Shown: positions 1 to 64,000 of the stretch, piece by piece
Numbering within the stretch: position 1 is the first letter of the stretch
Layout of the letters: every line of letters begins with the position of its first letter
DNA from: Terriglobia bacterium
Lineage (GTDB): Bacteria > Acidobacteriota > Terriglobia > Terriglobales > Acidobacteriaceae
DNA: 64,000 bases
Direction: 5' to 3'
NCBI GenBank assembly: GCA_020072815.1
Contig: JAIQGE010000016.1
Coordinates: 1 to 64,000 of the forward strand
Translations under genes and position numbers: made by a program
Notes under the pieces: generated by a model
What the model was told of the DNA's origin: nothing
The model's database searches: none
Seen by the model: the letters and a program-made list of their open reading frames with translations, nothing else

Positions 1-132
<132 letters not shown>

Positions 133-352
133 AACCTGAAAGTTCCCCGACGGGTCGCCTGCTCCTCCGCCTGCGGTTGCCCGCGCGACAGATGAGCCAG
201 CAATCACAGGGAACCGCCATCCCGGCTAATAAGACGCAGCTTTGCTTTCGCAAACCAACGCCCGGAATTCACCGGATGGCATACTTACCTATTTTGTGAG
301 ATCACTCGGACTTGAATCCTCGTTTTATCTCACGACTGGCACGTTCAACCTT

Positions 353-365
353 GTTGTCAAAGACC
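353..365 (-). promoter_or_regulatory. boxA-like rRNA antitermination element
   Basis: On the minus strand this reads GGTCTTTGACAAC, close to the boxA core found in bacterial rRNA leaders, where NusB/NusE bind to allow processive transcription. It lies about 220 nt upstream of the mature 16S 5' end, a normal place for boxA. The call rests on resemblance and position only. Confidence 0.5.
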
Positions 366-915
366 GATTACGAATTCCGCCTGAGCGGCTCGCTTTCGAT
401 TTCAGACCCTCCGACCCCGAAGGCCGGCTTGTCCTCGAAACTTGACGTCCCCCGTGTCCTAAGACACTAGAGACGAACCTTTCAAACTTACCGCGAATGA
501 TCGCGTTCTGTCAACGTGAAACTCAGGGGCGAATCTTTTTGTTAAATCGATCCAGCTCTTCCTGATTTCACGCATCAAGGGAGCTTCCCCCGGGCGCGGC
601 GATTTCTCGCTAGCTGCCAGGCGCTAGCGGCTAGCTAGCTTCTTTCGCAGCACTTGCACCCCGTCAGCCTTGCTCGCGGAAAAACACGCGCGCAGGCACG
701 GGGGCGTATCAAATGTCCAAAGATCGCTTGAGGTTTTTTTAGAACCCTTCAGGAACCACTGTTCCCGAATGCTGCCCGCAGGACCTGCCTTGGGGCAAAT
801 TGTGGCTTACTTATTCGATGACCGGCAAAAGAGTCTTGATTCTTATTCTTTGTCGGGTCCCCGGCTGCGTCGGCTGGTTCCTGCATCCGGTGCCACTCAC
901 TTATCTTCGTCTTCT

Positions 916-945
916 TTTATAGCAGACCTGGGTCGGATTACGCAA
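916..945 (-). promoter_or_regulatory. candidate rRNA operon promoter
   Basis: On the minus strand TTGCGT (940-945) is followed after 18 bp by TATAAA (916-921), giving a start near 909 and a leader of about 780 nt. A second candidate, a perfect TTGACA at 509-514 with a weak -10 near 484-491, lies nearer to the gene. Either or both could drive the rRNA operon; the sequence alone does not decide. Confidence 0.35.
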
Positions 946-1034
946 GGGGCGACCTCTTAATTCTGCGAAAAGGACATGCACCAGTGAGAAAGTGGGTTCT
1001 GCCTTGTGTCGCAGCGTGCTGAATCGGTGGAATG

Positions 1035-1697
1035 TCACATGCTCCCGCCCGTCGCTTTGTGATAAACCTCCACCAATTGCTTGGCCAGCAGGCTTTCGAC
1101 AAGTTTTTCCATTGCGCTCAAGTCGGGCAGGCCGGTCTTCTTGAAGCCTTCATCTGCTGTTTCGAGGGCGCTGTAATAAGGCCCTTTGTCTTCGGCAATC
1201 AGCTCCGGAATTGTCTTGGTACCAGGGAGCCGGTAACCCAACGCTACGCAAAGAACTAGATACGAAGCTGCACGTGCCGTACGGCCGTTTCCATCAACAA
1301 AAGGATGAATCCAGTTCAGACGCCACAGGACGTACGCACAAAGGTGTACAGGAGATTTCTTGCGCCAGTTTTCGTTGACGTAGTCGCACATCTCCTCTAC
1401 GAGACCCGGAACGAGATGCGCGCCAACAGGCTGATGTTTGCTGCCTGAGATTTCTATGCCGGCGGGCCGGAATGTTCCTGCCAGAGCAGTTATTCCTTCC
1501 AAAGCTACGCGCTGCAGTCCCAAAATTGCCGACAGTCTGAATTTGAAAGGCCTTTGAGGATCGTTCCAGTATTCAATCTGCTCCGCAACGGCATCAAATT
1601 GCTTGAGGCCGTTGCTGACTTCTCTCTTGGCCTTGAGGTCCGGATCGGTAATTAGTTCGGCATCCAGCGCTCGACTGTGCCGCTCTTCATCCGTCAT
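1035..1697 (-). CDS. Fic-family adenylyltransferase (toxin)
   Basis: This 220-residue protein carries the full Fic motif at residues 131-142 (HPFVDGNGRTAR), with the catalytic His131 and the glycines and arginine that hold the nucleotide phosphates; a flap-like segment lies near residues 76-92. Fic proteins transfer AMP (rarely another nucleotide group) from the nucleotide to hydroxyl side chains of target proteins. It starts 2 nt after the stop codon of the small upstream gene, which encodes an inhibitory-helix type antitoxin, so the pair is a class I Fic toxin-antitoxin module with coupled translation. The N-terminal part lacks an obvious inhibitory helix of its own, in line with a separate antitoxin. 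The target cannot be told from sequence. Confidence 0.9.
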   Translation of the reverse strand: MTDEERHSRALDAELITDPDLKAKREVSNGLKQFDAVAEQIEYWNDPQRPFKFRLSAILGLQRVALEGITALAGTFRPAGIEISGSKHQPVGAHLVPGLVEEMCDYVNENWRKKSPVHLCAYVLWRLNWIHPFVDGNGRTARAASYLVLCVALGYRLPGTKTIPELIAEDKGPYYSALETADEGFKKTGLPDLSAMEKLVESLLAKQLVEVYHKATGGSM

Positions 1698-1699
1698 TG

Positions 1700-1873
1700 C
1701 TATTTGTCATTGCTCAGACGATCAGCTTCCTGGTCCACTAGATCTCGCGTAATTCGGTCGTTCTCAATTTTCGTGTTGCCATAAGCAAAGCTGCGACGTT
1801 GCGCTTCCTTCTCTTCGGAGGTCAGGTCCGCGTTCTTCGCCGCAGCCAAAAGTTCTTTGAGTTCGTTGGACAT
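1700..1873 (-). CDS. Fic antitoxin (VbhA/FicA-like)
   Basis: A 57-residue protein directly upstream of the Fic gene. Its middle has FAYGNTKIENDRIT, the typical context of the antitoxin inhibitory helix, whose Glu (residue 37) in the (S/T)xxxE(G/N) motif blocks productive ATP binding by Fic. Here the first motif position is Asn33, with Thr34 one residue on, so the match is slightly off consensus. I chose the ATG at 1873 because GGAGGT stands 5 nt upstream; a longer reading from a TTG four codons earlier would place that ribosome-binding site inside the gene. A TATGCT -10-like hexamer lies just upstream near 1900. Confidence 0.85.
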   Translation of the reverse strand: MSNELKELLAAAKNADLTSEEKEAQRRSFAYGNTKIENDRITRDLVDQEADRLSNDK

Positions 1874-1945
1874 GTGTACCTCCAAAAAGTGTTACCACTC
1901 TAGCATAAGATCTCCGGCCTTCTTTCGCTTTTATTTCTCAAAAAA

Positions 1946-2461
1946 TCAATGCACCCTCGGCGCGGCTTCCAGACGCTGCTTCACCATTTTGAAAAACGCC
2001 CAGACGTTGTCGGCGTCGGCGGAGGTTTGTGTAAGGCGGCGGTGGATTTTCATGGAAGGAAAGATCTTGCTGCCCTGCACGGTCAGAGTCAGCGTGGCGA
2101 ATTGCTTGCCAGGATAGGTCTCGATGCTCCACTCGCCGCCGAAGCGCCGGCGGACCACTTCTCCCAGGTAGCAGCCCCAGGTTTTGCAAATTTCGGTGAG
2201 GACGTCACTGGAGGCAGAAGCGGAGGCGGAGCCAGCGGATGTGGCAGACCCGGATGAGGGAGCACCAGTCGACGAAGTAGCACCGGCGGGCGCAGGAGAC
2301 CCAGGCAAAGGCAAGTTCTGCGCTACGCGATCAAGAATGGTCTCCAGGTCCAGCAGCGAGTTCTCGGTGAAGTCGAGTTGGGCGTGGAGGTCGCGGGCCT
2401 GCTCCACGGCCTTCTGCGCATACGATTCGGCCATGGCCGCGACGGAGGGATGGTCGGACAT
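1946..2461 (-). CDS. hypothetical protein with Ser/Ala/Gly linker
   Basis: This 171-residue protein is not recognised. It has a helical N-terminal part (about residues 1-50), a low-complexity linker rich in Ser, Ala, Gly and Pro (about 55-90), and a C-terminal mixed alpha/beta part with several conserved-looking aromatic residues (WGCYLGEV, FGGEW, VWAFFKMV). No signal peptide or membrane segment is seen, so it is probably cytosolic. I start it at the ATG at 2461; a TTG 12 codons upstream would extend it into a dispersed intergenic repeat (2492-2515), which is unlikely to be coding. No clear ribosome-binding site is visible. Confidence 0.6.
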   Translation of the reverse strand: MSDHPSVAAMAESYAQKAVEQARDLHAQLDFTENSLLDLETILDRVAQNLPLPGSPAPAGATSSTGAPSSGSATSAGSASASASSDVLTEICKTWGCYLGEVVRRRFGGEWSIETYPGKQFATLTLTVQGSKIFPSMKIHRRLTQTSADADNVWAFFKMVKQRLEAAPRVH

Positions 2462-3094
2462 AAGAGATAAGAGTGTAGCAGGGGAAGCATTCAGCAATCA
2501 GCAGTCAGCACTCAGTGAGCCCTGTCGATTTCGGTTTGCGTCGAAAACCTTTGAAACACGGAGGAACGGAGCAACCGGAGGAAGAAATTTAGCGCGAATG
2601 CACGCGAACAAACCCGAATGAGGCGGGGCGTTAGGTCAGGCGCGGGAAAAATGGTTTTGACTTCTTACGGGCCAGCGTCGTCCGCCAGACTTGGCGTTGC
2701 AACGCGGAAGAATGAGCCGGAGGAAACAAGCGCTTGGGATTAGCAAATCCCACTCATCCTCCGGTTCCTCCGTTCCTCCGCGCCTCAGGTATGTTGCCCT
2801 CGAAGTCTCAGGAGTTGATAGGGATCCCCTCGCTCCGGTCGGGATTACAGAAAGCAGCGTTCGGGATTTCAGAAAAAGCTCTGCTCCATCCCTCCGGTTC
2901 CTCAGTTCCTCCGTGTTTCAAAGGTGTTGCCCTCGAAGTCTTTGAGGCGATAGGGATCCCTCGCTCCGCTCGGGATTTCAGAAGAAACTGCGTTCGGGAT
3001 AAAAAGCAAAGAGCCACCAAACACAGAAATGCCGGGCTGGTTGGCCCGGCTCGTTTCCGTTACTGCAAAATGATGCGGTTACATCACTAATTCG
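2462..3094. repeat. intergenic region made of dispersed repeats
   Basis: About 630 bp without a credible gene. It holds a CAGTCAGCACTCAG-type unit (2492-2515), also at 8519-8549, and a unit carrying the AACACGGAGGAACGG core (2548-2584) that recurs inverted at 2756-2787 and 2889-2930 and again at 8577-8693. Two imperfect direct copies of about 95 bp (about 2755-2850 and 2885-2975) share GTTGCCCTCGAAGTCT and GATAGGGATCCC. The reading frames crossing it are translations of the repeats. Confidence 0.75.
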
Positions 3095-3328
3095 TTACAT
3101 CACCAGCGCCAAGGTTTCCAATTCCTGATGCAAGGCCTCTACGTCCCAACCCGCGCTGTCAATCCTGCCGGCGGCGTCCAAGGCCGACTCCGGCGAAATT
3201 CCGTATCCGCGTCCGGAAAGAAACATTTTGAGCAGCTCCGCTGTCTGGAATGAATCCAAGCCACCTTGCAGAAGTTCATTGCGGAGCGCCGCCACCTCAG
3301 CTACCGAGAATTTTTCTCCCATCGTCAT
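3095..3328 (-). CDS. small hypothetical protein
   Basis: A 77-residue acidic, helical protein that I do not recognise. The sequence (FSVAEVAALRNELLQGGLD... SGRGYGISPESALDAAGRID) reads like a compact three- or four-helix cytosolic protein with no membrane segment. I start it at the ATG at 3328 because GGAGG lies 8 nt upstream; a GTG three codons earlier overlaps that ribosome-binding site. It stands alone, with a repeat-filled gap downstream and 220 bp of unassigned sequence upstream. Confidence 0.6.
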   Translation of the reverse strand: MTMGEKFSVAEVAALRNELLQGGLDSFQTAELLKMFLSGRGYGISPESALDAAGRIDSAGWDVEALHQELETLALVM

Positions 3329-3547
3329 ATCCGTCACCTCCGAATCCTTAACCTGCTCTTGCTACATTAGACACGTGATACGCCCGGTTTGTTGCAAAGA
3401 AAATCAAAAATACTTGAACAGAGGTAACGGGACGAAAGTAATTCCAGCGTCCTGAACAACTTCCCGGCAACGCGCCGCCCGCGGCTTACAAAGCTTTTAC
3501 TCAGCCATGCATTTTGCTGACAAATCTTTGCCCCCGGTTAACACAAC

Positions 3548-4735
3548 TCAGTTGGCCATTTTGCTGAGATGGAGATCAAAGACGTCTTTACTCAGCAAGC
3601 AAGTCAATTCGAAGGCGCGGAAGTGGTCGCCCACCAGCTCGCGCTGGCGATAGAGCCCAGGTTCGCTGTCCACGGTCTCATGCCGTGCCGCCCAGTCTTC
3701 GAGAAAATGCTGCGCGTCTTTCATGGTGGCCTCGCCGTGCTGGCCGGTGGCGGTCATGGACTCGGCCGCGTACGACTGCAGCAGCTTGGGCCAGTACTTG
3801 TTCAGCAGCGCGTGGCTGGCAAAAATGTCAGCCCACACGATGCGCCCTCTAACAGCTACTACGACGCCAACCGCGTTTTGGTTTCGCAGTTGTTTGATCA
3901 CACTTTCATAAGACTTCTGCATGGGCTCGGTGATGTCTGCCAGCTGCTTCTGCACAACTTTGTTCTCGCGGGTCACGGCGTACGACGACGTGCCGGCAAT
4001 CTCGGCCTGCGCCGCCTGGACTTCAACCGTTGACGTCATGGTTCGTGGCGCCGACCCGCTGCTGGCGCCCACACCTCCGCCGGCGGGCGTAGCAGGCTTA
4101 GCTGGGGCTATGCTCGCGTAGGTCCTGAGCCGGGCGCTGTTCACTTCCTCCCAGACCTTCCCCTGGTCTTTATCGGCCATGGCTTTGGCGCGCACGCTGG
4201 GTTGGGCCATGAGGAACCCGGACGCGCTGAACTTTGAAGAAGTTTCCGTCCAGCGGTGGGGCTCCACGCAGAAGACCGCCAAGTCCACGGGATCGCTTTC
4301 CGCGGGGACGATGCGGTCTTTTCCCACCACTCGATCCTGTTTGCCTCCGGTCACAATTTCACCGGCCAGCAGGATCAGCGGACGCTTGGAGTTGTTGACC
4401 AGCACCAGCCGGTTGACTTCAGCGCCGCCGGACGGCCGCTGCTCGTGGGACCGCCGAATCATGCGGGGATGGAGGTTCCCGGTCTCCGTGACGACCACGT
4501 CGCCGGAACGGATGCCTTCGTCCAGGGTGATGAAATCACTGGTGTCCCGGCCCTTGCTGGTGACGACCGGATAGATGGTGAGGTCGCCGTGGGTGATAGG
4601 TTCCAGTAGTTTAAGGTCACTGACTAGTTTCGAATCGCTGATGGTCGGATTGCCCGGCGTTCCGGCGGTGGCTGAGGCCCAAAACAGCATGGCTGTAAGG
4701 GCCAGGAAAGTTCCCGTAAAGACTAGCTTTTTCAT
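3548..4735 (-). CDS. secreted DUF6569 (ARPP-1) family protein
   Basis: A 395-residue protein with an N-terminal signal peptide (Lys-Lys, hydrophobic core, likely cleavage after the ASATAG region near residue 25). The body matches the DUF6569/ARPP-1 family, with motifs such as LTIYPVV, LVLVNNSKRPLILLAGEIVTGGKQDR and VFCVEPHRW. Function is not established. A Pro/Gly/Ala linker near residues 210-230 separates the first part from a helical C-terminal part. GGAGG stands 9 nt before the ATG. It is divergent from the sigma factor gene at 4783, so the roughly 50 bp between them must hold both start regions. Confidence 0.75.
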   Translation of the reverse strand: MKKLVFTGTFLALTAMLFWASATAGTPGNPTISDSKLVSDLKLLEPITHGDLTIYPVVTSKGRDTSDFITLDEGIRSGDVVVTETGNLHPRMIRRSHEQRPSGGAEVNRLVLVNNSKRPLILLAGEIVTGGKQDRVVGKDRIVPAESDPVDLAVFCVEPHRWTETSSKFSASGFLMAQPSVRAKAMADKDQGKVWEEVNSARLRTYASIAPAKPATPAGGGVGASSGSAPRTMTSTVEVQAAQAEIAGTSSYAVTRENKVVQKQLADITEPMQKSYESVIKQLRNQNAVGVVVAVRGRIVWADIFASHALLNKYWPKLLQSYAAESMTATGQHGEATMKDAQHFLEDWAARHETVDSEPGLYRQRELVGDHFRAFELTCLLSKDVFDLHLSKMAN

Positions 4736-4782
4736 AGAAACACCCTCCAGCTTGCGTATCCCCTTGTGGTGTCAAATTAAGA

Positions 4783-5718
4783 ATGGAAAAAGGCAGCCAT
4801 CTTGCGAGTAAAATTGAACCTATCGTCACCATGAGCACTGGGCCCAGGCCGGCAGAGACTGCAGAACAATCCACCCGTTATCTCTATGAGAAAAGCGGGG
4901 GGCAACGTTACGGTCTGACCCAGGAAGAATTTTGCGTGGTGCTGGAACAAGTGGCGCTGAAGTACATTCCATCCGCGCCGCAGCAGCAGCGGGTGCAGTT
5001 CTGGCAGGAACTCAAGCTGGAAGAGCTGGCGCTGGCGCGGGCCTGCGCCGCGGGCCGCGAGCCGGCCTGGGAAGTGTTTCTCACACGCTATCGGGAACGG
5101 CTGTACGACATTGCCCGGGGCATCACCAAAGAAGATTCCAGCGCGCGCGAATTGGCGGACTCCATTTACGGCGACCTCTTCGGCACGGCGGAAAAGGCCG
5201 GCCGCCGCGTATCCCGCCTGAGCTTTTACATGGGCCGGGGGTCGCTGGAAGGCTGGCTGCGCACCGTGGTGGCGCAGGAGTTCGTGAACCGCTATCGCAA
5301 GCAAAAGCGGCTGGTGAGTCTTGAAGAACGGGAGGAAGACGGGGTACAGTTTTCCGCAGCCGCTCCCGATCCCGTGGTTCCGGCGGATGCCCGCCTGGGA
5401 GGCGCCGTAGATGACGCCCTGGGCCAGCTTTCCCCGGAGGACCGGCTCGTCCTGGGGGCCTATTACCTGGACAGCCGGACCCTGACCGAGATCGGCCGGC
5501 TGATTGGGGTACACGAATCAACCATCAGCCGGCGCCTGGAAAAGCTGCTGAAAGGCCTGCGAAAACAGGTGCTTGCGGGGCTGGTGTCCAGAGGCATGAA
5601 CCGCAGCCAGGCGGAAGAGGCGCTGGAAGCCGATGTGCGTTATTTACAGGTGGATGTGGGCAAAAAGCTGCAAGAAAACCGGGCGCAAGCGTTCCAAGAA
5701 GGTAAAGGTTCAGACTAG
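4783..5718 (+). CDS. sigma-70 family (ECF-like) RNA polymerase sigma factor
   Basis: A 311-residue protein with a sigma region 2-like segment (about residues 85-180: AWEVFLTRYRERLYDIARG through EGWLRTVVAQEFVNRYRK) and a region 4 helix-turn-helix near 210-265 (LSPEDRLVLGAYYLDSRTL, then EIGRLIGVHESTISRRLEKL). It is longer than a standard ECF sigma, with an N-terminal extension of about 70 residues. It directs RNA polymerase to a specific regulon. The next gene begins 2 nt after its stop and encodes a zinc-finger membrane protein, so the two form a sigma/anti-sigma operon. No strong ribosome-binding site precedes the first ATG; an ATG at 4831 is an alternative start. Confidence 0.85.
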   Translation: MEKGSHLASKIEPIVTMSTGPRPAETAEQSTRYLYEKSGGQRYGLTQEEFCVVLEQVALKYIPSAPQQQRVQFWQELKLEELALARACAAGREPAWEVFLTRYRERLYDIARGITKEDSSARELADSIYGDLFGTAEKAGRRVSRLSFYMGRGSLEGWLRTVVAQEFVNRYRKQKRLVSLEEREEDGVQFSAAAPDPVVPADARLGGAVDDALGQLSPEDRLVLGAYYLDSRTLTEIGRLIGVHESTISRRLEKLLKGLRKQVLAGLVSRGMNRSQAEEALEADVRYLQVDVGKKLQENRAQAFQEGKGSD

Positions 5719-5720
5719 CA

Positions 5721-7217
5721 ATGCCTGAGTTGTCCAATTTATTGAAAAACGGGCTGGCCAAGGCCAGTCAAGGGGCCGGCGTCCATCCGGATGCCGACCT
5801 GCTCACGGCTTATGCCGAACAGATTTTGACCTCCAGTGAGCGCAGCCAGGTGTTGGAACACCTGGCGGCCTGCCGCCAATGCCGTGACGTTGTTTGGCTG
5901 GCGCTGGAGCCCGTAGCGGAAGAAAAGGCGCCAGTATTGGTCGCGATGCCGCGCCGCCGCTGGTTCCTTACCCCGCAATTTGCGCTGGTGGCCGCCGTGG
6001 CAGCCATGGCCGTAGGCGTGGGAATCGTCATGCGTTTGCAGCCGTCGCAACCGGCAACGGTGCAAGAAGCCAAGGCGGTCCCTCCCGCGGCGATCAATTC
6101 CGGTTCCGCTGACTCATCGCCCGCGCAGCCGGGTTCTACAAGATCTGACTCATCGCAGCCTAGTCCCGCGGAAAGAGACGCCCGCACGAGTTCATCAGCC
6201 GCCGTTCCGCCGCCGAAAGGCATGCCAGGCTTCGCTGGAAACACGGCCAACAACCAGAAGGTTGCCGGTGCGCGGAGCTTGCAAGTGGAAGCCCGGAACG
6301 CCCCGCTGAAAGATACCGCGGGAAAGGCAGCGGCGTCAGCGACGGGTCCGGCTTCGTCAGCAAACCGGCCTGAGCCCAAGAAGAAAGATGCAGGCTCTGG
6401 CGGAGCGCAGCTGGCTTCCGCGGCGCCAGCCCGGCGAGATTACGTGAATCTGCAGATGTTCGCCTCCGATGCTTCGTATCAGGGAGCGTCCGGCGGCGAA
6501 CTGCCGTCTGCGCCGGCGCCTTCGCCGGCGGCGAGCACCATCACTCAGGCCAGAGCATTGGCCGCCGGGCAACCCACCATTTTCGCGGACATCCCCAACA
6601 ACGCGGTGAAACAAAGCCAGCGCGGAATGACCCTGTATCAGCCGCCGGCAGCGCACGAGTCTGCGGGACTGCTGGGCAAGATTGCGGACGTGGGCAAACA
6701 CATGCGGGCGAAGAGACTAGGCCCGGCGATTCCGGCCGAGGCAATCAAGAGTTTTGCCATGGCCTCAGGCGCTCCTCCCACCGATCAGGCAGCAGAAGTT
6801 GCAGCGGCCCGAACGCCGGCGAAGCCGGAAAGCATGACGCTCAAAGAGTCATCGGCATTTAGTGCGAGCGGAATGCGCGGACGAAACAACGACCAGTGGA
6901 ATGGCGGCTTGCGATGGAGCGTTGACCACGGCAAGCTTTATGACGAGGCAAAAGGCCACGCAGAGATGACCAGCGTGAGCGGCATGGAGTTTTCCATGGT
7001 CTGGCAGGGCGACGCTGAGGTCTGGGCTGGCGGCAGCCGCGCGACTCTCATCCATTCCAGCGATGGCGGCGCCACGTGGGAAAAGATTGCTCTCGGCGAC
7101 TCAGCTACCGGCACGGTGGTTGGCATTGAGGTTTCCGGCGCCAACGTTGTGGTGAAGACTTCTTCCAACCAGACATGGACCAGCCACGACGGCGGCAAGA
7201 GCTGGGTGCTTCAGTAG
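5721..7217 (+). CDS. membrane anti-sigma factor with zinc finger and C-terminal BNR-like repeats
   Basis: A 498-residue protein. Residues about 20-60 hold an anti-sigma zinc-finger signature, His-x3-Cys-x2-Cys in EHLAACRQCRD. A single membrane segment lies near 80-102, followed by a long low-complexity Pro/Ala/Ser region. The C-terminal 110 residues have two Asp-box style motifs (SSDGGATW and SHDGGKSW), as in BNR/Ycf48-like beta-propellers. The expected layout is a cytosolic finger binding the sigma factor encoded just upstream and an extracytoplasmic sensor or adhesion part. The anti-sigma role is inferred from the zinc finger and operon; the partial propeller is too short to close alone. 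Confidence 0.8.
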   Translation: MPELSNLLKNGLAKASQGAGVHPDADLLTAYAEQILTSSERSQVLEHLAACRQCRDVVWLALEPVAEEKAPVLVAMPRRRWFLTPQFALVAAVAAMAVGVGIVMRLQPSQPATVQEAKAVPPAAINSGSADSSPAQPGSTRSDSSQPSPAERDARTSSSAAVPPPKGMPGFAGNTANNQKVAGARSLQVEARNAPLKDTAGKAAASATGPASSANRPEPKKKDAGSGGAQLASAAPARRDYVNLQMFASDASYQGASGGELPSAPAPSPAASTITQARALAAGQPTIFADIPNNAVKQSQRGMTLYQPPAAHESAGLLGKIADVGKHMRAKRLGPAIPAEAIKSFAMASGAPPTDQAAEVAAARTPAKPESMTLKESSAFSASGMRGRNNDQWNGGLRWSVDHGKLYDEAKGHAEMTSVSGMEFSMVWQGDAEVWAGGSRATLIHSSDGGATWEKIALGDSATGTVVGIEVSGANVVVKTSSNQTWTSHDGGKSWVLQ

Positions 7218-7333
7218 CTGTCGCTTCGCTCCAAACCGCCGGCGCGCATGGCTCCTTATTACATCCTTCTGCTCCTCACACAGGCCGCTCGACGCGCGAG
7301 CCGGTCTCGCGGCCGATGTATAATTCGCGCTAG

Positions 7334-7492
7334 ATGCTCCTCAAAATAGCCCTCTTAGTGTGGTTCGTGGCGTTCGCCGTGTCCCTGTTCGCCAAGGCGG
7401 AAGGCCGCGTGTGGATGATGCGTCTGTTTGCCGGCGGCTTCGGCCTGTTGCTGCTGTGGGCGCTGATTCAGGTGATGCGGCGGGTGATATAG
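7334..7492 (+). CDS. small two-helix membrane protein
   Basis: A 52-codon frame from ATG at 7334 to TAG at 7490-7492. The product has two hydrophobic stretches (about residues 5-20, LVWFVAFAVSLFA, and 33-47, FAGGFGLLLLWALIQV) joined by a short charged loop with AEGRVWMMR, and a basic C-terminal end (MRRVI). This is the make-up of a small inner-membrane protein. No strong ribosome-binding site is seen and I do not recognise the family. It sits between the anti-sigma gene and the convergent pyrH. Confidence 0.45.
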   Translation: MLLKIALLVWFVAFAVSLFAKAEGRVWMMRLFAGGFGLLLLWALIQVMRRVI

Positions 7493-7560
7493 GATGGTGC
7501 GCTTCTCACGACATGCCATCCCGAACCCCGTCGGCGAACCTTGGTGAGCCGGAGGAGCGT

Positions 7561-7659
7561 GAGGGACCTGCTCCGCTGGTTCTGGGTTCCGCAATATCGT
7601 TCCTGATTTGATTAGAAAAGATCGTCGCTTCGAATCAGCAGCAGCGGAGCAGGTTCCTC
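7561..7659. repeat. long inverted repeat
   Basis: Positions 7561-7578 and 7642-7659 are inverted copies matching at 17 of 18 bases (GAGGgACCTGCTCCGCTG arm) around a 63 bp spacer. They lie in the 286 bp gap between the small membrane protein and the pyrH stop; the rest of that gap holds nothing I can assign. It could fold in RNA from either strand, but has no T tract typical of a terminator. Confidence 0.6.
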
Positions 7660-7778
7660 AGCCTCGCATAGAGATTACGTTAGAACACGAAACTTCGCGG
7701 CTCGGCTTCGGAATGGCACGTCGTGGATAAGAGACGTTTGATTCGCCCGGGGCGATTTCAGGACTGACGAAGGCTGAG

Positions 7779-8489
7779 TTACGCGGAAACCAGCGATCCC
7801 ACCTTCTCGCCCAGCACCACGCGCTTGATATTTCCGTGGACATTCAAATTGAAGACCACAATCGGCAGGCTGTTTTCCTGGCAGAGGGAGATGGCGGTGG
7901 CGTCCATGACGCGCAGGCCGCGCTTGAGGACTTCAATATAGCTGATGGTCTCAATCATGGTGGCGGTGGTGACCACCTTGGGGTCGGCATCGTAAATACC
8001 GTCAACTTTGGTGGCCTTCATGATCACGTCAGCCTTGATCTCCATGGCGCGGAGGGACGCGGCGGTGTCGGTGGAGAAATAAGGATTGCCGGTGCCGCCG
8101 GCGAAGATGACCACGCGGCCTTTTTCCATATGGCGCAAAGCGCGGCGGCGGATAAACGGCTCGGCGATCTGGTGCATCTCCAGCGCGGACATCACGCGGG
8201 TATGCACGCCTTGTTTTTCCAGCGCGTCCTGCAGGGCCAGGGAGTTGATGACGGTGGCCAGCATGCCCATGTGGTCGGCGGAGACGCGGTCCATGTCGCG
8301 CGCCTGCTCGGCCACGCCGCGGAAGAAATTCCCGCCGCCGACAACCAGCGCGATCTCCACGCCGAGTTCGCGGACCTCTCTGATTTCTCCGGCGATGGCG
8401 TGAATGCGCTGGGTCTCAACGCCAAAACCTTTGTCCCCGGCCAGGGCCTCGCCGGAGAGCTTGAGAAGAATGCGCTTAAAAGCCAGCAT
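7779..8489 (-). CDS. pyrH: UMP kinase
   Basis: A 236-residue protein, the usual length for bacterial UMP kinase, which phosphorylates UMP to UDP with ATP in pyrimidine nucleotide synthesis. Family marks include KLSGEAL near the start, the [10 protein letters not shown] nucleotide loop (about residues 49-58), [15 protein letters not shown], and the [13 protein letters not shown] segment near 160-172. It belongs to the amino acid kinase fold and acts in the cytosol as a hexamer. In most bacteria it follows rpsB-tsf and precedes frr; here it lies about 12 kb from tsf on the same strand and stands alone. A TATACT -10-like hexamer sits at 8500-8505 just before the start, which would give an almost leaderless mRNA. 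Confidence 0.97.
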
Positions 8490-8742
8490 ACTGAGGATAA
8501 GTATAGCAGCGGAAAGAAGCAGTCAGCCGTCAGCACTCAGCTTTCAGCCGGGCAGCGATTGTCGAAAAACCCAAGCCCAAAACCTTTGCAACACGGAGGA
8601 ACGGGGGTAGCGGAGGATTTGAGGCGTGCAATCCTCGCAATACCACTGAATCAATTTCCTCCGCTTACTCCTCTGTCCTCCGTGTCTCAAGGTTCTATTG
8701 TCATTGTGAATGCAGCTTCAAGGCTGAGTGCTGAGTGCTTCT
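8490..8742. repeat. intergenic dispersed repeats
   Basis: The gap between pyrH and the next permease is nearly filled by repeats shared with 2492-2930: a CAGTCAGC/CAGCACTCAG unit (8519-8549) with an inverted piece at 8722-8738, and the CACGGAGGAACGG unit at 8577-8618 with an inverted copy at 8658-8693. The last two face each other and could pair. No gene is seen. Confidence 0.7.
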
Positions 8743-11277
8743 TCATTCACACCTTAACGCCACCATGGGATCAACTTTGAGTGCGCGGCGAGCGGGAATC
8801 AGGGCGGCGAGGCCGCCGGTGACGGCCAGCAGAACAAGGGCCCCCAGGTAGCTGAGAGGATCAAGGTTGCTTACGCCATAGAGTTCGCTGCGCAGGACCA
8901 GCGACAAGCCCGCGGCCAGCAAGGCGCCCAAAGCTGCTGCCAAGCCCAGCGGCCGCATCCAGCCAGCCAGCAAGGCGCCGATGAGGCTGGCCGGCGTTGC
9001 GCCCAGGGCCACACGGATGCCGATTTCGCGCGTGCGCTGGATTACGTTGTAAGACACGACACCGTACAATCCGACAACCGCCAGCACCAGGGCCAAAGCG
9101 CCCATAAACGAAATGATGCCGGCCATTTTCTGCGTGTCGCCCAGCTTTTCCCGGAAGGCCGCGGTCAAGGGCACAACGTCAGGGCTGAGCAGGGGATCAG
9201 CGGAGCGTGCCAGGTCCGCGAGCACGCCCGACATCTGCTCCGGCGGCGACGAAGTTCTCACCACCAGCACGCTGTAACCAAGACTATTGCTGCGCAACGG
9301 GAAATACGCTTCAGCGGCATTGCTGTCGCGCAGGGCCAAGGTGCGGGCATTGCGCGCCACGCCGATCACCGGCATCTTTTTCCCGGCGTACTCGCACTCC
9401 TGGCGCAAGGGATCCTTGCCTGGCCAGCGCTTTTGCGCGTAAGACTGGCTGACGATGGCCACGTCCTGATCGCTCTCCTGAAAACTGCGGCCGGCCAGCA
9501 GCGGGATGGAAAGCGACGCAAAGTAACCGGGAGTTATTTCGTACATATACACGCGGAAGGTGACCGGGCCGCGGACGGTCCCCGAGGTCTGCCGGTTTCC
9601 CAGCGGAGGGTTGTTGACCAGCGCGACGGCTTGCACTCCCGGGACCTGGGCCAGACGAGCGCGCATGTCATAGAAATATGCGCCGGCTCTTTCCTGGGTG
9701 TACGCGTGGGCGTCAAGGTGCGGGTTAATGGTGAGCGTATGGGTGTAGTCGAATCCTGGATCAACCGTCACGGCGCGATGAAGAGCGCGCAGCAACAGCC
9801 CGGCTACAATCAGCAGGACGCAACTGGCGGCAAACTGGGACGTCATGAAGATGGTCCGGACGCGAGAAGGCCGCTGCGAAGAGCGCAGAGCCTGCCGGGC
9901 CGAAGGCAAACCAAACAACACGCAGGCGAGAACGCCGACCCCAAGAGCAAACAGGGTGGTGCGCCAGTCGGGCGCCAAGGGTAAGACGCCGGGGCCACCC
10001 AGCCAAATCACCAGCGGCCGGGAGACCAGCCAACTCAGGAACAAACCGGCGGCAGCGCCGAGCAGAGCAAGCAAGAGGCTTTCCGTCATTAGCTGGCGGA
10101 GTATGCGGCCGCGACCAGCGCCCAAGGACAGGCGGATGAAGATTTCCCGCTCGCGCGCCATGACCCGGCTCAACACCAGGTTGCCCAGGTTGCCGCAAGC
10201 CGCAGCCAGCACCAACAGGACCAGGGCCGCGAAGATGCCGAAGATCGGCAGCATGCCGGCGTCGGCAGGATCCAGATGTACGGCATAACCGCCGGGCGCG
10301 GCCACAAGGCGTTCACCTTCCTGCAGGTCGCTGGGATGTTGCCGCACCAGTTCCTCGGCGAGAGGCTGCAATGAGGCTTCCGCCGCCTTAAAGCTGATGC
10401 CCGGCTTGACCCGGCCCCACATATGAACACCGGAGTTATTCGCGTCAAAGCTGGTGAGCATCTTACTTTCGGGAACGAAATACGGGATCTTATCGAGCAG
10501 AAGCCACACTGCGTCCATTTCACCGTGCTCGGGGTCGAGTCCCACGAAATCAAACGACGTGACGCCGATCACCGTGGCCGGATGCTGGTTGAGGCGGATG
10601 GTCCTGCCGATGACCGACGGATCGCCGCCGAACTGGCCCTGCCAAAAACGGTAGCCGAGCACAACAACCGGGGGCGCATCCGGCGCCTCATCACTCTTTG
10701 GGTCGAAGAGGCGGCCGTAGGAGGCGGCGGCCCCCAATTCAGTGAAGTAATTTCCCGTGACCAACCCGGCATGAATGTTCTGGCTGGTGGTCTGGGCAAA
10801 GGTCATGTTGCTGCTGCTCTGGGCCACCATGGCGGAGAGAGCCGTGCTGTGTTCCCCGTAAAAGACCGCCGCCGGATAAGCCACCTCGGTGGACGATCCC
10901 TGGAGAAAGCGCGTGGTCAACCGCATGATGGATTGAGGATCGCGCACCGGCAGCGGCTTGAAGAACATCACATCCACGATATTGAAGGCCGTAACGTTCA
11001 CGCCGATGCCCAGGGCCAGCACGGTGATCGCGGTAAACGCCAGTCCGGGCGACTTGCGCAGCAGGCGGGCGCCGAAACGCAGGTCCTGGAAGAGGCGGTC
11101 CAGCCAGCTCCAACCCCAGGCATCGCGGGATTGCTCGGCGAGGAGCGTGGGATTACCGAAGGCGTTGCGGTTTTCCGCACCCAGCATCTCGCGATGGGCG
11201 GCAATGTCGTGCTGGAGCTCGCGTTCCAGCTTATTGCGATTGAGCAGGTAATAAATGCGGCGGAAGAATTCGCGCAT
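8743..11277 (-). CDS. acidobacterial orphan ABC permease (MacB/FtsX type, ADOP)
   Basis: An 844-residue permease of the acidobacterial duplicated-orphan-permease type. It opens with the family's cytosolic segment (EFFRRIYYLLNRNKLERELQ... [14 protein letters not shown]), then a membrane helix near 85-110 (ALGIGVNVTAFNIV), a MacB-like periplasmic domain, three central helices, a second periplasmic domain with the FTSX-type C-terminal helices, and the terminal motif RTREIGIRVALGA then DPMVALRCE. There is no ATPase domain and no ATPase gene nearby, as is usual for this family; what it moves or transmits is unknown. It is the last gene of the padR operon, 18 bp after the frameshifted paralogue, with GGAG upstream of the ATG. 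Confidence 0.88.
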   Translation of the reverse strand: MREFFRRIYYLLNRNKLERELQHDIAAHREMLGAENRNAFGNPTLLAEQSRDAWGWSWLDRLFQDLRFGARLLRKSPGLAFTAITVLALGIGVNVTAFNIVDVMFFKPLPVRDPQSIMRLTTRFLQGSSTEVAYPAAVFYGEHSTALSAMVAQSSSNMTFAQTTSQNIHAGLVTGNYFTELGAAASYGRLFDPKSDEAPDAPPVVVLGYRFWQGQFGGDPSVIGRTIRLNQHPATVIGVTSFDFVGLDPEHGEMDAVWLLLDKIPYFVPESKMLTSFDANNSGVHMWGRVKPGISFKAAEASLQPLAEELVRQHPSDLQEGERLVAAPGGYAVHLDPADAGMLPIFGIFAALVLLVLAAACGNLGNLVLSRVMAREREIFIRLSLGAGRGRILRQLMTESLLLALLGAAAGLFLSWLVSRPLVIWLGGPGVLPLAPDWRTTLFALGVGVLACVLFGLPSARQALRSSQRPSRVRTIFMTSQFAASCVLLIVAGLLLRALHRAVTVDPGFDYTHTLTINPHLDAHAYTQERAGAYFYDMRARLAQVPGVQAVALVNNPPLGNRQTSGTVRGPVTFRVYMYEITPGYFASLSIPLLAGRSFQESDQDVAIVSQSYAQKRWPGKDPLRQECEYAGKKMPVIGVARNARTLALRDSNAAEAYFPLRSNSLGYSVLVVRTSSPPEQMSGVLADLARSADPLLSPDVVPLTAAFREKLGDTQKMAGIISFMGALALVLAVVGLYGVVSYNVIQRTREIGIRVALGATPASLIGALLAGWMRPLGLAAALGALLAAGLSLVLRSELYGVSNLDPLSYLGALVLLAVTGGLAALIPARRALKVDPMVALRCE

Positions 11278-11295
11278 TGATGTTTCTCCAAGACC

Positions 11296-13901
11296 TTACT
11301 CGGCCCGCAAGGCGATCAGCGGGTTCACGCGCGTCACGCGGCGCGCAGGCAGGTAACTGGCCACCAGAGCCACCGCCAGCAGCACCAGCGCCACGCCAAC
11401 AAACGTGACCGGGTCGGTGGGCGGCGTGTGGAACAGCAGTGTGCTCATCACGCGCGACGCCAGCAGAGCGCCCACGATGCCCGCACCCAGGCCGAGCAGA
11501 ATGACGCGCATGCTTTGCTTGACCACCATGGCCAGGACTTCGCCGCGCTGCGCGCCCAGCGCCAGGCGGATGCCGATTTCGCGCGTGCGCTGGCTGACCA
11601 GCAGAGCCGTAACGCCGCTCAGACCGGTGGCGGCGATGATCAGCGCCAGGGCGGCGAAGAGCGCCAGCAAAACGCTGGTGAGCCGCGTCGCCGCCAGGCT
11701 GTCACCGCGGAGTTCGTCCAGGGTCTTCACGTCACGGATGGGTTGATCAGGGTCCACGGAGAAAACCGCTTGCCGAAGCTGATTGGCGTAATTCATGGGA
11801 TCGCCGGCGGTCTTGACCAGGATGGTGGAAGCCATGGATTGCTGGGCCAGGGGCAGGTAGGCGGTGTCCACGGGGTCTTTATCGAGACCGTACTGCTTCA
11901 CGTCACCGACTACGCCCACGATGGTGGTCCACTTTTTGCCGCTGCTATCGCCGGTGATGCGCTTGTTGATGGGATCTTCGCCGGGGAAATAGTGCCGGGC
12001 GAAAGAGCGGCTGACGATGGCGACCTCGGCGGACTTCTCAGTATCCTGGTCGGTAAAGTACCGGCCGCTGAGCAGAGGCACGCCCAGCAGCTTGAATGTC
12101 GCCGGGGTGGCGATTTCAACGTTGGTTTGCGGCTTGGCTTGCTTGTTGTCCACCGGACGGCCTTCAATCTCAAAGATGATATTGGAAGGGCGTCCGGGCG
12201 CGAGCGGAGCGCCGCTGCTGATGGCCGTGGCCAGAATGCCGGGAGACGCATTGAGTTTCTGTGTCAGCTGGGTAAAGAAGCGACGGTAGTCCTGGTCAGT
12301 TCCATATTTGCTGAAATTGAGCGAGATATTGGCGGTGAGCACGTGGTCGCCGTTGAATCCGGCGTCAGTCTGCTGCAGCTTGATGAAGCTGCGGATCATC
12401 AGACCGGCGCCGATGAGCAGCATGAAGCTGATGGCCACCTGTCCCATGGCCAGCAGGTTGCGCACACGGTTGCCGTCAACGCGCACGGTCGCGGAGTTGC
12501 TGCCTTCCTTGAGCGAGTTCACCAGGCTGGCGCGCTGCGAGAACGCAGGCGCGGCGCCAAACACGATCCCCGTCAGGAGCGAGAGGCCCAGGGTAAAGAG
12601 CAACACCGTTGTACTGATTCTGACTTCCGCAGCGCGCGTGGTGAAGCGGGCGACAAAGCTGACCAGCAGCGTTAGGCATTGCGATGCAAGAAATAGTCCC
12701 AGCAGTCCGCCACCGAGACTGAGTAGCGTGCTTTCGGTGAGTAACTGGCGGATGAGGCGCGAGCGGCTGGCGCCGAGCGCGGCGCGGACCGCGAGTTCCT
12801 GCTCGCGACGCATCATGCGCGCCAGCGCCAGGTTGGCGACGTTGGCGCAAGCGATCAGCAGAACCAGCCCAGAAGCCCCGAGCAGAATGAGAAGCTTGGG
12901 CCGGACGTCCTGCGTGAGCTGCGCGTGCAGGCTGTCCATGGAGGCGGAGAAGCCGGCGTCTTTAGGGTAGCTGTCAGGAAAGGCCTGGGGAAAGCGCGCA
13001 GCGATGGTGGACACGTCGGTGATGCCGGACTGGACGGTCTCCCCGGGCTTGAGCCGGGCGAAGACGCGCATCATGTGATGGCTGCGCCCGGTCTTCATGT
13101 CATTGGACGAGCGGGCCGGACACGCGATGGTGGTCATGTACACGTCATTTTCGCGCGGGTATTGCGGCACCGGAGGCAGCACGCCAATCACGGTGTGCAC
13201 GCGGTCATTCATACGGAAGCGGCGGCCGACGATGTTGGGGTCGCCACCGTAGTGCTGCCGCCAGTATTCGTTGCTCAGGACCAGGACCGCTTCGGCGCCG
13301 GGCACATCGTCAGAGTCAGCAAAGAAACGGCCCATGAACGGGCGGATGCCCAAAAGATCAAAGAAATGCGCGGAGACAACACCCGTGCGGACCTCCGAGG
13401 GCTCGTGGCCGTCCAGCAGGATGAAGCTCATCTGGTGATATTCCTCCAGCTGGGCGAGGGAGCGCGATTGCTGGCGGTAGTCGGCGATTTCCTTGACGGA
13501 AAACCCGACGTTGTTGGCGCCAACTTTGGGGAACACCTGGCGCAATACCACCAATTGTTGGCCTTGCGCGTACGGCAGCGGCTTGAGGAGCACGCCGTAC
13601 ACCATGCTGAACAGCGCGGTGTTGCGCCAATGCCCAGACCAAGAGCGAGAATCGCCACCAGGGTGAAAGCGGGATTCTTCTTCAGGATGCGGAAGGCATA
13701 GCGGGCGTCCTGGAGGAGGCGCTCCAACCATCCCCAACCCCAGGCTTCGCGCGATTGCTCGGCCAGCAGCGTGGGGTTACCGAAGTCTTTGCGGTGCTCC
13801 GCGCCCAGCATCTCGCGATGGACGGCGATGTCCTGCTGGAGGTCATGCTCCAGCTTGCTGCGGTTCAGCAGAAAATAAATGCGGCGGAAGAATTCACCCA
13901 T
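11296..13901 (-). pseudogene. acidobacterial orphan ABC permease, interrupted by a frameshift
   Basis: A paralogue of the 8743-11277 permease, split over two frames. The first frame starts at ATG 13901 (GAGGAGG upstream) and encodes the family N-terminus ([20 protein letters not shown]) up to ALGLGIGA. The second frame carries on from [19 protein letters not shown] to the C-terminal RTREIGIRLALGA and NPLIALRAE. The switch is at about 13619-13626, where the coding strand reads GGCGCAACACC; one more A would restore the conserved GIGANTA. The rest of the gene, about 2.6 kb, is intact and not decayed, so this is either a very recent mutation or a base-calling error. Any N-terminus for the second part taken upstream of that point is out of frame. 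Confidence 0.85.
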
Positions 13902-13924
13902 AAGACCTCCTCAATGAAAACCAA

Positions 13925-14251
13925 TCAGGCCTTGGAGAGCACGGCCTGAATACCTTGCAGCACACGGTCAAAGTCCGTCATTTCGGATTGCAGTTGTTTG
14001 CGTCCGGCGGCCGTGAGCTTGTAAAAACGCACTTTGCGGTTGGTCTCAGAGACGCCCCACTCGGCCTGCACCCAGCCTTTGATCAACATGCGCTGGAGCG
14101 CGGGATAGAGAGAGCCTTCTTCCACCTGAAGCAGGTCATTGGAAAGCGTGTGGATGCGCTGGGCGATGGCGTAGCCATGCAGCGCGCCAGGCTGGAGCAC
14201 GCGCAGCACCAGCATGCCTAAGGTTCCGGGGATCATTTCATTCTTAGCCAT
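13925..14251 (-). CDS. PadR-family transcriptional regulator
   Basis: A 108-residue protein with the PadR winged helix: IPGTLGMLVLRVL, then HGYAIAQRI, then the recognition helix and wing region EEGSLYPALQRMLIKGWV and KVRFYKLTAAGRKQL. The short C-terminal helix fits the PadR-s2 subfamily, which dimerises and acts as a repressor. It is the first gene of an operon with two orphan permeases (24 bp to the next start), a pairing very common in Acidobacteriota, and very likely controls that operon. The 90 bp upstream holds a CCTAGA/CCTGTA arrangement resembling the sites at 15424-15459. Confidence 0.92.
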   Translation of the reverse strand: MAKNEMIPGTLGMLVLRVLQPGALHGYAIAQRIHTLSNDLLQVEEGSLYPALQRMLIKGWVQAEWGVSETNRKVRFYKLTAAGRKQLQSEMTDFDRVLQGIQAVLSKA

Positions 14252-14284
14252 AGTTTACCAAGACCTAGATTGTCTATGCCTGTA
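14248..14284. promoter_or_regulatory. degenerate CCTAGG-type repeat in the padR promoter
   Basis: CCATAG (14248), CCTAGA (14264) and CCTGTA (14279) are spaced 16 and 15 bp apart. The block from 14262 (GACCTAGATTGTCTATGCCT) is a close copy of 15437-15456 upstream of the GlxA-type gene. Because it overlaps the padR start region, it is a candidate autoregulatory site. Confidence 0.4.
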
Positions 14285-14341
14285 TGAGACTTGGCAAGAC
14301 AAATTTTGTGAGCAGCGAGCGAACAAATTTCTGCGCCATTT

Positions 14342-15340
14342 TCAAGCCCTAAGGCCTTCGGCAGCCGCCGCCGGAATCGCATGGATCTGGAAACGTTCCC
14401 GGTAGCTGCTGGGATTGGTGCCAAAGCGCCGTTCAAACGCCCGGCGGAAAGAATCCGCGCTGTGAAAGCCCACGGAGTCGGCGACTTGCTCGATGGAAGT
14501 GCTGCGCTGGGCGAGACGGCGGCGGGCTTCGTCGAGGCGCAGTCGCTTGACGAAGTCAGCGGGCGTGGCGCCAAAGACATCGCGAAAGCGCCGGCTGAAG
14601 TGCCGGGGACAAAGACAAGCCTTGCCGGCGAGCGCTTCCACGGAAAGGTCCGCCCGCAGGTTGCCGGCGATCCAGGGAACAAGCTCAGCCAGGCGGTCGT
14701 CTGAGCCGGTTTGGAACTGCAGCGGCTCAGAATATTGTTCCTGTCCGCCTTCGCGCTTGAGATAAACCACCAGTTCGCGGGCGACGGCCAACGCCACACG
14801 CCGTCCGTGGTCCTCTTCGATCAAGGCCAGGGCCAGGTCAATGCCCGCGGTGATGCCGGCGGAAGTGTAGAAAGATCCGTCTTTCAAGAAAATGGCGTTG
14901 GGCTCAACCCGCAGCAGAGGAAAACGGCGGGCCACGTCGTCAGCGAAGCGCCAATGCGTGGTGACGCGGCGTCCGTCCAGGAGGCCGGTGGGCGCCAAAG
15001 CGTAAATGCCGGTGCACACGGACGCGATGCGGCGAATACGGGGAGCGCGCGCGCTGATCCAGGCTGAGACTTGGGCATTAACGGCGGGTTTGCGCAGGCC
15101 GCGTCCCCCGCAGATGATGAGCGTGTCCAGCTCAGGCGCGCGGGCCAGTGTGCGATGCGGGGTGATGGTCATGCCGGCTTCGGTGACGAAAGGCTTGCCG
15201 GTCAGACCCAGGATGACGGTTTCATAGCAGGGGCGGAGTTTGCCGTCTTCGTCGCTGACCGCGCTGGCGAAGGCTTCCAGCGGTCCGGCGAGATCGAGTC
15301 CCGCAACATCATCAAAACCAAGAAGGCCGATGCGCTTCAT
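14342..15340 (-). CDS. GlxA-family transcriptional regulator (DJ-1/PfpI plus AraC domains)
   Basis: A 332-residue two-domain regulator. Residues about 1-185 form a DJ-1/PfpI-like domain with the nucleophile-elbow cysteine in ASVCTGIYALA (about residue 110). Residues about 220-320 are an AraC double helix-turn-helix (DLSVEALAGKACLCPRHFSRRF, then SIEQVADSVGFHSADSFRRAFERRFGTNPSSYR). Proteins of this layout are transcription factors in which the first domain senses or dimerises and does not usually act as an amidase. No target operon is adjacent. The upstream region contains an ATGT-N8-ACAT dyad and three phased CCTAGG sites. Confidence 0.9.
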   Translation of the reverse strand: MKRIGLLGFDDVAGLDLAGPLEAFASAVSDEDGKLRPCYETVILGLTGKPFVTEAGMTITPHRTLARAPELDTLIICGGRGLRKPAVNAQVSAWISARAPRIRRIASVCTGIYALAPTGLLDGRRVTTHWRFADDVARRFPLLRVEPNAIFLKDGSFYTSAGITAGIDLALALIEEDHGRRVALAVARELVVYLKREGGQEQYSEPLQFQTGSDDRLAELVPWIAGNLRADLSVEALAGKACLCPRHFSRRFRDVFGATPADFVKRLRLDEARRRLAQRSTSIEQVADSVGFHSADSFRRAFERRFGTNPSSYRERFQIHAIPAAAAEGLRA

Positions 15341-15380
15341 AATTCTTTCTTCCCTCTGAGTAAAGTACGCTTGCCGGGCG

Positions 15381-15396
15381 ATGTCTCAAATGACAT
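15381..15396. promoter_or_regulatory. PadR-box-like dyad (ATGT-N8-ACAT)
   Basis: The sequence is ATGT, eight bases, ACAT, with arms extended to ATGTC/GACAT (inner bases inverted). This is the known operator form for PadR of Gram-positive bacteria. On the minus strand it overlaps a TTGAGA -35-like hexamer (15384-15389) paired at 16 bp with TACTTT (15362-15367), the likely promoter of the GlxA-type gene. One such 8-base match is expected by chance about once per 65 kb. Confidence 0.4.
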
Positions 15397-15423
15397 AGAA
15401 CCGACATTTTAGGCTATGGAACC

Positions 15424-15459
15424 CCTAGGGCATAAAGACCTAGGCTGTCTATGCCTAGG
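15424..15459. promoter_or_regulatory. three CCTAGG palindromes at exact 15 bp spacing
   Basis: CCTAGG occurs at 15424, 15439 and 15454. The whole 36 bp block is also an imperfect dyad centred on the middle copy (CATAGAC on one side, CTTTATG on the other). A further perfect inverted repeat, GGTGAGAC and GTCTCACC, spans 15458-15501. The region lies between the GlxA-type gene and a rightward promoter at 15540-15568 and is likely a multi-site operator. Confidence 0.5.
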
Positions 15460-15539
15460 TGAGACGAGGAGAGCGGAAATTGGTGAGCAGGAGGTCTCAC
15501 CGCGGACGACCGGAAATGGGAAAGCGGTGGCCTTTTCGG

Positions 15540-15568
15540 TTGAATTTCGCCTCTGGTTGTGCTATGCT
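15540..15568 (+). promoter_or_regulatory. candidate promoter upstream of the M28 peptidase
   Basis: TTGAAT (15540-15545) and TATGCT (15563-15568) with a 17 bp spacer. It would start transcription near 15575 and give a leader of about 260 nt that crosses the repeat at 15640-15822. Confidence 0.4.
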
Positions 15569-15639
15569 AACGTGTTTATTTACAATGTTTTGGCGGACAT
15601 GCAGTCCTTGGCAGTCATCCCCGGAGATGGGACAGATTA

Positions 15640-15822
15640 CCGCCGGGGTGAGAATGGCGTTACGCTGGGGATATCGCCGGGGATGATTGGAGTTAAGTCC
15701 TTATTTTTCGGGGATGACCGGGGATGGGGGGCAGATCGCCGTGATCGCACGTGATCGCCGGCATCGCGCGTGATCGGAAAAACCAAGTATTCACCGCGAA
15801 GGACGCGAAGGCCGCAAAGAGG
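15640..15822. repeat. dispersed GATCGC-rich and CGCGAAGGACGCGAAGG repeats
   Basis: Positions 15660-15780 closely match 41148-41275: both carry ATCGCCGGGGATGA, a TTATTTTTCGGGGATGA-like piece, a G-run, and then clusters of GTGATCGC. Positions 15790-15822 carry CACCGCGAAGGACGCGAAGG, related to repeats at 17680-17871. No gene is seen; a longer reading of the peptidase start would translate the second repeat. Confidence 0.7.
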
Positions 15823-15835
15823 TAGTCTGTTGAAC

Positions 15836-17668
15836 ATGCATAGCAGAAAAAATACAAGGCTCGTTCGCCTGGCGCTGGCAGTCACGCTCCTCGGCGGCTC
15901 CCTTTTCGCCCAAACGCCGGTTGCCCAGACGCCGGTGGTCCAAAAGGACGCCCAGCGCTATCTGGATGACGTGAAAGCGCTCACCGCGCCGGAGATGGAA
16001 GGCCGCGGGGACGCCACCAAGGGAATCGCCCGCGCCGCGCACTTGATCGAGCAGCGCTACAAAAGCCTGGGACTGGAGCCGGCGGGCACGCAGGGCTATC
16101 GCCAGCCATTCACGGTCATCACCGGAGCCAAGCTCAAAGGCGACAATCATCTGCGGGTGCAAACCGCCGAAGGCAAGAGCGACTTGAAGCTGAGCATGGA
16201 TTTTGTGCCGATCAGCTTTTCGTCGTCGGGGAAGGCGAGCGGCGCGCTGGTGTTTGCCGGGTACGGCGCGTCGGCGACCGAGTTTAGCTATGACGACTAC
16301 GCGGGCATTGACGTGAAGGACAAGATCGTACTGGTGCTCAGTGGCGAGCCACCCAGTTTTTCCACCAAGGCCGGCAACGTGACACACCATTCGCAACTGG
16401 TGACCAAAGCCATCAACGCGCGCAACCACGGGGCGAAAGCCCTGGTGATGATTCACGGAAAACTGCTGCCGAAAGAAGAAGACATTTTGCAGCGCTTTGG
16501 GAGCGAGCCGGGGCCGACCGACGCAGGCATCCTGTTGCAGCAGGCAAAGAATGACGCGGCGGACAAGTGGTTTGTGAAAGCCGGCAAGACTCTGGCCGCA
16601 GTGCAGGAGCAGATCAACGGCGCGACCAAGCCGGCGTCGTTCGCGTTTCCCGATGACCTGCGGGTAACGGCCAGCGTGAGCATTGAGCACACGCACGCCA
16701 CGGTGAACAACGTGATCGCCTACCTGCCGGGCACGACGGACGAATACGTTATCCTGGGCGCGCATTACGACCACCTGGGCTACGGCGGCGAGCATTCGCT
16801 GGCGCCCGCGCTTACCGGGCAGGTCCATCCCGGCGCGGACGACAATGCTTCCGGCACGGCGGGCGTGCTGGAGCTGGCGCGGCATTTTGCGCCCGTGAAA
16901 GGCAAACTGCGCCGCGGGATACTGTTCATGAGCTTTGCCGGCGAAGAACTGGGGCTGCTGGGCTCAGAGGCCTGGGTGAAAGAACCCACCAAGCCGCTGG
17001 ACAAAGCCGTGGCCATGCTGAACATGGACATGATCGGACGCATCAAGGACGACAAGGTTTACATCGGCGGCGTGGGCACGGGCTCCACGTTCAAGAGTGC
17101 GCTGGAAAAGGAAGACAAGAAAGTCCCACTGAAGATTGAATATTCGCCGGGAGGCCCGGCATCGAGCGACCATACATCGTTTCTGGTGAAGAAGATTCCG
17201 TCGTTGTTCTTTTTCTCCGGGCTGCATGCGGATTATCACAAGCCTTCTGACACGTGGGAGAAGATCAATGCGGCGTCGGCGATAAAACTGCTGGAATTGG
17301 TGGCCGGCGTGGCGCAAGACCTGGACGCGGCCGCGGACCGCCCGGCGTTTCAAGCCGTGGTGGAAGAGAAGCCGCTCGGCGGCGTCAGCAGCGGCGGCGG
17401 ATACGGGCCGTACTTTGGCTCCATCCCCGACTTTGGCCAGGTGGAAACGGGAGTGAAGTTCTCCGACGTGCGCGCGGGTTCTCCGGCGGCCAAGGCGGGA
17501 TTGAAGGGCGGCGACATCATGATCCAGTTTGGCGACAAGCCGATCAAGAACCTGTACGACTTTACCGACGCGCTGCGGCGCAGCAAGATCGGCGACGTTG
17601 TGGACGTGACGGTGCTGCGCGACGGGAAGCCGTTGAAGGTTACGGTGACGCTGGAACAGAGAAGATAA
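15836..17668 (+). CDS. secreted M28 family aminopeptidase with PDZ domain
   Basis: A 610-residue protein with a signal peptide (LVRLALAVTLLGGSLFAQ). After an N-terminal lid and a PA-like insert (about residues 95-260), the M28 catalytic domain shows all zinc ligands and catalytic acids: AHYDHLG (about 308), GADDNASGT (about 333), the glutamates in EELGLLG (about 369), NMDMIGR (about 398) and the His in ADYHKPSDT (about 464). A C-terminal PDZ domain follows (AGSPAAKAGLKGGDIMIQFG, about 535-605). It should remove N-terminal residues from peptides in the periplasm or outside. I start at the ATG at 15836, since the 22 codons before it lie in a dispersed repeat. Confidence 0.9.
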   Translation: MHSRKNTRLVRLALAVTLLGGSLFAQTPVAQTPVVQKDAQRYLDDVKALTAPEMEGRGDATKGIARAAHLIEQRYKSLGLEPAGTQGYRQPFTVITGAKLKGDNHLRVQTAEGKSDLKLSMDFVPISFSSSGKASGALVFAGYGASATEFSYDDYAGIDVKDKIVLVLSGEPPSFSTKAGNVTHHSQLVTKAINARNHGAKALVMIHGKLLPKEEDILQRFGSEPGPTDAGILLQQAKNDAADKWFVKAGKTLAAVQEQINGATKPASFAFPDDLRVTASVSIEHTHATVNNVIAYLPGTTDEYVILGAHYDHLGYGGEHSLAPALTGQVHPGADDNASGTAGVLELARHFAPVKGKLRRGILFMSFAGEELGLLGSEAWVKEPTKPLDKAVAMLNMDMIGRIKDDKVYIGGVGTGSTFKSALEKEDKKVPLKIEYSPGGPASSDHTSFLVKKIPSLFFFSGLHADYHKPSDTWEKINAASAIKLLELVAGVAQDLDAAADRPAFQAVVEEKPLGGVSSGGGYGPYFGSIPDFGQVETGVKFSDVRAGSPAAKAGLKGGDIMIQFGDKPIKNLYDFTDALRRSKIGDVVDVTVLRDGKPLKVTVTLEQRR

Positions 17669-17679
17669 ACGCATGATTT

Positions 17680-17871
17680 ACCGCAAAGGTCGCGAAGGAC
17701 GCAAAGGGTGGTTGAGATTTTCCATGCGGCGATTTTCGATTCCTGCACGGCGAGCAGTCAAAGGCAGAGGATCAGTCTTCAAGCTTTCTTGCGAGCTTTG
17801 CGACCTTTGCGTGATTTGCGGTAAAGATGTTGCTCCCGAGATCCTTTGCGACCTTAGCGTCCTTTGCAGTG
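17680..17871. repeat. dispersed GCAAAGG/CGAAGG repeats in inverted arrangement
   Basis: ACCGCAAAGGTCGCGAAGG begins at 17680 and has inverted related copies at 17795-17824 and 17838-17871. The copies are about 75% alike over 27 bp and could form a long hairpin in the peptidase/propeller spacer. The same family occurs at 15790-15822. Confidence 0.7.
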
Positions 17872-17922
17872 AGATCGAGCTCTGGCGCGGCGTTTGTTAT
17901 GCTTAGTAGCTGATTTTTACTT

Positions 17923-19008
17923 ATGTCGAAAACAAAATATTTCTTCCTGCTGCTTACTCTGGCGACCGCACTACCTGTGGCTTTTGCGCAGAAACCTGCT
18001 GACGGCGCGAGCGATTCTCTGGTCTCTCCGGGAGAAGAGAAGCATTTGCGCAACATTCGCCAACTGACGTTCGGCGGACAAAACGCCGAGGCTTACTTCT
18101 CCGCCGACGACAAATCGCTGATCTTCCAGCACCAGGGAGACGGCGTCGCCTGCGACCAGATCTACACCATCCCGGTGAACACGCCGGACGGCAAGCCGGC
18201 CATACCCAAGCTGGTCAGCACGGGAAAAGGCCGCACTACGTGCAGTTACTTCTTTCCGTCAGGCAAGCGGATTTTGTTTTCGTCCACACACGCCGCGGGA
18301 GCGGAGTGTCCGCCGAAGCCGGACTACTCCAAAGGCTACGTGTGGCCGGTGTATGACAGTTACGACATTTACACGGCCAACGCCGACGGCAGCGACCTGA
18401 AGCAGCTTACCAACACACGCGGGTACGACGCGGAAGCGACGATTACGCGCGATGGAAAAAAGATTGCGTTCACCTCCATGCGCAACGGCGATCTGGACAT
18501 CTATGTAATGGACGCCGACGGCAAGCACGTGAAGCAGCTCACGCATGAGCTGGGTTATGACGGCGGGCCGTTCTGGTCGTATGACGGGAAGAAGATCGCG
18601 TATCGCGCGGAGCATCCGAAAACGCCGAAAGAGGCCGAAGAGTACAAGGCGTTGCTGAAAGAAGGCAAGATCAAGCCCGGCAACCTGGAAATCTGGGTGA
18701 TGGACGCGGATGGCACGCACAAGCACCAGGTCACCAACAACGGCGCCGCCAACTTTGCGCCGTATTTCACGCCGGACGGCAAGCGCATCATCTTCGCGTC
18801 GAACGTGGCCGATCCGCAAAGCGCGCGCGGCTTTGACCTGTTCATCATCAACGTGGACGGCACCAACCAGGAGCGGGTCACGTTCTATCCCGACTTTGAT
18901 TCGTTTCCCATGTTCACGTCGGACGGCAAGCGGCTGGTGTGGGCGTCAAACCGCAACGGCAAGCAGCCGCACGAGACCAACATCTTCATTGCGGATTGGG
19001 TAGACTAA
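17923..19008 (+). CDS. secreted TolB-like beta-propeller (PD40 repeats) protein
   Basis: A 361-residue protein with a signal peptide (SKTKYFFLLLTLATALPVAFA). The mature part contains repeated WD40-like PD40 units of the form DGKKIAFTS..NGD.DIYVMDADG, with blades near residues 65, 110, 165, 205, 275 and 320. This is the fold of the TolB C-terminal propeller, usually a protein-interaction surface in the periplasm. It lacks the N-terminal TolB domain, so it is not TolB itself. A TATGCT hexamer at 17898-17903 may be its -10. No clear ribosome-binding site is visible. Confidence 0.8.
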   Translation: MSKTKYFFLLLTLATALPVAFAQKPADGASDSLVSPGEEKHLRNIRQLTFGGQNAEAYFSADDKSLIFQHQGDGVACDQIYTIPVNTPDGKPAIPKLVSTGKGRTTCSYFFPSGKRILFSSTHAAGAECPPKPDYSKGYVWPVYDSYDIYTANADGSDLKQLTNTRGYDAEATITRDGKKIAFTSMRNGDLDIYVMDADGKHVKQLTHELGYDGGPFWSYDGKKIAYRAEHPKTPKEAEEYKALLKEGKIKPGNLEIWVMDADGTHKHQVTNNGAANFAPYFTPDGKRIIFASNVADPQSARGFDLFIINVDGTNQERVTFYPDFDSFPMFTSDGKRLVWASNRNGKQPHETNIFIADWVD

Positions 19009-19015
19009 ACGGCGC

Positions 19016-19672
19016 ATGGACATCGTACTGAGTGAAGTTGAGGCCCGCGTGCTGGGCGCTCTGATTGAAAAAGACAGCACCACGCCGGATTACTATCCGC
19101 TGTCAATCAACGCGCTGGTGAACGCCTGCAACCAGAAGAACAACCGCGATCCGGTGATGAGCCTGAACGAAAACGCCGTCCGCGACGCGCTGTACACCTT
19201 GCAGCAAAAACATCTGGCCGGGCCGGCGGGCGGAGCGGACAGCCGCGTCACCAAGTACGAACATCGCATCCAGGAAGTCTTCAACTTCACCCGCGCGGAA
19301 ACCGCCGTGATGGACGTGCTGCTGCTGCGCGGTCCGCAGACGCCAGGCGAGCTGCGCGGACGCACCGAGCGCATGTTTCGCTTTGAAGAACTTTCAGACG
19401 TCCAGGCGACGCTGCAGAAGCTGATGCAGCGCACGCCTTCGCTGGTGAAGATGCTGCCGCGGCAGCCAGGGACCAAAGAAGCCCGCTACGCGCATTTGCT
19501 CTCAGGCGACGTGGAAGGCTGGGAAGCGCCGCCGGAGACGGCCGGAGCCAGCGCCCGCTCGGCCGGCGACGACGAACGGGTTGAGCGCCTGGAAAATGAA
19601 GTTGCAGAACTTCGCCGCGAAATGAGCGATCTGAAGCAACAGATGGAAGGCTTTAAGAAGCAGTTTGAGTAA
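19016..19672 (+). CDS. YceH family (DUF480) protein
   Basis: A 218-residue protein of the DUF480/YceH family, recognised from LSEVEARVLGALIEKDSTTPDYYPLSINALVNACNQK split over residues 5-42 and RTERMFRFEELSDVQATLQKL further on. The fold is a tandem winged helix, followed here by a C-terminal coiled coil (about residues 180-218, ERLENEVAELRREMSDLKQQ). The molecular role is not known. It begins 7 bp after the propeller gene and may be cotranscribed. Confidence 0.9.
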   Translation: MDIVLSEVEARVLGALIEKDSTTPDYYPLSINALVNACNQKNNRDPVMSLNENAVRDALYTLQQKHLAGPAGGADSRVTKYEHRIQEVFNFTRAETAVMDVLLLRGPQTPGELRGRTERMFRFEELSDVQATLQKLMQRTPSLVKMLPRQPGTKEARYAHLLSGDVEGWEAPPETAGASARSAGDDERVERLENEVAELRREMSDLKQQMEGFKKQFE

Positions 19673-19727
19673 GACAGCTAGCAATTAGCAAATGGCAAAT
19701 GGCACTTAACCATTAGCACTTACTGGA

Positions 19728-20522
19728 ATGGGAATGCAGCTCGAATATATTGCTGTTGATTGGTCAGGAGCAGCAGTTGGGGCTCACAAAACAATTTGGC
19801 TAGCGCGGTGCGTAGGGAACACCCTTGTCGAGCTGGAAAACGGGCTTTCTCGAGAGCGCGTTGCTGACCGACTGGTTGAGCACGCGCGGAGGAATCCCAA
19901 CATTGTCTTGGGCCTCGATTTTGCTTTCTCTATGCCCATTTGGTTCATACGAGAACACAACATCAGCTGTTGTGATGAGTTATGGGACTTCGTCGCGAGT
20001 AACGGAGAGAATTGGCTGCGAAGTTGCCAACCACCTTTTTGGGGTCGCCCTGGCCGGCACCGTCCCGAACTTCCAGAGCATTATCGATGGACAGAAAAGG
20101 AAGTCGGGTCTGTCAAAGGCATCAATGCAAAATCAGTCTTTCAAATCTTTGGTGCTGGTGCCGTAGGTACCGGTTCATTGCGGGGGATGCCGTTCCTTTC
20201 GAAGCTTCGCCGCGAGGGATTTTCCATTTGGCCCTTTGATTCCAGTTGTCTGCCGTGTGCAATAGAAATTTACCCGCGCTTACTAACCGGGCCGGTCAAA
20301 AAGAACGATCAAGGTGAGCGAGAAAAGTATCTGCGAGAAAGCCTCCCTGACCTGAACTTGGCATTTCGCGAAAAAGCTTCCAGATCCGACGACGCATTTG
20401 ATGCTGCTGTGTCAGCTCTAGTTATGTCCAAGCATTTGGTGAATCCGCTGTTGCAATTGAGGCATAGTACGGACGAGCGAATCTTGTTGGAGGGACGCAT
20501 TTGGCAGCCTGCATCTGTTTGA
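19728..20522 (+). CDS. DUF429 family protein (predicted RNase H-fold nuclease)
   Basis: A 264-residue protein beginning near EYIAVDWSGAAVGAHKTIW, an RNase H-like first strand with an Asp, and ending with the family-typical SRSDDAFDAAVSALVM (about residue 225-240). Another conserved segment is VLGLDFAFSMP (about 60-70). DUF429 proteins are predicted nucleases; no activity has been assigned to this branch. Base composition is visibly less GC-rich than in the neighbours, hinting at separate acquisition. It is convergent with tsf. The first ATG is at 19728, with a second in-frame ATG at 19734; neither has a strong ribosome-binding site. Confidence 0.7.
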   Translation: MGMQLEYIAVDWSGAAVGAHKTIWLARCVGNTLVELENGLSRERVADRLVEHARRNPNIVLGLDFAFSMPIWFIREHNISCCDELWDFVASNGENWLRSCQPPFWGRPGRHRPELPEHYRWTEKEVGSVKGINAKSVFQIFGAGAVGTGSLRGMPFLSKLRREGFSIWPFDSSCLPCAIEIYPRLLTGPVKKNDQGEREKYLRESLPDLNLAFREKASRSDDAFDAAVSALVMSKHLVNPLLQLRHSTDERILLEGRIWQPASV

Positions 20523-20540
20523 TCTTTTTTGCCCGTTGAG

Positions 20541-20572
20541 CAAAAACAAAAGGCGGCGCTTTTCGCACCGCC
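20541..20572 (-). terminator. intrinsic terminator of the rpsB-tsf unit
   Basis: On the minus strand an 8 bp stem (GGCGGTGC pairing with GCGCCGCC, one G-U) with a 5 nt loop is followed by TTTTGTTTTTG. It lies 34 bp beyond the tsf stop. Confidence 0.88.
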
Positions 20573-20605
20573 CTAGTAGCTAGAAGCCATCGGCCAGTAG
20601 CTGCC

Positions 20606-21292
20606 TTACTCGGGTTTCGCGTCCTGCTGCGGCTTGCTGATGGCCACGGTCTCGCCCACGTCGCCGACTTTGAAGCGGGCGAAGCGCCGGACGGAAATAT
20701 TCTCGCCCAGCTTGCCGATCTTGCTGGCGATCAACTGGTGAATGCTGATGCCCGGTTCTTTCACGAAAGGCTGGTCAAGCAGGCAAACTTCTTCGTAGAA
20801 CTTGGCCATCTTGCCTTCCACGATTTTCTCCACCACCGCCGGCGGCTTGCCGGTGCCAGCGGCCTGGGCGCGATAGATTTCTTTTTCGCGCTCGTAGGCC
20901 TCGGGCGTCACGTCTTCCTTGCGGACGAACTTGGGATCAGCGGCCGCAATGTGCATGGCGACGTCCTTGATCAGGTCTTTGAAGTCATCGGTGCGGGCGA
21001 CAAAGTCGCTCTCGCAGTTGATCTCCACCAGCACGCCGATCTTGCCGCCGGCGTGGATGTAGCTGGCCACCGAGCCTTCACTGGTCACGCGCGCCGCTTT
21101 CTTGGCGGCGGTGTGGACACCCAGCTTCCGGAGGTGGTCCACGGCGGCTTCTTCGTTGCCGCTGGTGGCTTCCAGGGCCTTCTTGCAATCCATCATGGGC
21201 GCTCCAGTGCGCTCGCGCAGTTTGCGCACCTGGTCCGCGGTAATGTTGGTTTTCTTGGGGTCGTTCCCGCCCGGGGCAGCCGTAGTAGTCAT
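20606..21292 (-). CDS. tsf: elongation factor Ts
   Basis: A 228-residue EF-Ts, the guanine-nucleotide exchange factor that recycles EF-Tu. The N-terminal UBA-like helices are seen in ADQVRKLRERTGAPMMDCKKALEATSGNEEAAVDHLR, and the core has NCESDFVART. A 17-residue Thr/Ala/Pro-rich tail precedes the UBA part. It is shorter than the E. coli protein and lacks much of the second core subdomain, a known variation. I place the start at 21292, where GGAAGG stands 4 nt upstream; an ATG six codons earlier (21310) has only a distant GAGAGG. It follows rpsB by about 150 bp. Confidence 0.95.
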   Translation of the reverse strand: MTTTAAPGGNDPKKTNITADQVRKLRERTGAPMMDCKKALEATSGNEEAAVDHLRKLGVHTAAKKAARVTSEGSVASYIHAGGKIGVLVEINCESDFVARTDDFKDLIKDVAMHIAAADPKFVRKEDVTPEAYEREKEIYRAQAAGTGKPPAVVEKIVEGKMAKFYEEVCLLDQPFVKEPGISIHQLIASKIGKLGENISVRRFARFKVGDVGETVAISKPQQDAKPE

Positions 21293-21443
21293 GGAACCTT
21301 CCGTTTTCATAAATCTTGGAAAACCTCTCTACAAACACTTCCCCGCAAGCTTGATGGCGGGGAAAAAATAAATCTAGAAGTGGGCTCTTCAGCGATGTTG
21401 CGCAAAAGACAGCCGCGCAAGAACTAATGACCGGCGCTAGCGG

Positions 21444-22343
21444 CTAGACAGATTTCGGCTCTTCAGCGGTCACGTCCGCGGCGGCATCAGCCGGAACATC
21501 CGCGGCGGGCTCGGCCTCAATGCGGCCTTTTCCACCCAGCACCTGCTCCATGTTCAGCTCCTCTTCCTCCATCAGATCAGCCGAAGTTGGAGTGCGCACA
21601 GCTTCCGATGCCTGTTGAGCGGCCATGGCGCCGGCGATATCTGCCGTCTCTTTGTCCGTGGCGGCCTGGGCGCCTTCCGCGATAGAGTCAGCCACCTTGG
21701 AGGCAAACAGCCGGATGGCGCGCAGCGCGTCGTCATTGCCGGGGATGACCCAGTCCACTTCCGTGGGATCGCAATTGGTGTCCACCACGGCGACCACCGG
21801 GATGCCGAGCTTGCGGGCTTCCTTCACCGCAATGGCTTCCTTGTTGGAGTCAATCACAAACACGATGTCCGGCAGCCGGTTCATGCTCTTGATGCCGGCC
21901 AGGTTGGCCTGCAGGTGTTTGCGTTCGCGCTCCAGCTTGATGACTTCTTTTTTGGGCAGCAGCTCGTAACGGCCGTCGGTGGCCATTTCGTCGAGTTCCT
22001 TGAGCCGCTTCACCGACTTCTGCACGGTGACCCAATTGGTCAGCAACCCGCCCAGCCAGCGGTTGTTCACGTAGAACATGCCGCAGCGCTGTGCTTCTTC
22101 CGCAATGGCGTCCTGCGCCTGGCGTTTGGTGCCGACAAACAGGACAGTCCGGCCTTCGGCAGCGGAGTCCTGTACAAACTTGCTTGCGTCCTTGAACATC
22201 TTGAGCGTCTTCTGCAAGTCAATGATGTAGATACCATTGCGCTCCCCGAAGATGTATTCCTTCATCTTGGGGTTCCAGCGCTTGGTCTGGTGCCCGAAGT
22301 GGACGCCCGCTTCGAGCAACTCCTTCATGGTGATAGTAGCCAA
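21444..22343 (-). CDS. rpsB: 30S ribosomal protein S2
   Basis: A 299-residue S2 protein. The start is a TTG at 22343 with AAGGAGG 5 nt upstream, giving the standard N-terminus [18 protein letters not shown]. Other family signatures are [19 protein letters not shown] and [12 protein letters not shown], and [12 protein letters not shown] further on. It is about 60 residues longer than E. coli S2 because of an acidic Ala/Glu-rich C-terminal tail. Upstream in-frame codons to 22451 are leader sequence. It is transcribed separately from rpsI, given the terminator at 22511-22538. Confidence 0.97.
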
Positions 22344-22410
22344 ACGACCTCCTTGTTGAATTGCATCCTCCGCGACAGTCGAGCCCGCTCGGGATTGATT
22401 CCCTAGTCCG

Positions 22411-22428
22411 CTCCCGTTGCAGCGGGAG
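22411..22428 (-). promoter_or_regulatory. hairpin in the rpsB leader
   Basis: A 6 bp perfect stem (CTCCCG/CGGGAG) with a 6 nt loop sits about 70 nt before the rpsB start, in a leader of roughly 150 nt that also contains GGGATTGATTCCC-type pairing. rpsB leaders in several bacteria bind S2 for feedback control; whether this one does cannot be told. Confidence 0.35.
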
Positions 22429-22510
22429 GGAAAATTGTGGTCCTGGATCACAAGCTCATTCCGTTTTCAGGACCCAAAAACGGCGAGCTAAGCCAGAAAA
22501 ATCTGTTGCC

Positions 22511-22538
22511 GAAAAAAGGGACGCAAGCAAAGCGTCCC
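22511..22538 (-). terminator. intrinsic terminator after rpsI
   Basis: On the minus strand a perfect 7 bp stem GGGACGC/GCGTCCC with a 7 nt loop is followed by TTTTTTC. It lies 12 bp after the rpsI stop and separates rplM-rpsI from rpsB-tsf. Confidence 0.88.
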
Positions 22539-22549
22539 GGCAAAGATCT

Positions 22550-22945
22550 TTAGCGCTTCGAAAATTGGAAGCGTTTGCGAGCGCCTTTTTGTCCGTACTT
22601 CTTGCGCTCTTTGCCGCGTGCGTCACGACGGAGGAAGCCTTCCGCTTTGAGCTTTTTGCGCAGTTCCAAGTTGAACTCCAGCAGGGCGCGAGCAATACCC
22701 ATTCTGAGAGCGCCGGCCTGGCCGTTGATGCCGCCGCCGGACACGTTAGCGGTGATATCAAACGTTGACGTGGTCTCACTGGTGACCAGAGGCTGGCGAA
22801 GCTCAACCCGCTGCGCTTCCGTCAGAAAGTATTTGTCCAGGTCGCGATCGTTGACCGTAAATTTGCCGCTTCCAGGACGCAGAAAAACGCGAGCTACGCT
22901 CGACTTGCGGCGTCCGGTGCCGTAATACTGAACTTGATCAGCCAT
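22550..22945 (-). CDS. rpsI: 30S ribosomal protein S9
   Basis: A 131-residue S9, full length. It starts [19 protein letters not shown] (residues 6-24) and ends with the basic tail [12 protein letters not shown], whose terminal Lys-Arg reaches the P-site tRNA. It follows rplM by about 75 bp, the usual order. Confidence 0.98.
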
Positions 22946-23021
22946 CTTTTATTCAGACTCCTTGGTATCCAAACTTCCTGGATCCAAACTCTTGTCCCGC
23001 AAGGGACGAAACTTTTTTGCC

Positions 23022-23459
23022 CTACCGGGTGGCCAGTACCAGCGACTCAGGCTTCTGTGCCTGGTGGTCGTGCTTGTCGCCCTTGTAAACTTTCAGCTTT
23101 TTGCCCATGGCCTTGCCTAGCTTGTTCTTGGGCAGCATGCCCAGGATTGCTTCCTGGACAATGCGCTCCGGCGCGCGGTTAAACCGGTGGCGAAAATCCT
23201 CTTCGCGCAGGCCGCCGGGAAAACCGGTGTAATGCCGGTAAACTTTCTGGTCGGCCTTCATGCCGGTGACGCGGACTTTTTCCGCGTTGATAACGATTAC
23301 GTGGTCGCCCGTGTCTATAAAGGGCGTGTACTGGGGATTTTCTTTCCCTGCCAGAATCCTGGCCACACGGGAAGCCAGGCGTCCCAGCGTGTGCCCTGAG
23401 CCGTCCACAACGAACCACTTGCGCGCAATGTTCTGCCCGCTTGGAAAACGGGTAACCAT
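23022..23459 (-). CDS. rplM: 50S ribosomal protein L13
   Basis: A 145-residue L13 with the family blocks [34 protein letters not shown] and [26 protein letters not shown] lies 9 nt before the ATG. It is the first gene of the rplM-rpsI unit, with a strong promoter about 110 bp upstream. Confidence 0.98.
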
Positions 23460-23567
23460 GCCTCAAACTCCTGAGAATAAATCGCTTAGAAAGACCGCTC
23501 GAATGACGCCGCTTACTACTTCCGAAGAAGACACAAGGCGGGCTAACTGCAGAGCAGTGAAGATAAA

Positions 23568-23597
23568 AGGATACCCAATTGCGCCAGGAAATGTCAA
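23568..23597 (-). promoter_or_regulatory. promoter of rplM-rpsI
   Basis: A perfect TTGACA (23592-23597) and TATCCT (23568-23573) with an 18 bp spacer on the minus strand. Transcription would begin near 23561, giving a leader of about 100 nt. Confidence 0.75.
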
Positions 23598-23673
23598 CGC
23601 TGGGCGGTTCCCATTCAGGTACACTGGCCCGTTTCCCGAATCATAACGCTTTTTCACACAGGAGATACACGAA

Positions 23674-24555
23674 GTGACCCAGGTGCGGCGGAAATTATCG
23701 TTGGTCTTATGGACATTGTTGGTCATGGCGACAGTTTCGGCGTCTGGCCAGGACCTGGAAAAAACTCTGAACGCACAGTACAAGGACAAAATCCTGGCGC
23801 TGCGCCATCCCCGGCAGGTCAACAAGCAGGAATACGATGCAAGCGGCGCTGTGGTCGGCGACAACTCTGAAGGGCCGTGGACGCTCTACGGGCGCATCCG
23901 GGTGAAGCAGATTCAAGTCAAGGCAGACCAGATGGAGATCGAAGGGAAACGCGTCCCATATTCCCCCGACAATGAAACCCATCAACTGGCGCCCTCCAAA
24001 GATGGAGAGAAAGCGCGCTTGACGATACGGCTCGACAAACCGCCAGCCTCTGCGAACGAAGCGACGGAAATCCTGGGTCGCGTGTTTGCCCTTTCCAATG
24101 AGGAACTAGTAAAGTCCGCACCGGAATATTGGCGGCATTATCTCGAAGTCAAGCTTGGCTTGGCGCCGGATGATCGCAGAGTCACTGATCCGCAGGCAAA
24201 AAATGCCCGGCGCGCCCCGGACAAGCCCATGGAGAAGCTCGGCAACGATGGAGAAGGTGTTTTCACAGTAGGCGAAGGCACCCTGCCTCCGAAAGTCACG
24301 TACCAACCCGAACCGGAGTTTTCAGAGGAGGCCCGCAAGGCCCAATTCCAGGGCACCGTTGGAGTGGACATGGTGGTGGATGGCATGGGCGTGGTCCGCC
24401 GGATCCAGATAGTCCGGCCTGCTGGAATGGGGCTGGATGAAAAGGCTGTCCAGGGGATAAGCGCCTGGCGCTTTCAGCCCGCGACGCGCCAAGGCCAGCC
24501 CGTGGCGGTGGTGCTTTACGTGGAAGTGCAATTCGCTCTATACAAGGGCCGTTAG
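23674..24555 (+). CDS. secreted TonB C-terminal domain protein
   Basis: A 293-residue protein with a signal peptide (RRKLSLVLWTLLVMATVSASG) and a C-terminal TonB-type domain (about residues 205-290: VTYQPEPEFSEEARKAQFQG, then GVVRRIQIVRPAG, AVQGISAWRFQPATRQGQP). The first 200 residues are unassigned. A classic TonB has a membrane anchor and Pro-rich stalk; here the short N-terminal hydrophobic segment may be either a cleaved signal or the anchor. The start is a GTG with AGGAG 9 nt upstream. No ExbBD genes are near. Confidence 0.8.
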   Translation: MTQVRRKLSLVLWTLLVMATVSASGQDLEKTLNAQYKDKILALRHPRQVNKQEYDASGAVVGDNSEGPWTLYGRIRVKQIQVKADQMEIEGKRVPYSPDNETHQLAPSKDGEKARLTIRLDKPPASANEATEILGRVFALSNEELVKSAPEYWRHYLEVKLGLAPDDRRVTDPQAKNARRAPDKPMEKLGNDGEGVFTVGEGTLPPKVTYQPEPEFSEEARKAQFQGTVGVDMVVDGMGVVRRIQIVRPAGMGLDEKAVQGISAWRFQPATRQGQPVAVVLYVEVQFALYKGR

Positions 24556-24582
24556 CGCGAATGTCGTCATGGACGAGTTGAG

Positions 24583-25485
24583 CTATTCTTTGTCGCCGCG
24601 AAGGATGCAAAGCAGACCGTCTGCCATCTTCTCCGCCGCTTGCGGCGCCAGTTCAAAGTGCAGCAGAGGCTCAATCAGCTCCAATTCCATGAGCGTCGGC
24701 GTGCCGCCACGCATGACGATGTCCGCGCGGCAGTAAGCGGTCTCTGGCGCGAAGCGAGCGAGGATGGCCTGGGCCATGTGCACGGCTGCGGCGGGCGGCG
24801 AGGCGAGCGCGTGCAGTCCACCGTGTTCTTCCTGTACGCGGAAGTCGCCCGGGCGCGGCAGCTTATTGACCGCGTGGGTGCATTCGTGGCCGCCTTGTCC
24901 ATTTCCGATGAAGATCAGTGACCATTCGCCGCCGGTGGCGATCTCAGGAATGAACTCCTGCACCATCATCGAACGGTCACGCAGCAGAGTGTTGAGTTTG
25001 GGGCTGAAGTCCGCGGCTTGCGCGGCTTCAATCCGGTAGGTCTCAAAGGCGGAGGCCGAAATTGCCGGCTTGATAACCGCAGACGTGAGCCCCGTGGAAC
25101 GCATCAGCTCTTGCAAGTCAGCTTGCGACCCTCGCTCCAGGAACACAGTCTTCGGCACGGCGAACCCGGCGGCTGCGATGTCCTTTAAGTAATGTTTGTC
25201 CATGTTCCAGCGGACAATCTCCGGTGCGTTGACGACTTTCGTGCGCCGCACAGCCGCGGTCAGCCAATGCACGAATTTGTCCGGGTGCAGATGGTAATCC
25301 CACACCGACCGCAGTACGAGCAGGTCGCAGCTGAGAGATTCCGGCGGCGTTTCCGTCCAAACCACGGGGACAATTTTCGAACCGCGACGTTCCAGCGCGC
25401 GGGCGAGGATGAGGTCGTCGGCGGTGAGATCACGGTGTAGAGCGCAGGTCAAGAATCCAATGGACAGATGATGGGAGAGCGGCAT
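24583..25485 (-). CDS. ATP-grasp family protein
   Basis: A 300-residue protein with the layout of the ATP-grasp fold: an N-terminal Rossmann-like part (LVLRSVWDYHLHPDKF, about residues 55-70), VRWNMDKHYLKDIAAAGFAVPKTVFL, the central SAVIKPAISASAFETYR ATP-binding strand (about 135-152), VQEFIPEIATGGEWSLIFIG, and the C-terminal metal-binding YCRADIV..GGTPTLMELELIEP. Relatives join a carboxylate to an amine with ATP (glutathione synthetase and RimK-like, and the cycloserine enzyme DcsG). The substrate is unknown. It stands alone, convergent with the TonB-domain gene. Confidence 0.75.
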   Translation of the reverse strand: MPLSHHLSIGFLTCALHRDLTADDLILARALERRGSKIVPVVWTETPPESLSCDLLVLRSVWDYHLHPDKFVHWLTAAVRRTKVVNAPEIVRWNMDKHYLKDIAAAGFAVPKTVFLERGSQADLQELMRSTGLTSAVIKPAISASAFETYRIEAAQAADFSPKLNTLLRDRSMMVQEFIPEIATGGEWSLIFIGNGQGGHECTHAVNKLPRPGDFRVQEEHGGLHALASPPAAAVHMAQAILARFAPETAYCRADIVMRGGTPTLMELELIEPLLHFELAPQAAEKMADGLLCILRGDKE

Positions 25486-25693
25486 CAGCCATCGATCTTA
25501 TCGAAGAGTCGCGTCCACCAGCGGAGATAAGAATTCGATCAGACGATAAGGATCCAATGGCCAACAATCATTGGCATCGGGTGACTGCGGCAGAAACACG
25601 CGATGCTCGATTGCTCAGAAACGCGAGCCCTGGCGACTCGCCTCAGATTGCAAGCGAGCGGTCAGGGCCCGGATAGCACTCAATAAAGCGGCC

Positions 25694-27001
25694 CTATTTA
25701 GGTCTTACGATCTCCTTAGGTCTTTCGATCTCCTTCTCCACCGGCCCCGGGCCGATGGGCGGCAGCTTCTTGAGCTCCATGTCCTTTCGGAAGGGGCCTG
25801 TGAAGTGGATCGCCGGGCCAGCCTTCATGTAAACGAACACGTACCGTCCGCCGGTATCAGGCCGGCCGACGAAGCACAATTGGTTGAAAGCGTAGTGCTT
25901 GATGATCGCGGCCCCCTGGTCGGCTGCGGTTTTCTGCTTAAGGAAATAGAACATGCGCTGCCGGTCATCGACGATCGTGAAGAACCCGTTTTCATCCAGA
26001 ACGGTGACCGCTGCCAGATTGTCGGGGATGCAGTCTTCGCCACCGCCCGGCAGAGTCCCGGTCGGCGCAGCGCCGCCGACCAGTTCGAACTGCATCGGCG
26101 GCATCAGCTCTCCGGGCAGGTTCGTGCCCACCGTGCAAGTTTCGTTCATATTGAAATGCTTAATGATGTCCACGGTGCGCTGCGCGTCGGACTCCCGGCT
26201 GTCAAAGTCAAACAAGATGTGACCACCGTCCACAACCTTCCAGCGCCCGCTGACCATCTGCTTGGCCGTGGTGGCCGGGTTGAAGTAGACACAGTGCGCG
26301 CCGTCGGCGCGCCCCGGCGGCCCAGGGGGAACCACGGGATGCTGGTGTGGCCCTGTGGGCGCGGTCTCCGGCACTGGACCGCCGGGATAGAACCCGTTCG
26401 CCGGGAAGAAGCACTCCGGAGGATAGCCCGCCGGCGGCAGAGCGCTCCACACGTTGTTGCTTGCTCCCAGAGTCACCGGCGCAGCCGCCATGTGGGCGAG
26501 GTGCGTGGCCGGGTTCCTCACGTCCGCTCCCGCGGGCACGATGATAATATCGGCATGGACGATGAAGGAAGAATCAAAAGTGCCGTTGGCACGGATGGTC
26601 AGTGATCCCGTGGAAGCCGGAAGGGCATCCGGTTGCGGCAAAACGCTTTGCCCGATCACGCCGTCAGAATTGTTTACCGTGATGTAAACATCAACGTTGC
26701 TGCCGCCGCGGGTCACCGGGATGCTGTTCTTCAGAAACAGCGCGACCACGGTCAGGCTGGCGTGGCCGCCAATGTTGGCCGAGCGATGCATGATGGTGTC
26801 CGCCGGGCCTGTGCAGGCGCAGATGGGCACACCTTGCAGCTCCACAGTGGACGGCGAGACTCCCGGGACGCCAATGGAGGCCCCACTCGGAGTTTGCAAG
26901 AGGTCATAGCCGGCTTGTTGGGCCGATGCGGGCAGCGCGTAAGCAAAGAACACGCCGGCCGCAAACACAACTGCAAAGCTAAGCGGAATACAGCGTTTCA
27001 T
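25694..27001 (-). CDS. secreted protein with two internal repeats
   Basis: A 435-residue protein with a signal peptide (CIPLSFAVVFAAGVFFAYALPASA). The middle is rich in Pro and Gly. Two C-terminal segments are related: about 255-300 (WKVVDGGHILFDFDSRESDA, then TVDIIKHFNMNETCTVG) and about 340-385 (FFTIVDDRQRMFYFLKQKTA, then AAIIKHYAFNQLCFVGRPD). Each has a strand pair, a helix and the C-x-VG ending, a repeat I have seen in secreted actinobacterial and acidobacterial proteins but cannot name. It ends with a Pro/Glu/Lys tail. The ATG at 27001 has GGAG 7 nt upstream; a GTG two codons earlier is less likely. Confidence 0.65.
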   Translation of the reverse strand: MKRCIPLSFAVVFAAGVFFAYALPASAQQAGYDLLQTPSGASIGVPGVSPSTVELQGVPICACTGPADTIMHRSANIGGHASLTVVALFLKNSIPVTRGGSNVDVYITVNNSDGVIGQSVLPQPDALPASTGSLTIRANGTFDSSFIVHADIIIVPAGADVRNPATHLAHMAAAPVTLGASNNVWSALPPAGYPPECFFPANGFYPGGPVPETAPTGPHQHPVVPPGPPGRADGAHCVYFNPATTAKQMVSGRWKVVDGGHILFDFDSRESDAQRTVDIIKHFNMNETCTVGTNLPGELMPPMQFELVGGAAPTGTLPGGGEDCIPDNLAAVTVLDENGFFTIVDDRQRMFYFLKQKTAADQGAAIIKHYAFNQLCFVGRPDTGGRYVFVYMKAGPAIHFTGPFRKDMELKKLPPIGPGPVEKEIERPKEIVRPK

Positions 27002-27188
27002 GCGCACACTCCTGATAATTTGAAAAAAGCGGTTGAGAAACTACACCAATTCGGGGTGGACGTTTCTTCTCCGGGATTGCTTTTTGTGGGCCGCCAGGCC
27101 AGGGTGCTAGACCCGCCGCGGAAGTGAAGATCTGCCCGTGTCACGCGAAGCAGGACCAACCGTTGTTCAGCGAGGCCCCATTCCCTGC

Positions 27189-27228
27189 TCTCCTCCGCGT
27201 AGTTCTTCCGGCCTCCGCGTCTCCGTGG
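27189..27228. repeat. dispersed CCTCCGCGTCTCCGTGGTGG repeat
   Basis: This 40 bp piece carries a core that recurs in many Acidobacteriota and other soil bacteria. It lies in the 260 bp gap before the ABC-F gene; otherwise that gap shows nothing I can assign. Confidence 0.55.
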
Positions 27229-27263
27229 TGGACTTTCCGCCGACTGTGTTTAGATAGAAGCAG

Positions 27264-29264
27264 ATGCTCCAGCTCTCCGCCGCCGGCAAACGCTTTGGCC
27301 CAAAAGTCCTCTTCCAGGACCTTGACTGGCTCATCACGCCGCAGGACCGCGTAGGGTTGGTCGGCGGCAACGGCACGGGCAAGACCACGCTGCTGAAGAT
27401 CCTGGCCGGGATCGAAGGTCTGGACTATGGCGCGGTGAACCGCCAGCGCGGCATACGCTGCGGCTACCTTCCGCAGGACGGCCTCTCGCTCTCCGGACGC
27501 ACGGTATTTGCCGAGTGCCTGTCCGTGTTCAGTGACGTCCATGCCATGCAAAAGGAGATGGAGGACCTTTCCCATCGCATGGCAACCGTGGAACACGAGA
27601 GTGCCGAATACCAGCAGATTGCCGAGCGCTTCCACCGGGTGCAGGCGGAAATCCACTCGCGCGACGGTTACAACATTGAGTCGGAAGTGGGCACGGTGCT
27701 CAACGGCCTGGGCTTCAAGAAAGAAGACTGGGAGCGGCGGACAGAAGAGTTTTCCGGCGGATGGCAGATGCGCATCGCGCTGGCCAAGCTGTTACTCGAA
27801 AAGCCAAATCTCTTGCTCCTCGACGAACCGACCAACCACCTGGACTTGGAGACACGCAACTGGCTGGAAGAGTATTTGCATGACTATCCCTACGCGTACG
27901 TGCTGATCTCGCATGACCGCTACTTTCTGGACGTGACGGTGAACAAGACCGCGGAAATCTGGAACAAGAAAGTCTGGTTCTACACCGGCAACTACGAAAA
28001 ATATCTGGCGCAGAAGACGCAGCGCCGTGAGCAGTTGGAAGCCGCGTATCGCAACCAGAAAGAGAAAATCGAACAACTGGAGCTGTTCATCAACCGTTTC
28101 CGCTACACCGCCAGCAAAGCCAAACAGGTGCAAAGCCGGATCAAAGAGCTGGAGCGCATGGAGAAAGTGGAAATTCCGCCGGAAGAGAAGACCATCCACT
28201 TTTCTTTCCCGCAGCCACCGGTCAGCGGACGCACCGTGGTGGAAGCCAAGGACCTGGCCAAGAGCTACGGGCCAAAACATGTTTTCTCCAAGGTGAATTT
28301 TGTCATCGAGCGGGGCGACCGCATCGCGCTGGTGGGGGTGAACGGCGCGGGAAAATCCACGCTGATCAAGCTGCTGGCCGGGCATGAGCCAGCGACAGCA
28401 GGCGAAATCAAGCTGGGCCACAACGTGGACGTGGATTATTTTGCCCAGGACCAATACAAAGCCCTGGACACGGAAGCCCGCCTGCTGGACGACTTGTTCG
28501 TGGCGGCGCCGCGCTCCACGCAGACCGAACTGCGCAGCCTGCTGGGCTGCTTCCTGTTTTCTGAAGATGATGTCTTCAAGACCATCGGCGTGCTTTCCGG
28601 CGGGGAGCGCAATCGCTACGCGCTGGCGCGCATGCTGCTGCATCCGTCAAACTTTTTGCTGCTCGATGAGCCCACGAACCACCTGGACCTGCGCGCCAAA
28701 GACACGCTGCTGAATGCCCTCCAGAAATTCACCGGGACGGTGGTGTTCGTCTCCCACGACCGCTACTTCATTGACAAGCTGGCCACGCGCGTCTTTGAGA
28801 TTGGCGACGGGCGCGTGGAGATTTTTCCCGGCAATTACGAAGACTACTTGTGGCGCAAGGAAGGCAAGGCCAAGCCGGCGCCGGATGTTGGGTTCGCAAA
28901 AGACGGTTCGGCGAAGAACGATGGCTTCGTCAGAAACGAGTTCACGAATAACGGCGCGCGGCCGCCGGCGCCGGCGGAGAGATCGCAATCGGCGAATCTG
29001 GCAGATGCTGCTCCTGATGGGGAAGCCAGGAAGCGCGTGAATCCCATCAAGCTCAAGCAGATGAGGGAACGCTGCAACGAGCTGGAAGAGGAGATCGCGC
29101 GGCTGGAGACGGCCATCGCGCTGGCGGAAACCGCGTTGCAGAATTTTGTGAGCGCGGAAGAAACCCAGCGGCAAACGGACTTGCTGAATCGGTCGCGATC
29201 TGAGATGGAACAGCGCATGGCGGAATGGGAAGAGCTGGCCGCAGCGCTGGAAAGCGCCGACTAG
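27264..29264 (+). CDS. ABC-F family ATPase
   Basis: A 666-residue soluble protein with two ABC cassettes and no membrane domain. Cassette 1 has Walker A GGNGTGKTT (about residue 34), signature FSGGWQMR and LLLLDEPTNHLD; cassette 2 has GVNGAGKST (about 357), LSGGERNR and LLLDEPTNHLD. Between them is the charged coiled linker (about 250-310, the P-site tRNA interaction motif in this family), and the C-terminal 70 residues form another coiled coil (ERCNELEEEIARLETAIA). ABC-F proteins act on ribosomes, easing stalled translation or protecting from antibiotics. Which subfamily this is cannot be fixed by eye. A dispersed repeat ends 35 bp upstream. Confidence 0.92.
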   Translation: MLQLSAAGKRFGPKVLFQDLDWLITPQDRVGLVGGNGTGKTTLLKILAGIEGLDYGAVNRQRGIRCGYLPQDGLSLSGRTVFAECLSVFSDVHAMQKEMEDLSHRMATVEHESAEYQQIAERFHRVQAEIHSRDGYNIESEVGTVLNGLGFKKEDWERRTEEFSGGWQMRIALAKLLLEKPNLLLLDEPTNHLDLETRNWLEEYLHDYPYAYVLISHDRYFLDVTVNKTAEIWNKKVWFYTGNYEKYLAQKTQRREQLEAAYRNQKEKIEQLELFINRFRYTASKAKQVQSRIKELERMEKVEIPPEEKTIHFSFPQPPVSGRTVVEAKDLAKSYGPKHVFSKVNFVIERGDRIALVGVNGAGKSTLIKLLAGHEPATAGEIKLGHNVDVDYFAQDQYKALDTEARLLDDLFVAAPRSTQTELRSLLGCFLFSEDDVFKTIGVLSGGERNRYALARMLLHPSNFLLLDEPTNHLDLRAKDTLLNALQKFTGTVVFVSHDRYFIDKLATRVFEIGDGRVEIFPGNYEDYLWRKEGKAKPAPDVGFAKDGSAKNDGFVRNEFTNNGARPPAPAERSQSANLADAAPDGEARKRVNPIKLKQMRERCNELEEEIARLETAIALAETALQNFVSAEETQRQTDLLNRSRSEMEQRMAEWEELAAALESAD

Positions 29265-29286
29265 CTCAGGGCCCCACAGACTCGCT

Positions 29287-29853
29287 TTACGCGCGTCGCC
29301 GCAGGGGCGTTGCCGTCCGGCGGGCGCGCACGGGCGATTTTGGAGAGAGATCAATCCTGGTGGTCTCTTCCATGTCATTCCATTCCGCGGCGCGTATGCA
29401 GAAGAAGCCCAGGATGCACAACCCAGCGGCCAGGCTCGCGAGCAGCAGCGGCAGAAAGAAAAACTCCGTGTTGTATCCCGCGCGCAGGTAGATCGCGGAG
29501 GGATCCAGCGGGTTGTAGTAGATGTGTTCCGTTGTGCCGACGCGGGCGTCCATCTGGTTGCCCCACGCGGCGCAGTCAGCGCCGGCGCGGTTACGGTCCA
29601 CCGCGACATATTCTTTTTCGCCGACTTTGTATTTGAGGCGGTAGTCCGCCGTGCAGGTGGTGGCGGCGCTATCCAGCGCGTACGACGCGGTGGCCCCGCT
29701 GATGATGGCGTCCGTCTGCGCCCAGGCGTGCAGGACGTATTCCTGGTAGAGAAAACCCACCAGGGCCAGCGCCAGCGCAACCAGGCTGAGCTTGTACAGA
29801 ATTCTTCCCTGCACCGTCAACAGACGGTTAAAGCCTTGTCCAAGTTTCTTCAT
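29287..29853 (-). CDS. DUF3592-like two-helix membrane protein
   Basis: A 188-residue protein with a membrane helix near residues 20-38 (LYKLSLVALALALVGFLY), an extracytoplasmic domain of about 90 residues with the pattern seen in DUF3592 (TCTADYRLKYKVGEKEY, then VGTTEHIYYNPLDPSAIYL), and a second helix near 135-160. Function is unknown. An in-frame ATG 43 codons upstream (29982) would add a stretch without membrane or domain features, so I favour 29853. It is convergent with the ABC-F gene. Confidence 0.65.
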   Translation of the reverse strand: MKKLGQGFNRLLTVQGRILYKLSLVALALALVGFLYQEYVLHAWAQTDAIISGATASYALDSAATTCTADYRLKYKVGEKEYVAVDRNRAGADCAAWGNQMDARVGTTEHIYYNPLDPSAIYLRAGYNTEFFFLPLLLASLAAGLCILGFFCIRAAEWNDMEETTRIDLSPKSPVRARRTATPLRRRA

Positions 29854-29953
29854 GGCGATATTCGGAAGACGAAGCAGGTGGCAAGAGCTTACACTAATTC
29901 CATACGCAGAAACAGCAAGAAGACGCTTCCTCTTGTGAAAATGAGAGGAATTA

Positions 29954-30076
29954 ATGTTGAGAAGCCTCCTGGCTTGGGCCAAACCATTGAAGAGACTGGG
30001 CGGAGCCGTGCTGCGAATCCTGGCAATGTCGCGCGTCGGGCCGGCGACGTTCGCCTATTTCTTCGCCGAAAAATGA
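29954..30076 (+). CDS. possible small basic protein
   Basis: A 40-codon frame from ATG 29954 to TGA 30074-30076, with AGAGGA 5 nt upstream. The product is basic and amphipathic (SLLAWAKPLKRLGGAVLRIL, then GPATFAYFFAEK). It has the length and charge of small membrane-associated proteins, but there is no family match I can name. It precedes the hydrolase gene by 44 bp. Confidence 0.3.
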   Translation: MLRSLLAWAKPLKRLGGAVLRILAMSRVGPATFAYFFAEK

Positions 30077-30120
30077 GCTTCCTGCCGCGCGGAAAGAAGT
30101 AAAGATGCGTTCTTCAGGAG

Positions 30121-30960
30121 ATGACGTCATTTGATGGCGGTAAACCCAAGAACAGGCTGTGGCCTCTGAAGAAGGTCCTCATGGGAGTGTTGCTGACGGT
30201 GGCAATGGTGTACTTGGCGTTCATGGCCATGGCGTTCTTCTCTTCGGAGGGCCTAATGTTTCTGCCGCATCCGTCTTCGTATCGCGACTCGCCGGAGATC
30301 ATCAAGCTCAGCAGCGCCAACGGCGCGAGGATTTCCGCGGTGTACCTGCAGAATCCTCAGGCGCGCTTCGCCTTGCTGGTGAGCCACGGCAACGCCGAAG
30401 ACCTGGGCGATGACCGTTACTGGCTTGAGGACTTGCGCCGCGCCGGGTTCAGCGTGCTGGCGTTTGACTACCAGGGATACGGCACCAGCCAAGGCAAGCC
30501 CACGGAACAAGGGGCTTACGAAGATGAGAACGCGGCGTACGACTATCTGGTCAAGCAGCTGGCCACGCCGCCCGAGCGGATCATTATCTATGGGCGATCG
30601 GTGGGCTCAGGTCCGGCGGTGCACATTGCTGCGCGCAGACCGGTTGCAGGGCTGATCCTGCAGAGTCCCTTTCTCTCGGCATTTCGCGTGTTGACGCGCG
30701 TTCCCCTTCTGCCGTTTGACCGTTTTCCCAATGCTCGTGATATTCGCAACGTCCACTGCCCACTGCTGGTGATTCACGGCGAGGCAGACGAAGTCATTCC
30801 CTTCCGGCACGGACAGAAGCTGTTCGCCATCTCCAACCAGCCCAAACAATTCGTCGGCTTTCCCGGCGCCGGCCATAACGACCTGGAAATAGTTGCCGGA
30901 GCAAAATATGTTGAGGCCATCCGCACTTTCGCAGCTTCGCTGGAGAATACAACGCACTAG
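30121..30960 (+). CDS. membrane-anchored alpha/beta hydrolase
   Basis: A 279-residue protein with an N-terminal membrane anchor (about residues 18-40) followed by an alpha/beta hydrolase of the BEM46/YqiK-like serine type: nucleophile in IIIYGRSVGSGPA (about 155-167), the acid in GEADEVIP (about 222) and the His in FPGAGHND (about 250). The oxyanion region is VSHGNAEDLG. Substrate is unknown; relatives are esterases or lipases. GGAG directly abuts the ATG, which is unusually close. Confidence 0.88.
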   Translation: MTSFDGGKPKNRLWPLKKVLMGVLLTVAMVYLAFMAMAFFSSEGLMFLPHPSSYRDSPEIIKLSSANGARISAVYLQNPQARFALLVSHGNAEDLGDDRYWLEDLRRAGFSVLAFDYQGYGTSQGKPTEQGAYEDENAAYDYLVKQLATPPERIIIYGRSVGSGPAVHIAARRPVAGLILQSPFLSAFRVLTRVPLLPFDRFPNARDIRNVHCPLLVIHGEADEVIPFRHGQKLFAISNQPKQFVGFPGAGHNDLEIVAGAKYVEAIRTFAASLENTTH

Positions 30961-31030
30961 CGGCGTACTATCAGGAAGCAAAGACGATCTAAGATTTTCT
31001 ATATACTTACGCCAAGTTCGGAGGTAGGCG

Positions 31031-32608
31031 ATGCATGCATTCGGGCGTAGTTTTGGCAGGTTGACAGAGCTAGTCCTTTCTTTGGTCCTCATTGCGTCCG
31101 CGGTGGCGCAAGAGCCGCAGACCAGCCCAAAGCCCCAGCCGGACCCGCTGGTGGTGTTCCAATCGCAGCAAGTTCTCAGGTCCACCACGCGCCTGGTGGT
31201 GGTGGACGTAGTGGTCACGGACGAAAAAGGGAACTTCATTCCCGACCTCAAAGCGGAAGATTTCATCGTCAACGAAGACGGCAAGCCGCAGAAGATTTCC
31301 GACTTCAGCTTTCATCGTCCTGGGGCATCGGCGCAGGCGCCTGTCGCATTGCCGTCCAATGTGACCGGCAACAATCCTCTGTACAGCAGCAACAGCTGCA
31401 TGAACGTGATTCTGCTGGATGCCATCAACACCGATTTTTCCAACCATGCTTACGCCCAGGACATGCTGATCAAGTATCTGGAAACCGGACCGCCCATCCA
31501 GCCGACGGCGGTGTTCGCCCTGGACGGCAAGCTGCGCATGCTGCATGACTTCACCACGGACACCAAAGCATTGCGCGATGCTCTGGCCCACTTTGTACCG
31601 CAAGGTCCACAACACATCGCTGACGTGTATGCCGCGGCGTCGCCATTTTCTCGCCGGGGTTCATACCAGGTGACCGACCAAAGCAGGCGACTTACGTTGC
31701 AGTCTTTTAACTACCTGGCGCGCGCGCTGGCGGGTTATCCCGGACGCAAGAACCTGCTGTGGCTTTCCGAAGGATTTCCGCTGAACCTTTTTCCTGAAGC
31801 GCTGATGGGCGAGCAGGTAGTAGCGATTGAAAACTATTCGCCCATGGTCGAGAAGATTACCGACGCCCTCATGGACGCCCAGGTGGCTTTGTATCCCATT
31901 GATGCCGCGGGCGTGAGCATAAACGACCGGTTTTCTGCCCGGACGGCCCTTGAAGCCATGGCGGAGCGCACCGGTGGCAAGACTTTCTACAATCGCAATG
32001 ACATTGATATGGGCGTCCGCACCAGCATCGACGACGGATCCAGCTACTACACATTGGAATACTATCCTGCGAACAAAGACTGGAACCACAGGTTCCGCAG
32101 CATTCAAGTGAAGGTGGACCGTCCGTCCGTCAAGCTGCGGTATCGCCAGGGCTACTACGCGCTGGCCCCGAACAGCACAGCACACACCGACGCTTCTACC
32201 GCGGCCACCGACTTCAGCCACGCCATGGACCTGGACTTCCCTTCGTCCACCTCCGTGCGTTTTCTGGCGGAGGTAACGCCGCCATCGCCGAAGACGCAGA
32301 ACAAATTGCTGGTCAGGTTTGCCATTGACCCGCACACCATTGCCTTTGAGAAACAGAGTGACGACCTGCAACATGCAGCCGTAAATTGCGTGGTCTGGGC
32401 CTACCCCGCGAAGGGCGAGCCCGTCCGTTCTGAAGGCGGAGCTACCGCAGCCCTGAAGGAAGACGTCTTCCAGCAGCTCATGCGCAGCCGCTTTCCTTGC
32501 CAGCGGACAATGGAACTCAAGCCCGGCCACTACAAGCTTCGGCTCGGTGTGCTGGACCGTACCACCAACCTCATCGGCAGCACCACCACGGAAGTGACCG
32601 TCCCCTGA
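31031..32608 (+). CDS. VWFA-related acidobacterial domain protein (copy 1)
   Basis: A 525-residue secreted protein with a signal peptide ending near AVAQEPQ. It opens with the family's STTRLVVVDVVVTDEKGNF and LKAEDFIVNEDGKPQKI, followed by a von Willebrand A-type domain starting at NVILLDAINTDF (about 120) and running through GYPGRKNLLWLSEGFPL and VALYPIDAAGV, and ending with YYTLEYYPANKDWNHRFR and RYRQGYYAL (about 340-380). A C-terminal beta-rich region follows, closing with RTTNLIGSTTTEVTV. The role of this large acidobacterial family is unknown. It is the first of three tandem paralogues and the most divergent. Confidence 0.9.
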   Translation: MHAFGRSFGRLTELVLSLVLIASAVAQEPQTSPKPQPDPLVVFQSQQVLRSTTRLVVVDVVVTDEKGNFIPDLKAEDFIVNEDGKPQKISDFSFHRPGASAQAPVALPSNVTGNNPLYSSNSCMNVILLDAINTDFSNHAYAQDMLIKYLETGPPIQPTAVFALDGKLRMLHDFTTDTKALRDALAHFVPQGPQHIADVYAAASPFSRRGSYQVTDQSRRLTLQSFNYLARALAGYPGRKNLLWLSEGFPLNLFPEALMGEQVVAIENYSPMVEKITDALMDAQVALYPIDAAGVSINDRFSARTALEAMAERTGGKTFYNRNDIDMGVRTSIDDGSSYYTLEYYPANKDWNHRFRSIQVKVDRPSVKLRYRQGYYALAPNSTAHTDASTAATDFSHAMDLDFPSSTSVRFLAEVTPPSPKTQNKLLVRFAIDPHTIAFEKQSDDLQHAAVNCVVWAYPAKGEPVRSEGGATAALKEDVFQQLMRSRFPCQRTMELKPGHYKLRLGVLDRTTNLIGSTTTEVTVP

Positions 32609-32694
32609 AGCTGTTACTTCGCGGCGAAAACGGACTAGAATTGCCGAATAAGGTTGCGGCAACAATTTGGGTCACTCTTTGTAGGAGTTCATTT

Positions 32695-34341
32695 ATGCCA
32701 TCGTTCTCGTGTGGCCAGCTCCGCGTTCTCGCGTTACATCTGGCTTGCATCACGTTGCTGGCCACCGCCGCAGCCCAAGAGCCACAGAAGCCCGCGGAAC
32801 AGCAAGCCGGCGTTTACCAGTCGCTGGAGACGTTAAAGTCCACAACCCGGCTGGTAGTTGTGGACGTGGTGGCGTTCGACAACAAGGGGCAACCTGCGCT
32901 GGGCTTGCAGGCGGATGATTTTGTAGTCTACGAGGACGGAAGGCCGCAAAAGATCAGCAGCTTTGGCCTGCAACGCGGAGGCGCAGCTCCGGTAGCGGCC
33001 CCGGCCACACCCAACGGCGTCTTTTCCAACGCGCCCGCTTACAAAGAAGCTCACTCCCTCAACATCATCCTGCTGGACGCATTGAACGCGGAGTTCGAAA
33101 GCTACGCCTACGCTCGGGACCAGTTGATCAAGTACCTGGATAGCGGGCCATCCATCCAGCCGACCGCGGTTTACGCGCTGGAAGAGAAACTCACTCTGCT
33201 GTACGGCTTTACCGTAGACACCAAGGTGCTGAAAGCCGTGATTCTGGACTACAGGCCCAAGGCCCCGACGCACGTGCTGGATGTGTATTCGGCGGCGTCA
33301 CCGTTTGCGCGCAAAGGCGACTTCAAGACCAGCGCCCGCAGCATGGAAGTAACCATTGCCGCGCTGAACAACCTAGCGCAGTCGCTGGCGGGATATCCGG
33401 GACGCAAGAACCTGATCTGGCTCTCCGAGACTTTTCCGCTCACGCTGTTCCCGGAGATCATCTCCAATGATCCGAACCCGGCGGCATTCGATCCAGCTAC
33501 CCATCGACCTTCAACGCCGATTGTTCCGGCGACCACGGCGAATGATCCTTCCTTCCGCACTGACACGGACCGCGACTTTGTGGAAGAAGTGGAGAAAGTG
33601 GCCAACCTGATGATGACCGCACAGGTGGCCATTTATCCGGTGGACGCCGCGGGTCTGGAACGCGCCAACCGCTTCAACGCCATGGGCACCATGCGCAGCC
33701 TGGCGGAACGAACGGGCGGCAAGGCCTACTTCGGCCGCAACAATCTGGAAGAGGGCGTCCGCTCCAGCATTGATGATGGTTCCACCTACTACACGCTCTC
33801 CTACTACCCGGAGAACAAGAACTGGGACGGAAGGTTCCGCGTGGTGCAGGTGAAGACCGCGCGGGGCGGCATCACGCTGCGCCATCGCCAGGGATACTAC
33901 GCGCTGGATCCGTCGCCGGGCGACAAAGACGCGGAGAAAGCGCTGGGGCGCGAGTTCAGCTACGCGCTCAGCCTGGATTCTCCTGGTTCCACCGCGGTAC
34001 AGTTCAAAGCGCAGATAGCGCAGACCACGCCGAAAGTGCTGGTGAAATTCGCCATTGATCCGCATTCGCTGGTCTTCAGCAGCAAAGATAAAGGACAGGA
34101 GCGGGCCTTCGTCAGTTGCGCCGTCGCGGCTTACTCGGAAAAGGGCGCATTTGTGAAGCAGGAGATCACCAGCATGAACACCACGGTGAAACACGATGAG
34201 CTGCCAAAACTGATGGCCGCGGCGCTGGGCTGCGAACGCGCCATAGAACTGAAGCCCGGCAACTACAGCCTGGTCCTGGGCGTGGTGGACCGCAGCTCAC
34301 GCCTGATCGGGACCACCACTGCCTGGGTCAAAGTTAAGTAA
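32695..34341 (+). CDS. VWFA-related acidobacterial domain protein (copy 2)
   Basis: A 548-residue secreted paralogue. I start it at the ATG at 32695, which has GTAGGAG upstream and yields a proper signal peptide (LRVLALHLACITLLATAAAQ); the open frame runs 66 codons further upstream into the previous gene, but that part is not coding. The domain order matches copy 1, with an added loop after the strand FPLTLFPEII (about residues 258-290, PNPAAFDPATHRPSTPIVP). The closing block is RSSRLIGTTTAWVKVK. It is much closer to copy 3 than to copy 1. Confidence 0.9.
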   Translation: MPSFSCGQLRVLALHLACITLLATAAAQEPQKPAEQQAGVYQSLETLKSTTRLVVVDVVAFDNKGQPALGLQADDFVVYEDGRPQKISSFGLQRGGAAPVAAPATPNGVFSNAPAYKEAHSLNIILLDALNAEFESYAYARDQLIKYLDSGPSIQPTAVYALEEKLTLLYGFTVDTKVLKAVILDYRPKAPTHVLDVYSAASPFARKGDFKTSARSMEVTIAALNNLAQSLAGYPGRKNLIWLSETFPLTLFPEIISNDPNPAAFDPATHRPSTPIVPATTANDPSFRTDTDRDFVEEVEKVANLMMTAQVAIYPVDAAGLERANRFNAMGTMRSLAERTGGKAYFGRNNLEEGVRSSIDDGSTYYTLSYYPENKNWDGRFRVVQVKTARGGITLRHRQGYYALDPSPGDKDAEKALGREFSYALSLDSPGSTAVQFKAQIAQTTPKVLVKFAIDPHSLVFSSKDKGQERAFVSCAVAAYSEKGAFVKQEITSMNTTVKHDELPKLMAAALGCERAIELKPGNYSLVLGVVDRSSRLIGTTTAWVKVK

Positions 34342-34369
34342 AGCGAGTTCGTTCGTAGAGGAGTTTTTT

Positions 34370-36007
34370 ATGCCGTCATCGTTCCATCATGGCCGTATTG
34401 CTGTTGTCACTCTGGCTTGCGCGGCGCTGCTCTCAAGCGCTTTGGCGCAAGAACCTACTGCCGATCAAAAACAGCCGGCCAACCAGCCGGTGTTCCAGTC
34501 GCCGGAAACGTTGAAGTCCACAACGCGCTTAGTCGTCGTGGACGTGGTGGCCACGGACAGCAAGGGCTCACCCGCTCTGGGTTTGAACGCCGCTGATTTC
34601 GTGGTGTACGAAGACGGCAAGCCGCAAAAGATCAGCAGCTTCAGTTTCCAGCACGGAGGCGCGGCTCCAACCGCGTCCGCGAGCAACAGTCCCGGCGTGT
34701 TTTCCAACGCGCCGCAGTATAAAGATGCGCAGTCGCTCAACGTCATTCTGCTGGACTACCTGAACGCGGAGTTTGGCAGCTATGCCTACGCTCGCGACCA
34801 GTTACTCAAATATCTTGACAGCAACCCTTCCGTCCAACCGACGGCGATTTACGCGCTGGAAGCAAAGCTCACGCTGCTTTACGGTTTCACCACCAACACC
34901 AAAGTTCTGCGAGATGTCATCGCCGACTACAAGCCCAAAGGCGGCACGCACGTGATGGACGTGTACAGCAGCGCTTCGCCGTTTGCGCGCAAAGGCGGCG
35001 ACTTCAAGAGCAGCGGCCGCAGCACGGATGCTACGCTGGGCGCGCTGAACAACCTGGCCCAGGCGCTGACTGGCTATCCCGGACGCAAGAACCTGATCTG
35101 GCTCTCCGAGGCTTTCCCGCTCACCTTGTTCCCGGACATCATCATGAACGATCCCAACCCGTTCACCGGACCCGGCGCCGGGCCGATTGTTCCGGCCACG
35201 GTTGCCAACGATCCTTCTTCCCGCACCGATACCGACCGCGACTTCTCCGCCGAAGTGGAGAAAGTGGCCAACCTGATGATGGCCGCGCAAGTGGCCATCT
35301 ATCCCGTGGACGCCGCGGGCCTGGAGAACACGAACCGATTCAACGCCATGGGCACCATGCAGAGCCTGGCTGAACGCACCGGCGGCAAAGCTTATTTTGG
35401 ACGCAACAATCTGGAACTGGGCGTCCGCACCAGCGTGGACGACGGCTCCACGTATTACACGCTGGCTTATTATCCGGAGAACAAGACCTGGGACGGAAAA
35501 TTTCGCGTCGTCCAGGTGAAGCTCACGCGGAACGGCGTGAGTTTGCGCCATCGCCAAGGCTATTACGCGCTCGATCCCGCTGGCGGCGGCAAGGACACGG
35601 AGAAAACCCTGGGGCGCGAATTCAGCAGCGCGCTCAGCCTGGACGCTCCCGGCGCCACGTCCGTACAGTTCAAGGCCCAGGTGGCCGCGGTTACGCCCAA
35701 GGTGCTGGTGAAGTTCGCTATTGATCCGCACTCGCTGGCGTTCAGCAAAAAGGACGATTCGCACCAGCAAGCCGCGGTGAGTTGCGCGGTGGCCGCGTAT
35801 ACGGAAAAAGGCGTCTTCGTGAAGCAGGAGATGAACAGCATGAACGCCTCCGTGAAGCAGGAAGACCTTCCTAAACTCATGCAAGGCGCGCTGGGCTGCG
35901 AACGCTCCATTGACCTGAAGCCGGGCAAGTACAGCCTGGTGCTGGGCGTGGTGGACCGCAGCACGCGGCTCATTGGCACCACCACGGCCTGGGTCAAGGT
36001 GCCGTAG
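34370..36007 (+). CDS. VWFA-related acidobacterial domain protein (copy 3)
   Basis: A 545-residue secreted paralogue starting 28 bp after copy 2, with GAGGAG before the ATG. Long blocks are nearly identical to copy 2: STTRLVVVDVVATDSKG, AYARDQLLKYLDSNPSVQPT, GYPGRKNLIWLSEAFPLTLF, YYTLAYYPENKTWDGKFRVV, STRLIGTTTAWVKVP. The similarity extends over the full length, indicating a recent duplication or gene conversion. It is convergent with recA, with only 13 bp between stop codons and no terminator hairpin visible. Confidence 0.9.
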   Translation: MPSSFHHGRIAVVTLACAALLSSALAQEPTADQKQPANQPVFQSPETLKSTTRLVVVDVVATDSKGSPALGLNAADFVVYEDGKPQKISSFSFQHGGAAPTASASNSPGVFSNAPQYKDAQSLNVILLDYLNAEFGSYAYARDQLLKYLDSNPSVQPTAIYALEAKLTLLYGFTTNTKVLRDVIADYKPKGGTHVMDVYSSASPFARKGGDFKSSGRSTDATLGALNNLAQALTGYPGRKNLIWLSEAFPLTLFPDIIMNDPNPFTGPGAGPIVPATVANDPSSRTDTDRDFSAEVEKVANLMMAAQVAIYPVDAAGLENTNRFNAMGTMQSLAERTGGKAYFGRNNLELGVRTSVDDGSTYYTLAYYPENKTWDGKFRVVQVKLTRNGVSLRHRQGYYALDPAGGGKDTEKTLGREFSSALSLDAPGATSVQFKAQVAAVTPKVLVKFAIDPHSLAFSKKDDSHQQAAVSCAVAAYTEKGVFVKQEMNSMNASVKQEDLPKLMQGALGCERSIDLKPGKYSLVLGVVDRSTRLIGTTTAWVKVP

Positions 36008-36020
36008 ACGAAAGCTGCAC

Positions 36021-37112
36021 CTATCTCTTCCCCACCGTCGCCACTTTCCCGTGCGTCACGGCGACGGCCTGTTTCTGCTCCGGCGTGGGCGCGGGCGGCT
36101 CGGGGACAAGTGATTTCAATCCCAGCTCTTTGCGCAGCTCGGTTTCCAGCTTGACCATCACGTCCTGGTTGTCTTTCAGGAACTGCTTGGCGTTTTCGCG
36201 GCCCTGGCCAATGCGCTCGCCCTTATAGCTGAACCATGAGCCGGACTTCTCCACCATCTCTTTGGCCACGCCCAGATCAATCAGGTCGCCTTCGCGGGAG
36301 ATGCCTTCACCGTACATGATGTCAAATTCAGCTTCGCGGAAGGGCGCCGCGGTCTTGTTCTTGACGACTTTGATTTTGGTCCGGTTGCCGACCACCACAT
36401 CACCGTCTTTAATCGCCGCAATCCTGCGGATATCCACGCGGACGGACGAATAGAACTTCAGCGCGCGTCCGCCGGTGGTGGTTTCCGGGTTGCCGAACAT
36501 CACGCCAATCTTCTCTCTGATCTGGTTGATAAACACCAGACAGGTGCGCGACTTGGAAACAATCCCTGTCAGCTTGCGCAGCGCTTGCGACATCAACCGG
36601 GCCTGCAGGCCCATGTGGCTGTCACCCATTTCGCCTTCCAGTTCGGCTTTGGGGACCAGCGCGGCCACCGAGTCCACCACCAGAACGTCAATCGCGTTGG
36701 AGCGGACCAGGGCTTCGGCAATTTCCAGCGCCTGCTCGCCCCAGTCAGGCTGGGAGACCAGCAGGTTGTCCACGTCCACGCCCAGCTTTTTGGCGTACGC
36801 GGGATCGAGGGCGTGCTCAGCGTCAACGAATGCGGCCATGCCGCCGGCCTTCTGAGCTTCGGCCACCACCTGCAGCGCCACGGTGGTCTTGCCGCTGGAT
36901 TCCGGGCCAAAGATTTCCACCACGCGTCCGCGGGGGAAGCCGCCCACGCCCAGCGCGGCGTCAAAGGAAATGGAGCCGGTGGAGATCACCGCGATGGGGA
37001 CAATCGCCTCCTTGTTCCCCAGCCGCATAATGGACCCCTTGCCAAACTGCTTTTCAATCTGCGACAGCGCAAGATCAATCGCTCGGTTCTTCTCTGCTCT
37101 TTCGTCAGCCAT
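36021..37112 (-). CDS. recA: recombinase RecA
   Basis: A 363-residue RecA, full length. It forms filaments on single-stranded DNA for homologous recombination and triggers the SOS response. Walker [10 protein letters not shown] lies near residues 66-74, Walker B near 140-145 ([10 protein letters not shown]), loop L1 and L2 regions include [16 protein letters not shown] and [20 protein letters not shown]. The C-terminal tail is less acidic than in E. coli and ends [11 protein letters not shown]. No recX follows in the window. Confidence 0.99.
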
Positions 37113-37174
37113 TCTTTCTCTCCGGGTAGCGCGCTACTCCTGCGCTGAAATCGCTTTTTTATCGGACGGCGTGT

Positions 37175-37197
37175 GCCTGTTACCGCAGGCGATTATA
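37175..37197 (-). promoter_or_regulatory. recA promoter with overlapping dyad
   Basis: On the minus strand TATAAT (37192-37197) is a consensus -10, with only a weak -35. Directly downstream, over the predicted start point, GCCTG-N6-CAGGC (37175-37190) forms a perfect 5 bp dyad. A LexA-type operator would be expected here, but I cannot match it to a known acidobacterial SOS box. Confidence 0.4.
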
Positions 37198-37258
37198 AAT
37201 ATACACGAGTAGCGAAGAAAAGGGGAACTTTGTTTGCGACTTGCCCGATGCACCGTTT

Positions 37259-37684
37259 CTAGAGCAAACGCACATTCGCATCGTAGGATTTCAGCGCTCG
37301 GTCAAACGTGATGAGCTTCAAACCCGCTACCGAGGCGAAGGCCAGAAGATAGGCGTCAGCCCAGACTTTGGGCGAGCGATTGGACATGCGCGAGAAGGCG
37401 CGAAAAGCTTTATCGAGGTCGTCGGGCTCAGCGAGGAACATGATGCGGCTGTCAGCCCACAGGCGGTCCCACAAGGCCCATGCTTCAGACATGGTCTTAA
37501 CGTCTTGGCCCATGATCGCCTCAGTTGTTAGGAGCCGGAGAACGGTGATTTGAGTAAAACGGCAGAAGAAGAACTGCTCGTTGGCGGCCTGCTCGAACCA
37601 AGACCTGGCCTTCTCTGAATGCGCGTGCCGGCTCCAAAGAAGCGCCAACCACACGTTGGCATCAAGGAAATTCAACGTGTTCAT
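37259..37684 (-). CDS. vapC: VapC-type PIN domain toxin
   Basis: A 141-residue PIN domain protein, a likely magnesium-dependent RNase. Acidic metal-site residues are visible at Asp8 (LDANVWLALLW), in the C-terminal WADAYLLAFA (about 109) and ITFD (about 126); the position after FCRFT is Gln, as in many VapC toxins (TQITVLRLLT). Its start overlaps the antitoxin gene by 23 bp, so the two are translated together. Confidence 0.9.
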   Translation of the reverse strand: MNTLNFLDANVWLALLWSRHAHSEKARSWFEQAANEQFFFCRFTQITVLRLLTTEAIMGQDVKTMSEAWALWDRLWADSRIMFLAEPDDLDKAFRAFSRMSNRSPKVWADAYLLAFASVAGLKLITFDRALKSYDANVRLL

Positions 37685-37904
37685 AGATCTGTTCGCTAGT
37701 TAGGTTTACTTTTGGCCCTTCGGAAACGATGAGTGGAAACTGCACTCGCTTGGGTCGCGGACGCTTACCTTGAAGCAGGACAGTGCGAACACCGGCGAGA
37801 ACAAGGTCGCGGACGGAGCGGCCCCGGGCGGCAGCTTGCTCTTTCAGTTGGCGGTAGAGAGGCGCTGGAATATCAACCGTGGTGCGTACTGATTCTTCTT
37901 TCAT
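37662..37904 (-). CDS. vapB: VapB-type antitoxin
   Basis: An 80-residue protein that begins MKEESVRTTVDIPAPLY, a ribbon-helix-helix DNA-binding start (strand then helix LYRQLKEQAAARGRSVRDLVLAGV), followed by a basic linker and a C-terminal toxin-binding tail ending EHVEFP. The ATG at 37904 gives a clean RHH start; a longer frame to 37955 would cover the promoter. It should repress its own operon through the dyad at 37925-37938. Confidence 0.85.
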   Translation of the reverse strand: MKEESVRTTVDIPAPLYRQLKEQAAARGRSVRDLVLAGVRTVLLQGKRPRPKRVQFPLIVSEGPKVNLTSEQIYEHVEFP

Positions 37905-37924
37905 GGGGTGATTATCGCACGGGT

Positions 37925-37955
37925 GCCATAAATATGGCCAGTGCCCTTGTATCAA
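37925..37955 (-). promoter_or_regulatory. vapBC promoter and operator
   Basis: TTGATA (37950-37955) and TTTATG (37927-37932) are spaced 17 bp apart on the minus strand. The -10 lies inside a 14 bp perfect palindrome, GCCATA-AA-TATGGC (37925-37938), the expected form for an RHH antitoxin operator. Confidence 0.55.
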
Positions 37956-37974
37956 ATAGCTTTTGGTAGGGCAG

Positions 37975-38202
37975 GACCTTCAGACCTGCCTGAGCCCGAA
38001 GGGCGAAACGAGGTGCGTTACCCAAGTCCCGCTTTGCGCGAGAAAGAAGATCCAGGTCTGGGATTTATCCCAGAATAAACGAAAGTGAAAAGCCGGGAAG
38101 AGAGCGAAAGAAGATTCCTTCCTCGCGCCTGTAGCCCGCGCGATGCACGTGTAGCACAGCCGCCCTCGGCTGTCGGTGGAAGAGCGGCCCTTTAAGGGCC
38201 GC
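37975..38202. repeat. intergenic dispersed repeats and a TTTAA-centred palindrome
   Basis: This stretch has no gene. It contains a GTAGCACAGCCGCCCTCGGC unit near 38150-38172, TTCCTTCCTCGCGCC near 38116 (related to 39240 and 40619), and the perfect palindrome GCGGCCCTT-T-AAGGGCCGC at 38184-38202, which lies 10 bp past the stop of the small gene at 38212 and could end its transcript, though no T tract follows. Confidence 0.6.
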
Positions 38203-38211
38203 GATAGGATC

Positions 38212-38376
38212 CTATTTTTTCGGCTTAGGATCCTGGCGCAAGGCAAACTCCAGCGGCCAGTGGATGGCCTCGGTCCGCGACTCAAACCGGTGGGTGAACC
38301 GGAATTCGTCGAGCTTCTCCACCAGTTCCTTTTTCAGGCGCAAATGAACGAATAGCGACGGTGTTTTCCGCGGCAT
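38212..38376 (-). CDS. small basic RHH/Arc-like protein
   Basis: A 54-codon frame from ATG 38376 to TAG at 38212-38214. The product begins MPRKTPSLFVHLRLKKELVE and continues KLDEFRFTHRFESRTEAIHW, then LEFALRQDPKPKK. The short strand followed by two helices, with SRTEAIHWPLEFAL in the second helix, is typical of ribbon-helix-helix proteins, the usual antitoxin or small repressor fold. No toxin gene is attached. It lies between VapBC and the XRE regulator. Confidence 0.6.
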   Translation of the reverse strand: MPRKTPSLFVHLRLKKELVEKLDEFRFTHRFESRTEAIHWPLEFALRQDPKPKK

Positions 38377-38406
38377 CGGCAAGAATATACAAGAGATGCC
38401 TGATAT

Positions 38407-38742
38407 TTAGCTCTTCTTTTTGAGCTTGCCGGAAGGGGATGCGGCGACAGGCTTTTTCAAGTGCTTTCGTTCGGCGCGGGCAAAGAACTGCGAGAGCTTC
38501 AGTTTAAAGGTGTCGGCGAAAGCAATGACCAGTTCAAGCGTGGGATTGATCTTGCCGTTTTCAAGCTGGCTGATCCAGCCAGTCGAATAGCCAGACCTGA
38601 TCGAGAGGTCGACTTGGGACCAATTTCTTTCAAGCCGGAGCTGTGTGATAACAGCGCCAATCGCCTGTCCCAGGGTTTCCGTTTTGCGCTTGAGCTTCTT
38701 GCTGACTTTGCCGGCCACTCCTGCATCATCGGCATTGCTCAA
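38407..38742 (-). CDS. XRE-family transcriptional regulator
   Basis: A helix-turn-helix protein whose domain covers LGQAIGAVITQLRLERNWSQ, then VDLSIRSGYSTGWISQLENG, KINPTLELVIAFADTFKLKL, with a basic C-terminal tail (LKKPVAASPSGKLKKKS). The start is uncertain. The frame is open well upstream, but a strong promoter at 38756-38784 lies inside that longer frame, so I place the start at the TTG at 38742, just after the predicted transcription start (near leaderless). A GTG at 38718 is another option, and an ATG at 38826 would apply only if transcription began further upstream. It probably represses its own promoter and the divergent one. Confidence 0.7.
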   Translation of the reverse strand: MSNADDAGVAGKVSKKLKRKTETLGQAIGAVITQLRLERNWSQVDLSIRSGYSTGWISQLENGKINPTLELVIAFADTFKLKLSQFFARAERKHLKKPVAASPSGKLKKKS

Positions 38743-38784
38743 TTTTATGTCTTTAATTATACTTAATATGATTATCTTAAGTAA
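38735..38784. promoter_or_regulatory. overlapping divergent promoters with a palindromic operator
   Basis: Minus strand: TTACTT (38779-38784), 17 bp, TATAAT (38756-38761), reading to the XRE gene. Plus strand: TTGCTC (38735-38740), 17 bp, TATACT (38758-38763), reading to the 38830 gene. The two -10 elements overlap. A 22 bp dyad with ACTTAA/TTAAGT arms (38761-38782) covers the XRE spacer and the rightward start point, so one bound repressor could shut both. Confidence 0.6.
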
Positions 38785-38829
38785 CAGTTGGCGGCCTGTC
38801 GCATTGCCAGTAAGTATGAGAGTCATCCG

Positions 38830-39126
38830 ATGAAACTGCACGTCTTCCGCAATCTGTATCTGGCCAACCGGAGCCTGCTCCAGGCCGTAAACGCGCTGGC
38901 GGAACTGGTCAAGGAGACTTCCCCGTGCAGGACCACCCTGCGGCATGCCCAGGCCATGATCGAGGAGGTCCGCGCCGGCATCAATAGCGACGTGGCGGAG
39001 TGGATCGAGCAGCGCGAAAGCGGCCGGTTCTCCAGCCTTGACCTCGCACGCGGGAAATGCGAGAAGGAGAATGAGTCGCCCGCGTCCGCGAAAGCCAAGC
39101 CGTCAAAGCGGCGACGGTCGAGCTAA
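38830..39126 (+). CDS. hypothetical helical protein divergent from the XRE gene
   Basis: A 98-residue protein, not recognised. It is helical (HVFRNLYLANRSLLQAVNAL, ELVKETSPCRTTLRHAQAMI) with a basic, low-complexity C-terminus (SPASAKAKPSKRRRSS). I start it at the ATG at 38830, as the longer frame from 38788 would overlap the promoter region. It is divergent from the XRE regulator and shares its control region, so it may be that regulator's main target. Confidence 0.5.
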   Translation: MKLHVFRNLYLANRSLLQAVNALAELVKETSPCRTTLRHAQAMIEEVRAGINSDVAEWIEQRESGRFSSLDLARGKCEKENESPASAKAKPSKRRRSS

Positions 39127-39381
39127 GTTTAGTGCGGAGGGCTTAGCCTCTGTAGGTATCAGGGCACCGGCTCGGTAGTCCAGGGCTTTAAGCCCTGGAT
39201 GAAGCGTAGCGAAACCGTGCCGTATAGCGCGAATCAGAATTCTTTCCTCGCGCCGCAGGCCCGCGCGCAGCGAAGCGGAGCGCGCTAAACCCAACTGCGG
39301 GCGGCATCCGTGGTCCATTCGAATCATATCGCCGGCACAATCTCACACTGTGCTCGGCGCTCGGATACCGGCTCGTGATTA
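39127..39381. repeat. intergenic dispersed repeats
   Basis: No gene is seen. A perfect 21 bp palindrome TCCAGGGCTT-T-AAGCCCTGGA lies at 39179-39199, and a 22 bp unit carrying TTTCCTCGCGCCGCAGGC at 39240-39261 recurs exactly, inverted, at 40619-40640 on the other side of the HNH gene. Flanking bases (GCGCAGCG, GAGCGCGCTA) are also partly shared. Confidence 0.65.
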
Positions 39382-40302
39382 TCAAGGACGAAAAATCTTC
39401 TCATTGTGCCAAGTCAGCATCTCCTTAGCGGGTCTAAACTGTTCAATATCTGGCAGACGAATCTCTTTGCCGTGCATGCTGTAGTATTCGACACCATTGT
39501 CGAACTCCTCCTTGATTTTCTTGCTCACCTCAACTTTGTAATCAGGCGTCACGGTGAGGTAGCCCAAGTCAAACAGGGTGTGGATATCTTCGCGTAGCAG
39601 AATGCCATTCGTAGGGGAATGCGTGCCGCTCGAAGCGTAGGGCTTGATATGCGCTGATTCGAGTACATGCAAAACCCGCGATGCGGAGAACGCACATCGA
39701 CGCTTGTACGCGTCGGCGACAATGATTCGGAACGCTCCTTGACCTAGGCGTGGGAGGATAACTTGAGGTTTGCCGTATTTCTGAATAGCGATGCTAACGG
39801 ACTCATCTAAAGCAGGGGAGGATCCCGCCAGACGGGCCTGAACTTCCTGCCAAAGGCTCTGCCCTTCGAACGTTTCAGTGTCATACGTTTTTCCTCGTTG
39901 GATTCCCGGACGCCAATCACTGGCAGGAATCCATTCATTGGGCTTAAAAAAGAACGGTTGCTGTAGCAGAATGCAGCCGATTATCTCCTCCTGCCCGATT
40001 GGGCCCGGTAGGTGGCGACGTTGGCCGAGGAGTTCACGGAATTCTGCAAACGATGGCGTTCCATTCTTGTATTGGAATGCGTCCCACGCATAATGAACCG
40101 GGCATTGAGTGAAACGACTGAAGAAACCACCGCCGACTATGAAATTTCGCGGACTATGCAGCTTGAACAGAAACGGTTCGCCTGGTTCAACAGCTCGGAA
40201 CGTGTCTAGGCCCGACGGTCGCCAGAAGTTGACCTCATCTGGCCTTTGGTCAGCTAGGTACGAGTACCAAGAAAGGTCCGTTATGGCGACGTAGAATTTC
40301 AT
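39382..40302 (-). CDS. HNH endonuclease, putative restriction enzyme
   Basis: A 306-residue protein. The C-terminal half is an HNH nuclease of the predicted restriction type: ADAYKRRCAFSASRVLHVLE, SAHIKPYASSGTHSPTNGIL and LREDIHTLFDLGYLTV (about residues 195-260), which include the His, Asn and His of the motif. The family's usual Cys-x2-TG pair is only partly kept (CAFSAS). The N-terminal 160 residues (GEPFLFKLHSPRNFIVGGGF, then VHYAWDAFQYKNG) resemble PUA/EVE-type readers that sense modified bases; this is inference. It starts 3 nt after the stop of a methyltransferase remnant and is probably coupled to it. Confidence 0.8.
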   Translation of the reverse strand: MKFYVAITDLSWYSYLADQRPDEVNFWRPSGLDTFRAVEPGEPFLFKLHSPRNFIVGGGFFSRFTQCPVHYAWDAFQYKNGTPSFAEFRELLGQRRHLPGPIGQEEIIGCILLQQPFFFKPNEWIPASDWRPGIQRGKTYDTETFEGQSLWQEVQARLAGSSPALDESVSIAIQKYGKPQVILPRLGQGAFRIIVADAYKRRCAFSASRVLHVLESAHIKPYASSGTHSPTNGILLREDIHTLFDLGYLTVTPDYKVEVSKKIKEEFDNGVEYYSMHGKEIRLPDIEQFRPAKEMLTWHNEKIFRP

Positions 40303-40305
40303 CCC

Positions 40306-40482
40306 TCACCAGTAAGGCACCGGCGTCACGTAGTCATAGACCTTGTGCGTGGGCGCAACCGGATCAGTCTGCGGCGTAGCCAGCCCGACAGGTGGATTGT
40401 TGATGCGCTTCTTGTCTGTGTGTTCGTAACTCTCGATGGGACGCTTGCGGGGTGGGGCGCTCGTCCCTTTCTTTCGGGCCAT
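40306..40482 (-). pseudogene. N-terminal remnant of a type III DNA methyltransferase
   Basis: A 58-codon frame from ATG 40482 to TGA at 40306-40308. Its middle, IESYEHTDKKRINNPPVGLA followed by TPQTDP, matches the N-terminus of type III restriction-modification Mod subunits, where the next part is normally YxYDPHLDPQLVWAGK. Here the match stops at KVYDY and the frame ends 9 residues later. No methylase motifs (DPPY, FxGxG) occur anywhere near. It seems to be a truncated gene whose start region now leads the HNH gene. Confidence 0.6.
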
Positions 40483-41278
40483 TCGATGAATTCCCCAATC
40501 TTCAATTCGCTCTTAGTGAAGAAAGAGAATTCTATTCCCGGCTGTGACCAAATGCTAGATTTCTAGCGCGCTGCGCTTCGGCTGGGCTTTCTTAGGTCGC
40601 GCCGTTACCCTGCGCGACGGCCTGCGGCGCGAGGAAAGAAGCCATTAGCCGTTAGCGAAACAAAAGCCGCGGCCGTGGGCGGACACGCTCCACAGATTCA
40701 CGCACTCCACGGGACAATCGAGGTTTTTGGGACGATGAACTACTTCGTCCTTGCTTTAGCGAACAAAAGACGATAAGCTAGCGACTAGCTCCTAGCCACT
40801 GGCAACTAGCTTAAGGCAAAGTCGGAAAAACCCGGGCCGCCCAGGCGGCGGGAAATCGCTCTTTGAAAATCAGCAATTTAGCAAATTGGCTACCAGCAAA
40901 AGCCAAAGCAAACTCCAAAGATTCCTCAACAGAGGCTTCGACGGAGCCGTGACCGTTCGGTGACCGACCGATGACTGGCCGGTGACCGGCCGGTTGAATC
41001 CACTTGAGCCTTTGTTTGCAATAAGAAGGAGTCTATGGGGGGTGGGGGCGAAAAAGATCGGGTGATCGCCGACATCGCGCGTGATCGCCGAAATCGCCGT
41101 AATCGGGAAGAGGAAAGCAGATTCCTCACTCCGTTCGGAATGACAAGCGTATCGCCGGGGATGACTTGAGCTAACCCCTTATTTTCCGGGGATGAACGGG
41201 GAGGGGAGGGGGGCGAAGAAAGATCGGGTGATCGCCCGTGATCGGGTCATCCGGTGATCGGAAAGGCAAAAAGCAGAT
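40483..41278. repeat. gene-free region with several repeat families
   Basis: About 800 bp without a gene. It holds: the inverted 22 bp unit at 40619-40640; AGCTAGCGACTAGCTCCTAG-type repeats at 40777-40812; a degenerate 11-12 bp tandem with CGGTGACCG and GGCCGGTGACCGGCC at 40951-40996; and two copies of the GATCGC-rich element (41030-41105 and 41148-41275) also found at 15660-15780. Confidence 0.65.
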
Positions 41279-42523
41279 TCACTCATAATGCAGCGCTTCC
41301 ACCGGGTCAAGCTGGGCGGCGCGGGTCGCGGGCAGCGTACCGAAGACCACGCCCACCAGGCACGCCGTCGCCAGGGCGATGATCGCCGACAAACCGGAAA
41401 TCGGCACACGGTATTCGCTAAAAAAGCGCACGGAAAACGGTATGGCCAGGCCGATCAAGGTCCCCAGCACGCCGCCGGCCAGGGAGATGAGCACGGCTTC
41501 GGTCAAAAACTGCAGGCGGATTTCACGGTTGGTGGCGCCGATGGCCTTGCGGATGCCGATCTCGCGGATGCGGGTGCGCACGTTGGCCAGCATGATGTTC
41601 ATGATGCCCACGCCGCTCACCGCCAGCACCAGCACGGCCACGCCCAGCAGCACCAGGGTAAGCGCGTTGGCGGTTTTGGCGGCCACGTCCAGAAGCTGGG
41701 TGAGGTTCTCCACGCGGTACACCGACTCCGGACGGTGGCGCGACTGCAGCACGTGGCGGATCAACTCCGTGGCCTGCGGGACCTGGCCGGCGTCAGAGAT
41801 GGAGAAGAACACCTGTTTCACGGCGTCGTTGCCGGTAAAATAGCGGCCCACGCTGTAGGGAATCAGGATGGTGTCGCCGGCAATCTCCGACTGGCCAAAG
41901 GTCTCCACCCGCTCGCGGAAGGTGCCGATGATGACGAACGGCAGGCTGCGGATCTTGATGCCCTGGCCTTTCGCTGCTTCTTGTGAGCCATACAGCCGCT
42001 GGGCGAACTGCTGCGTCACCACGGCAACGTGGGCGCGCGACTTGGCGTCTTCTTCGTCAAAGAACCTGCCGGCCAGGATCTCCAGGTTGCGCACGGCGGA
42101 ATACTGCGGGGCCACGCCCAGCACCAGGATGTCGCGCTCTTTGCCGCCGCCCACGCCGATGCGGTCATGCAGCTCCAGCATGGGCGATGCCGCGCGAATC
42201 CCCGGGACCTGCAGCACCACGGCCTGCATGTCTTCAATGGTCAGGTAGTCTGTGCCGTTGTTGCCGCCGGTGGTGTTGGTGGCGCCTTCATAGTAGGCGT
42301 AAATCAGGTTGGCGCCGATGGCCTGGATCTGGTTCATCACGTACTGTTTGCCGGTGAGGCCGATGGTCACCACCATGATCAACGACGCGGTGCCGATGAC
42401 CATCCCCAGCGCGGTCAGGGCGAAGCGCACTTTGCTGGTGCGGAAGGAATCCACGGCAATGCTCACGATCTCGCTGAAGAGCATGGTGCGCCGGGCGGTG
42501 TTGGCCAGTGGATTCGGACTCAT
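41279..42523 (-). CDS. MacB-like ABC transporter permease
   Basis: A 414-residue permease with four membrane helices: one near 30-50 (LTALGMVIGTASLIMVVTIG), a large periplasmic MacB-type domain (about 60-275), and three at the C-terminus with the conserved RTRIREIGIRKAIGATNREI and LPATRAAQLDPVEALHYE. MacB-type transporters act in efflux or lipoprotein-related work with an ATPase and an HlyD-type adaptor; neither gene is adjacent, so this is an orphan permease. There is no fused ATPase domain. Confidence 0.88.
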   Translation of the reverse strand: MSPNPLANTARRTMLFSEIVSIAVDSFRTSKVRFALTALGMVIGTASLIMVVTIGLTGKQYVMNQIQAIGANLIYAYYEGATNTTGGNNGTDYLTIEDMQAVVLQVPGIRAASPMLELHDRIGVGGGKERDILVLGVAPQYSAVRNLEILAGRFFDEEDAKSRAHVAVVTQQFAQRLYGSQEAAKGQGIKIRSLPFVIIGTFRERVETFGQSEIAGDTILIPYSVGRYFTGNDAVKQVFFSISDAGQVPQATELIRHVLQSRHRPESVYRVENLTQLLDVAAKTANALTLVLLGVAVLVLAVSGVGIMNIMLANVRTRIREIGIRKAIGATNREIRLQFLTEAVLISLAGGVLGTLIGLAIPFSVRFFSEYRVPISGLSAIIALATACLVGVVFGTLPATRAAQLDPVEALHYE

Positions 42524-42662
42524 ATGTTTCTATTCTACTTCGCCGAACGAGGGTTTGCCGCGCCAACAGTCCCTAGCCGCGAACGGTTGGCTGTGTCGGG
42601 CCATGAACTGATGGTTGCGTCTCCGCGGCGGATTCGAACACGGCCGTTTTGGAGGCGTGCTT

Positions 42663-42668
42663 TATAAT
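42663..42668 (+). promoter_or_regulatory. -10 element for the 42707 gene
   Basis: A perfect TATAAT, 38 bp before the ATG at 42707, with a poor -35. The gene also has AGGAGG about 12 nt before its start. Confidence 0.45.
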
Positions 42669-42706
42669 GCTTCTCAGTTTGTTCCAACCAGGAGGCATCA
42701 CCCATC

Positions 42707-43726
42707 ATGTATAGGGCTTTTTCCGGCGTGCTCGCGCTGGCGCTGATCTTTTCCCTGTCCGCACCTTGTTTCGCAGATTTTCAATACACAGAAACCAGCA
42801 AGATGACCGGCGGCGCCGCGGCCGGAGCCATGAAAATGGCCGGCATCTTCAGCAAAGACGCGCGCCAGGCCACCAAAGGCATGGAAGCCACCGTCAGCGT
42901 GAAGCGCAATAAGATGCGTCGCGACGAAAGCGCAGGCGAAGTCGCCATCTATGACCTGGACGCGCGCAAGATCATCCACCTGGACCTGAAGCACAAGACC
43001 TATTACGAGGTCACGTTCGACGAAATGCGCGCGCAAATGGAAGAAGCCCGCAGGAAAGCCGCTGCCGAACAGGCCAAACACGGCAAGAGCAAAGGTGAAG
43101 ACCCGCAGGTGAAGATCATTCCCCGTGTGAAAATCGTCCCCGGCAAAGACACCAAGAAGATCCTGGATTACACCGCCAAAGAAGTCAAAACGCGCGTGGA
43201 CATGGAAGTGCAATCGCAAGACCCGAAATATAAAGACCAGAGCGCCAACATGTGGGTGAGCGCGGATTCCTGGATTGCCCCGGTGCGGGGCTATGACGAA
43301 GTCAAGCATTTCTACATGCGCATGGCCAAAGAATTGGACTGGGTCCCCGGAGCAGCGCTGGGAGGCAACGCGCAGATCAGCCCGGCCATGGTGGAGTATC
43401 GCAAGAGCGCCAACGACTTAAACGGGATGCCCTTGCAGTCGCTGGTAAGCGTGGGTATGGGCACGGCTGACGCCGCTGCGCGTCCGGCGAAAAGCGAGGA
43501 GAAAGAGTCGTCCGGCAACCCCATCACCCGGGGCATTGGCGGAGTGTTCAGCAAAAAGAAAAAGCACGATGACGACGATCAGGAAAAGGCTCCCGCCGGG
43601 GTTGCGGGCTCGTTGATGGACATGAGCATGGAAGTCACGTCCATTTCGGTCAAGCCGATTGACGCCAGCCTGTTTGAAGTCCCTGCGGGTTTCAAGCTGG
43701 ACAACAAAGACCACAAAGTGAAGTAG
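42707..43726 (+). CDS. secreted hypothetical protein (DUF4412-like)
   Basis: A 339-residue protein with a signal peptide (AFSGVLALALIFSLSAPCFAD). The mature part has a lipoprotein-carrier-like feel (EATVSVKRNKMRRDES, VAIYDLDARKIIHLDLKHKT, YYEVTFDEMRAQMEEARRK), similar to DUF4412 proteins. It then has a charged stretch (about 120-150), a segment with MWVSADSWIAPVRGYDEVKH, and a Lys/Asp-rich stretch near 280-295. It ends SLFEVPAGFKLDNKD, a form common to this fold. Role unknown. Confidence 0.65.
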   Translation: MYRAFSGVLALALIFSLSAPCFADFQYTETSKMTGGAAAGAMKMAGIFSKDARQATKGMEATVSVKRNKMRRDESAGEVAIYDLDARKIIHLDLKHKTYYEVTFDEMRAQMEEARRKAAAEQAKHGKSKGEDPQVKIIPRVKIVPGKDTKKILDYTAKEVKTRVDMEVQSQDPKYKDQSANMWVSADSWIAPVRGYDEVKHFYMRMAKELDWVPGAALGGNAQISPAMVEYRKSANDLNGMPLQSLVSVGMGTADAAARPAKSEEKESSGNPITRGIGGVFSKKKKHDDDDQEKAPAGVAGSLMDMSMEVTSISVKPIDASLFEVPAGFKLDNKDHKVK

Positions 43727-43758
43727 GCTGTGGCGCGCGCGGACGGGAGGATCGCCAG

Positions 43759-44220
43759 CTACTTTCTGGCCTTCTTCTTCCGGCGCGCCATTTCTTCCAG
43801 GCTGTACTTCAGTGACGCGCACTCCTGGATCACTGCCTCCAGCTTGGGGACGGTGGCTGCCAGCTCGTGCTCTTCCACCACGCCGTCCGCCATGGTGTTG
43901 GCGATGCTCTCCAGGGCTTCGCCCACCTCGCGGATCAGCGCGGAGATCGCCCGGAACTGCGCTTCGGAAGTCTGCCGGGCGTCCGGGATTTTGAAGGCCA
44001 CGCGTCCCGCCTGGCTTTCCAGCAAATCCAAGGCTTCAAAGTTCTTCACCAGCAGGCAGAGCCGCGGCAGCAGATACGCGGGTAGATGGCGGTCGCCGCG
44101 CAGCCAGTACATTAAGGACCGGTAGTTGGTCCCCAGCTGCTGGGCCAGCAGTCGCAGGTCGTATTCGGCTTTGGCTTCCACCACGCGGCTGAGGACGTTG
44201 GACAGGGTTTTGGCAGGCAC
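43759..44220 (-). CDS. CII-like helix-turn-helix regulator
   Basis: A 153-residue protein whose first half looks like phage CII (pfam Phage_CII) regulators: LRLLAQQLGTNYRSLMYWLR, then GDRHLPAYLLPRLCLLVKN and ALDLLESQAGRVAFKIP. The second half is helical and probably oligomerises (EVGEALESIANTMADGVVEE, ECASLKYSLEEMARRKKK). The start is a GTG at 44220. It is divergent from the PspA/ABC/AAA gene set with 359 bp between them, and an 8 bp-arm dyad lies just upstream, so it is the best candidate regulator of that locus. The family match is from pattern only. Confidence 0.55.
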   Translation of the reverse strand: MPAKTLSNVLSRVVEAKAEYDLRLLAQQLGTNYRSLMYWLRGDRHLPAYLLPRLCLLVKNFEALDLLESQAGRVAFKIPDARQTSEAQFRAISALIREVGEALESIANTMADGVVEEHELAATVPKLEAVIQECASLKYSLEEMARRKKKARK

Positions 44221-44249
44221 TTATGTATCCCGGAACCAGGATTTTGTCA

Positions 44250-44274
44250 GTTCAAAAACAGCGTCATTTTGAAC
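44250..44274. promoter_or_regulatory. operator-like dyad upstream of the CII-like gene
   Basis: GTTCAAAA and TTTTGAAC are perfect 8 bp inverted arms around a 9 bp spacer, 30 bp before the regulator's start. The arms and spacing suit a dimeric or tetrameric helix-turn-helix protein. Confidence 0.5.
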
Positions 44275-44459
44275 GGTGAAAAAGCACATTGTAGCTGAAT
44301 TGATTTCTTGCCCCATAGCGGCTTTAATGGGTGCAGCTTAAATGGAGTTGTTCAAGAGTCCGGGGTATTCGCAGACCGCAATTTTTTGATTACTTCTTAA
44401 TAATCTTTGTACATGATTTTTTGGCAGTGTGGGAAGCCGAGTCCGGGCGCGGATGGAAA

Positions 44460-44488
44460 TTGACAAACGGTTGGATCGGAAGTAGTTT
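44460..44488 (+). promoter_or_regulatory. candidate promoter of the PspA locus
   Basis: A perfect TTGACA (44460-44465), 17 bp, then TAGTTT (44483-44488), a weak -10. The gene at 44580 follows with GGGAGG 4 nt before its ATG. Apart from this and the dyad, the 359 bp divergent spacer shows an AT-rich part (44385-44430). Confidence 0.4.
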
Positions 44489-44579
44489 TTTCAGTCCTGA
44501 GTTTGCTTTCTTTGCGCGGGCTCTTCCCCCAAAATGACCGGAAGCTGCGTCGGCAGCCAACTGCCGGGCGGGAGGTCGC

Positions 44580-45302
44580 ATGACCAAGAAGTGGTACAAC
44601 TATTTCGTATCGGTAGACGATGCCAACGCGGCCGCCGCTCAGGCCGATGCCGCCGCAACCCCTGGCCGTGGCGCAGGCCCAAGTGACGGCGCGCCCAGCG
44701 CCGCGCAGACCGTGGCGGAAATCGCGGCGGGCTTCGCCACCTCCGAACCCAAGTTCACCAGCCCCGTCTCCAACGCGGCCTCTTTCGACGAAATCTACAA
44801 GGCCGCCGAGATCCCAGACCCGCCGCACGGCTACTCCATCGTCAAGGTAGCGGAGATGATGCAGAGCGAGCACATCCGCAGCATGCCCGCCGACGTCAAG
44901 AAATCTTCAATCCTGGTGGCCCTGGATGCCGCCGGCGTGGACATCAAAGACGTGATCCAGGACGCCGTCCGCCGCGACCGCGCGCTCGATACCTTTGAGC
45001 ACGTCCAGGAAAAAGCCGCGGCCGAGCTGGAAACCAAAAACAATCAGGAAAACGCCCAGATCCAGGCGGACATTGATAAGTTCGTCTCCGAGCAGCGCGC
45101 CAAGATGCAGGCCAACAACGATGAAGTCACGCGCGAAAAAGAGCGCTTCTTCGGCTGGCGCCTGAAGAAACAGCAGGAAGAAAAGAGAATCTATGAGGCC
45201 GTGGCCCCGTTCGTGAGCGAAAATCCGATTACCACCAGCAGCGCGCCTGCGGCGCCGAAACCCGCGGCGTCCGTCGCGCCCAAACCCGGTTCCAAGACCT
45301 AA
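44580..45302 (+). CDS. coiled-coil protein, first gene of the PspA locus
   Basis: A 240-residue cytosolic protein that I cannot place in a named family. It begins with TKKWYNYFVSVDD, has an Ala/Pro-rich linker (about 17-55), then FDEIYKAAEIPDPPHGYSIV and KVAEMMQSEHIRSMPADVKK, and a long charged coiled coil (about 120-205, RALDTFEHVQEKAAAELETK, DKFVSEQRAKMQANNDEVTR, FFGWRLKKQQEEKRIYEA). A Pro/Ala tail closes it. There is no signal peptide or membrane helix. It lies 17 bp before pspA and so is likely a partner of that protein. Confidence 0.75.
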   Translation: MTKKWYNYFVSVDDANAAAAQADAAATPGRGAGPSDGAPSAAQTVAEIAAGFATSEPKFTSPVSNAASFDEIYKAAEIPDPPHGYSIVKVAEMMQSEHIRSMPADVKKSSILVALDAAGVDIKDVIQDAVRRDRALDTFEHVQEKAAAELETKNNQENAQIQADIDKFVSEQRAKMQANNDEVTREKERFFGWRLKKQQEEKRIYEAVAPFVSENPITTSSAPAAPKPAASVAPKPGSKT

Positions 45303-45319
45303 GCTAAAGGAGCTCTTTT

Positions 45320-46048
45320 ATGTGGCAACGTTTCACCCGCATGATCCGGTCCTTCATCGGCTTCTTCATTTCCGTGGCGGAAGACCCGGAGATGATCCTG
45401 CAGCAGAACATTCGTGACATGAATGACCAGGTGCCGCGCATGAATGAGAGTATCGCCATGGTCAAAGCCAACGCCACGCTGCTGGAGCGCGAAGAAGCCA
45501 AGTATCAAACGGACGTTGCCAACCTGACCGCCAAGGTCAAAGCGGCCATCCAGGGCAACCGCGACGACATTGCCGGCAGCTATGCAGCGCAACTCCAGAC
45601 CACCAAGGCCGCGCTGGCACGTACCCAAGCACAGCTCACCACGGCCCGCGCCGCCTTTGACAAGGCCATGGCGGTCAAAAAAGCATTTATGGACGAAAAA
45701 GACCGCAAGACGCAGGAAGCGCTCAGCGCCATTGCCGACTATCGCCGCGCCCAGTGGCAGAAGAAAGTGGCTGACGTGATGGAACAATTCAACGTCGCCG
45801 GCATCAGCCAGACGCACGACGAAATGCTGCGCAAGATCGAAGAGCAGACCGCCGTCAACGAAGCGCGCATGGACATGGCCATGGGCAACGTTGACCAGCA
45901 GAAGATGAAGATTGAAGAAGACGCGCAAAAGCTGCAGGCCGCCGAACTGGTGAAGCAGTTCAAGATTGAAATGGGAATGGCCGCGCCTGCGGCGGGTGGC
46001 TCGTCGGAGAAAACCATCGGCGGCAAAGAGCCGCAGAAGACGTCATAG
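45320..46048 (+). CDS. pspA: PspA/IM30 family membrane-remodelling protein
   Basis: A 242-residue PspA/IM30 protein. The N-terminal amphipathic helix (WQRFTRMIRSFIGFFISV) binds the inner membrane, followed by AEDPEMILQQNIRDMNDQVP, the family hallmark, and long helices forming the coiled hairpin. PspA proteins assemble into rods and rings that repair or bend leaky inner membrane. AAGGAG stands upstream of the ATG. The C-terminal tail (about 220-242) is Gly/Ser/Lys-rich. There is no pspF, pspB or pspC here; the neighbours are instead an ABC system and a AAA+ ATPase. Confidence 0.9.
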   Translation: MWQRFTRMIRSFIGFFISVAEDPEMILQQNIRDMNDQVPRMNESIAMVKANATLLEREEAKYQTDVANLTAKVKAAIQGNRDDIAGSYAAQLQTTKAALARTQAQLTTARAAFDKAMAVKKAFMDEKDRKTQEALSAIADYRRAQWQKKVADVMEQFNVAGISQTHDEMLRKIEEQTAVNEARMDMAMGNVDQQKMKIEEDAQKLQAAELVKQFKIEMGMAAPAAGGSSEKTIGGKEPQKTS

Positions 46049-46166
46049 CAATAAGGATTGAGCGGCGAGGCCGGCTAGCTTGCCGAGCCGCCTGCATCAA
46101 GCGCCGGGAGATCGCGGCGCATACGACACTCGTAAGCGGTTTGGAGCGAAGCGACAAGGAGAATGA

Positions 46167-47750
46167 ATGGCCGTGAAAATCGAAAAAGGTGGCTGGATCC
46201 TCATCTTCATTATTGGCTTGGTCCTGGTGGGTTACGGCCTGAACCGTTATGGCTACCTCGACATGAGCAAGTGGACGGGCGGCAGCAAGGGCTCCTCCGG
46301 CAGCAAGATTGACACGTCCAAGCCGCTCGAAGTGCCGGTTTCTTCGGGCAGCAGCGGCGGCGGTGACAGCGCGGAAATCCGCGTGCGCGTCAACGTCTGG
46401 GTGGGCTGCGTCGGCGGTCTGGTCGCCAACGGCGGCCTGGAAACCGCGCCGGACTCCATCTTCGGCAAGAAGGGCCTGAAAGTCTCCTTCAAGATCATTG
46501 ACGACTGGACGGAAGGCGCCTCCGCGCTGGCCACCAACAACGTTGACGTCATGCTCACCACGCTGGACGTCTACGCCAAAGACTACGGCCAGTTCCAGGA
46601 GAAGGGCTTCGGCTCGCATGCGTTTCTCATGGTGGACTGGTCACGCGGCGCCGACGGCGTGATCGGCAAGCAGGGCATCAACAGCATTGAAGACCTGGCC
46701 GGCAAGACCGTGGCGTTTGCGCCGTATACGCCGTCCCACTTCCTGTTGTGGAACGGCCTGAATACTTCCGGACTGAGCACCGACCAGAAGAATGACATTT
46801 TCAAAAACGCCGTCCACACCAAAGACGGAATCGAGCCTGCCGTGCTCTTTGCCCAGCAAAAGGTTGACGCCGCCGTGGCCTGGGACCCGGATATGAGTGA
46901 CGCGGTGACCAAGCGCGCGGGAGCCAAGAAGATTTATGACACGCGCATCGCCAACCGCCTGGTGGCCGACATCCTGGTGGTGAGCGACCGCTTTGCCGCC
47001 GCCCATCCCCAAACACTGCTCAAATTTGCCCAGGGATGGTTGGAAGGTGTGGAGTTCGTGCGCACCCAGCCGGAGCGCGCTTACAACCTGATCGGCACGG
47101 TCAAGGACTTCAACATTCCTTCTGACCTGGCCAAGACCATGCTGGGCGGCGTGAAGCTGGCTGACTACGCGGACAATACCTCTTTCTTCGGCGCCAACAA
47201 CGGCAAGTCCGACTACGCCAACATTTTTGGCCAGGCGCAGGGCATGTATCGCGAGCTGCGGATGATCAAGCACACCAGCAACGCGGAAGACAGCCTGGAC
47301 CGCCGATACGTGCAGGCGCTGGCCAACAGCGGCTTCTCCACGGCTTCGTCGGAGGCGCCCATCGAGTACCGGGCGCCGTCCAAGGGCGCGGTTCCCATCG
47401 CCACGCAGCACCGCTCCATCTACTTTGATCCCAACTCCGCCCGCATGAGCCTGGACTCGCGCGCGGTGGTGGACGAAATCGGCGGGCAGATGCGCGCCTA
47501 CGAAAACACCATTGTGGACATTGAAGGCAACACGGATTCCACCGGCGCCCGCGCTTACAACATGCAGCTCTCGCGCCAGCGCGCCGACGCCGTCAAACAA
47601 TACCTGATGGAGAAGTACGGCTTCCCCGGCGCCCGCTTCCGCATTGCCGGCAACGGCCCGGACAAGCCGCTGGAAACCAACGCGACTCCGGAAGGCCGCG
47701 AAAAGAACCGGCGCACGGACATCAAGGTGTACGCGAACCCGGGCGAGTAG
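46167..47750 (+). CDS. membrane-anchored NMT1/SsuA-like binding protein fused to an OmpA domain
   Basis: A 527-residue three-part fusion. Residues about 8-26 form a membrane anchor (GWILIFIIGLVLVGYG). After a Ser/Gly linker, about 70-400 is a type II periplasmic binding protein of the NMT1/SsuA class (RVRVNVWVGCVGGLVANGGL, FKIIDDWTEGASALATNNVD, GKTVAFAPYTPSHFLLWNGL, AQQKVDAAVAWDPDMSDAV). Residues about 415-527 are an OmpA-type peptidoglycan-binding domain (SIYFDPNSARMSLDSRA, EGNTDSTGARAYNMQLSRQR, REKNRRTDIKV) with the Asp and Arg that bind diaminopimelate. The ABC permease and ATPase genes follow. A binding protein tied to both inner membrane and cell wall is unusual. Confidence 0.9.
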   Translation: MAVKIEKGGWILIFIIGLVLVGYGLNRYGYLDMSKWTGGSKGSSGSKIDTSKPLEVPVSSGSSGGGDSAEIRVRVNVWVGCVGGLVANGGLETAPDSIFGKKGLKVSFKIIDDWTEGASALATNNVDVMLTTLDVYAKDYGQFQEKGFGSHAFLMVDWSRGADGVIGKQGINSIEDLAGKTVAFAPYTPSHFLLWNGLNTSGLSTDQKNDIFKNAVHTKDGIEPAVLFAQQKVDAAVAWDPDMSDAVTKRAGAKKIYDTRIANRLVADILVVSDRFAAAHPQTLLKFAQGWLEGVEFVRTQPERAYNLIGTVKDFNIPSDLAKTMLGGVKLADYADNTSFFGANNGKSDYANIFGQAQGMYRELRMIKHTSNAEDSLDRRYVQALANSGFSTASSEAPIEYRAPSKGAVPIATQHRSIYFDPNSARMSLDSRAVVDEIGGQMRAYENTIVDIEGNTDSTGARAYNMQLSRQRADAVKQYLMEKYGFPGARFRIAGNGPDKPLETNATPEGREKNRRTDIKVYANPGE

Positions 47751-47816
47751 GGCGGAAACGGAGCTTAAGAAAATCGTGCGGGAAGAAGACATCACGTCAG
47801 GAACTGTCATCGGGAT

Positions 47817-48030
47817 TTGTCATCCTGAGCGAAGCGCCACGAGAATTTGCCGGCAAAACTCACAGACAGGCGGGAAGTCGAAGGACCCCGAGGATTTACG
47901 TACCCACGACGCAGCGTCAGGGGTTCTCTAGAAAATGCCCTGATGTTGCATGGTAGCTAACAAATTGTCGGGGTCCTTCGACTCCCCCTCGTCCGGGCTT
48001 GCCCGGACTCGGAGTCGCTCAGGATGACAC
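47817..48030. repeat. inverted dispersed repeat (TCATCCTGAGCGAAG family)
   Basis: TGTCATCCTGAGCGAAGCGC and GAAGTCGAAGGACCCC on the left are mirrored by GGGGTCCTTCGACTCCCC and GTCGCTCAGGATGACAC on the right, about 100 bp apart. A separate GTCCGGGCTTGCCCGGAC hairpin lies at about 47991-48008. This element splits the binding-protein gene from its permease gene and leaves a 345 bp gap without a gene. Confidence 0.75.
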
Positions 48031-48095
48031 TTGTTTTTCTGTAACCTGGTAATAGCTGTTAATACTCGGGGCGTCAGCCCCGGAAAAGCTAAAAC

Positions 48096-48947
48096 ATGGC
48101 TGAACTCCTCACAATTCGCAGGGAAACAACGCGCGGCACCAAGATCACGCTGGCCGTAGTGGCATGGGTGGCGGTCATCCTGGCCTGGGTGCTCATCACC
48201 AAATGGGAACTGATCAGCAGTTACGTTTTCCCCACGCCGGGCGAAGTACTGCAGGCTTTTGCTCCGCTCTTCCGGGAGCGTGGCTTGCTGGAGAACGTTT
48301 ACGCCAGCTGGCTGCGCATTGGCCAGGCCTTCCTGTGGTGCGCCGTCATCGCCATTCCACTGGGGCTGCTGATGGCCAGCTTCCGCTGGCTGTATGACCT
48401 GATCAATCCCGTGGCCGCGCCCATGCGCTCCATGCCGATTACCGCATTTCTTCCGGCGTTTATCGGCTTGTTCGGCATTGGCGAGACCATGAAAGTCGCG
48501 TTCCTGTGGTTCGGCATGTTCTTTTACCTGCTGGCGGTGGTGGTGGAAGAAGTCAACCGCGTGGACACTTCTTTACTGGAGACGGCCTACACGCTGGGCG
48601 CCAAGCGAATGCAAGTCCTGTGGCTGATGTTCCGGGCTTCGATACCCGGCATTTTCGCTTCGTTCCGCATCCTTTATGACATTGGATGGACGTACGTGAT
48701 TCTGGCGGAGATCGTGAACCGCAAGAAAGGCGTGGGCGCCATGGTGCAATCGGCGTATGAATTTCACCGGCCGGACCTGGTGTACGCCGGCATCATCGCC
48801 ATTGGCGTGGCGGCGTTCCTGTTCCGCTTCGCCTTAACGCTGTTGGAAAAAGTCCTGTTCCCCTGGCGCCAGGTGACGCAGGCATCGGAAGCGCGCGTGT
48901 CTGTCCCCAGCGTGCGGCGCGGCAAGGCGGTGCCTGATGGAAAATAA
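48096..48947 (+). CDS. ABC transporter permease (SsuC/TauC type)
   Basis: A 283-residue permease with about six membrane helices, of the family that serves sulfonate, taurine, nitrate and pyrimidine importers. It has the cytosolic coupling EAA-type loop LLETAYTLGAKRMQVLWLMF, followed by RASIPGIFASFRILYDIGW. It imports together with the ATPase encoded next (11 bp overlap) and, by position, the binding-protein fusion upstream. The substrate cannot be told. Confidence 0.92.
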   Translation: MAELLTIRRETTRGTKITLAVVAWVAVILAWVLITKWELISSYVFPTPGEVLQAFAPLFRERGLLENVYASWLRIGQAFLWCAVIAIPLGLLMASFRWLYDLINPVAAPMRSMPITAFLPAFIGLFGIGETMKVAFLWFGMFFYLLAVVVEEVNRVDTSLLETAYTLGAKRMQVLWLMFRASIPGIFASFRILYDIGWTYVILAEIVNRKKGVGAMVQSAYEFHRPDLVYAGIIAIGVAAFLFRFALTLLEKVLFPWRQVTQASEARVSVPSVRRGKAVPDGK

Positions 48948-49767
48948 GAAATCCAAGATCACCATCCGCAACCTGGCCCGCACTTTTTACTCACCCAAGG
49001 GCGAAAAGATTGAAGCGCTCAAAGACATCAACCTGGACGTGGAAGATGCTTTTTCTTCCGCCGGGCGCGACATCGGCGAATTCCGCGTGCTCCTGGGGCC
49101 TTCCGGCTGCGGCAAATCCACCTTGCTGCGCATGATCGCCGGCCTGGACCAGCCCAGCAGCGGTGAAGTGCTGGTCAACGGCCAGCCAGTCACCGGTCCA
49201 GGCAAAGACCGCGGCATGGTCTTCCAGAAATACACGTCGTTCCCCTGGCTCACGGTGCGCGAGAACGTGGAATATGGGATGAAGATCAACGGCGTCCCCG
49301 CCCCACAACGCGCGGAAACTTCCAACCACCTGCTCACCGCTGTGGGGCTTTCGCAATTTGCTGACGTTTATCCGGACACGCTTTCCGGCGGTATGCAGCA
49401 GCGCGTGGCCATCGCCCGCACGCTGGCCCTGCGTCCGTCCGTCATCCTGATGGACGAGCCTTTTGGCGCCCTGGACGCCCAGACCCGCAGCGAAATGCAG
49501 CAACTTCTTCTGAAAATCTGGGATGAGACCGCGTGTACAATTCTGTTTGTCACGCATGACGTGGAAGAGGCCGTGTACCTGGCGGACAGGATCTTTATTA
49601 TGAGCTCGCATCCGGGGACCATTGTGGAAGACGTTGAGGTGCCCTTCGACCGTCCGCGCGAACTCGAACTCAAAGAAAAGAACGAGTTTCACGAGTTGCA
49701 GCACTACGTCCTGGGACGTTTGCGGCGGGCTCCCGGCGCCGGCGGCAACGTGAGGGTGAGTATCTGA
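48937..49767 (+). CDS. ABC transporter ATP-binding protein (SsuB/TauB type)
   Basis: A 276-residue ATPase with Walker A LLGPSGCGKSTLL (about residues 52-64), Q-loop MVFQKYTSFPWLT, signature LSGGMQQRVAIAR (about 149), Walker B VILMDEPFGALD and the H-loop TILFVTHDVEEAVYLADRI. It powers the permease encoded upstream. An unusual insert between the first two strands (VEDAFSSAGRDIGEFR) is longer than normal. The stop overlaps the next start as TGATG. Confidence 0.95.
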   Translation: MENKKSKITIRNLARTFYSPKGEKIEALKDINLDVEDAFSSAGRDIGEFRVLLGPSGCGKSTLLRMIAGLDQPSSGEVLVNGQPVTGPGKDRGMVFQKYTSFPWLTVRENVEYGMKINGVPAPQRAETSNHLLTAVGLSQFADVYPDTLSGGMQQRVAIARTLALRPSVILMDEPFGALDAQTRSEMQQLLLKIWDETACTILFVTHDVEEAVYLADRIFIMSSHPGTIVEDVEVPFDRPRELELKEKNEFHELQHYVLGRLRRAPGAGGNVRVSI

Positions 49768-50672
49768 TGAGCTACGGCGGGTTCCAGGGAGGGTCCGGTA
49801 TGCCGGAAGCGCCCGGGCCGGACTCCGGCGAAAAAGACATCAACTTCGTCAAAGAGGCGTTCAATATCCAGTACAACTGGATCGCCCTGGCGGGGATGGG
49901 CGCCCTGGCCCTGGTGTCCGCCAGCGTGCTGCCGCTGATCATGGCCGGCGGCCTGGAACTGATGTACCTGGCCACGGTTTCCCAGAATTCACGCTTCCAG
50001 CGGCTGGTCCGCTCATGGAAATTTGCGCAAGGACAACAAGCCAAAGAGCGCAACCTGGGCGATCTGCTGCGCACCTTGCCTCCCGACTTGCAGCAGCGCT
50101 ACGTAAACCTGGCCCAGGTGTGCGCGTCCATCCGCAATAACTATTCCCAGCTAACCGCCACCTCGCAGATTTTTGTTCAGCAGATGGACGCGCGGCTGCA
50201 AGGCCTGCTGCACGGCTACGCGCGCCTGTTGCTGGCCGCCTGGCAGCAAAGGCAATATCTAAAGACGTCTGACTCTGACAGCATCAAAAAAGAAATCGCC
50301 CAACTGCAGCAGCGGTTGACCAGCGATCCGCCCAAGGTCCAGGAGATCAACAAGAAGCGCATTGAAATCCTGGGCAAGCGGCTGGAGAAATTCCAGAAGA
50401 TCCTGGAGAACCGCCAAGTGGTGGACGCCCAGTGCGCCGCGGTGGAAGACGTGCTGCAATTGGTGCGCGACCAGTCCGTCACCATGCGTGACCCGCAACA
50501 GGTAAGCGACCAGCTGGCCAACCTGGTGCATGACGTGGAGCAGACCGAGCAGACCGTGCAGCAGGTGGAGGCCATCTTCAGCAGCCTGACGCCGGACATG
50601 GAAGGCATCATGCAAACGCCGGATTCGGATACTACGTCAACCTCGCCGCAGAGGACAAAGATTGGAAGTTAG
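49767..50672 (+). CDS. membrane coiled-coil protein of the PspA locus
   Basis: A 301-residue protein with a Gly/Pro-rich N-terminus, two closely spaced membrane helices (about residues 36-70, WIALAGMGALALVSASVLPL and IMAGGLELMYLATVS), then a long helical region with heptad-like segments (about 165-285, IKKEIAQLQQRLTSDPP, VQEINKKRIEILGKRLEKFQ, QVSDQLANLVHDVEQTEQTV). It starts within the ATPase gene's stop codon, so translation is coupled. I do not recognise the family; an assembly or scaffold role at the membrane is likely. Confidence 0.75.
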   Translation: MSYGGFQGGSGMPEAPGPDSGEKDINFVKEAFNIQYNWIALAGMGALALVSASVLPLIMAGGLELMYLATVSQNSRFQRLVRSWKFAQGQQAKERNLGDLLRTLPPDLQQRYVNLAQVCASIRNNYSQLTATSQIFVQQMDARLQGLLHGYARLLLAAWQQRQYLKTSDSDSIKKEIAQLQQRLTSDPPKVQEINKKRIEILGKRLEKFQKILENRQVVDAQCAAVEDVLQLVRDQSVTMRDPQQVSDQLANLVHDVEQTEQTVQQVEAIFSSLTPDMEGIMQTPDSDTTSTSPQRTKIGS

Positions 50673-50734
50673 ATCTGCTGGGCTTGCGAGCACGTTGGGC
50701 ATGTTTTGATCGCCGCTCTATTCGCGGACGTTAG

Positions 50735-50890
50735 AATTGGTAAATGTGTAATTTGGTAATTTTGTAAATGAAAAACCGGAGAGCATTCGCAACAATGCCG
50801 GTCAACAGCGGCTCTTCAACTTACTCATTTGCCAATTTACCCAATTACCAAATTCAATTACTCAATTACCCGATTACTGAATTACCAATC
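50735..50890. repeat. AT-rich inverted repeat of the AATTGGTAAATTGG type
   Basis: The left arm (50735-50769) is built from TTGGTAA/TTGTAAA units and the right arm (50821-50890) from their complements, TTGCCAATTTACCCAATTACC and more. They could form a long imperfect hairpin around a 50 bp spacer. It falls between two genes of the PspA locus and is far more AT-rich than its surroundings. Confidence 0.7.
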
Positions 50891-50901
50891 TGGTCTTAAC
50901 C

Positions 50902-52656
50902 ATGTCATCGCCAACCACCACCGGAAAATACATGGACGCCCTGCCCGCGTGGGCGCGCGATCTCTCAGAAAAGTACTATTCGCGCTCTTACGCCATGTTC
51001 GTGCTCTACGGCAACGTGCGTGACGTGATCCCCTTTCGCCAGCAGAACGGGCTCGACTTTCTTTCTCTGGACCAATTTCTCTCCAGCGCCCTCTTCGGCC
51101 AGCGCGACCTGGTGCTGCACTACGACCGCGGCGGCCTGAGCTTCGGCAACCCGAACAGCCAGTCTGACTTCCGCCGCGCGCTGGAAGGCTATGACAGTTT
51201 TCACGGCACCAGCTTCGCCAAAGGCGGCCTGCCGCGGAACCCTGACGCCGTCCTCAACATTCTGGACAACTACCTGCGCCTGCGCATTGCCGACGCGAAG
51301 AAAATCGCGCTGGTGGTGGACTTTGCCGAGACCATCGCGCCCGCGGGCGACGTCTCCAGCATGTCCGCCGAAGACCGCAACTCGCTGGTCATCTTCAAGC
51401 GCTGGGCGCGCAACGCCGACTTTCTCAACGCTGACGTCACCATCTGCCTGATTTCAGAAAATCAGACGGAGCTGAACCAGGGCATCGTGCAAAACCCGGG
51501 CGTGGCGTCCATTGAGATTCCCCTGCCCGACGAGCAGGAGCGGCTGGAGTTTGTGCAGTGGCAGCTGAAAGACCGTCCGCTGCCGGCGGGGTCGGAAGTG
51601 ACGGACGCCGTGCTGGCCAAGCTGGGCGCGGGCCTGAAGCGCGTGCAACTGCAGAGCCTGCTTTCGCACGCGGTGCAGAACAAGCAGCCCTTCACCCTCA
51701 AATTTCTTACCGACCGCAAGAAAGACCTGATTGAAGCCGAGTCGGGCGGGCTGCTGGAGTTTGTGCAGAGCCGCTTCGATCTCACTTACGTCGCGGGCAA
51801 TGATCAGGCCAAAAAGAAATTGCAGGACGCCGCGGCGGCCATCCGCATCGGCGCCACCGACTATTTGCCCATGGGCTACGTCATCTGCGGCCCCGTCGGC
51901 ACCGGCAAGACGTTCATCACCACCTGTTTTGCCGGCGAAGTCGGCATTCCGGCGGTTACGCTCAAAAATTTCCGCAGCATGTGGCAGGGCGTAACGGAAG
52001 GCAATCTGGAACGCGTGCTCAACCTGCTCAAGGCCATGAGTCCCATCGCGGTGATTGTGGACGAAGCCGACGCCCAGCTCGGCGACCGCTCCAGCTCCGG
52101 CGACAGCGGCGTGAGCAACCGTGTGTTCGCCCAGATCGCGCAGTTCATGGGCAACACTGAGTATCGCGGCAAGGTCATCTGGTTCCTGCTCACCTGCCGT
52201 CCTGACCTGCTGCCGGTGGACTTGAAGCGCCAGGGCCGCGCGGAAGAACACATCGCGTTGTTCTACCCGGACACGCCGGACGAGCGCCGCGCCCTGCTGC
52301 GCGCCATGCTCAAAAAGACTGGGTTGCCGTCATTTTCCGCCGACCTGGAACAATTCTTTCTCGATCACTCAGGAAATCTTTCCGGCGCTGACATAGAAGC
52401 CGTGCTGATCCGCAGCCGCATGCGCGCCGCGCTGGAGAAAAAGACCGCCGTGGATGAGGGCGACCTGAAAGCTGCGGTGGAAGACTTCATCCCGCCCTCG
52501 TATCCGACGGAAATTGACTTGCAGAACATCGTCGCCGTGCTGGAATGCACCAGCAAGAACCTGCTGCCCAAACAATACCGCGACGCTGACCGCAGCGAGC
52601 TGATCCGCCGCGCCAACGAACTGCTTCTGCTGAGCCGCCAGTCGGGCGAAGGATAG
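50902..52656 (+). CDS. AAA+ ATPase with a degenerate first AAA domain
   Basis: A 584-residue protein. Residues about 300-510 form a AAA+ domain of the FtsH/Cdc48 class: Walker A ICGPVGTGKTFITTC (about 328-342), Walker B IAVIVDEADAQLGDRSS (about 381), sensor-like WFLLTCRPDLLPVDLKRQGR, and DIEAVLIRSRMRA in the lid. The N-terminal 290 residues look like a second AAA-like module without Walker A but with KKIALVVDFAE (about 134) at the Walker B place. No membrane helix or protease domain is seen. It is the last gene of the PspA locus and likely a remodelling motor. No ribosome-binding site is evident. Confidence 0.88.
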   Translation: MSSPTTTGKYMDALPAWARDLSEKYYSRSYAMFVLYGNVRDVIPFRQQNGLDFLSLDQFLSSALFGQRDLVLHYDRGGLSFGNPNSQSDFRRALEGYDSFHGTSFAKGGLPRNPDAVLNILDNYLRLRIADAKKIALVVDFAETIAPAGDVSSMSAEDRNSLVIFKRWARNADFLNADVTICLISENQTELNQGIVQNPGVASIEIPLPDEQERLEFVQWQLKDRPLPAGSEVTDAVLAKLGAGLKRVQLQSLLSHAVQNKQPFTLKFLTDRKKDLIEAESGGLLEFVQSRFDLTYVAGNDQAKKKLQDAAAAIRIGATDYLPMGYVICGPVGTGKTFITTCFAGEVGIPAVTLKNFRSMWQGVTEGNLERVLNLLKAMSPIAVIVDEADAQLGDRSSSGDSGVSNRVFAQIAQFMGNTEYRGKVIWFLLTCRPDLLPVDLKRQGRAEEHIALFYPDTPDERRALLRAMLKKTGLPSFSADLEQFFLDHSGNLSGADIEAVLIRSRMRAALEKKTAVDEGDLKAAVEDFIPPSYPTEIDLQNIVAVLECTSKNLLPKQYRDADRSELIRRANELLLLSRQSGEG

Positions 52657-52667
52657 AGTTTTCTGCC

Positions 52668-53135
52668 GTGATCCCCACGCATCATCTTTTTGAAGGCCAT
52701 CTCGTCGTCGCTGATCTTGAGCGGTCCATGAGGTTCTACGGCGGCGCTCTTGGACTGGAATTGGCGCAGACTTTTCCTGAACGCAAAGCTGCGTTCTACT
52801 GGATTGGCGGACGGGGGAAATCCATGCTTGGACTGTGGCAAGCAGGCAGCGCGCCCATGAGTATGAGCTTGCATCTGGCCTTCGCCGTGGACCTGCAAGA
52901 TCTCTTGCATGCGCCCGAACGCTTGCAGGCGGCGGGAATCGCGCCGTTGGATTTTGACGGCAATCGCGCCGCCGAGCCGGTTGTCCTGGCATGGATGCCG
53001 GCTGCTTCCATCTATTTCCGCGACCCCGACGGCCATCTGCTGGAATACATCACCATGCTGACGGACGCGCCGCAGCTAGAAATGGGCGTTGTTCCCTGGA
53101 GTGAGTGGCAGCGCCGCAGCGGCGCCAAGCCGTAG
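52668..53135 (+). CDS. VOC superfamily (glyoxalase/bleomycin resistance type) protein
   Basis: A 155-residue VOC protein with metal-site residues in FEGHLVVADLERSMRFYGGA (His11), SMSLHLAFAV (His near 69) and DPDGHLLEYITM (Glu near 126). Members are metal-dependent lyases, isomerases, dioxygenases or drug-binding proteins. It starts at a GTG 11 bp after the AAA+ gene stop. No substrate hint is present. Confidence 0.85.
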   Translation: MIPTHHLFEGHLVVADLERSMRFYGGALGLELAQTFPERKAAFYWIGGRGKSMLGLWQAGSAPMSMSLHLAFAVDLQDLLHAPERLQAAGIAPLDFDGNRAAEPVVLAWMPAASIYFRDPDGHLLEYITMLTDAPQLEMGVVPWSEWQRRSGAKP

Positions 53136-53139
53136 CGCT

Positions 53140-53889
53140 ATGCGAACCGTGCTCCGTTTTATGGCGGCCATGTGGGAAGAAAACCCCGCGCTGCTTCTGC
53201 TTGCGCCGTTGTTTTTCCTGCAAGGCATCTACACCCGCGCGGTCACCCTTAAGCTGCCGGAAGCTGCTGGATCTCGCGCCGGCAACGCAGGCCGCGGTTC
53301 AGCTGTGCGCATCCTCATCGTGGGCGACTCTGCTGCGGCCGGTGTCGGCGTGGATCGCCAGGAGCAAGCGTTTTCCGGACAACTCACAGCGGCGCTCCAG
53401 GAAGAATTTGCGGTCCACTGGCGCCTCTTCGCCAAGACCGGAGCAACTACGGAAAGCGCCCTTAGCGAACTTGCCACTTGTCCTGCGGAGACTTTTGACA
53501 TTGCCGTCACCAGTCTTGGCGTGAATGATGTCACGTCAGGCTTGTCGGTGAGCGAGTGGCTGCGGCTGCAGACGCAACTTGTGGAACTGCTGCGAACGCG
53601 GTTTCAGGTCCGGACCGTCATGCTCACCGCGTTGCCGCCCATGCACAAGTTCGCGGCGCTGCCGGAGCCGCTGCGCTGGATTCTAGGCCAGCGAGCGCAT
53701 CGCTTCAATCTCGCCCTGCGTGAATTTGTTCCCACAATGAGCCGATGCGACCTGGTCGAACTCCGCAACCTGACCGAGCCCGGCATGCTGGCTACCGACG
53801 GCTTCCACCCTTCGGCGCAAACCTACGCCGCCTGGGGCAGGTCGGCGGCGGCGATGATCCTGGCCCGCGCATCGCAACCGTCCCGCTGA
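53140..53889 (+). CDS. SGNH/GDSL hydrolase
   Basis: A 249-residue SGNH hydrolase. The nucleophile is in ILIVGDSAAAGVGV (about residue 64), the Asn block is SLGVNDV, and the Asp-His pair is ATDGFHPSAQTYAAWG near the end. An N-terminal hydrophobic segment (about 14-30, ALLLLAPLFFLQGIYTR) could be an anchor. Likely an esterase acting on acyl or acetyl esters at the envelope. The ATG at 53140 is 4 bp after the VOC stop. Confidence 0.85.
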   Translation: MRTVLRFMAAMWEENPALLLLAPLFFLQGIYTRAVTLKLPEAAGSRAGNAGRGSAVRILIVGDSAAAGVGVDRQEQAFSGQLTAALQEEFAVHWRLFAKTGATTESALSELATCPAETFDIAVTSLGVNDVTSGLSVSEWLRLQTQLVELLRTRFQVRTVMLTALPPMHKFAALPEPLRWILGQRAHRFNLALREFVPTMSRCDLVELRNLTEPGMLATDGFHPSAQTYAAWGRSAAAMILARASQPSR

Positions 53890-53983
53890 ATCGTCGCGCG
53901 CCAGGGACGGTGCATCACTCGCCGCAGTGCGATCATGGGGTTGCTAGCCACCTAATATCTTTAGTTGTAGGGGAAGACAAGAA

Positions 53984-54013
53984 GACGTGCCGGACTCCTT
54001 CCTCCGGCACGTC
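53984..54013. other. perfect 10 bp hairpin in a gene-free stretch
   Basis: GACGTGCCGG and CCGGCACGTC flank a 10 nt loop. It lies in a 350 bp gap (53890-54237) with no gene, about 95 bp past the hydrolase stop, and may end that transcript or belong to a small RNA; no T tract follows on either strand. Confidence 0.45.
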
Positions 54014-54237
54014 ACTGGACCAAGGAGAACTCATTGTTCTTCTTGCTTTGCGTTCGCCAGGCGACACCTGGCACGGGGTCAACCTGGCTTTGGATGAACG
54101 GCATCCAGTCAATTAAGGGCCATGCGTTAATCAGCATGGAGGCTGGGCCAGCAGGTCCAACCTGAACCTGATGGTTAGTGCGGGCTGCCGGGCGCGGCGT
54201 TACAAGAAAAAAATCAAAGTCCTGGACGGCGACGTGA

Positions 54238-54966
54238 TTATTTGCGAAGGCCGCCGAATACCTCTTTAAGCAGCGCCGTGGTCTGGGCGGCCGGGTCCTT
54301 GCGGATTTTTTTCTCTTCTTCGCCCAGCATGTAAAAAAGGCCGTCCAGGGCCTTGGCGACGATGTAGTCGTCCAGGCTGAAACTCTTGTCCTTGGCCAGC
54401 GGTGCGGCGATGGAGTTCTGCATCAGCTGGTTGTATTGCTGCACCACGCCCACCTTTTCCATGGACTTGTGCACAATGGGCGCGAAAGTCTTGGTCAGTT
54501 CGGGTGAACTGGTGCGCTTGAAGTATTCCGTTGCGGCCGTGTCACTGCCGCCGGTGAGGATCTTGCGCGCGTCGTCGAACGTCATTTTGGTCACCGCGCG
54601 AAGAAAAATTGCCTTGGCTTCGGGCGCGGCCTGCTCGGCGGCGCGGTTCATGCCGACTTCCAGCTCGTCCACTTGGCTGCCCCGGCCGATCATGCGCAGG
54701 CCTTTGCCCACGGTCTGCAATTTGGGAGGCAGCAGGATCTTGATGGCTTGGTTCTTCAAGTAGCCGTCCGGCCGGCCCGTCTTGGCCACGGCTTTTCCGG
54801 TGCTGACCTTGAGCGCTTCCTTCAGGCCGGAGACGACTTTGTCATCGCTCAGATTGCTGCTGTTGGAGACTCCAATTTTCTCTTTGAGTTTGTCCAGCGG
54901 CGACTGCGCAACGGCCACGGAGAAAGGAACAAATACCAGCAAGAATCCTGCAATTGATTTCTTCAT
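54238..54966 (-). CDS. secreted DUF4197 family protein
   Basis: A 242-residue protein with a signal peptide (KKSIAGFLLVFVPFSVAVAQ). The body matches DUF4197: VVSGLKEALKVSTGKAVAKT, KNQAIKILLPPKLQTVGKGL, MTFDDARKILTGGSDTAATE and a closing ALDGLFYMLGEEEKKIRKDP. Likely periplasmic; function unknown. I start it at the ATG at 54966, which begins the signal peptide; GGGGG lies just upstream. Confidence 0.85.
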   Translation of the reverse strand: MKKSIAGFLLVFVPFSVAVAQSPLDKLKEKIGVSNSSNLSDDKVVSGLKEALKVSTGKAVAKTGRPDGYLKNQAIKILLPPKLQTVGKGLRMIGRGSQVDELEVGMNRAAEQAAPEAKAIFLRAVTKMTFDDARKILTGGSDTAATEYFKRTSSPELTKTFAPIVHKSMEKVGVVQQYNQLMQNSIAAPLAKDKSFSLDDYIVAKALDGLFYMLGEEEKKIRKDPAAQTTALLKEVFGGLRK

Positions 54967-55093
54967 GAACAGCCCCCGGTCTTCACGCAATCATAATAGT
55001 TAGAGCACGACGGGGCCGCAAATGTGTCACGTCCCGCGCGCATTTCCTCGCCTGGCCGTGTCATATAAGATCGCCCGATAACTCACCCATACC

Positions 55094-55750
55094 ATGAAGA
55101 CGAACGCGAGCCAGCCCCGGAACGATATGCATCTCGCTGATTTACCGGACGAAGATTTGCGGGGAGACGATTTGCAGAAGGACGTCTTGCAGAAAGAAGC
55201 TTTGCAAAACGAAGGCTTGCCGCGAACGGCCGTTCGCGATGACGACCTGCGGGGAGAGCTCGAGCGGCTCCATCCCCAAAGCTTTGGCTGGGCGCTATGG
55301 TGTTGCCGCCAGCGGCGCGAAGATGCGGAAGATGTGCTGCAAACCGTGTACCTCAAGGTGCTGGAGGGCCGCGCCCGATTTGACGGCCGCTCCAGTTTCC
55401 AGACGTGGCTCTTTGGGGTGGTCCGCAACACCGCGGCGGAGCAGCGCCGGCGACGATGGCTGCGTGATGCGCTGCTGCTGAAGTGGTTTTTGAACGAGCC
55501 GGAAGCGGCCGCGCTGCCGGGTCCGGAAGCGGCGTTGGGCGAGGCCGGCCGCAATCGCGAGTTACGCGCTGCGCTGGCTCAACTGCCGGAGCGTCAACGC
55601 GAAGTGCTGCATCTGGTCTTCTACCAGGAGTTGACGGTGGAAGAAGCGGCGGTGACTCTGCGCGTCTCCGTGGGAACGGCGCGCACCCATTTTGAGCGCG
55701 GCAAGAAGCGCTTGCGCCTGATTTTAGCGAATGAAGATTTTAGCGAATAG
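55094..55750 (+). CDS. ECF sigma factor with an N-terminal tandem repeat
   Basis: A 218-residue ECF sigma. Region 2 is RREDAEDVLQTVYLKVLEGR and SFQTWLFGVVRNTAAEQRRR (about 75-125); region 4 is LPERQREVLHLVFYQELTVE and EAAVTLRVSVGTARTHFERG (about 165-205). Residues about 20-45 come from a 15 bp DNA tandem (DLQKDVLQKEALQNEGL), an unusual add-on before region 2. The stop codon lies inside another tandem repeat (55721-55783). The next two genes encode a likely anti-sigma and a Spy-like protein, forming an envelope stress set. Confidence 0.9.
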   Translation: MKTNASQPRNDMHLADLPDEDLRGDDLQKDVLQKEALQNEGLPRTAVRDDDLRGELERLHPQSFGWALWCCRQRREDAEDVLQTVYLKVLEGRARFDGRSSFQTWLFGVVRNTAAEQRRRRWLRDALLLKWFLNEPEAAALPGPEAALGEAGRNRELRAALAQLPERQREVLHLVFYQELTVEEAAVTLRVSVGTARTHFERGKKRLRLILANEDFSE

Positions 55751-55822
55751 AAGATTAGCGAATGACGATTTTGGCGAATGAGGATTTTATTGGATCGGAT
55801 TATGCCGAACAAAGGAAGCACC

Positions 55823-56185
55823 ATGAAGTCAAATGACTCAAACAATGACCGCGATCTGCGAGAGCGCTTCGCTGCCCTACGCCGGGAAGACGCCTCGCAT
55901 GCGCCGGATTTCGATGTCGTGCAGCGCCGTGCGCGCCGCGGACGGCCGGCTTGGAGCAGATGGGCCGCTGCGGCGGCCATGGTGATCGTCGCCGCAGTAT
56001 TGCTGGTCAAGTTTTATCCCAGGCCCGCGCCGCCAACGCAGTCCATTACGGAATGGAAGTCGCCCACGGATTTTCTGCTGGAAACGCCTGGCCGCGGTCT
56101 GCTGCAGACGCCGTCGTTTGGTCCATGGGCGACCGAGCCGCCGCCGGCGGAAAGTCCCACGCCGGCCGGCAAAAAGAAGAGTTGA
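55823..56185 (+). CDS. putative anti-sigma factor (single-pass membrane protein)
   Basis: A 120-residue protein with a charged N-terminal part (DRDLRERFAALRREDASHAP), one membrane helix near 47-63 (WAAAAAMVIVAAVLLVKFY) and a Pro-rich periplasmic tail. This is the size and layout of small anti-sigma partners, and it follows the ECF sigma by 73 bp. No zinc finger is present, so the assignment rests on position. The ATG at 55823 has AGGAAG 4 nt upstream. Confidence 0.65.
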   Translation: MKSNDSNNDRDLRERFAALRREDASHAPDFDVVQRRARRGRPAWSRWAAAAAMVIVAAVLLVKFYPRPAPPTQSITEWKSPTDFLLETPGRGLLQTPSFGPWATEPPPAESPTPAGKKKS

Positions 56186-56212
56186 AATCAATTCATTGGG
56201 GAGGAACCAATA

Positions 56213-56635
56213 ATGAAACGCGCTGTCTCTACCTTGACCTTGTTGTTGATGCTGCTCTTGCCCGCCACCGCCCTGCGCGCACAGGGTCCGAACGCCGAGG
56301 ACGTCTTCAAACACGTGCTCGTTGCTCCCGAGCTCATCATGAAGTACCACAACGAAATCGGGCTCGACGAAAACCAATCACGCGCGATCAAGGAGCTGAT
56401 CCAAAAGTCGCAGAGCAGATTCCTGGACTTGCAATGGGAAATGCAGTCTGAAGTAGAAAAGCTGGTCAAGCTGCTGAGCGCCCGTCCTTCGGACGAAAAC
56501 GCCGTGCTGGCGCAGGTGGACCGCGTCCTGAACCTGGAACGCGATATCAAGAAAGCCCAGGTTTTACTGATGGTCCGCATCAAAAACACGCTGACTCCGG
56601 CCCAATTGGACAAGCTCACCGAATTGCGGCACTAG
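56213..56635 (+). CDS. Spy/CpxP-like periplasmic protein
   Basis: A 140-residue protein with a signal peptide (STLTLLLMLLLPATALRAQ) and an all-helical mature part ending LTPAQLDKLTELRH, the LTxxQ motif of Spy/CpxP-like chaperones and stress sensors. An EIGLDENQSRAIKELIQ segment is a second, related motif. GGGAGG lies upstream of the ATG. By analogy with similar loci, it may bind misfolded protein or metal and act on the sigma/anti-sigma pair. Confidence 0.75.
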   Translation: MKRAVSTLTLLLMLLLPATALRAQGPNAEDVFKHVLVAPELIMKYHNEIGLDENQSRAIKELIQKSQSRFLDLQWEMQSEVEKLVKLLSARPSDENAVLAQVDRVLNLERDIKKAQVLLMVRIKNTLTPAQLDKLTELRH

Positions 56636-56791
56636 GCATAATCACCGGGTGTTGCAAGAAAGCGTTCGCCGTCCCGCGGCCGGCTCTTTGGAGAGAATGC
56701 TATATTTACTTGGCTTTCCAAAGTTCAATTCAGGCGCTCACGTCCTTGCGCTGGGCGCCTGGAACAGCATTCTTCTGGAGCCGGCCGTCTC

Positions 56792-57370
56792 ATGCCCTTT
56801 ACCATAGAATCCGTCCACTTGAATGAAGTTGTGATGGTGGCGCCGCAAGTGTTCGGTGACGCGCGCGGCTTCTTCATGGAGACCTACCGCGCCGACCAGT
56901 TTCGCGAGCTTGGCCTTCCCACCGAATTCCAGCAGGAGAACCAGTCGCGCTCCAGCAAGGGCGTGCTGCGCGGCCTCCATTTTCAGTATGACCCGCCTAT
57001 GGGCAAGCTGATGCGCGTGGTGCAGGGCGCGGCGTTCGTGGTGGCCGTGGACATCCGCAAGGGTTCTCCGACTCTGGGCCGCTGGTTCGGCGCTGAGCTG
57101 TCGGCGGAAAACAAGAAACAGATGTGGGCGCCCTACGGCTTCGCCCGCGGATTCTGCGCCCTCGCCGACGGGACCGAGGTCCTTTACAAGTGCACCGCCA
57201 TTTACAACCCAAAAACGGAGGGCGGGATCTACTTTGCCGACCCGGCTGTGGGCATCCCCTGGCCCACGGACCCGGCTTCCGCCGTGACCTCAGAACGCGA
57301 CCGCAACGCCCCCACGCTGGCGCAATGGCTGGCCTCGCCGCTCTCGGAACACATCAAGTATCCTGGGTAG
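56792..57370 (+). CDS. rmlC: dTDP-4-dehydrorhamnose 3,5-epimerase
   Basis: A 192-residue RmlC, which epimerises dTDP-4-keto-6-deoxyglucose in dTDP-L-rhamnose synthesis. The cupin core has GVLRGLHFQYDPP (catalytic His63), VVQGAAFVVAVDIRKGSPT and LYKCTAIYNPKTEGGIYFAD (Tyr132). In the usual GFAHGF motif the His is Arg119 here (GFARGF); this occurs in some homologues but may mark a related epimerase. It opens the polysaccharide cluster; rmlD lies at the far end, and rmlA and rmlB are not in the window. Confidence 0.88.
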   Translation: MPFTIESVHLNEVVMVAPQVFGDARGFFMETYRADQFRELGLPTEFQQENQSRSSKGVLRGLHFQYDPPMGKLMRVVQGAAFVVAVDIRKGSPTLGRWFGAELSAENKKQMWAPYGFARGFCALADGTEVLYKCTAIYNPKTEGGIYFADPAVGIPWPTDPASAVTSERDRNAPTLAQWLASPLSEHIKYPG

Positions 57371-57458
57371 TCACTGGCCTAAGGACTGCAAAGCTGCTTT
57401 ACCAGCAATGTATACTCATAGCATCCTGCAGCAAGCGAGGTCCGCCGAAATCTGACTG

Positions 57459-58742
57459 ATGCCAACGGGGAGAGCTATAAACGAAGTCCTAATTGAGGAA
57501 GAAAAAGAGCCAGTGCCCAGCGCCGGCGCTGAAAGAGTGCGCGACTGGCTGTCTGCCGCCGACTTTCTCTGGTCGCGGCGGCTGCGGGTGCTTGGGTGGG
57601 CGATTGCCGGGACCCTCCTGTCCGCGGTGCTTACCTACAAAATCTGCAAATTTGAAGCCACCGTGCAAATCATGCCTCCGGACAGCGGGGGCGGCGGCCT
57701 ATCCGCCCTGGCGGCGACTGGCCTGCTCAAATCGCCCGGCATGGCGGGACTCGCGGGCATGGCCGGAGACATGCTCGGCATCAAGAGCACCGGTGCGCTG
57801 TTCATCAAAGTGATGCAGAGCCGCACCGTGGAAGACAAACTGGTTGACCAGTTTGATCTGCGCAAAGGGTGGTTCGGCGAAGTAGCCCGGGAAGACGCGC
57901 GCGAAAAATTGCTGTCGCGGACCACCATTGTGGAAGACAAGAAAAGCGGCGTGATCAGCGTGACGGTGCGCGATCGCAACCAGCAGAAAGCCGCGGACCT
58001 TGCCGGAGCGTATGTCCATGAACTGGACGCGGTCATGCGCAAGACCAGCACCTCGGCGGCCGGCCGGGAACGCGAGTTCATCGAAGGGCGGCTGGCGGAA
58101 GAGAAGAAAGCCCTGGACGAATCCGAGCAGAATTTCAGCCAGTTCGCCAGCAGCTCCATGGCGCTTGACGTCCCGCAGCAAACCCGTGTGATGGTGGAAG
58201 CGGCCGCGCGGCTGCAGGGAGAGATGATTGCGGCGAAGGCCGAGCTGGAAGGCCTGGGGCAGATCTATACTGCGGAAAATCCCCGCGTCAGGACGCTCCG
58301 CACCCGCGTGAATGAGCTGCAGAAGGCCATGGACCGGCTCAACACGGGGAGCACAGGCAAACCCGCGGCCGGTGATTCGCCCAACAGCCCGTATCCTTCG
58401 GTCAAGAAGCTGCCGCTGGTGGGCGTGGAGTGGGCCAACCTTTATCGCAACACAAAGATTCATGAAACGGTGTTCGAACTTCTGACGCAGCAATACGAAG
58501 TGGCCCGGATCCAGGAGGCCAAGGACATCGCCACGGTCAAGATCCTGGACGCGGCGGTGGTCCCGGAAAAAAGGCACCCCAGCCCCACGCTGGTGATCGT
58601 CCTAGGCGCACTGATCAGCGCGCTTCTGGCTTGCTGCGGGCTGTACATGCAATACCGGTGGCTACAGCGGGGCCCTGACGATCCCTGGCGCATTTTGATG
58701 GCGACCATCTTCCGGCGGAACAAAGACATCTCAGCCACGTAG
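57459..58742 (+). CDS. Wzz-type polysaccharide chain-length protein
   Basis: A 427-residue inner-membrane protein with helices near 42-60 and 375-400 and a large periplasmic coiled part between, the Wzz/GumC layout. Marks are the N-terminal domain ending FEATVQIMPPDSGGGG, ISVTVRDRNQQKAADLAGAY and the C-terminal VPEKRHPSPTLVIVLGALI. There is no kinase domain, so it sets chain length or supports export without built-in tyrosine kinase activity. Confidence 0.85.
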   Translation: MPTGRAINEVLIEEEKEPVPSAGAERVRDWLSAADFLWSRRLRVLGWAIAGTLLSAVLTYKICKFEATVQIMPPDSGGGGLSALAATGLLKSPGMAGLAGMAGDMLGIKSTGALFIKVMQSRTVEDKLVDQFDLRKGWFGEVAREDAREKLLSRTTIVEDKKSGVISVTVRDRNQQKAADLAGAYVHELDAVMRKTSTSAAGREREFIEGRLAEEKKALDESEQNFSQFASSSMALDVPQQTRVMVEAAARLQGEMIAAKAELEGLGQIYTAENPRVRTLRTRVNELQKAMDRLNTGSTGKPAAGDSPNSPYPSVKKLPLVGVEWANLYRNTKIHETVFELLTQQYEVARIQEAKDIATVKILDAAVVPEKRHPSPTLVIVLGALISALLACCGLYMQYRWLQRGPDDPWRILMATIFRRNKDISAT

Positions 58743-58847
58743 CGACCGGCGCGAAAAGGAAAAAGGCAAAAGAGAAGCTGAACAGGTTTTGAATTTCTAG
58801 CGGACCGCGCCAGTAAGGCCCGCATCGCAAAAATCATTCGAGCATTC

Positions 58848-60416
58848 ATGAACACCCCGTCCTTGCTTCCGCCGGTCGAGTCCCCTGAGGTAGCGGATAC
58901 CTCTCCGCCTCCGCGAGCGGCGCAGCTGACCAGCGCCCGCCTGCTGGCCGGCAATACTCTTTGGAGCCTGGTGGGCGTGTGCTCCCCCGCGCTGGTCGCC
59001 GTCTTCTGCCTGCCGGTGCTCACTCGCTTGCTGGGGACGGACCGCCTGGGCATGCTGACTCTGGCCTGGGTGGTGGTGGGATATTTCGGACTCTTTGATT
59101 TCGGCCTGGGACGCGCCCTGACCAAACTGGTGGCCGAGAAACTGGGCCAGGGCGAAGCGGCAAAAATCCCGCCGCTGGTGTGGACGTCAGTGGTCCTGAT
59201 GGGCGGGATTGGCCTGATCGGCACGGTGGTGATGTTCGCGCTCTCGCCGTGGATTGTGCATTCGATTGTAAAAGTGCCGGCCGGCCTGCGCGACGAATCA
59301 CTCACGGCCTTTTACTGGCTGAGTATCTCCATTCCCATTGTGGTGATTACCGCGGGGCTGCGCGGAGTGCTGGAGGCCCTGCAGAAATTTCGCCTGGCCA
59401 CGGCCATCCGCGTCCCTCTGGGCATTTTCACCTATGTGGGTCCGGTGCTGATCCTGCCTTTTTCGCGCAGCCTGGTGCCGATTGTGGCCGTCCTGGTGGC
59501 GGCGCGCGCAGCGGCCCTCATCGCCCACTTCTGGGCGTGCTTCCGGGTGCTGCCGGAATTGCGGCGGTCCTGGCAGTTTGACCGCGCTTCCGCCGGCCCG
59601 CTGTTCCGCTTTGGCACCTGGATGACGGTGAGCAACATTGTTGGACCCATGATGGTCACCTTTGACCGCTTCGTCATCGGCGCGCTGGTTTCCGTGACGG
59701 CGGTGGCTTATTACGCTGTGCCTTCTGAAGTGGTTAGCAAGTTGATGTTGTTTCCCGCCGCGCTGACCGCGGTTTTGTTTCCGGCTTTCTCCACGGCCCA
59801 CGCCGGCCAGCGCGAACGGGTTTCTTTTCTGTTTGAATCCAGCGTCAAGCTGATCTGCGTGGCCATGTTCCCGATCATTCTCGCCGTGGTGGTTTTTGCC
59901 CCGGAAGGCCTGCGGCTCTGGCTGGGCAACGATTTCGCCCAGAACAGCGCGTGGGTGGTCCGTTGCCTGGCCGTGGCCATTTTCGTGAACAGCGTGGGCC
60001 AGGTGCCGTTTGCCCATCTGCAAGCCGCCGGGCGGCCGGACATCACGGCCAAGCTCCATTTGTTTGAGCTGCCTCTGTACATTGCAGGTTTGCTGGTACT
60101 GGTAAGGATGGCCGGCATCCGTGGCGCCGCCCTGGCCTGGCTGCTGCGCACTACCGTGGATTCCGTCCTTATGTTCGCGTTTTCACAACGAGTGGCCCCG
60201 GAAAACAGCGCGGTGGTCGCCAAGCTTGGTTTGCTGGCAGGTGGCGGAGTGCTGTTTCTCGCATTGGGAGCCGTGGAGATGGCGCTGACGTTGAAGGTGC
60301 TGGCCATGGTGGTCATGACCGCCGGCTCCGCGCTCCTGCTGTGGCGGTGGGCCCTTTCGCCGCGGGAAAAGACTTTGCTCAGCTCGCTGATGAGAGGCAC
60401 CAATGCCGCCGGCTGA
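58848..60416 (+). CDS. Wzx-type oligosaccharide flippase
   Basis: A 522-residue membrane protein with about 12-14 helices in the polysaccharide-exporter (MATE-like) superfamily. Typical blocks are SLVGVCSPALVAVFCLPVLT, GYFGLFDFGLGRALTKLVAE, MMVTFDRFVIGALVSVTAVA and YAVPSEVVSKLMLFPAALTA. It moves lipid-linked glycans to the outer face of the inner membrane. Its end overlaps the next gene by 14 bp. Confidence 0.88.
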   Translation: MNTPSLLPPVESPEVADTSPPPRAAQLTSARLLAGNTLWSLVGVCSPALVAVFCLPVLTRLLGTDRLGMLTLAWVVVGYFGLFDFGLGRALTKLVAEKLGQGEAAKIPPLVWTSVVLMGGIGLIGTVVMFALSPWIVHSIVKVPAGLRDESLTAFYWLSISIPIVVITAGLRGVLEALQKFRLATAIRVPLGIFTYVGPVLILPFSRSLVPIVAVLVAARAAALIAHFWACFRVLPELRRSWQFDRASAGPLFRFGTWMTVSNIVGPMMVTFDRFVIGALVSVTAVAYYAVPSEVVSKLMLFPAALTAVLFPAFSTAHAGQRERVSFLFESSVKLICVAMFPIILAVVVFAPEGLRLWLGNDFAQNSAWVVRCLAVAIFVNSVGQVPFAHLQAAGRPDITAKLHLFELPLYIAGLLVLVRMAGIRGAALAWLLRTTVDSVLMFAFSQRVAPENSAVVAKLGLLAGGGVLFLALGAVEMALTLKVLAMVVMTAGSALLLWRWALSPREKTLLSSLMRGTNAAG

Positions 60417-61857
60417 ACATCGAGGGTTGGCGATGAGGAATCGCGTCGCGGGTCTTTCGGTCCCTGATCCAACGCCGGTGCTGTTCCTGATCGCCGCGGC
60501 GTCAGCCCTGTTGTATTCCATGGAGAGCATGCGCTGGGCCGCGCTGCTGCTGCCCGGAATTATCCTGCTGCCGGCGATTGTCTATCTTCTCTCCAACAAC
60601 CTGGCAATCGCCCTGGGCACGCTGATGGCCAGCGCCGCCATGCCCCGTTTCTTCCTGGAAGTCGGAACGCTCAAGGCGCGCCCCGAACACATGATCACCG
60701 GGCTGCTGTGCCTGGGAGCGGTCATTATTTACAAACGCAATCGCGAACCGCTGCGCTGGATTTTTCCTGACGTCCTGGTGCTCGCTTTCGTTGCCTTGAA
60801 TACTTACAGTTCGTTATTCAAGTCCCCTGCGCCCAGCCAGACGATCAAATGGTCCATTCAGCAGTCGCTGGTGGTGGTGACGTATTTCCTGGTGCGCTTG
60901 CTGGCCGGCAACCGCGAGCGGTGGCGCCAGGCCGTCCGCATCATGCTGCTGATCGGCGCAGCCGAAGCGGTGTACGCGGTGATTTGTTTCTATTCCAGCA
61001 TGTTCTTCGGCAGTGAATTTGGAGTTGAGCCGGGACAATACGAAACCATCCCAGGGATTTACGCCACGCAGTATGAAGCCAACATTCTGGGATCGTACAG
61101 CGGCGCGTGCCTGATCATCATGCTGGTGATGTATTTCCGCGAGCGCGAAAGAAAATTCCTCTGGGGCATCGCCTGCACCTTTGCGGGACTGCTCATAAGC
61201 CTCTCTCGCGCTGCCATAGGCGCCACCGTCTTGGCCCTGTTCGTTCTGGCGGTCTATGCGTTCGCCACCAAACTGGCGAGCAAGGCGGCGCTGGCCAGGG
61301 TGGCGGCGGCCGTCCTGGCGGTCTGCCTGGTGCTTGGTCCTGCGGTGTGGCCCCTGTACGTGGACCGGTTCAGCACTCTGGATGTTTCCGATCCGTCCGC
61401 GGACGCCAATACCAAGATCCGGCTGCTGATGACCGGAGAAGCCATCGCCGATATCCTGGAGAGCCCGGTGTTTGGCAAGGGCACCGCGAGCTTTCAATTG
61501 ACATTTGACTATTCGGACATCGGCTACGGCGACCTGGGTGTGGCCGGCTCCATTCCCAATACCGAGATCAGGATTCTGCACGATACCGGCGCCATCGGCT
61601 TGGCGGTATTCTTATGGTTTGTCGCTGTGGTGACGGTGCGCGCCGGCAAGCTGGCCTGGCGCACCGCGAATCCGGAGTTGGCCGGCCTGCTGCTCTCCAG
61701 CGTGGTTTACCTGATTGCTTTCCAGGCCACCGACGCCAGCATTTTGGCTTTTCCCTGGATTCACATTGGATTAATCGCGTCATACCTGGCCATGCAAACC
61801 AAGCCGGGTGAAAAACCGGCATTGTTCAGCGGCGAGAGCGCGCGCGAATTATCATAG
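60403..61857 (+). CDS. O-antigen polymerase/ligase family (Wzy-like) protein
   Basis: A 484-residue membrane protein with about 11 helices and a large periplasmic loop before the last three, the Wzy/WaaL layout (GLLISLSRAAIGATVLALFV, ILESPVFGKGTASFQLTF, IPNTEIRILHDTGAIGLAVF). The His in NTEIRILHDTG fits the conserved ligase-loop His. It polymerises or transfers the glycan after flipping. GAGAGG stands 5 nt before the ATG at 60403; an ATG at 60433 is possible. Confidence 0.8.
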   Translation: MPPAEHRGLAMRNRVAGLSVPDPTPVLFLIAAASALLYSMESMRWAALLLPGIILLPAIVYLLSNNLAIALGTLMASAAMPRFFLEVGTLKARPEHMITGLLCLGAVIIYKRNREPLRWIFPDVLVLAFVALNTYSSLFKSPAPSQTIKWSIQQSLVVVTYFLVRLLAGNRERWRQAVRIMLLIGAAEAVYAVICFYSSMFFGSEFGVEPGQYETIPGIYATQYEANILGSYSGACLIIMLVMYFRERERKFLWGIACTFAGLLISLSRAAIGATVLALFVLAVYAFATKLASKAALARVAAAVLAVCLVLGPAVWPLYVDRFSTLDVSDPSADANTKIRLLMTGEAIADILESPVFGKGTASFQLTFDYSDIGYGDLGVAGSIPNTEIRILHDTGAIGLAVFLWFVAVVTVRAGKLAWRTANPELAGLLLSSVVYLIAFQATDASILAFPWIHIGLIASYLAMQTKPGEKPALFSGESARELS

Positions 61858-61924
61858 CCACGCAGCCGGGCCAAGCCCTGAATGGCAAAATAAAAGACGG
61901 CGAGTTGCAAACACGAAAAGGTTG

Positions 61925-63142
61925 ATGACGAAACCGGCAAATCCCGAACCGCGCAAGCTGCGCATCGCCATCTGCGGCGGGCGCGGCATCCCTTCGTCCT
62001 ACAGCGGTTTTGAGACGTTTTTTCTTGAGCTGGCACCGCGCCTGGCGGCGCGCGGTCACGACGTCATTGTCTATTGCCGCAAGTCGCTCTTTCCTGAACG
62101 GCCTCCAACCTACCAGGGCGTGCGGCTGATCTACCTGCCCAGCATTGAAACCAAGAATCTGGGCACTTTCACCCACACTCTGGCCTGCATGATGGACGTG
62201 CTGCGCCGCGACGTGGACGCCTTGCTGGTCACCAACGTGGCCAACGCGTTTCACTGCATCATCCCGCGCCTGTTTCGCAAGCGATGCGCGCTGTGCGTGG
62301 ACGGAATCGAATGGAAGCGAGGCAAATGGGGCGCAGTGGGGAAAGCCTACTTCTACATGAACGCCCGGATGTGCGGAAAGATCCTGCCCAAGGGCATCAT
62401 CACGGACGCCTACGCAATGCGCGATTTGTATCTCGACAAATTCAACACGCCCTCAGCGTGCATCGCGTACGGCACCAACCTGGGCGTTTCGACTGACCCG
62501 GATGTCGTCCGCCAATACGGTTTGGAGCCCGGAGGCTATTACCTGGTTCTGGGCCGCCTGGTGCCAGAGAACAGCGCGGACCTGGTGGTGGAAGGATTCA
62601 ACCGCGCGGACACCAAACGCGTGCTGGCCATCGTAGGCGACGCCAACTACAAGAGCAGCTTTGTCGCTGCCTTGGAATCTCGCGCGGGGAGCCGCGTGCA
62701 GTTTCTGGGACGCGTGGACAACCCGGCCCACGTCAAGGAACTTTATTGCAATTCTTACGCCTACATCCACGGGCACACCGTGGGCGGGACCAATCCGGCG
62801 CTGCTGCACGGACTGGGATACGGCACTTGCGTGCTGGCGCGCGCGAATCCCTTCAATGAGGAAGTGCTGGCCGGGCACGGGATTCTTTTCAACGACGCCG
62901 CTGATCTGGCGGAGAAGATCGGATTCATTGAGAAAAATCCCGCGGTGGCCGCCGACTATCGCCGCCGCGCACCGGAGCGAGTCCGCCAGGCCTACCTCTG
63001 GGAACACATCGCCGACCAATACGAGGAATTCTTCTTCCAATTGGCGGACGGACAAGACCCCACGCGCGTCCACTCCAGCGTGCATCAGGTTGCTCGCCAG
63101 TTGCGCGAAGAGGTGCCGCAAACCGGGGGTGCCGTGCGATGA
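61925..63142 (+). CDS. DUF1972/GT4-like glycosyltransferase (rhamnosyltransferase type)
   Basis: A 405-residue GT-B enzyme. It begins RKLRIAICGGRGIPSSYSGF, then ETFFLELAPRLAARGHDVIV, the DUF1972 N-terminal domain, followed by a GT4-type C-terminal domain (YYLVLGRLVPENSADLVVEG, VQFLGRVDNPAHVKELY, HTVGGTNPALLHGLGYGTCV). Relatives are rhamnosyltransferases. I start it at the ATG at 61925 (AAAAGG upstream); the longer frame from 61808 overlaps the previous gene without similarity. Its stop overlaps the rmlD start (ATGA). Confidence 0.87.
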   Translation: MTKPANPEPRKLRIAICGGRGIPSSYSGFETFFLELAPRLAARGHDVIVYCRKSLFPERPPTYQGVRLIYLPSIETKNLGTFTHTLACMMDVLRRDVDALLVTNVANAFHCIIPRLFRKRCALCVDGIEWKRGKWGAVGKAYFYMNARMCGKILPKGIITDAYAMRDLYLDKFNTPSACIAYGTNLGVSTDPDVVRQYGLEPGGYYLVLGRLVPENSADLVVEGFNRADTKRVLAIVGDANYKSSFVAALESRAGSRVQFLGRVDNPAHVKELYCNSYAYIHGHTVGGTNPALLHGLGYGTCVLARANPFNEEVLAGHGILFNDAADLAEKIGFIEKNPAVAADYRRRAPERVRQAYLWEHIADQYEEFFFQLADGQDPTRVHSSVHQVARQLREEVPQTGGAVR

Positions 63143-64000
63143 GGGTCGCGGTGCTGGGCGCGAACGGCCAACTGGGGCACGACGTTACCGCCGCATATAT
63201 TGCTGCGGGCGAAGAAGTCTTTGCGCTCACCCACCAGCATTTGACGATTGAGTCGCTGGAGTCGGTGAAGCAGGCGCTTGACGGCGTCCGTCCTGAAGTC
63301 GTGGTGAACACCGCGGCGTTTCACCATGTGGAGCGATGTGAAACCGAAGTTCAGCGGGCCTTCGAGGTAAATGCGCTGGGCGCACGCAACGTCGCGCTGG
63401 CCAGCGTGGCCTTGGGAAGCCGGCTGGTGCAGATCAGCACGGACTACGTGTTTGACGGCGCCAAAGGCGCGCCTTACGTGGAAGAAGATCTGCCGCGGCC
63501 GCTGAACGTGTATGCCAACAGCAAACTCGCCGGCGAATACTTTGTGCGCGGCGCCAATCCCCGGCACTTCGTCATGCGCGTTTCCGCCATCTACGGCCTG
63601 CATCCCTGCCGGGCCAAAGGCGGCCTGAATTTTGTTGACACCATGCTGAAGCTGGCCCAGGAACGCGACCGCCTCCGCGTGGTGAATGACGAATTTGTCA
63701 GCCCAACCTCCACCGTGGAGATTGCCCGGCAGGTGGTCGCGCTGGGCCGCACGGAAGAGTACGGGCTGTACCACGCCACCGCCGAGGGCAGTTGTTCCTG
63801 GTATGAGTTTGCCCAGACCATCTTTGCACTCACCGCAACGCGCGTCGCTCTGGAACCGGCGTTGCCCGGAGAATTCGGCACAAAAGTGACCCGTCCAAAA
63901 TATTCCGTGCTGGAAAACCGCGCGTTGAAGAACAAGTCACTCAACTTGTTCGGCCACTGGAAAGACGGGCTGAAAGCGTACCTGGCAGCGCGGGAAAAAG
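63139..64000 (+). CDS. rmlD: dTDP-4-dehydrorhamnose reductase, 3' end cut by window edge
   Basis: Starts at ATG 63139, overlapping the glycosyltransferase stop, and runs open to the window's end (287 codons). It is an extended SDR enzyme: nucleotide loop VLGANGQLG (residues 5-13), VVNTAAFHHVERCE, STDYVFDGAKGAPY, active-site Tyr125-x3-Lys129 (VYANSKLAGEY). It reduces dTDP-4-keto-rhamnose to dTDP-L-rhamnose with NAD(P)H, the last step of the pathway that also uses rmlC upstream. By family length (280-300) only a few residues are missing. Confidence 0.93.
   Translation, partial: MRVAVLGANGQLGHDVTAAYIAAGEEVFALTHQHLTIESLESVKQALDGVRPEVVVNTAAFHHVERCETEVQRAFEVNALGARNVALASVALGSRLVQISTDYVFDGAKGAPYVEEDLPRPLNVYANSKLAGEYFVRGANPRHFVMRVSAIYGLHPCRAKGGLNFVDTMLKLAQERDRLRVVNDEFVSPTSTVEIARQVVALGRTEEYGLYHATAEGSCSWYEFAQTIFALTATRVALEPALPGEFGTKVTRPKYSVLENRALKNKSLNLFGHWKDGLKAYLAAREK

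Follow-up and report, generated by a model that had tools for sequence, protein, structure and literature searches.

As a rule, the receptor that brings solute to an ABC importer is free, carries a lipid anchor or forms one chain with the permease. For the taurine receptor TauA, hydrogen bonds to taurine are reported from Gln30, Gly61, Gly79, Glu106, Thr132 and Asp205, with Trp176 touching a bulkier ligand (PMC6906117). A mutation at position 106, which a table of that paper spells Asp106Ala, abolishes binding, and Asp205, absent from SsuA, is described in the available sections as conferring selectivity for taurine (PMC6906117). Operons in which PspA, AAA+ and ABC genes accompany a gene for 'PBPB and OmpA' have been drawn from comparative genomics by Ravi et al. 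(mSystems 2024, PMC11237479), who, in the portion of the paper available to us, give a single example accession and briefly propose the same operon logic as is set out below. Both the fusion architecture and its operon are already known from that work (PMC11237479). No experimental paper on a fusion of solute-binding protein (SBP) and OmpA was recognised in the open-access literature searched, and the available portion of PMC9239133 makes no mention of OmpA. We add here a comparison of the pocket at the level of residues, a model of the structure, the OmpA residues that are invariant across the family, counts of neighbouring genes and loci that encode two binding proteins.

The window, which is the whole stretch of 64,000 nt analysed from the contig JAIQGE010000016.1 of a Terriglobia bacterium, encodes such a fusion on the forward strand at 46167–47750, as a protein of 527 aa with an ATG start. 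An AlphaFold2 model built with the 32 family rows described below (mean pLDDT 87.2, pTM 0.81) recovers all of its parts, comprising a hydrophobic helix at residues 7–27, a disordered linker at 36–66 (pLDDT < 50), an alpha/beta solute-binding domain resembling TauA and SsuA at approximately 69–390 and an OmpA fold at 411–523. Amongst Pfam families, PF00691 (OmpA) is matched across residues 419–515 with an E-value of 1.5e-20, covering positions 1–98 of the 98 in the profile at 73.8 bits against a cut-off of 27.2, and PF09084 (NMT1) across residues 168–305 (E 1.5e-7, profile positions 82–216 of 216), its 32 bits likewise lying above the cut-off of 20.5. The SsuA subfamily model of NCBIfam, TIGR01728, reaches 77.6 bits, and because this falls under its cut-off of 163.5 the fusion is not filed as SsuA.

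Comparison of the model with solved structures places the binding domain (model residues 69–382) nearest to E. coli TauA (6ssy; Z 29.6, rmsd 3.2, 289 aligned residues), with SsuA (2x26) at Z 27.6, and it is through the TauA match that the two-lobed type II binding-protein fold is recognised. The C-terminus (408–526) aligns with domains of the OmpA/TagL/Pal type at Z up to 19.0, and the ligand-bound Acinetobacter OmpA structure 3td5 is among the matches. TauA is also found when the binding domain is searched against solved structures, with an E-value of 0.0013 from the single sequence and 7.4e-17 from the 32-row profile. It is thus confirmed that one chain carries a hydrophobic helix at its N-terminus, then a solute-binding domain of TauA/SsuA type and an OmpA domain, and the original prediction of a type II binding protein with a membrane helix at one end and an OmpA domain at the other holds. 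Its broader suggestion, that a single chain ties solute binding to both the inner membrane and the cell wall, agrees with the sequence and with the model, with retention in the membrane and binding to the wall as its putative elements.

With regard to the N-terminus, a hydrophobic stretch is present within roughly the first 40 residues of every aligned row (32/32), the exact N-termini of the relatives being approximate, with start codons picked by rule as the nearest Met upstream of that stretch (the row of L070 starts at GTG, and that of L071 at a codon chosen for trimming). A lipobox-like string appears in 2/32 rows and is absent from the window protein, which has no lipobox Cys after its signal helix of the kind that marks a lipoprotein receptor. 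The helix therein is probably uncleaved and retained in the inner membrane.

The OmpA domain contributes 12 of the 26 invariant columns of the alignment. The key Asp and Arg noted beforehand are D457 and R472, each present in 32/32 rows, and these we take, after Acinetobacter OmpA, to be the contacts to diaminopimelate. L468, S469, A473 and the N514-R515-R516 run are further residues that are invariant in the 32 rows. Because the Asp and Arg are invariant, the OmpA domain would be expected to grip the stem peptide of peptidoglycan.

The ligand pocket was mapped by aligning TauA and SsuA of E. coli K-12 with the family rows, at an identity to TauA of 16–17 %. Glu106 and Asp205, between which TauA grips the amine, correspond to D163 and D268, each of which is found in 32/32 rows, and Trp176 of the cleft corresponds to W239 (31/32). 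Gly79 falls upon T132 (32/32) and Gly61 upon W114 in the window, a place taken by Pro in 26/32 rows. The sulfonate contacts of TauA are not kept, Gln30 being represented by N76 (Asn in 29/32 rows; W78, in 31/32, is an alternative counterpart) and Thr132 by P189 (Pro in 31/32). Residue identity says little at three of the six TauA contacts, because there the main chain is involved. Conservation of at least 90 % is seen at 5/6 of the hydrogen-bonding places, against a background of 41/329 positions of the binding domain, an outcome with a chance of about 1.6e-4 if positions are assumed independent, which they are not fully. Pocket residues rank with the best conserved in the family, and the pocket, whose loss would have counted against the original prediction, is kept. 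On this alignment the fusion family retains a solute cleft with two acids placed as for an amine. Because both amine-holding acids of TauA have invariant acidic counterparts, the ligand is probably a small solute that bears an amine or another group of positive charge; taurine itself is doubtful, and the fusion is not filed as TauA, because Gln30 and Thr132 are replaced.

The fusion gene is the third of seven on one strand between 44580 and 52656, in the order cc240, PspA, SBP-OmpA, permease, ATPase, tm301 and AAA+, separated by 17, 118, 345, −11, −1 and 229 bases, such that permease and ATPase overlap by 11 bases, and ATPase and tm301 by 1. The original prediction mentions neither these neighbours nor the earlier publication of the architecture. 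The first (cc240, 44580–45302, +) encodes a protein of 240 aa that is a coiled coil by eye and matches no Pfam or NCBIfam family. It is followed by a PspA/IM30 protein of the ESCRT-III superfamily (45320–46048, +; 242 aa; PF04012, E 3.8e-18). Downstream of the fusion lies a TauC/SsuC-like ABC importer permease (48096–48947, +; PF00528, E 1.1e-19), with an EAA-type loop by eye and TauC as its best NCBIfam model (E 9.4e-37), at 126.9 bits below the cut-off of 342. The adjoining ABC ATPase (48937–49767, +; PF00005, E 3.1e-32) resembles TauB, NrtCD and SaoA, its best NCBIfam scores lying below their cut-offs, and by eye displays a Walker A motif (GPSGCGKST), a signature (LSGGMQQR) and a Walker B motif (LMDEPFGALD). 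The last gene (50902–52656, +) encodes an AAA+ ATPase of Cdc48/VCP type in its C-terminal half (PF00004 at 327–452, E 1.2e-19). Amongst homologues of 500 aa or more, a Walker A motif is present in the C-terminal half of 31/31 and in the N-terminal half of 0/31; the latter half has no Pfam match and resembles Cdc48 weakly, over residues 136–251 (E 3.7e-4).

Between ATPase and AAA+, tm301 (49767–50672, +; 301 aa) has a hydrophobic N-terminal region followed by a long helical bundle, as judged from its AlphaFold2 model (pLDDT 77.5, all helical) and the hydropathy of homologues. Searches against solved structures return weak coiled-coil matches, and a fold search finds bundle and BAR-domain proteins at Z up to 12.6, which is under the level that is meaningful for helical models and so denotes no close fold. 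The operon of Ravi et al. also includes a transmembrane (TM)-containing Snf7 homologue (PMC11237479, in the part available). As a candidate for a second ESCRT-III protein of this sort, tm301 combines a hydrophobic N-terminus with a helical bundle, but its fold matches are middling and its hhalign probability against the PspA profile is 12.5, over 15 columns.

Several further features of the locus were recorded. A palindromic repeat element at 47818–48029 lies in the 345-base gap between fusion gene and permease, with arms of 15 nt (100 % complementary, 182 apart) and inner arms of 26 nt (88 %); the arm occurs in 16 copies in the genome, these two included, against 0 in the reversed control, and is therefore a dispersed repeat. 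A gene for a phage CII-like regulatory protein (43759–44220, −; PF06892, E 5.3e-11) lies a short way ahead of the operon and runs on the opposite strand. A scan of 44000–53200 for promoters and terminators gave counts equal to those of shuffled sequence. Elsewhere in the same genome there is a second, higher-scoring PspA, and NMT1-type domains number three across the whole genome.

When 396 genomes of the phylum were searched at E ≤ 1e-30, matches came from 36, including the window's own; one of these, in G211, lies on a contig of 3068 bases and is not amongst the 34 phylum loci taken further. The alignment joins the window to 31 of these loci, leaving out L058 and L061, which are near copies of L059, and L067, in which the gene is split between two frames (7599–9565). 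All three parts of the protein are kept in 32/32 rows, so that the fusion of SBP and OmpA does recur, entry having been by the whole protein at E ≤ 1e-30, a threshold that a distant homologue without OmpA could escape. The fusion is a recurring protein and not a chance event.

Within a sample of the window's family, 6/150 genomes carry the fusion, namely the window's own and five relatives with 78–84 % identity over nearly the full length. Two of the three other genomes of the same genus are amongst these (80 and 84 %), and the third, G437, is without it. Loss of the OmpA part in close relatives, which would have spoken against the original prediction, is not seen: the part is kept in 5/5 of the family relatives and also in G258 (89 %), L072 (80 %) and G062 (62 %), and at such closeness OmpA loss should not have hidden a match. 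L072, from a metagenome-assembled genome of the Acidobacteriaceae, is the nearest named record among the matches listed. The fusion of G258 (L009/L038), which belongs to another family of the phylum, is closer to the window's than are those of the matching same-genus genomes, and its closeness may reflect transfer or misbinning. A recent horizontal gain in the window's lineage had been suggested by 20 listed family members without a match in the phylum sample; the family sample (6/150, including two of three others of the genus) points instead to a patchy distribution.

Beyond the phylum, a scan of a named collection gave at least 80 loci, of which 19 were used for neighbours, the matches in the other 61 being confined, or almost confined, to the OmpA domain. 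Among the matches listed, those from Acidobacteria, Saprospiraceae, Ignavibacteriae, Planctomycetes, Verrucomicrobia and Deltaproteobacteria reach well into the binding domain, those from Chitinophagales do so more weakly, and a Spirochaetes record (L096) matches residues 315–519 only.

The genes around the fusion recur with it. On the same strand in the 34 phylum loci are found a permease in 31, an ATPase in 31, tm301 in 28, PspA in 26, AAA+ in 23 and cc240 in 13; corresponding figures for the 19 collection loci are ATPase 17, permease 16, tm301 13, PspA 10, AAA+ 10 and coiled coil 4, all such counts leaning upward for distant members, as the gene profiles were built from matches in the same loci. 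The gene set is also present in some Planctomycetota and in a deltaproteobacterium. No PspA was detected in 8/34 phylum loci (L041, L044, L047, L048, L049, L067, L070 and L071), each with more than 7 kb of upstream sequence, and no AAA+ in 11/34, of which five lie near a contig end (L041, L044, L055, L060 and L070) and six do not (L047, L048, L049, L065, L067 and L071). An Ignavibacteriae locus (L076) has PspA, AAA+ and tm301, and the sequence fetched for it contains neither permease nor ATPase; permease, ATPase and tm301 are all present in two loci from Verrucomicrobiota (L084 and L085), where PspA and AAA+ were not detected nearby. PspA and AAA+ were similarly not detected near the fusion in the Saprospiraceae loci L073–L075, where the places of cc240 and PspA ahead of it are taken by a gene related to cc240 (hhalign probability 84.7) and a gene for a TM coiled coil. 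The latter gene scores an hhalign probability of 22.3 against PspA, and is a possible variant ESCRT-III-like protein.

Two loci harbour a separate NMT1-type binding protein between fusion and permease (L070, 9309–10328; L071, 6860–8263); its N-terminus resembles a signal sequence, and its pocket has the acids and the Trp of the fusion. There, the fused protein may consequently not feed the permease, and may be a sensor or regulator.

Flanking ORFs with a minimum of 110 aa were clustered across 53 loci, and no substrate-specific enzyme was recognised amongst the 25 clusters listed. The commonest extra gene, in 8/53 loci, encodes a VWA-domain protein (L060, 3885–4649, PF13519; also L051, L055, L064, L068, L069, L082 and L083), and in several of these it adjoins the fusion or PspA (L051, 8047–8964; L055, 2266–3096; L064, 11420–12349; L083, 7676–8659). 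A small protein, of approximately 116 aa in L068 (3329–3676), recurs in 6/53 loci (also L064, L079, L082, L083 and L087) with no Pfam match over the cut-off. The signalling clusters examined comprise a GGDEF/EAL/PAS/GAF group in 6/53 loci and a protein-kinase group in 4/53, both of common families and with no constant place.

On balance, we lean, if by no great measure, towards the fusion being a dedicated, wall-docked receptor of the adjacent TauBC-like importer, situated beside a PspA/AAA+ membrane module. The N-terminal helix would stay in the inner membrane and the OmpA domain, with its invariant Asp and Arg, would hold the peptidoglycan stem peptide, whilst the linker of some 30 residues, if as flexible as its low model confidence suggests, would let the binding domain reach the permease. 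That domain would close on its solute, a small one that probably bears an amine or other positive charge, and hand it over. By analogy with ESCRT-III and Vps4, and from the gene order, PspA, tm301 and the AAA+ protein may maintain or remodel the membrane at the docked transporter, where the AAA+ motor would take the PspA polymer apart. Support for such a receptor comes from the domains and their fold, the residues of the pocket and of the OmpA domain that are invariant, the recurring permease and ATPase neighbours and the overlapping genes; it is weakened by the second binding protein of L070 and L071, by the loci without PspA or AAA+, and by the 345-base, repeat-bearing gap.

Other explanations draw upon the same observations. 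Binding protein and ABC pair could instead form a complex that senses ligand or strain and gates PspA/AAA+, with little or no import, which is unlikely yet still credible given that PspA and AAA+ accompany 26/34 and 23/34 phylum loci, that a tether between wall and membrane is suited to sensing the distance separating them, and that the free binding protein of L070 and L071 could perform ordinary uptake. Nevertheless, the permease and ATPase resemble ordinary TauC/TauB-type importer parts with standard motifs, and no regulator keeps a constant place, the signalling groups examined being confined to the 6/53 and 4/53 loci given above. We consider it rather more doubtful that this is an ordinary importer whose receptor happens to be wall-bound, the tether acting as lipid anchors do and PspA/AAA+ serving only the assembly or protection of the transporter. 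Loci from Saprospiraceae (L073–L075), Chitinophagales (L091), Verrucomicrobiota (L084–L085) and a planctomycete (L080) agree with this, having fusion, permease and ATPase with PspA/AAA+ not detected in the fetched sequence; however, most phylum loci do contain PspA and AAA+, and the cc240-related and TM coiled-coil genes of L073–L075 may mean that a variant module is present there.

That the binding domain is a dead spacer, setting the distance from membrane to wall in a purely structural tether, seems very improbable: the OmpA block does supply almost half of the invariant columns (12/26), but conservation at the pocket positions far exceeds that of the remaining binding domain, and importer permease and ATPase adjoin the fusion in 31/34 loci. 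Returning to the wall-docked receptor that we favour, it may be extended to a bacterial ESCRT-like unit addressed by a solute receptor, in which transport and membrane remodelling are one machine, a proposal that we regard as speculative and on present evidence improbable. Receptor and importer would here fix a contact site between membrane and wall, ligand occupancy or ATPase turnover would report through tm301 and cc240, and PspA polymers would be assembled at that site and taken apart by the VCP-like AAA+ motor.

If the fusion does prove to be a receptor tied to membrane and wall alike, it would represent a different way of keeping a receptor near its transporter. That PspA and a VCP-like ATPase so often accompany it suggests a link between transport and membrane maintenance in several environmental bacterial groups, and the pocket, retained with its lining of acids, points to amine-bearing solutes. 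Amongst known systems, an OmpA domain is shared with MotB, the long form of TssL and proteins of the Pal/YiaD type. MotB and TssL also join an inner-membrane helix to that domain, and to our knowledge none of these OmpA proteins possesses a solute-binding domain; no MotA-, TssM- or Tol-like partner is named amongst the operon genes by Pfam or NCBIfam. A solute-binding protein, in this case ProX-like, is likewise encoded together with ESCRT machinery at a locus in archaea (mBio 2024, PMC10936438), which differs in being archaeal, in its binding-protein family and in that 'OmpA' occurs nowhere in the available portion of the text. TauABC and SsuABC share with the window the closest binding-domain fold, the acidic counterparts of Glu106 and Asp205, the cleft Trp and the same kind of permease and ATPase, whereas TauA, as described in the available sections, is free in the periplasm, has Gln30 and Thr132 where the family mostly has Asn and Pro, and is without a membrane helix or OmpA domain (PMC6906117). 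The nearest likeness is to the operon of Ravi et al., which, so far as the available portion sets it out, shares with the window PspA, AAA+, ABC ATPase, permease and the binding protein–OmpA fusion on one strand, and whose AAA+ protein, with two domains of which the N-terminal is inactive, agrees with that of the window, where the weakly Cdc48-like N-terminal half is without Walker A (PMC11237479).
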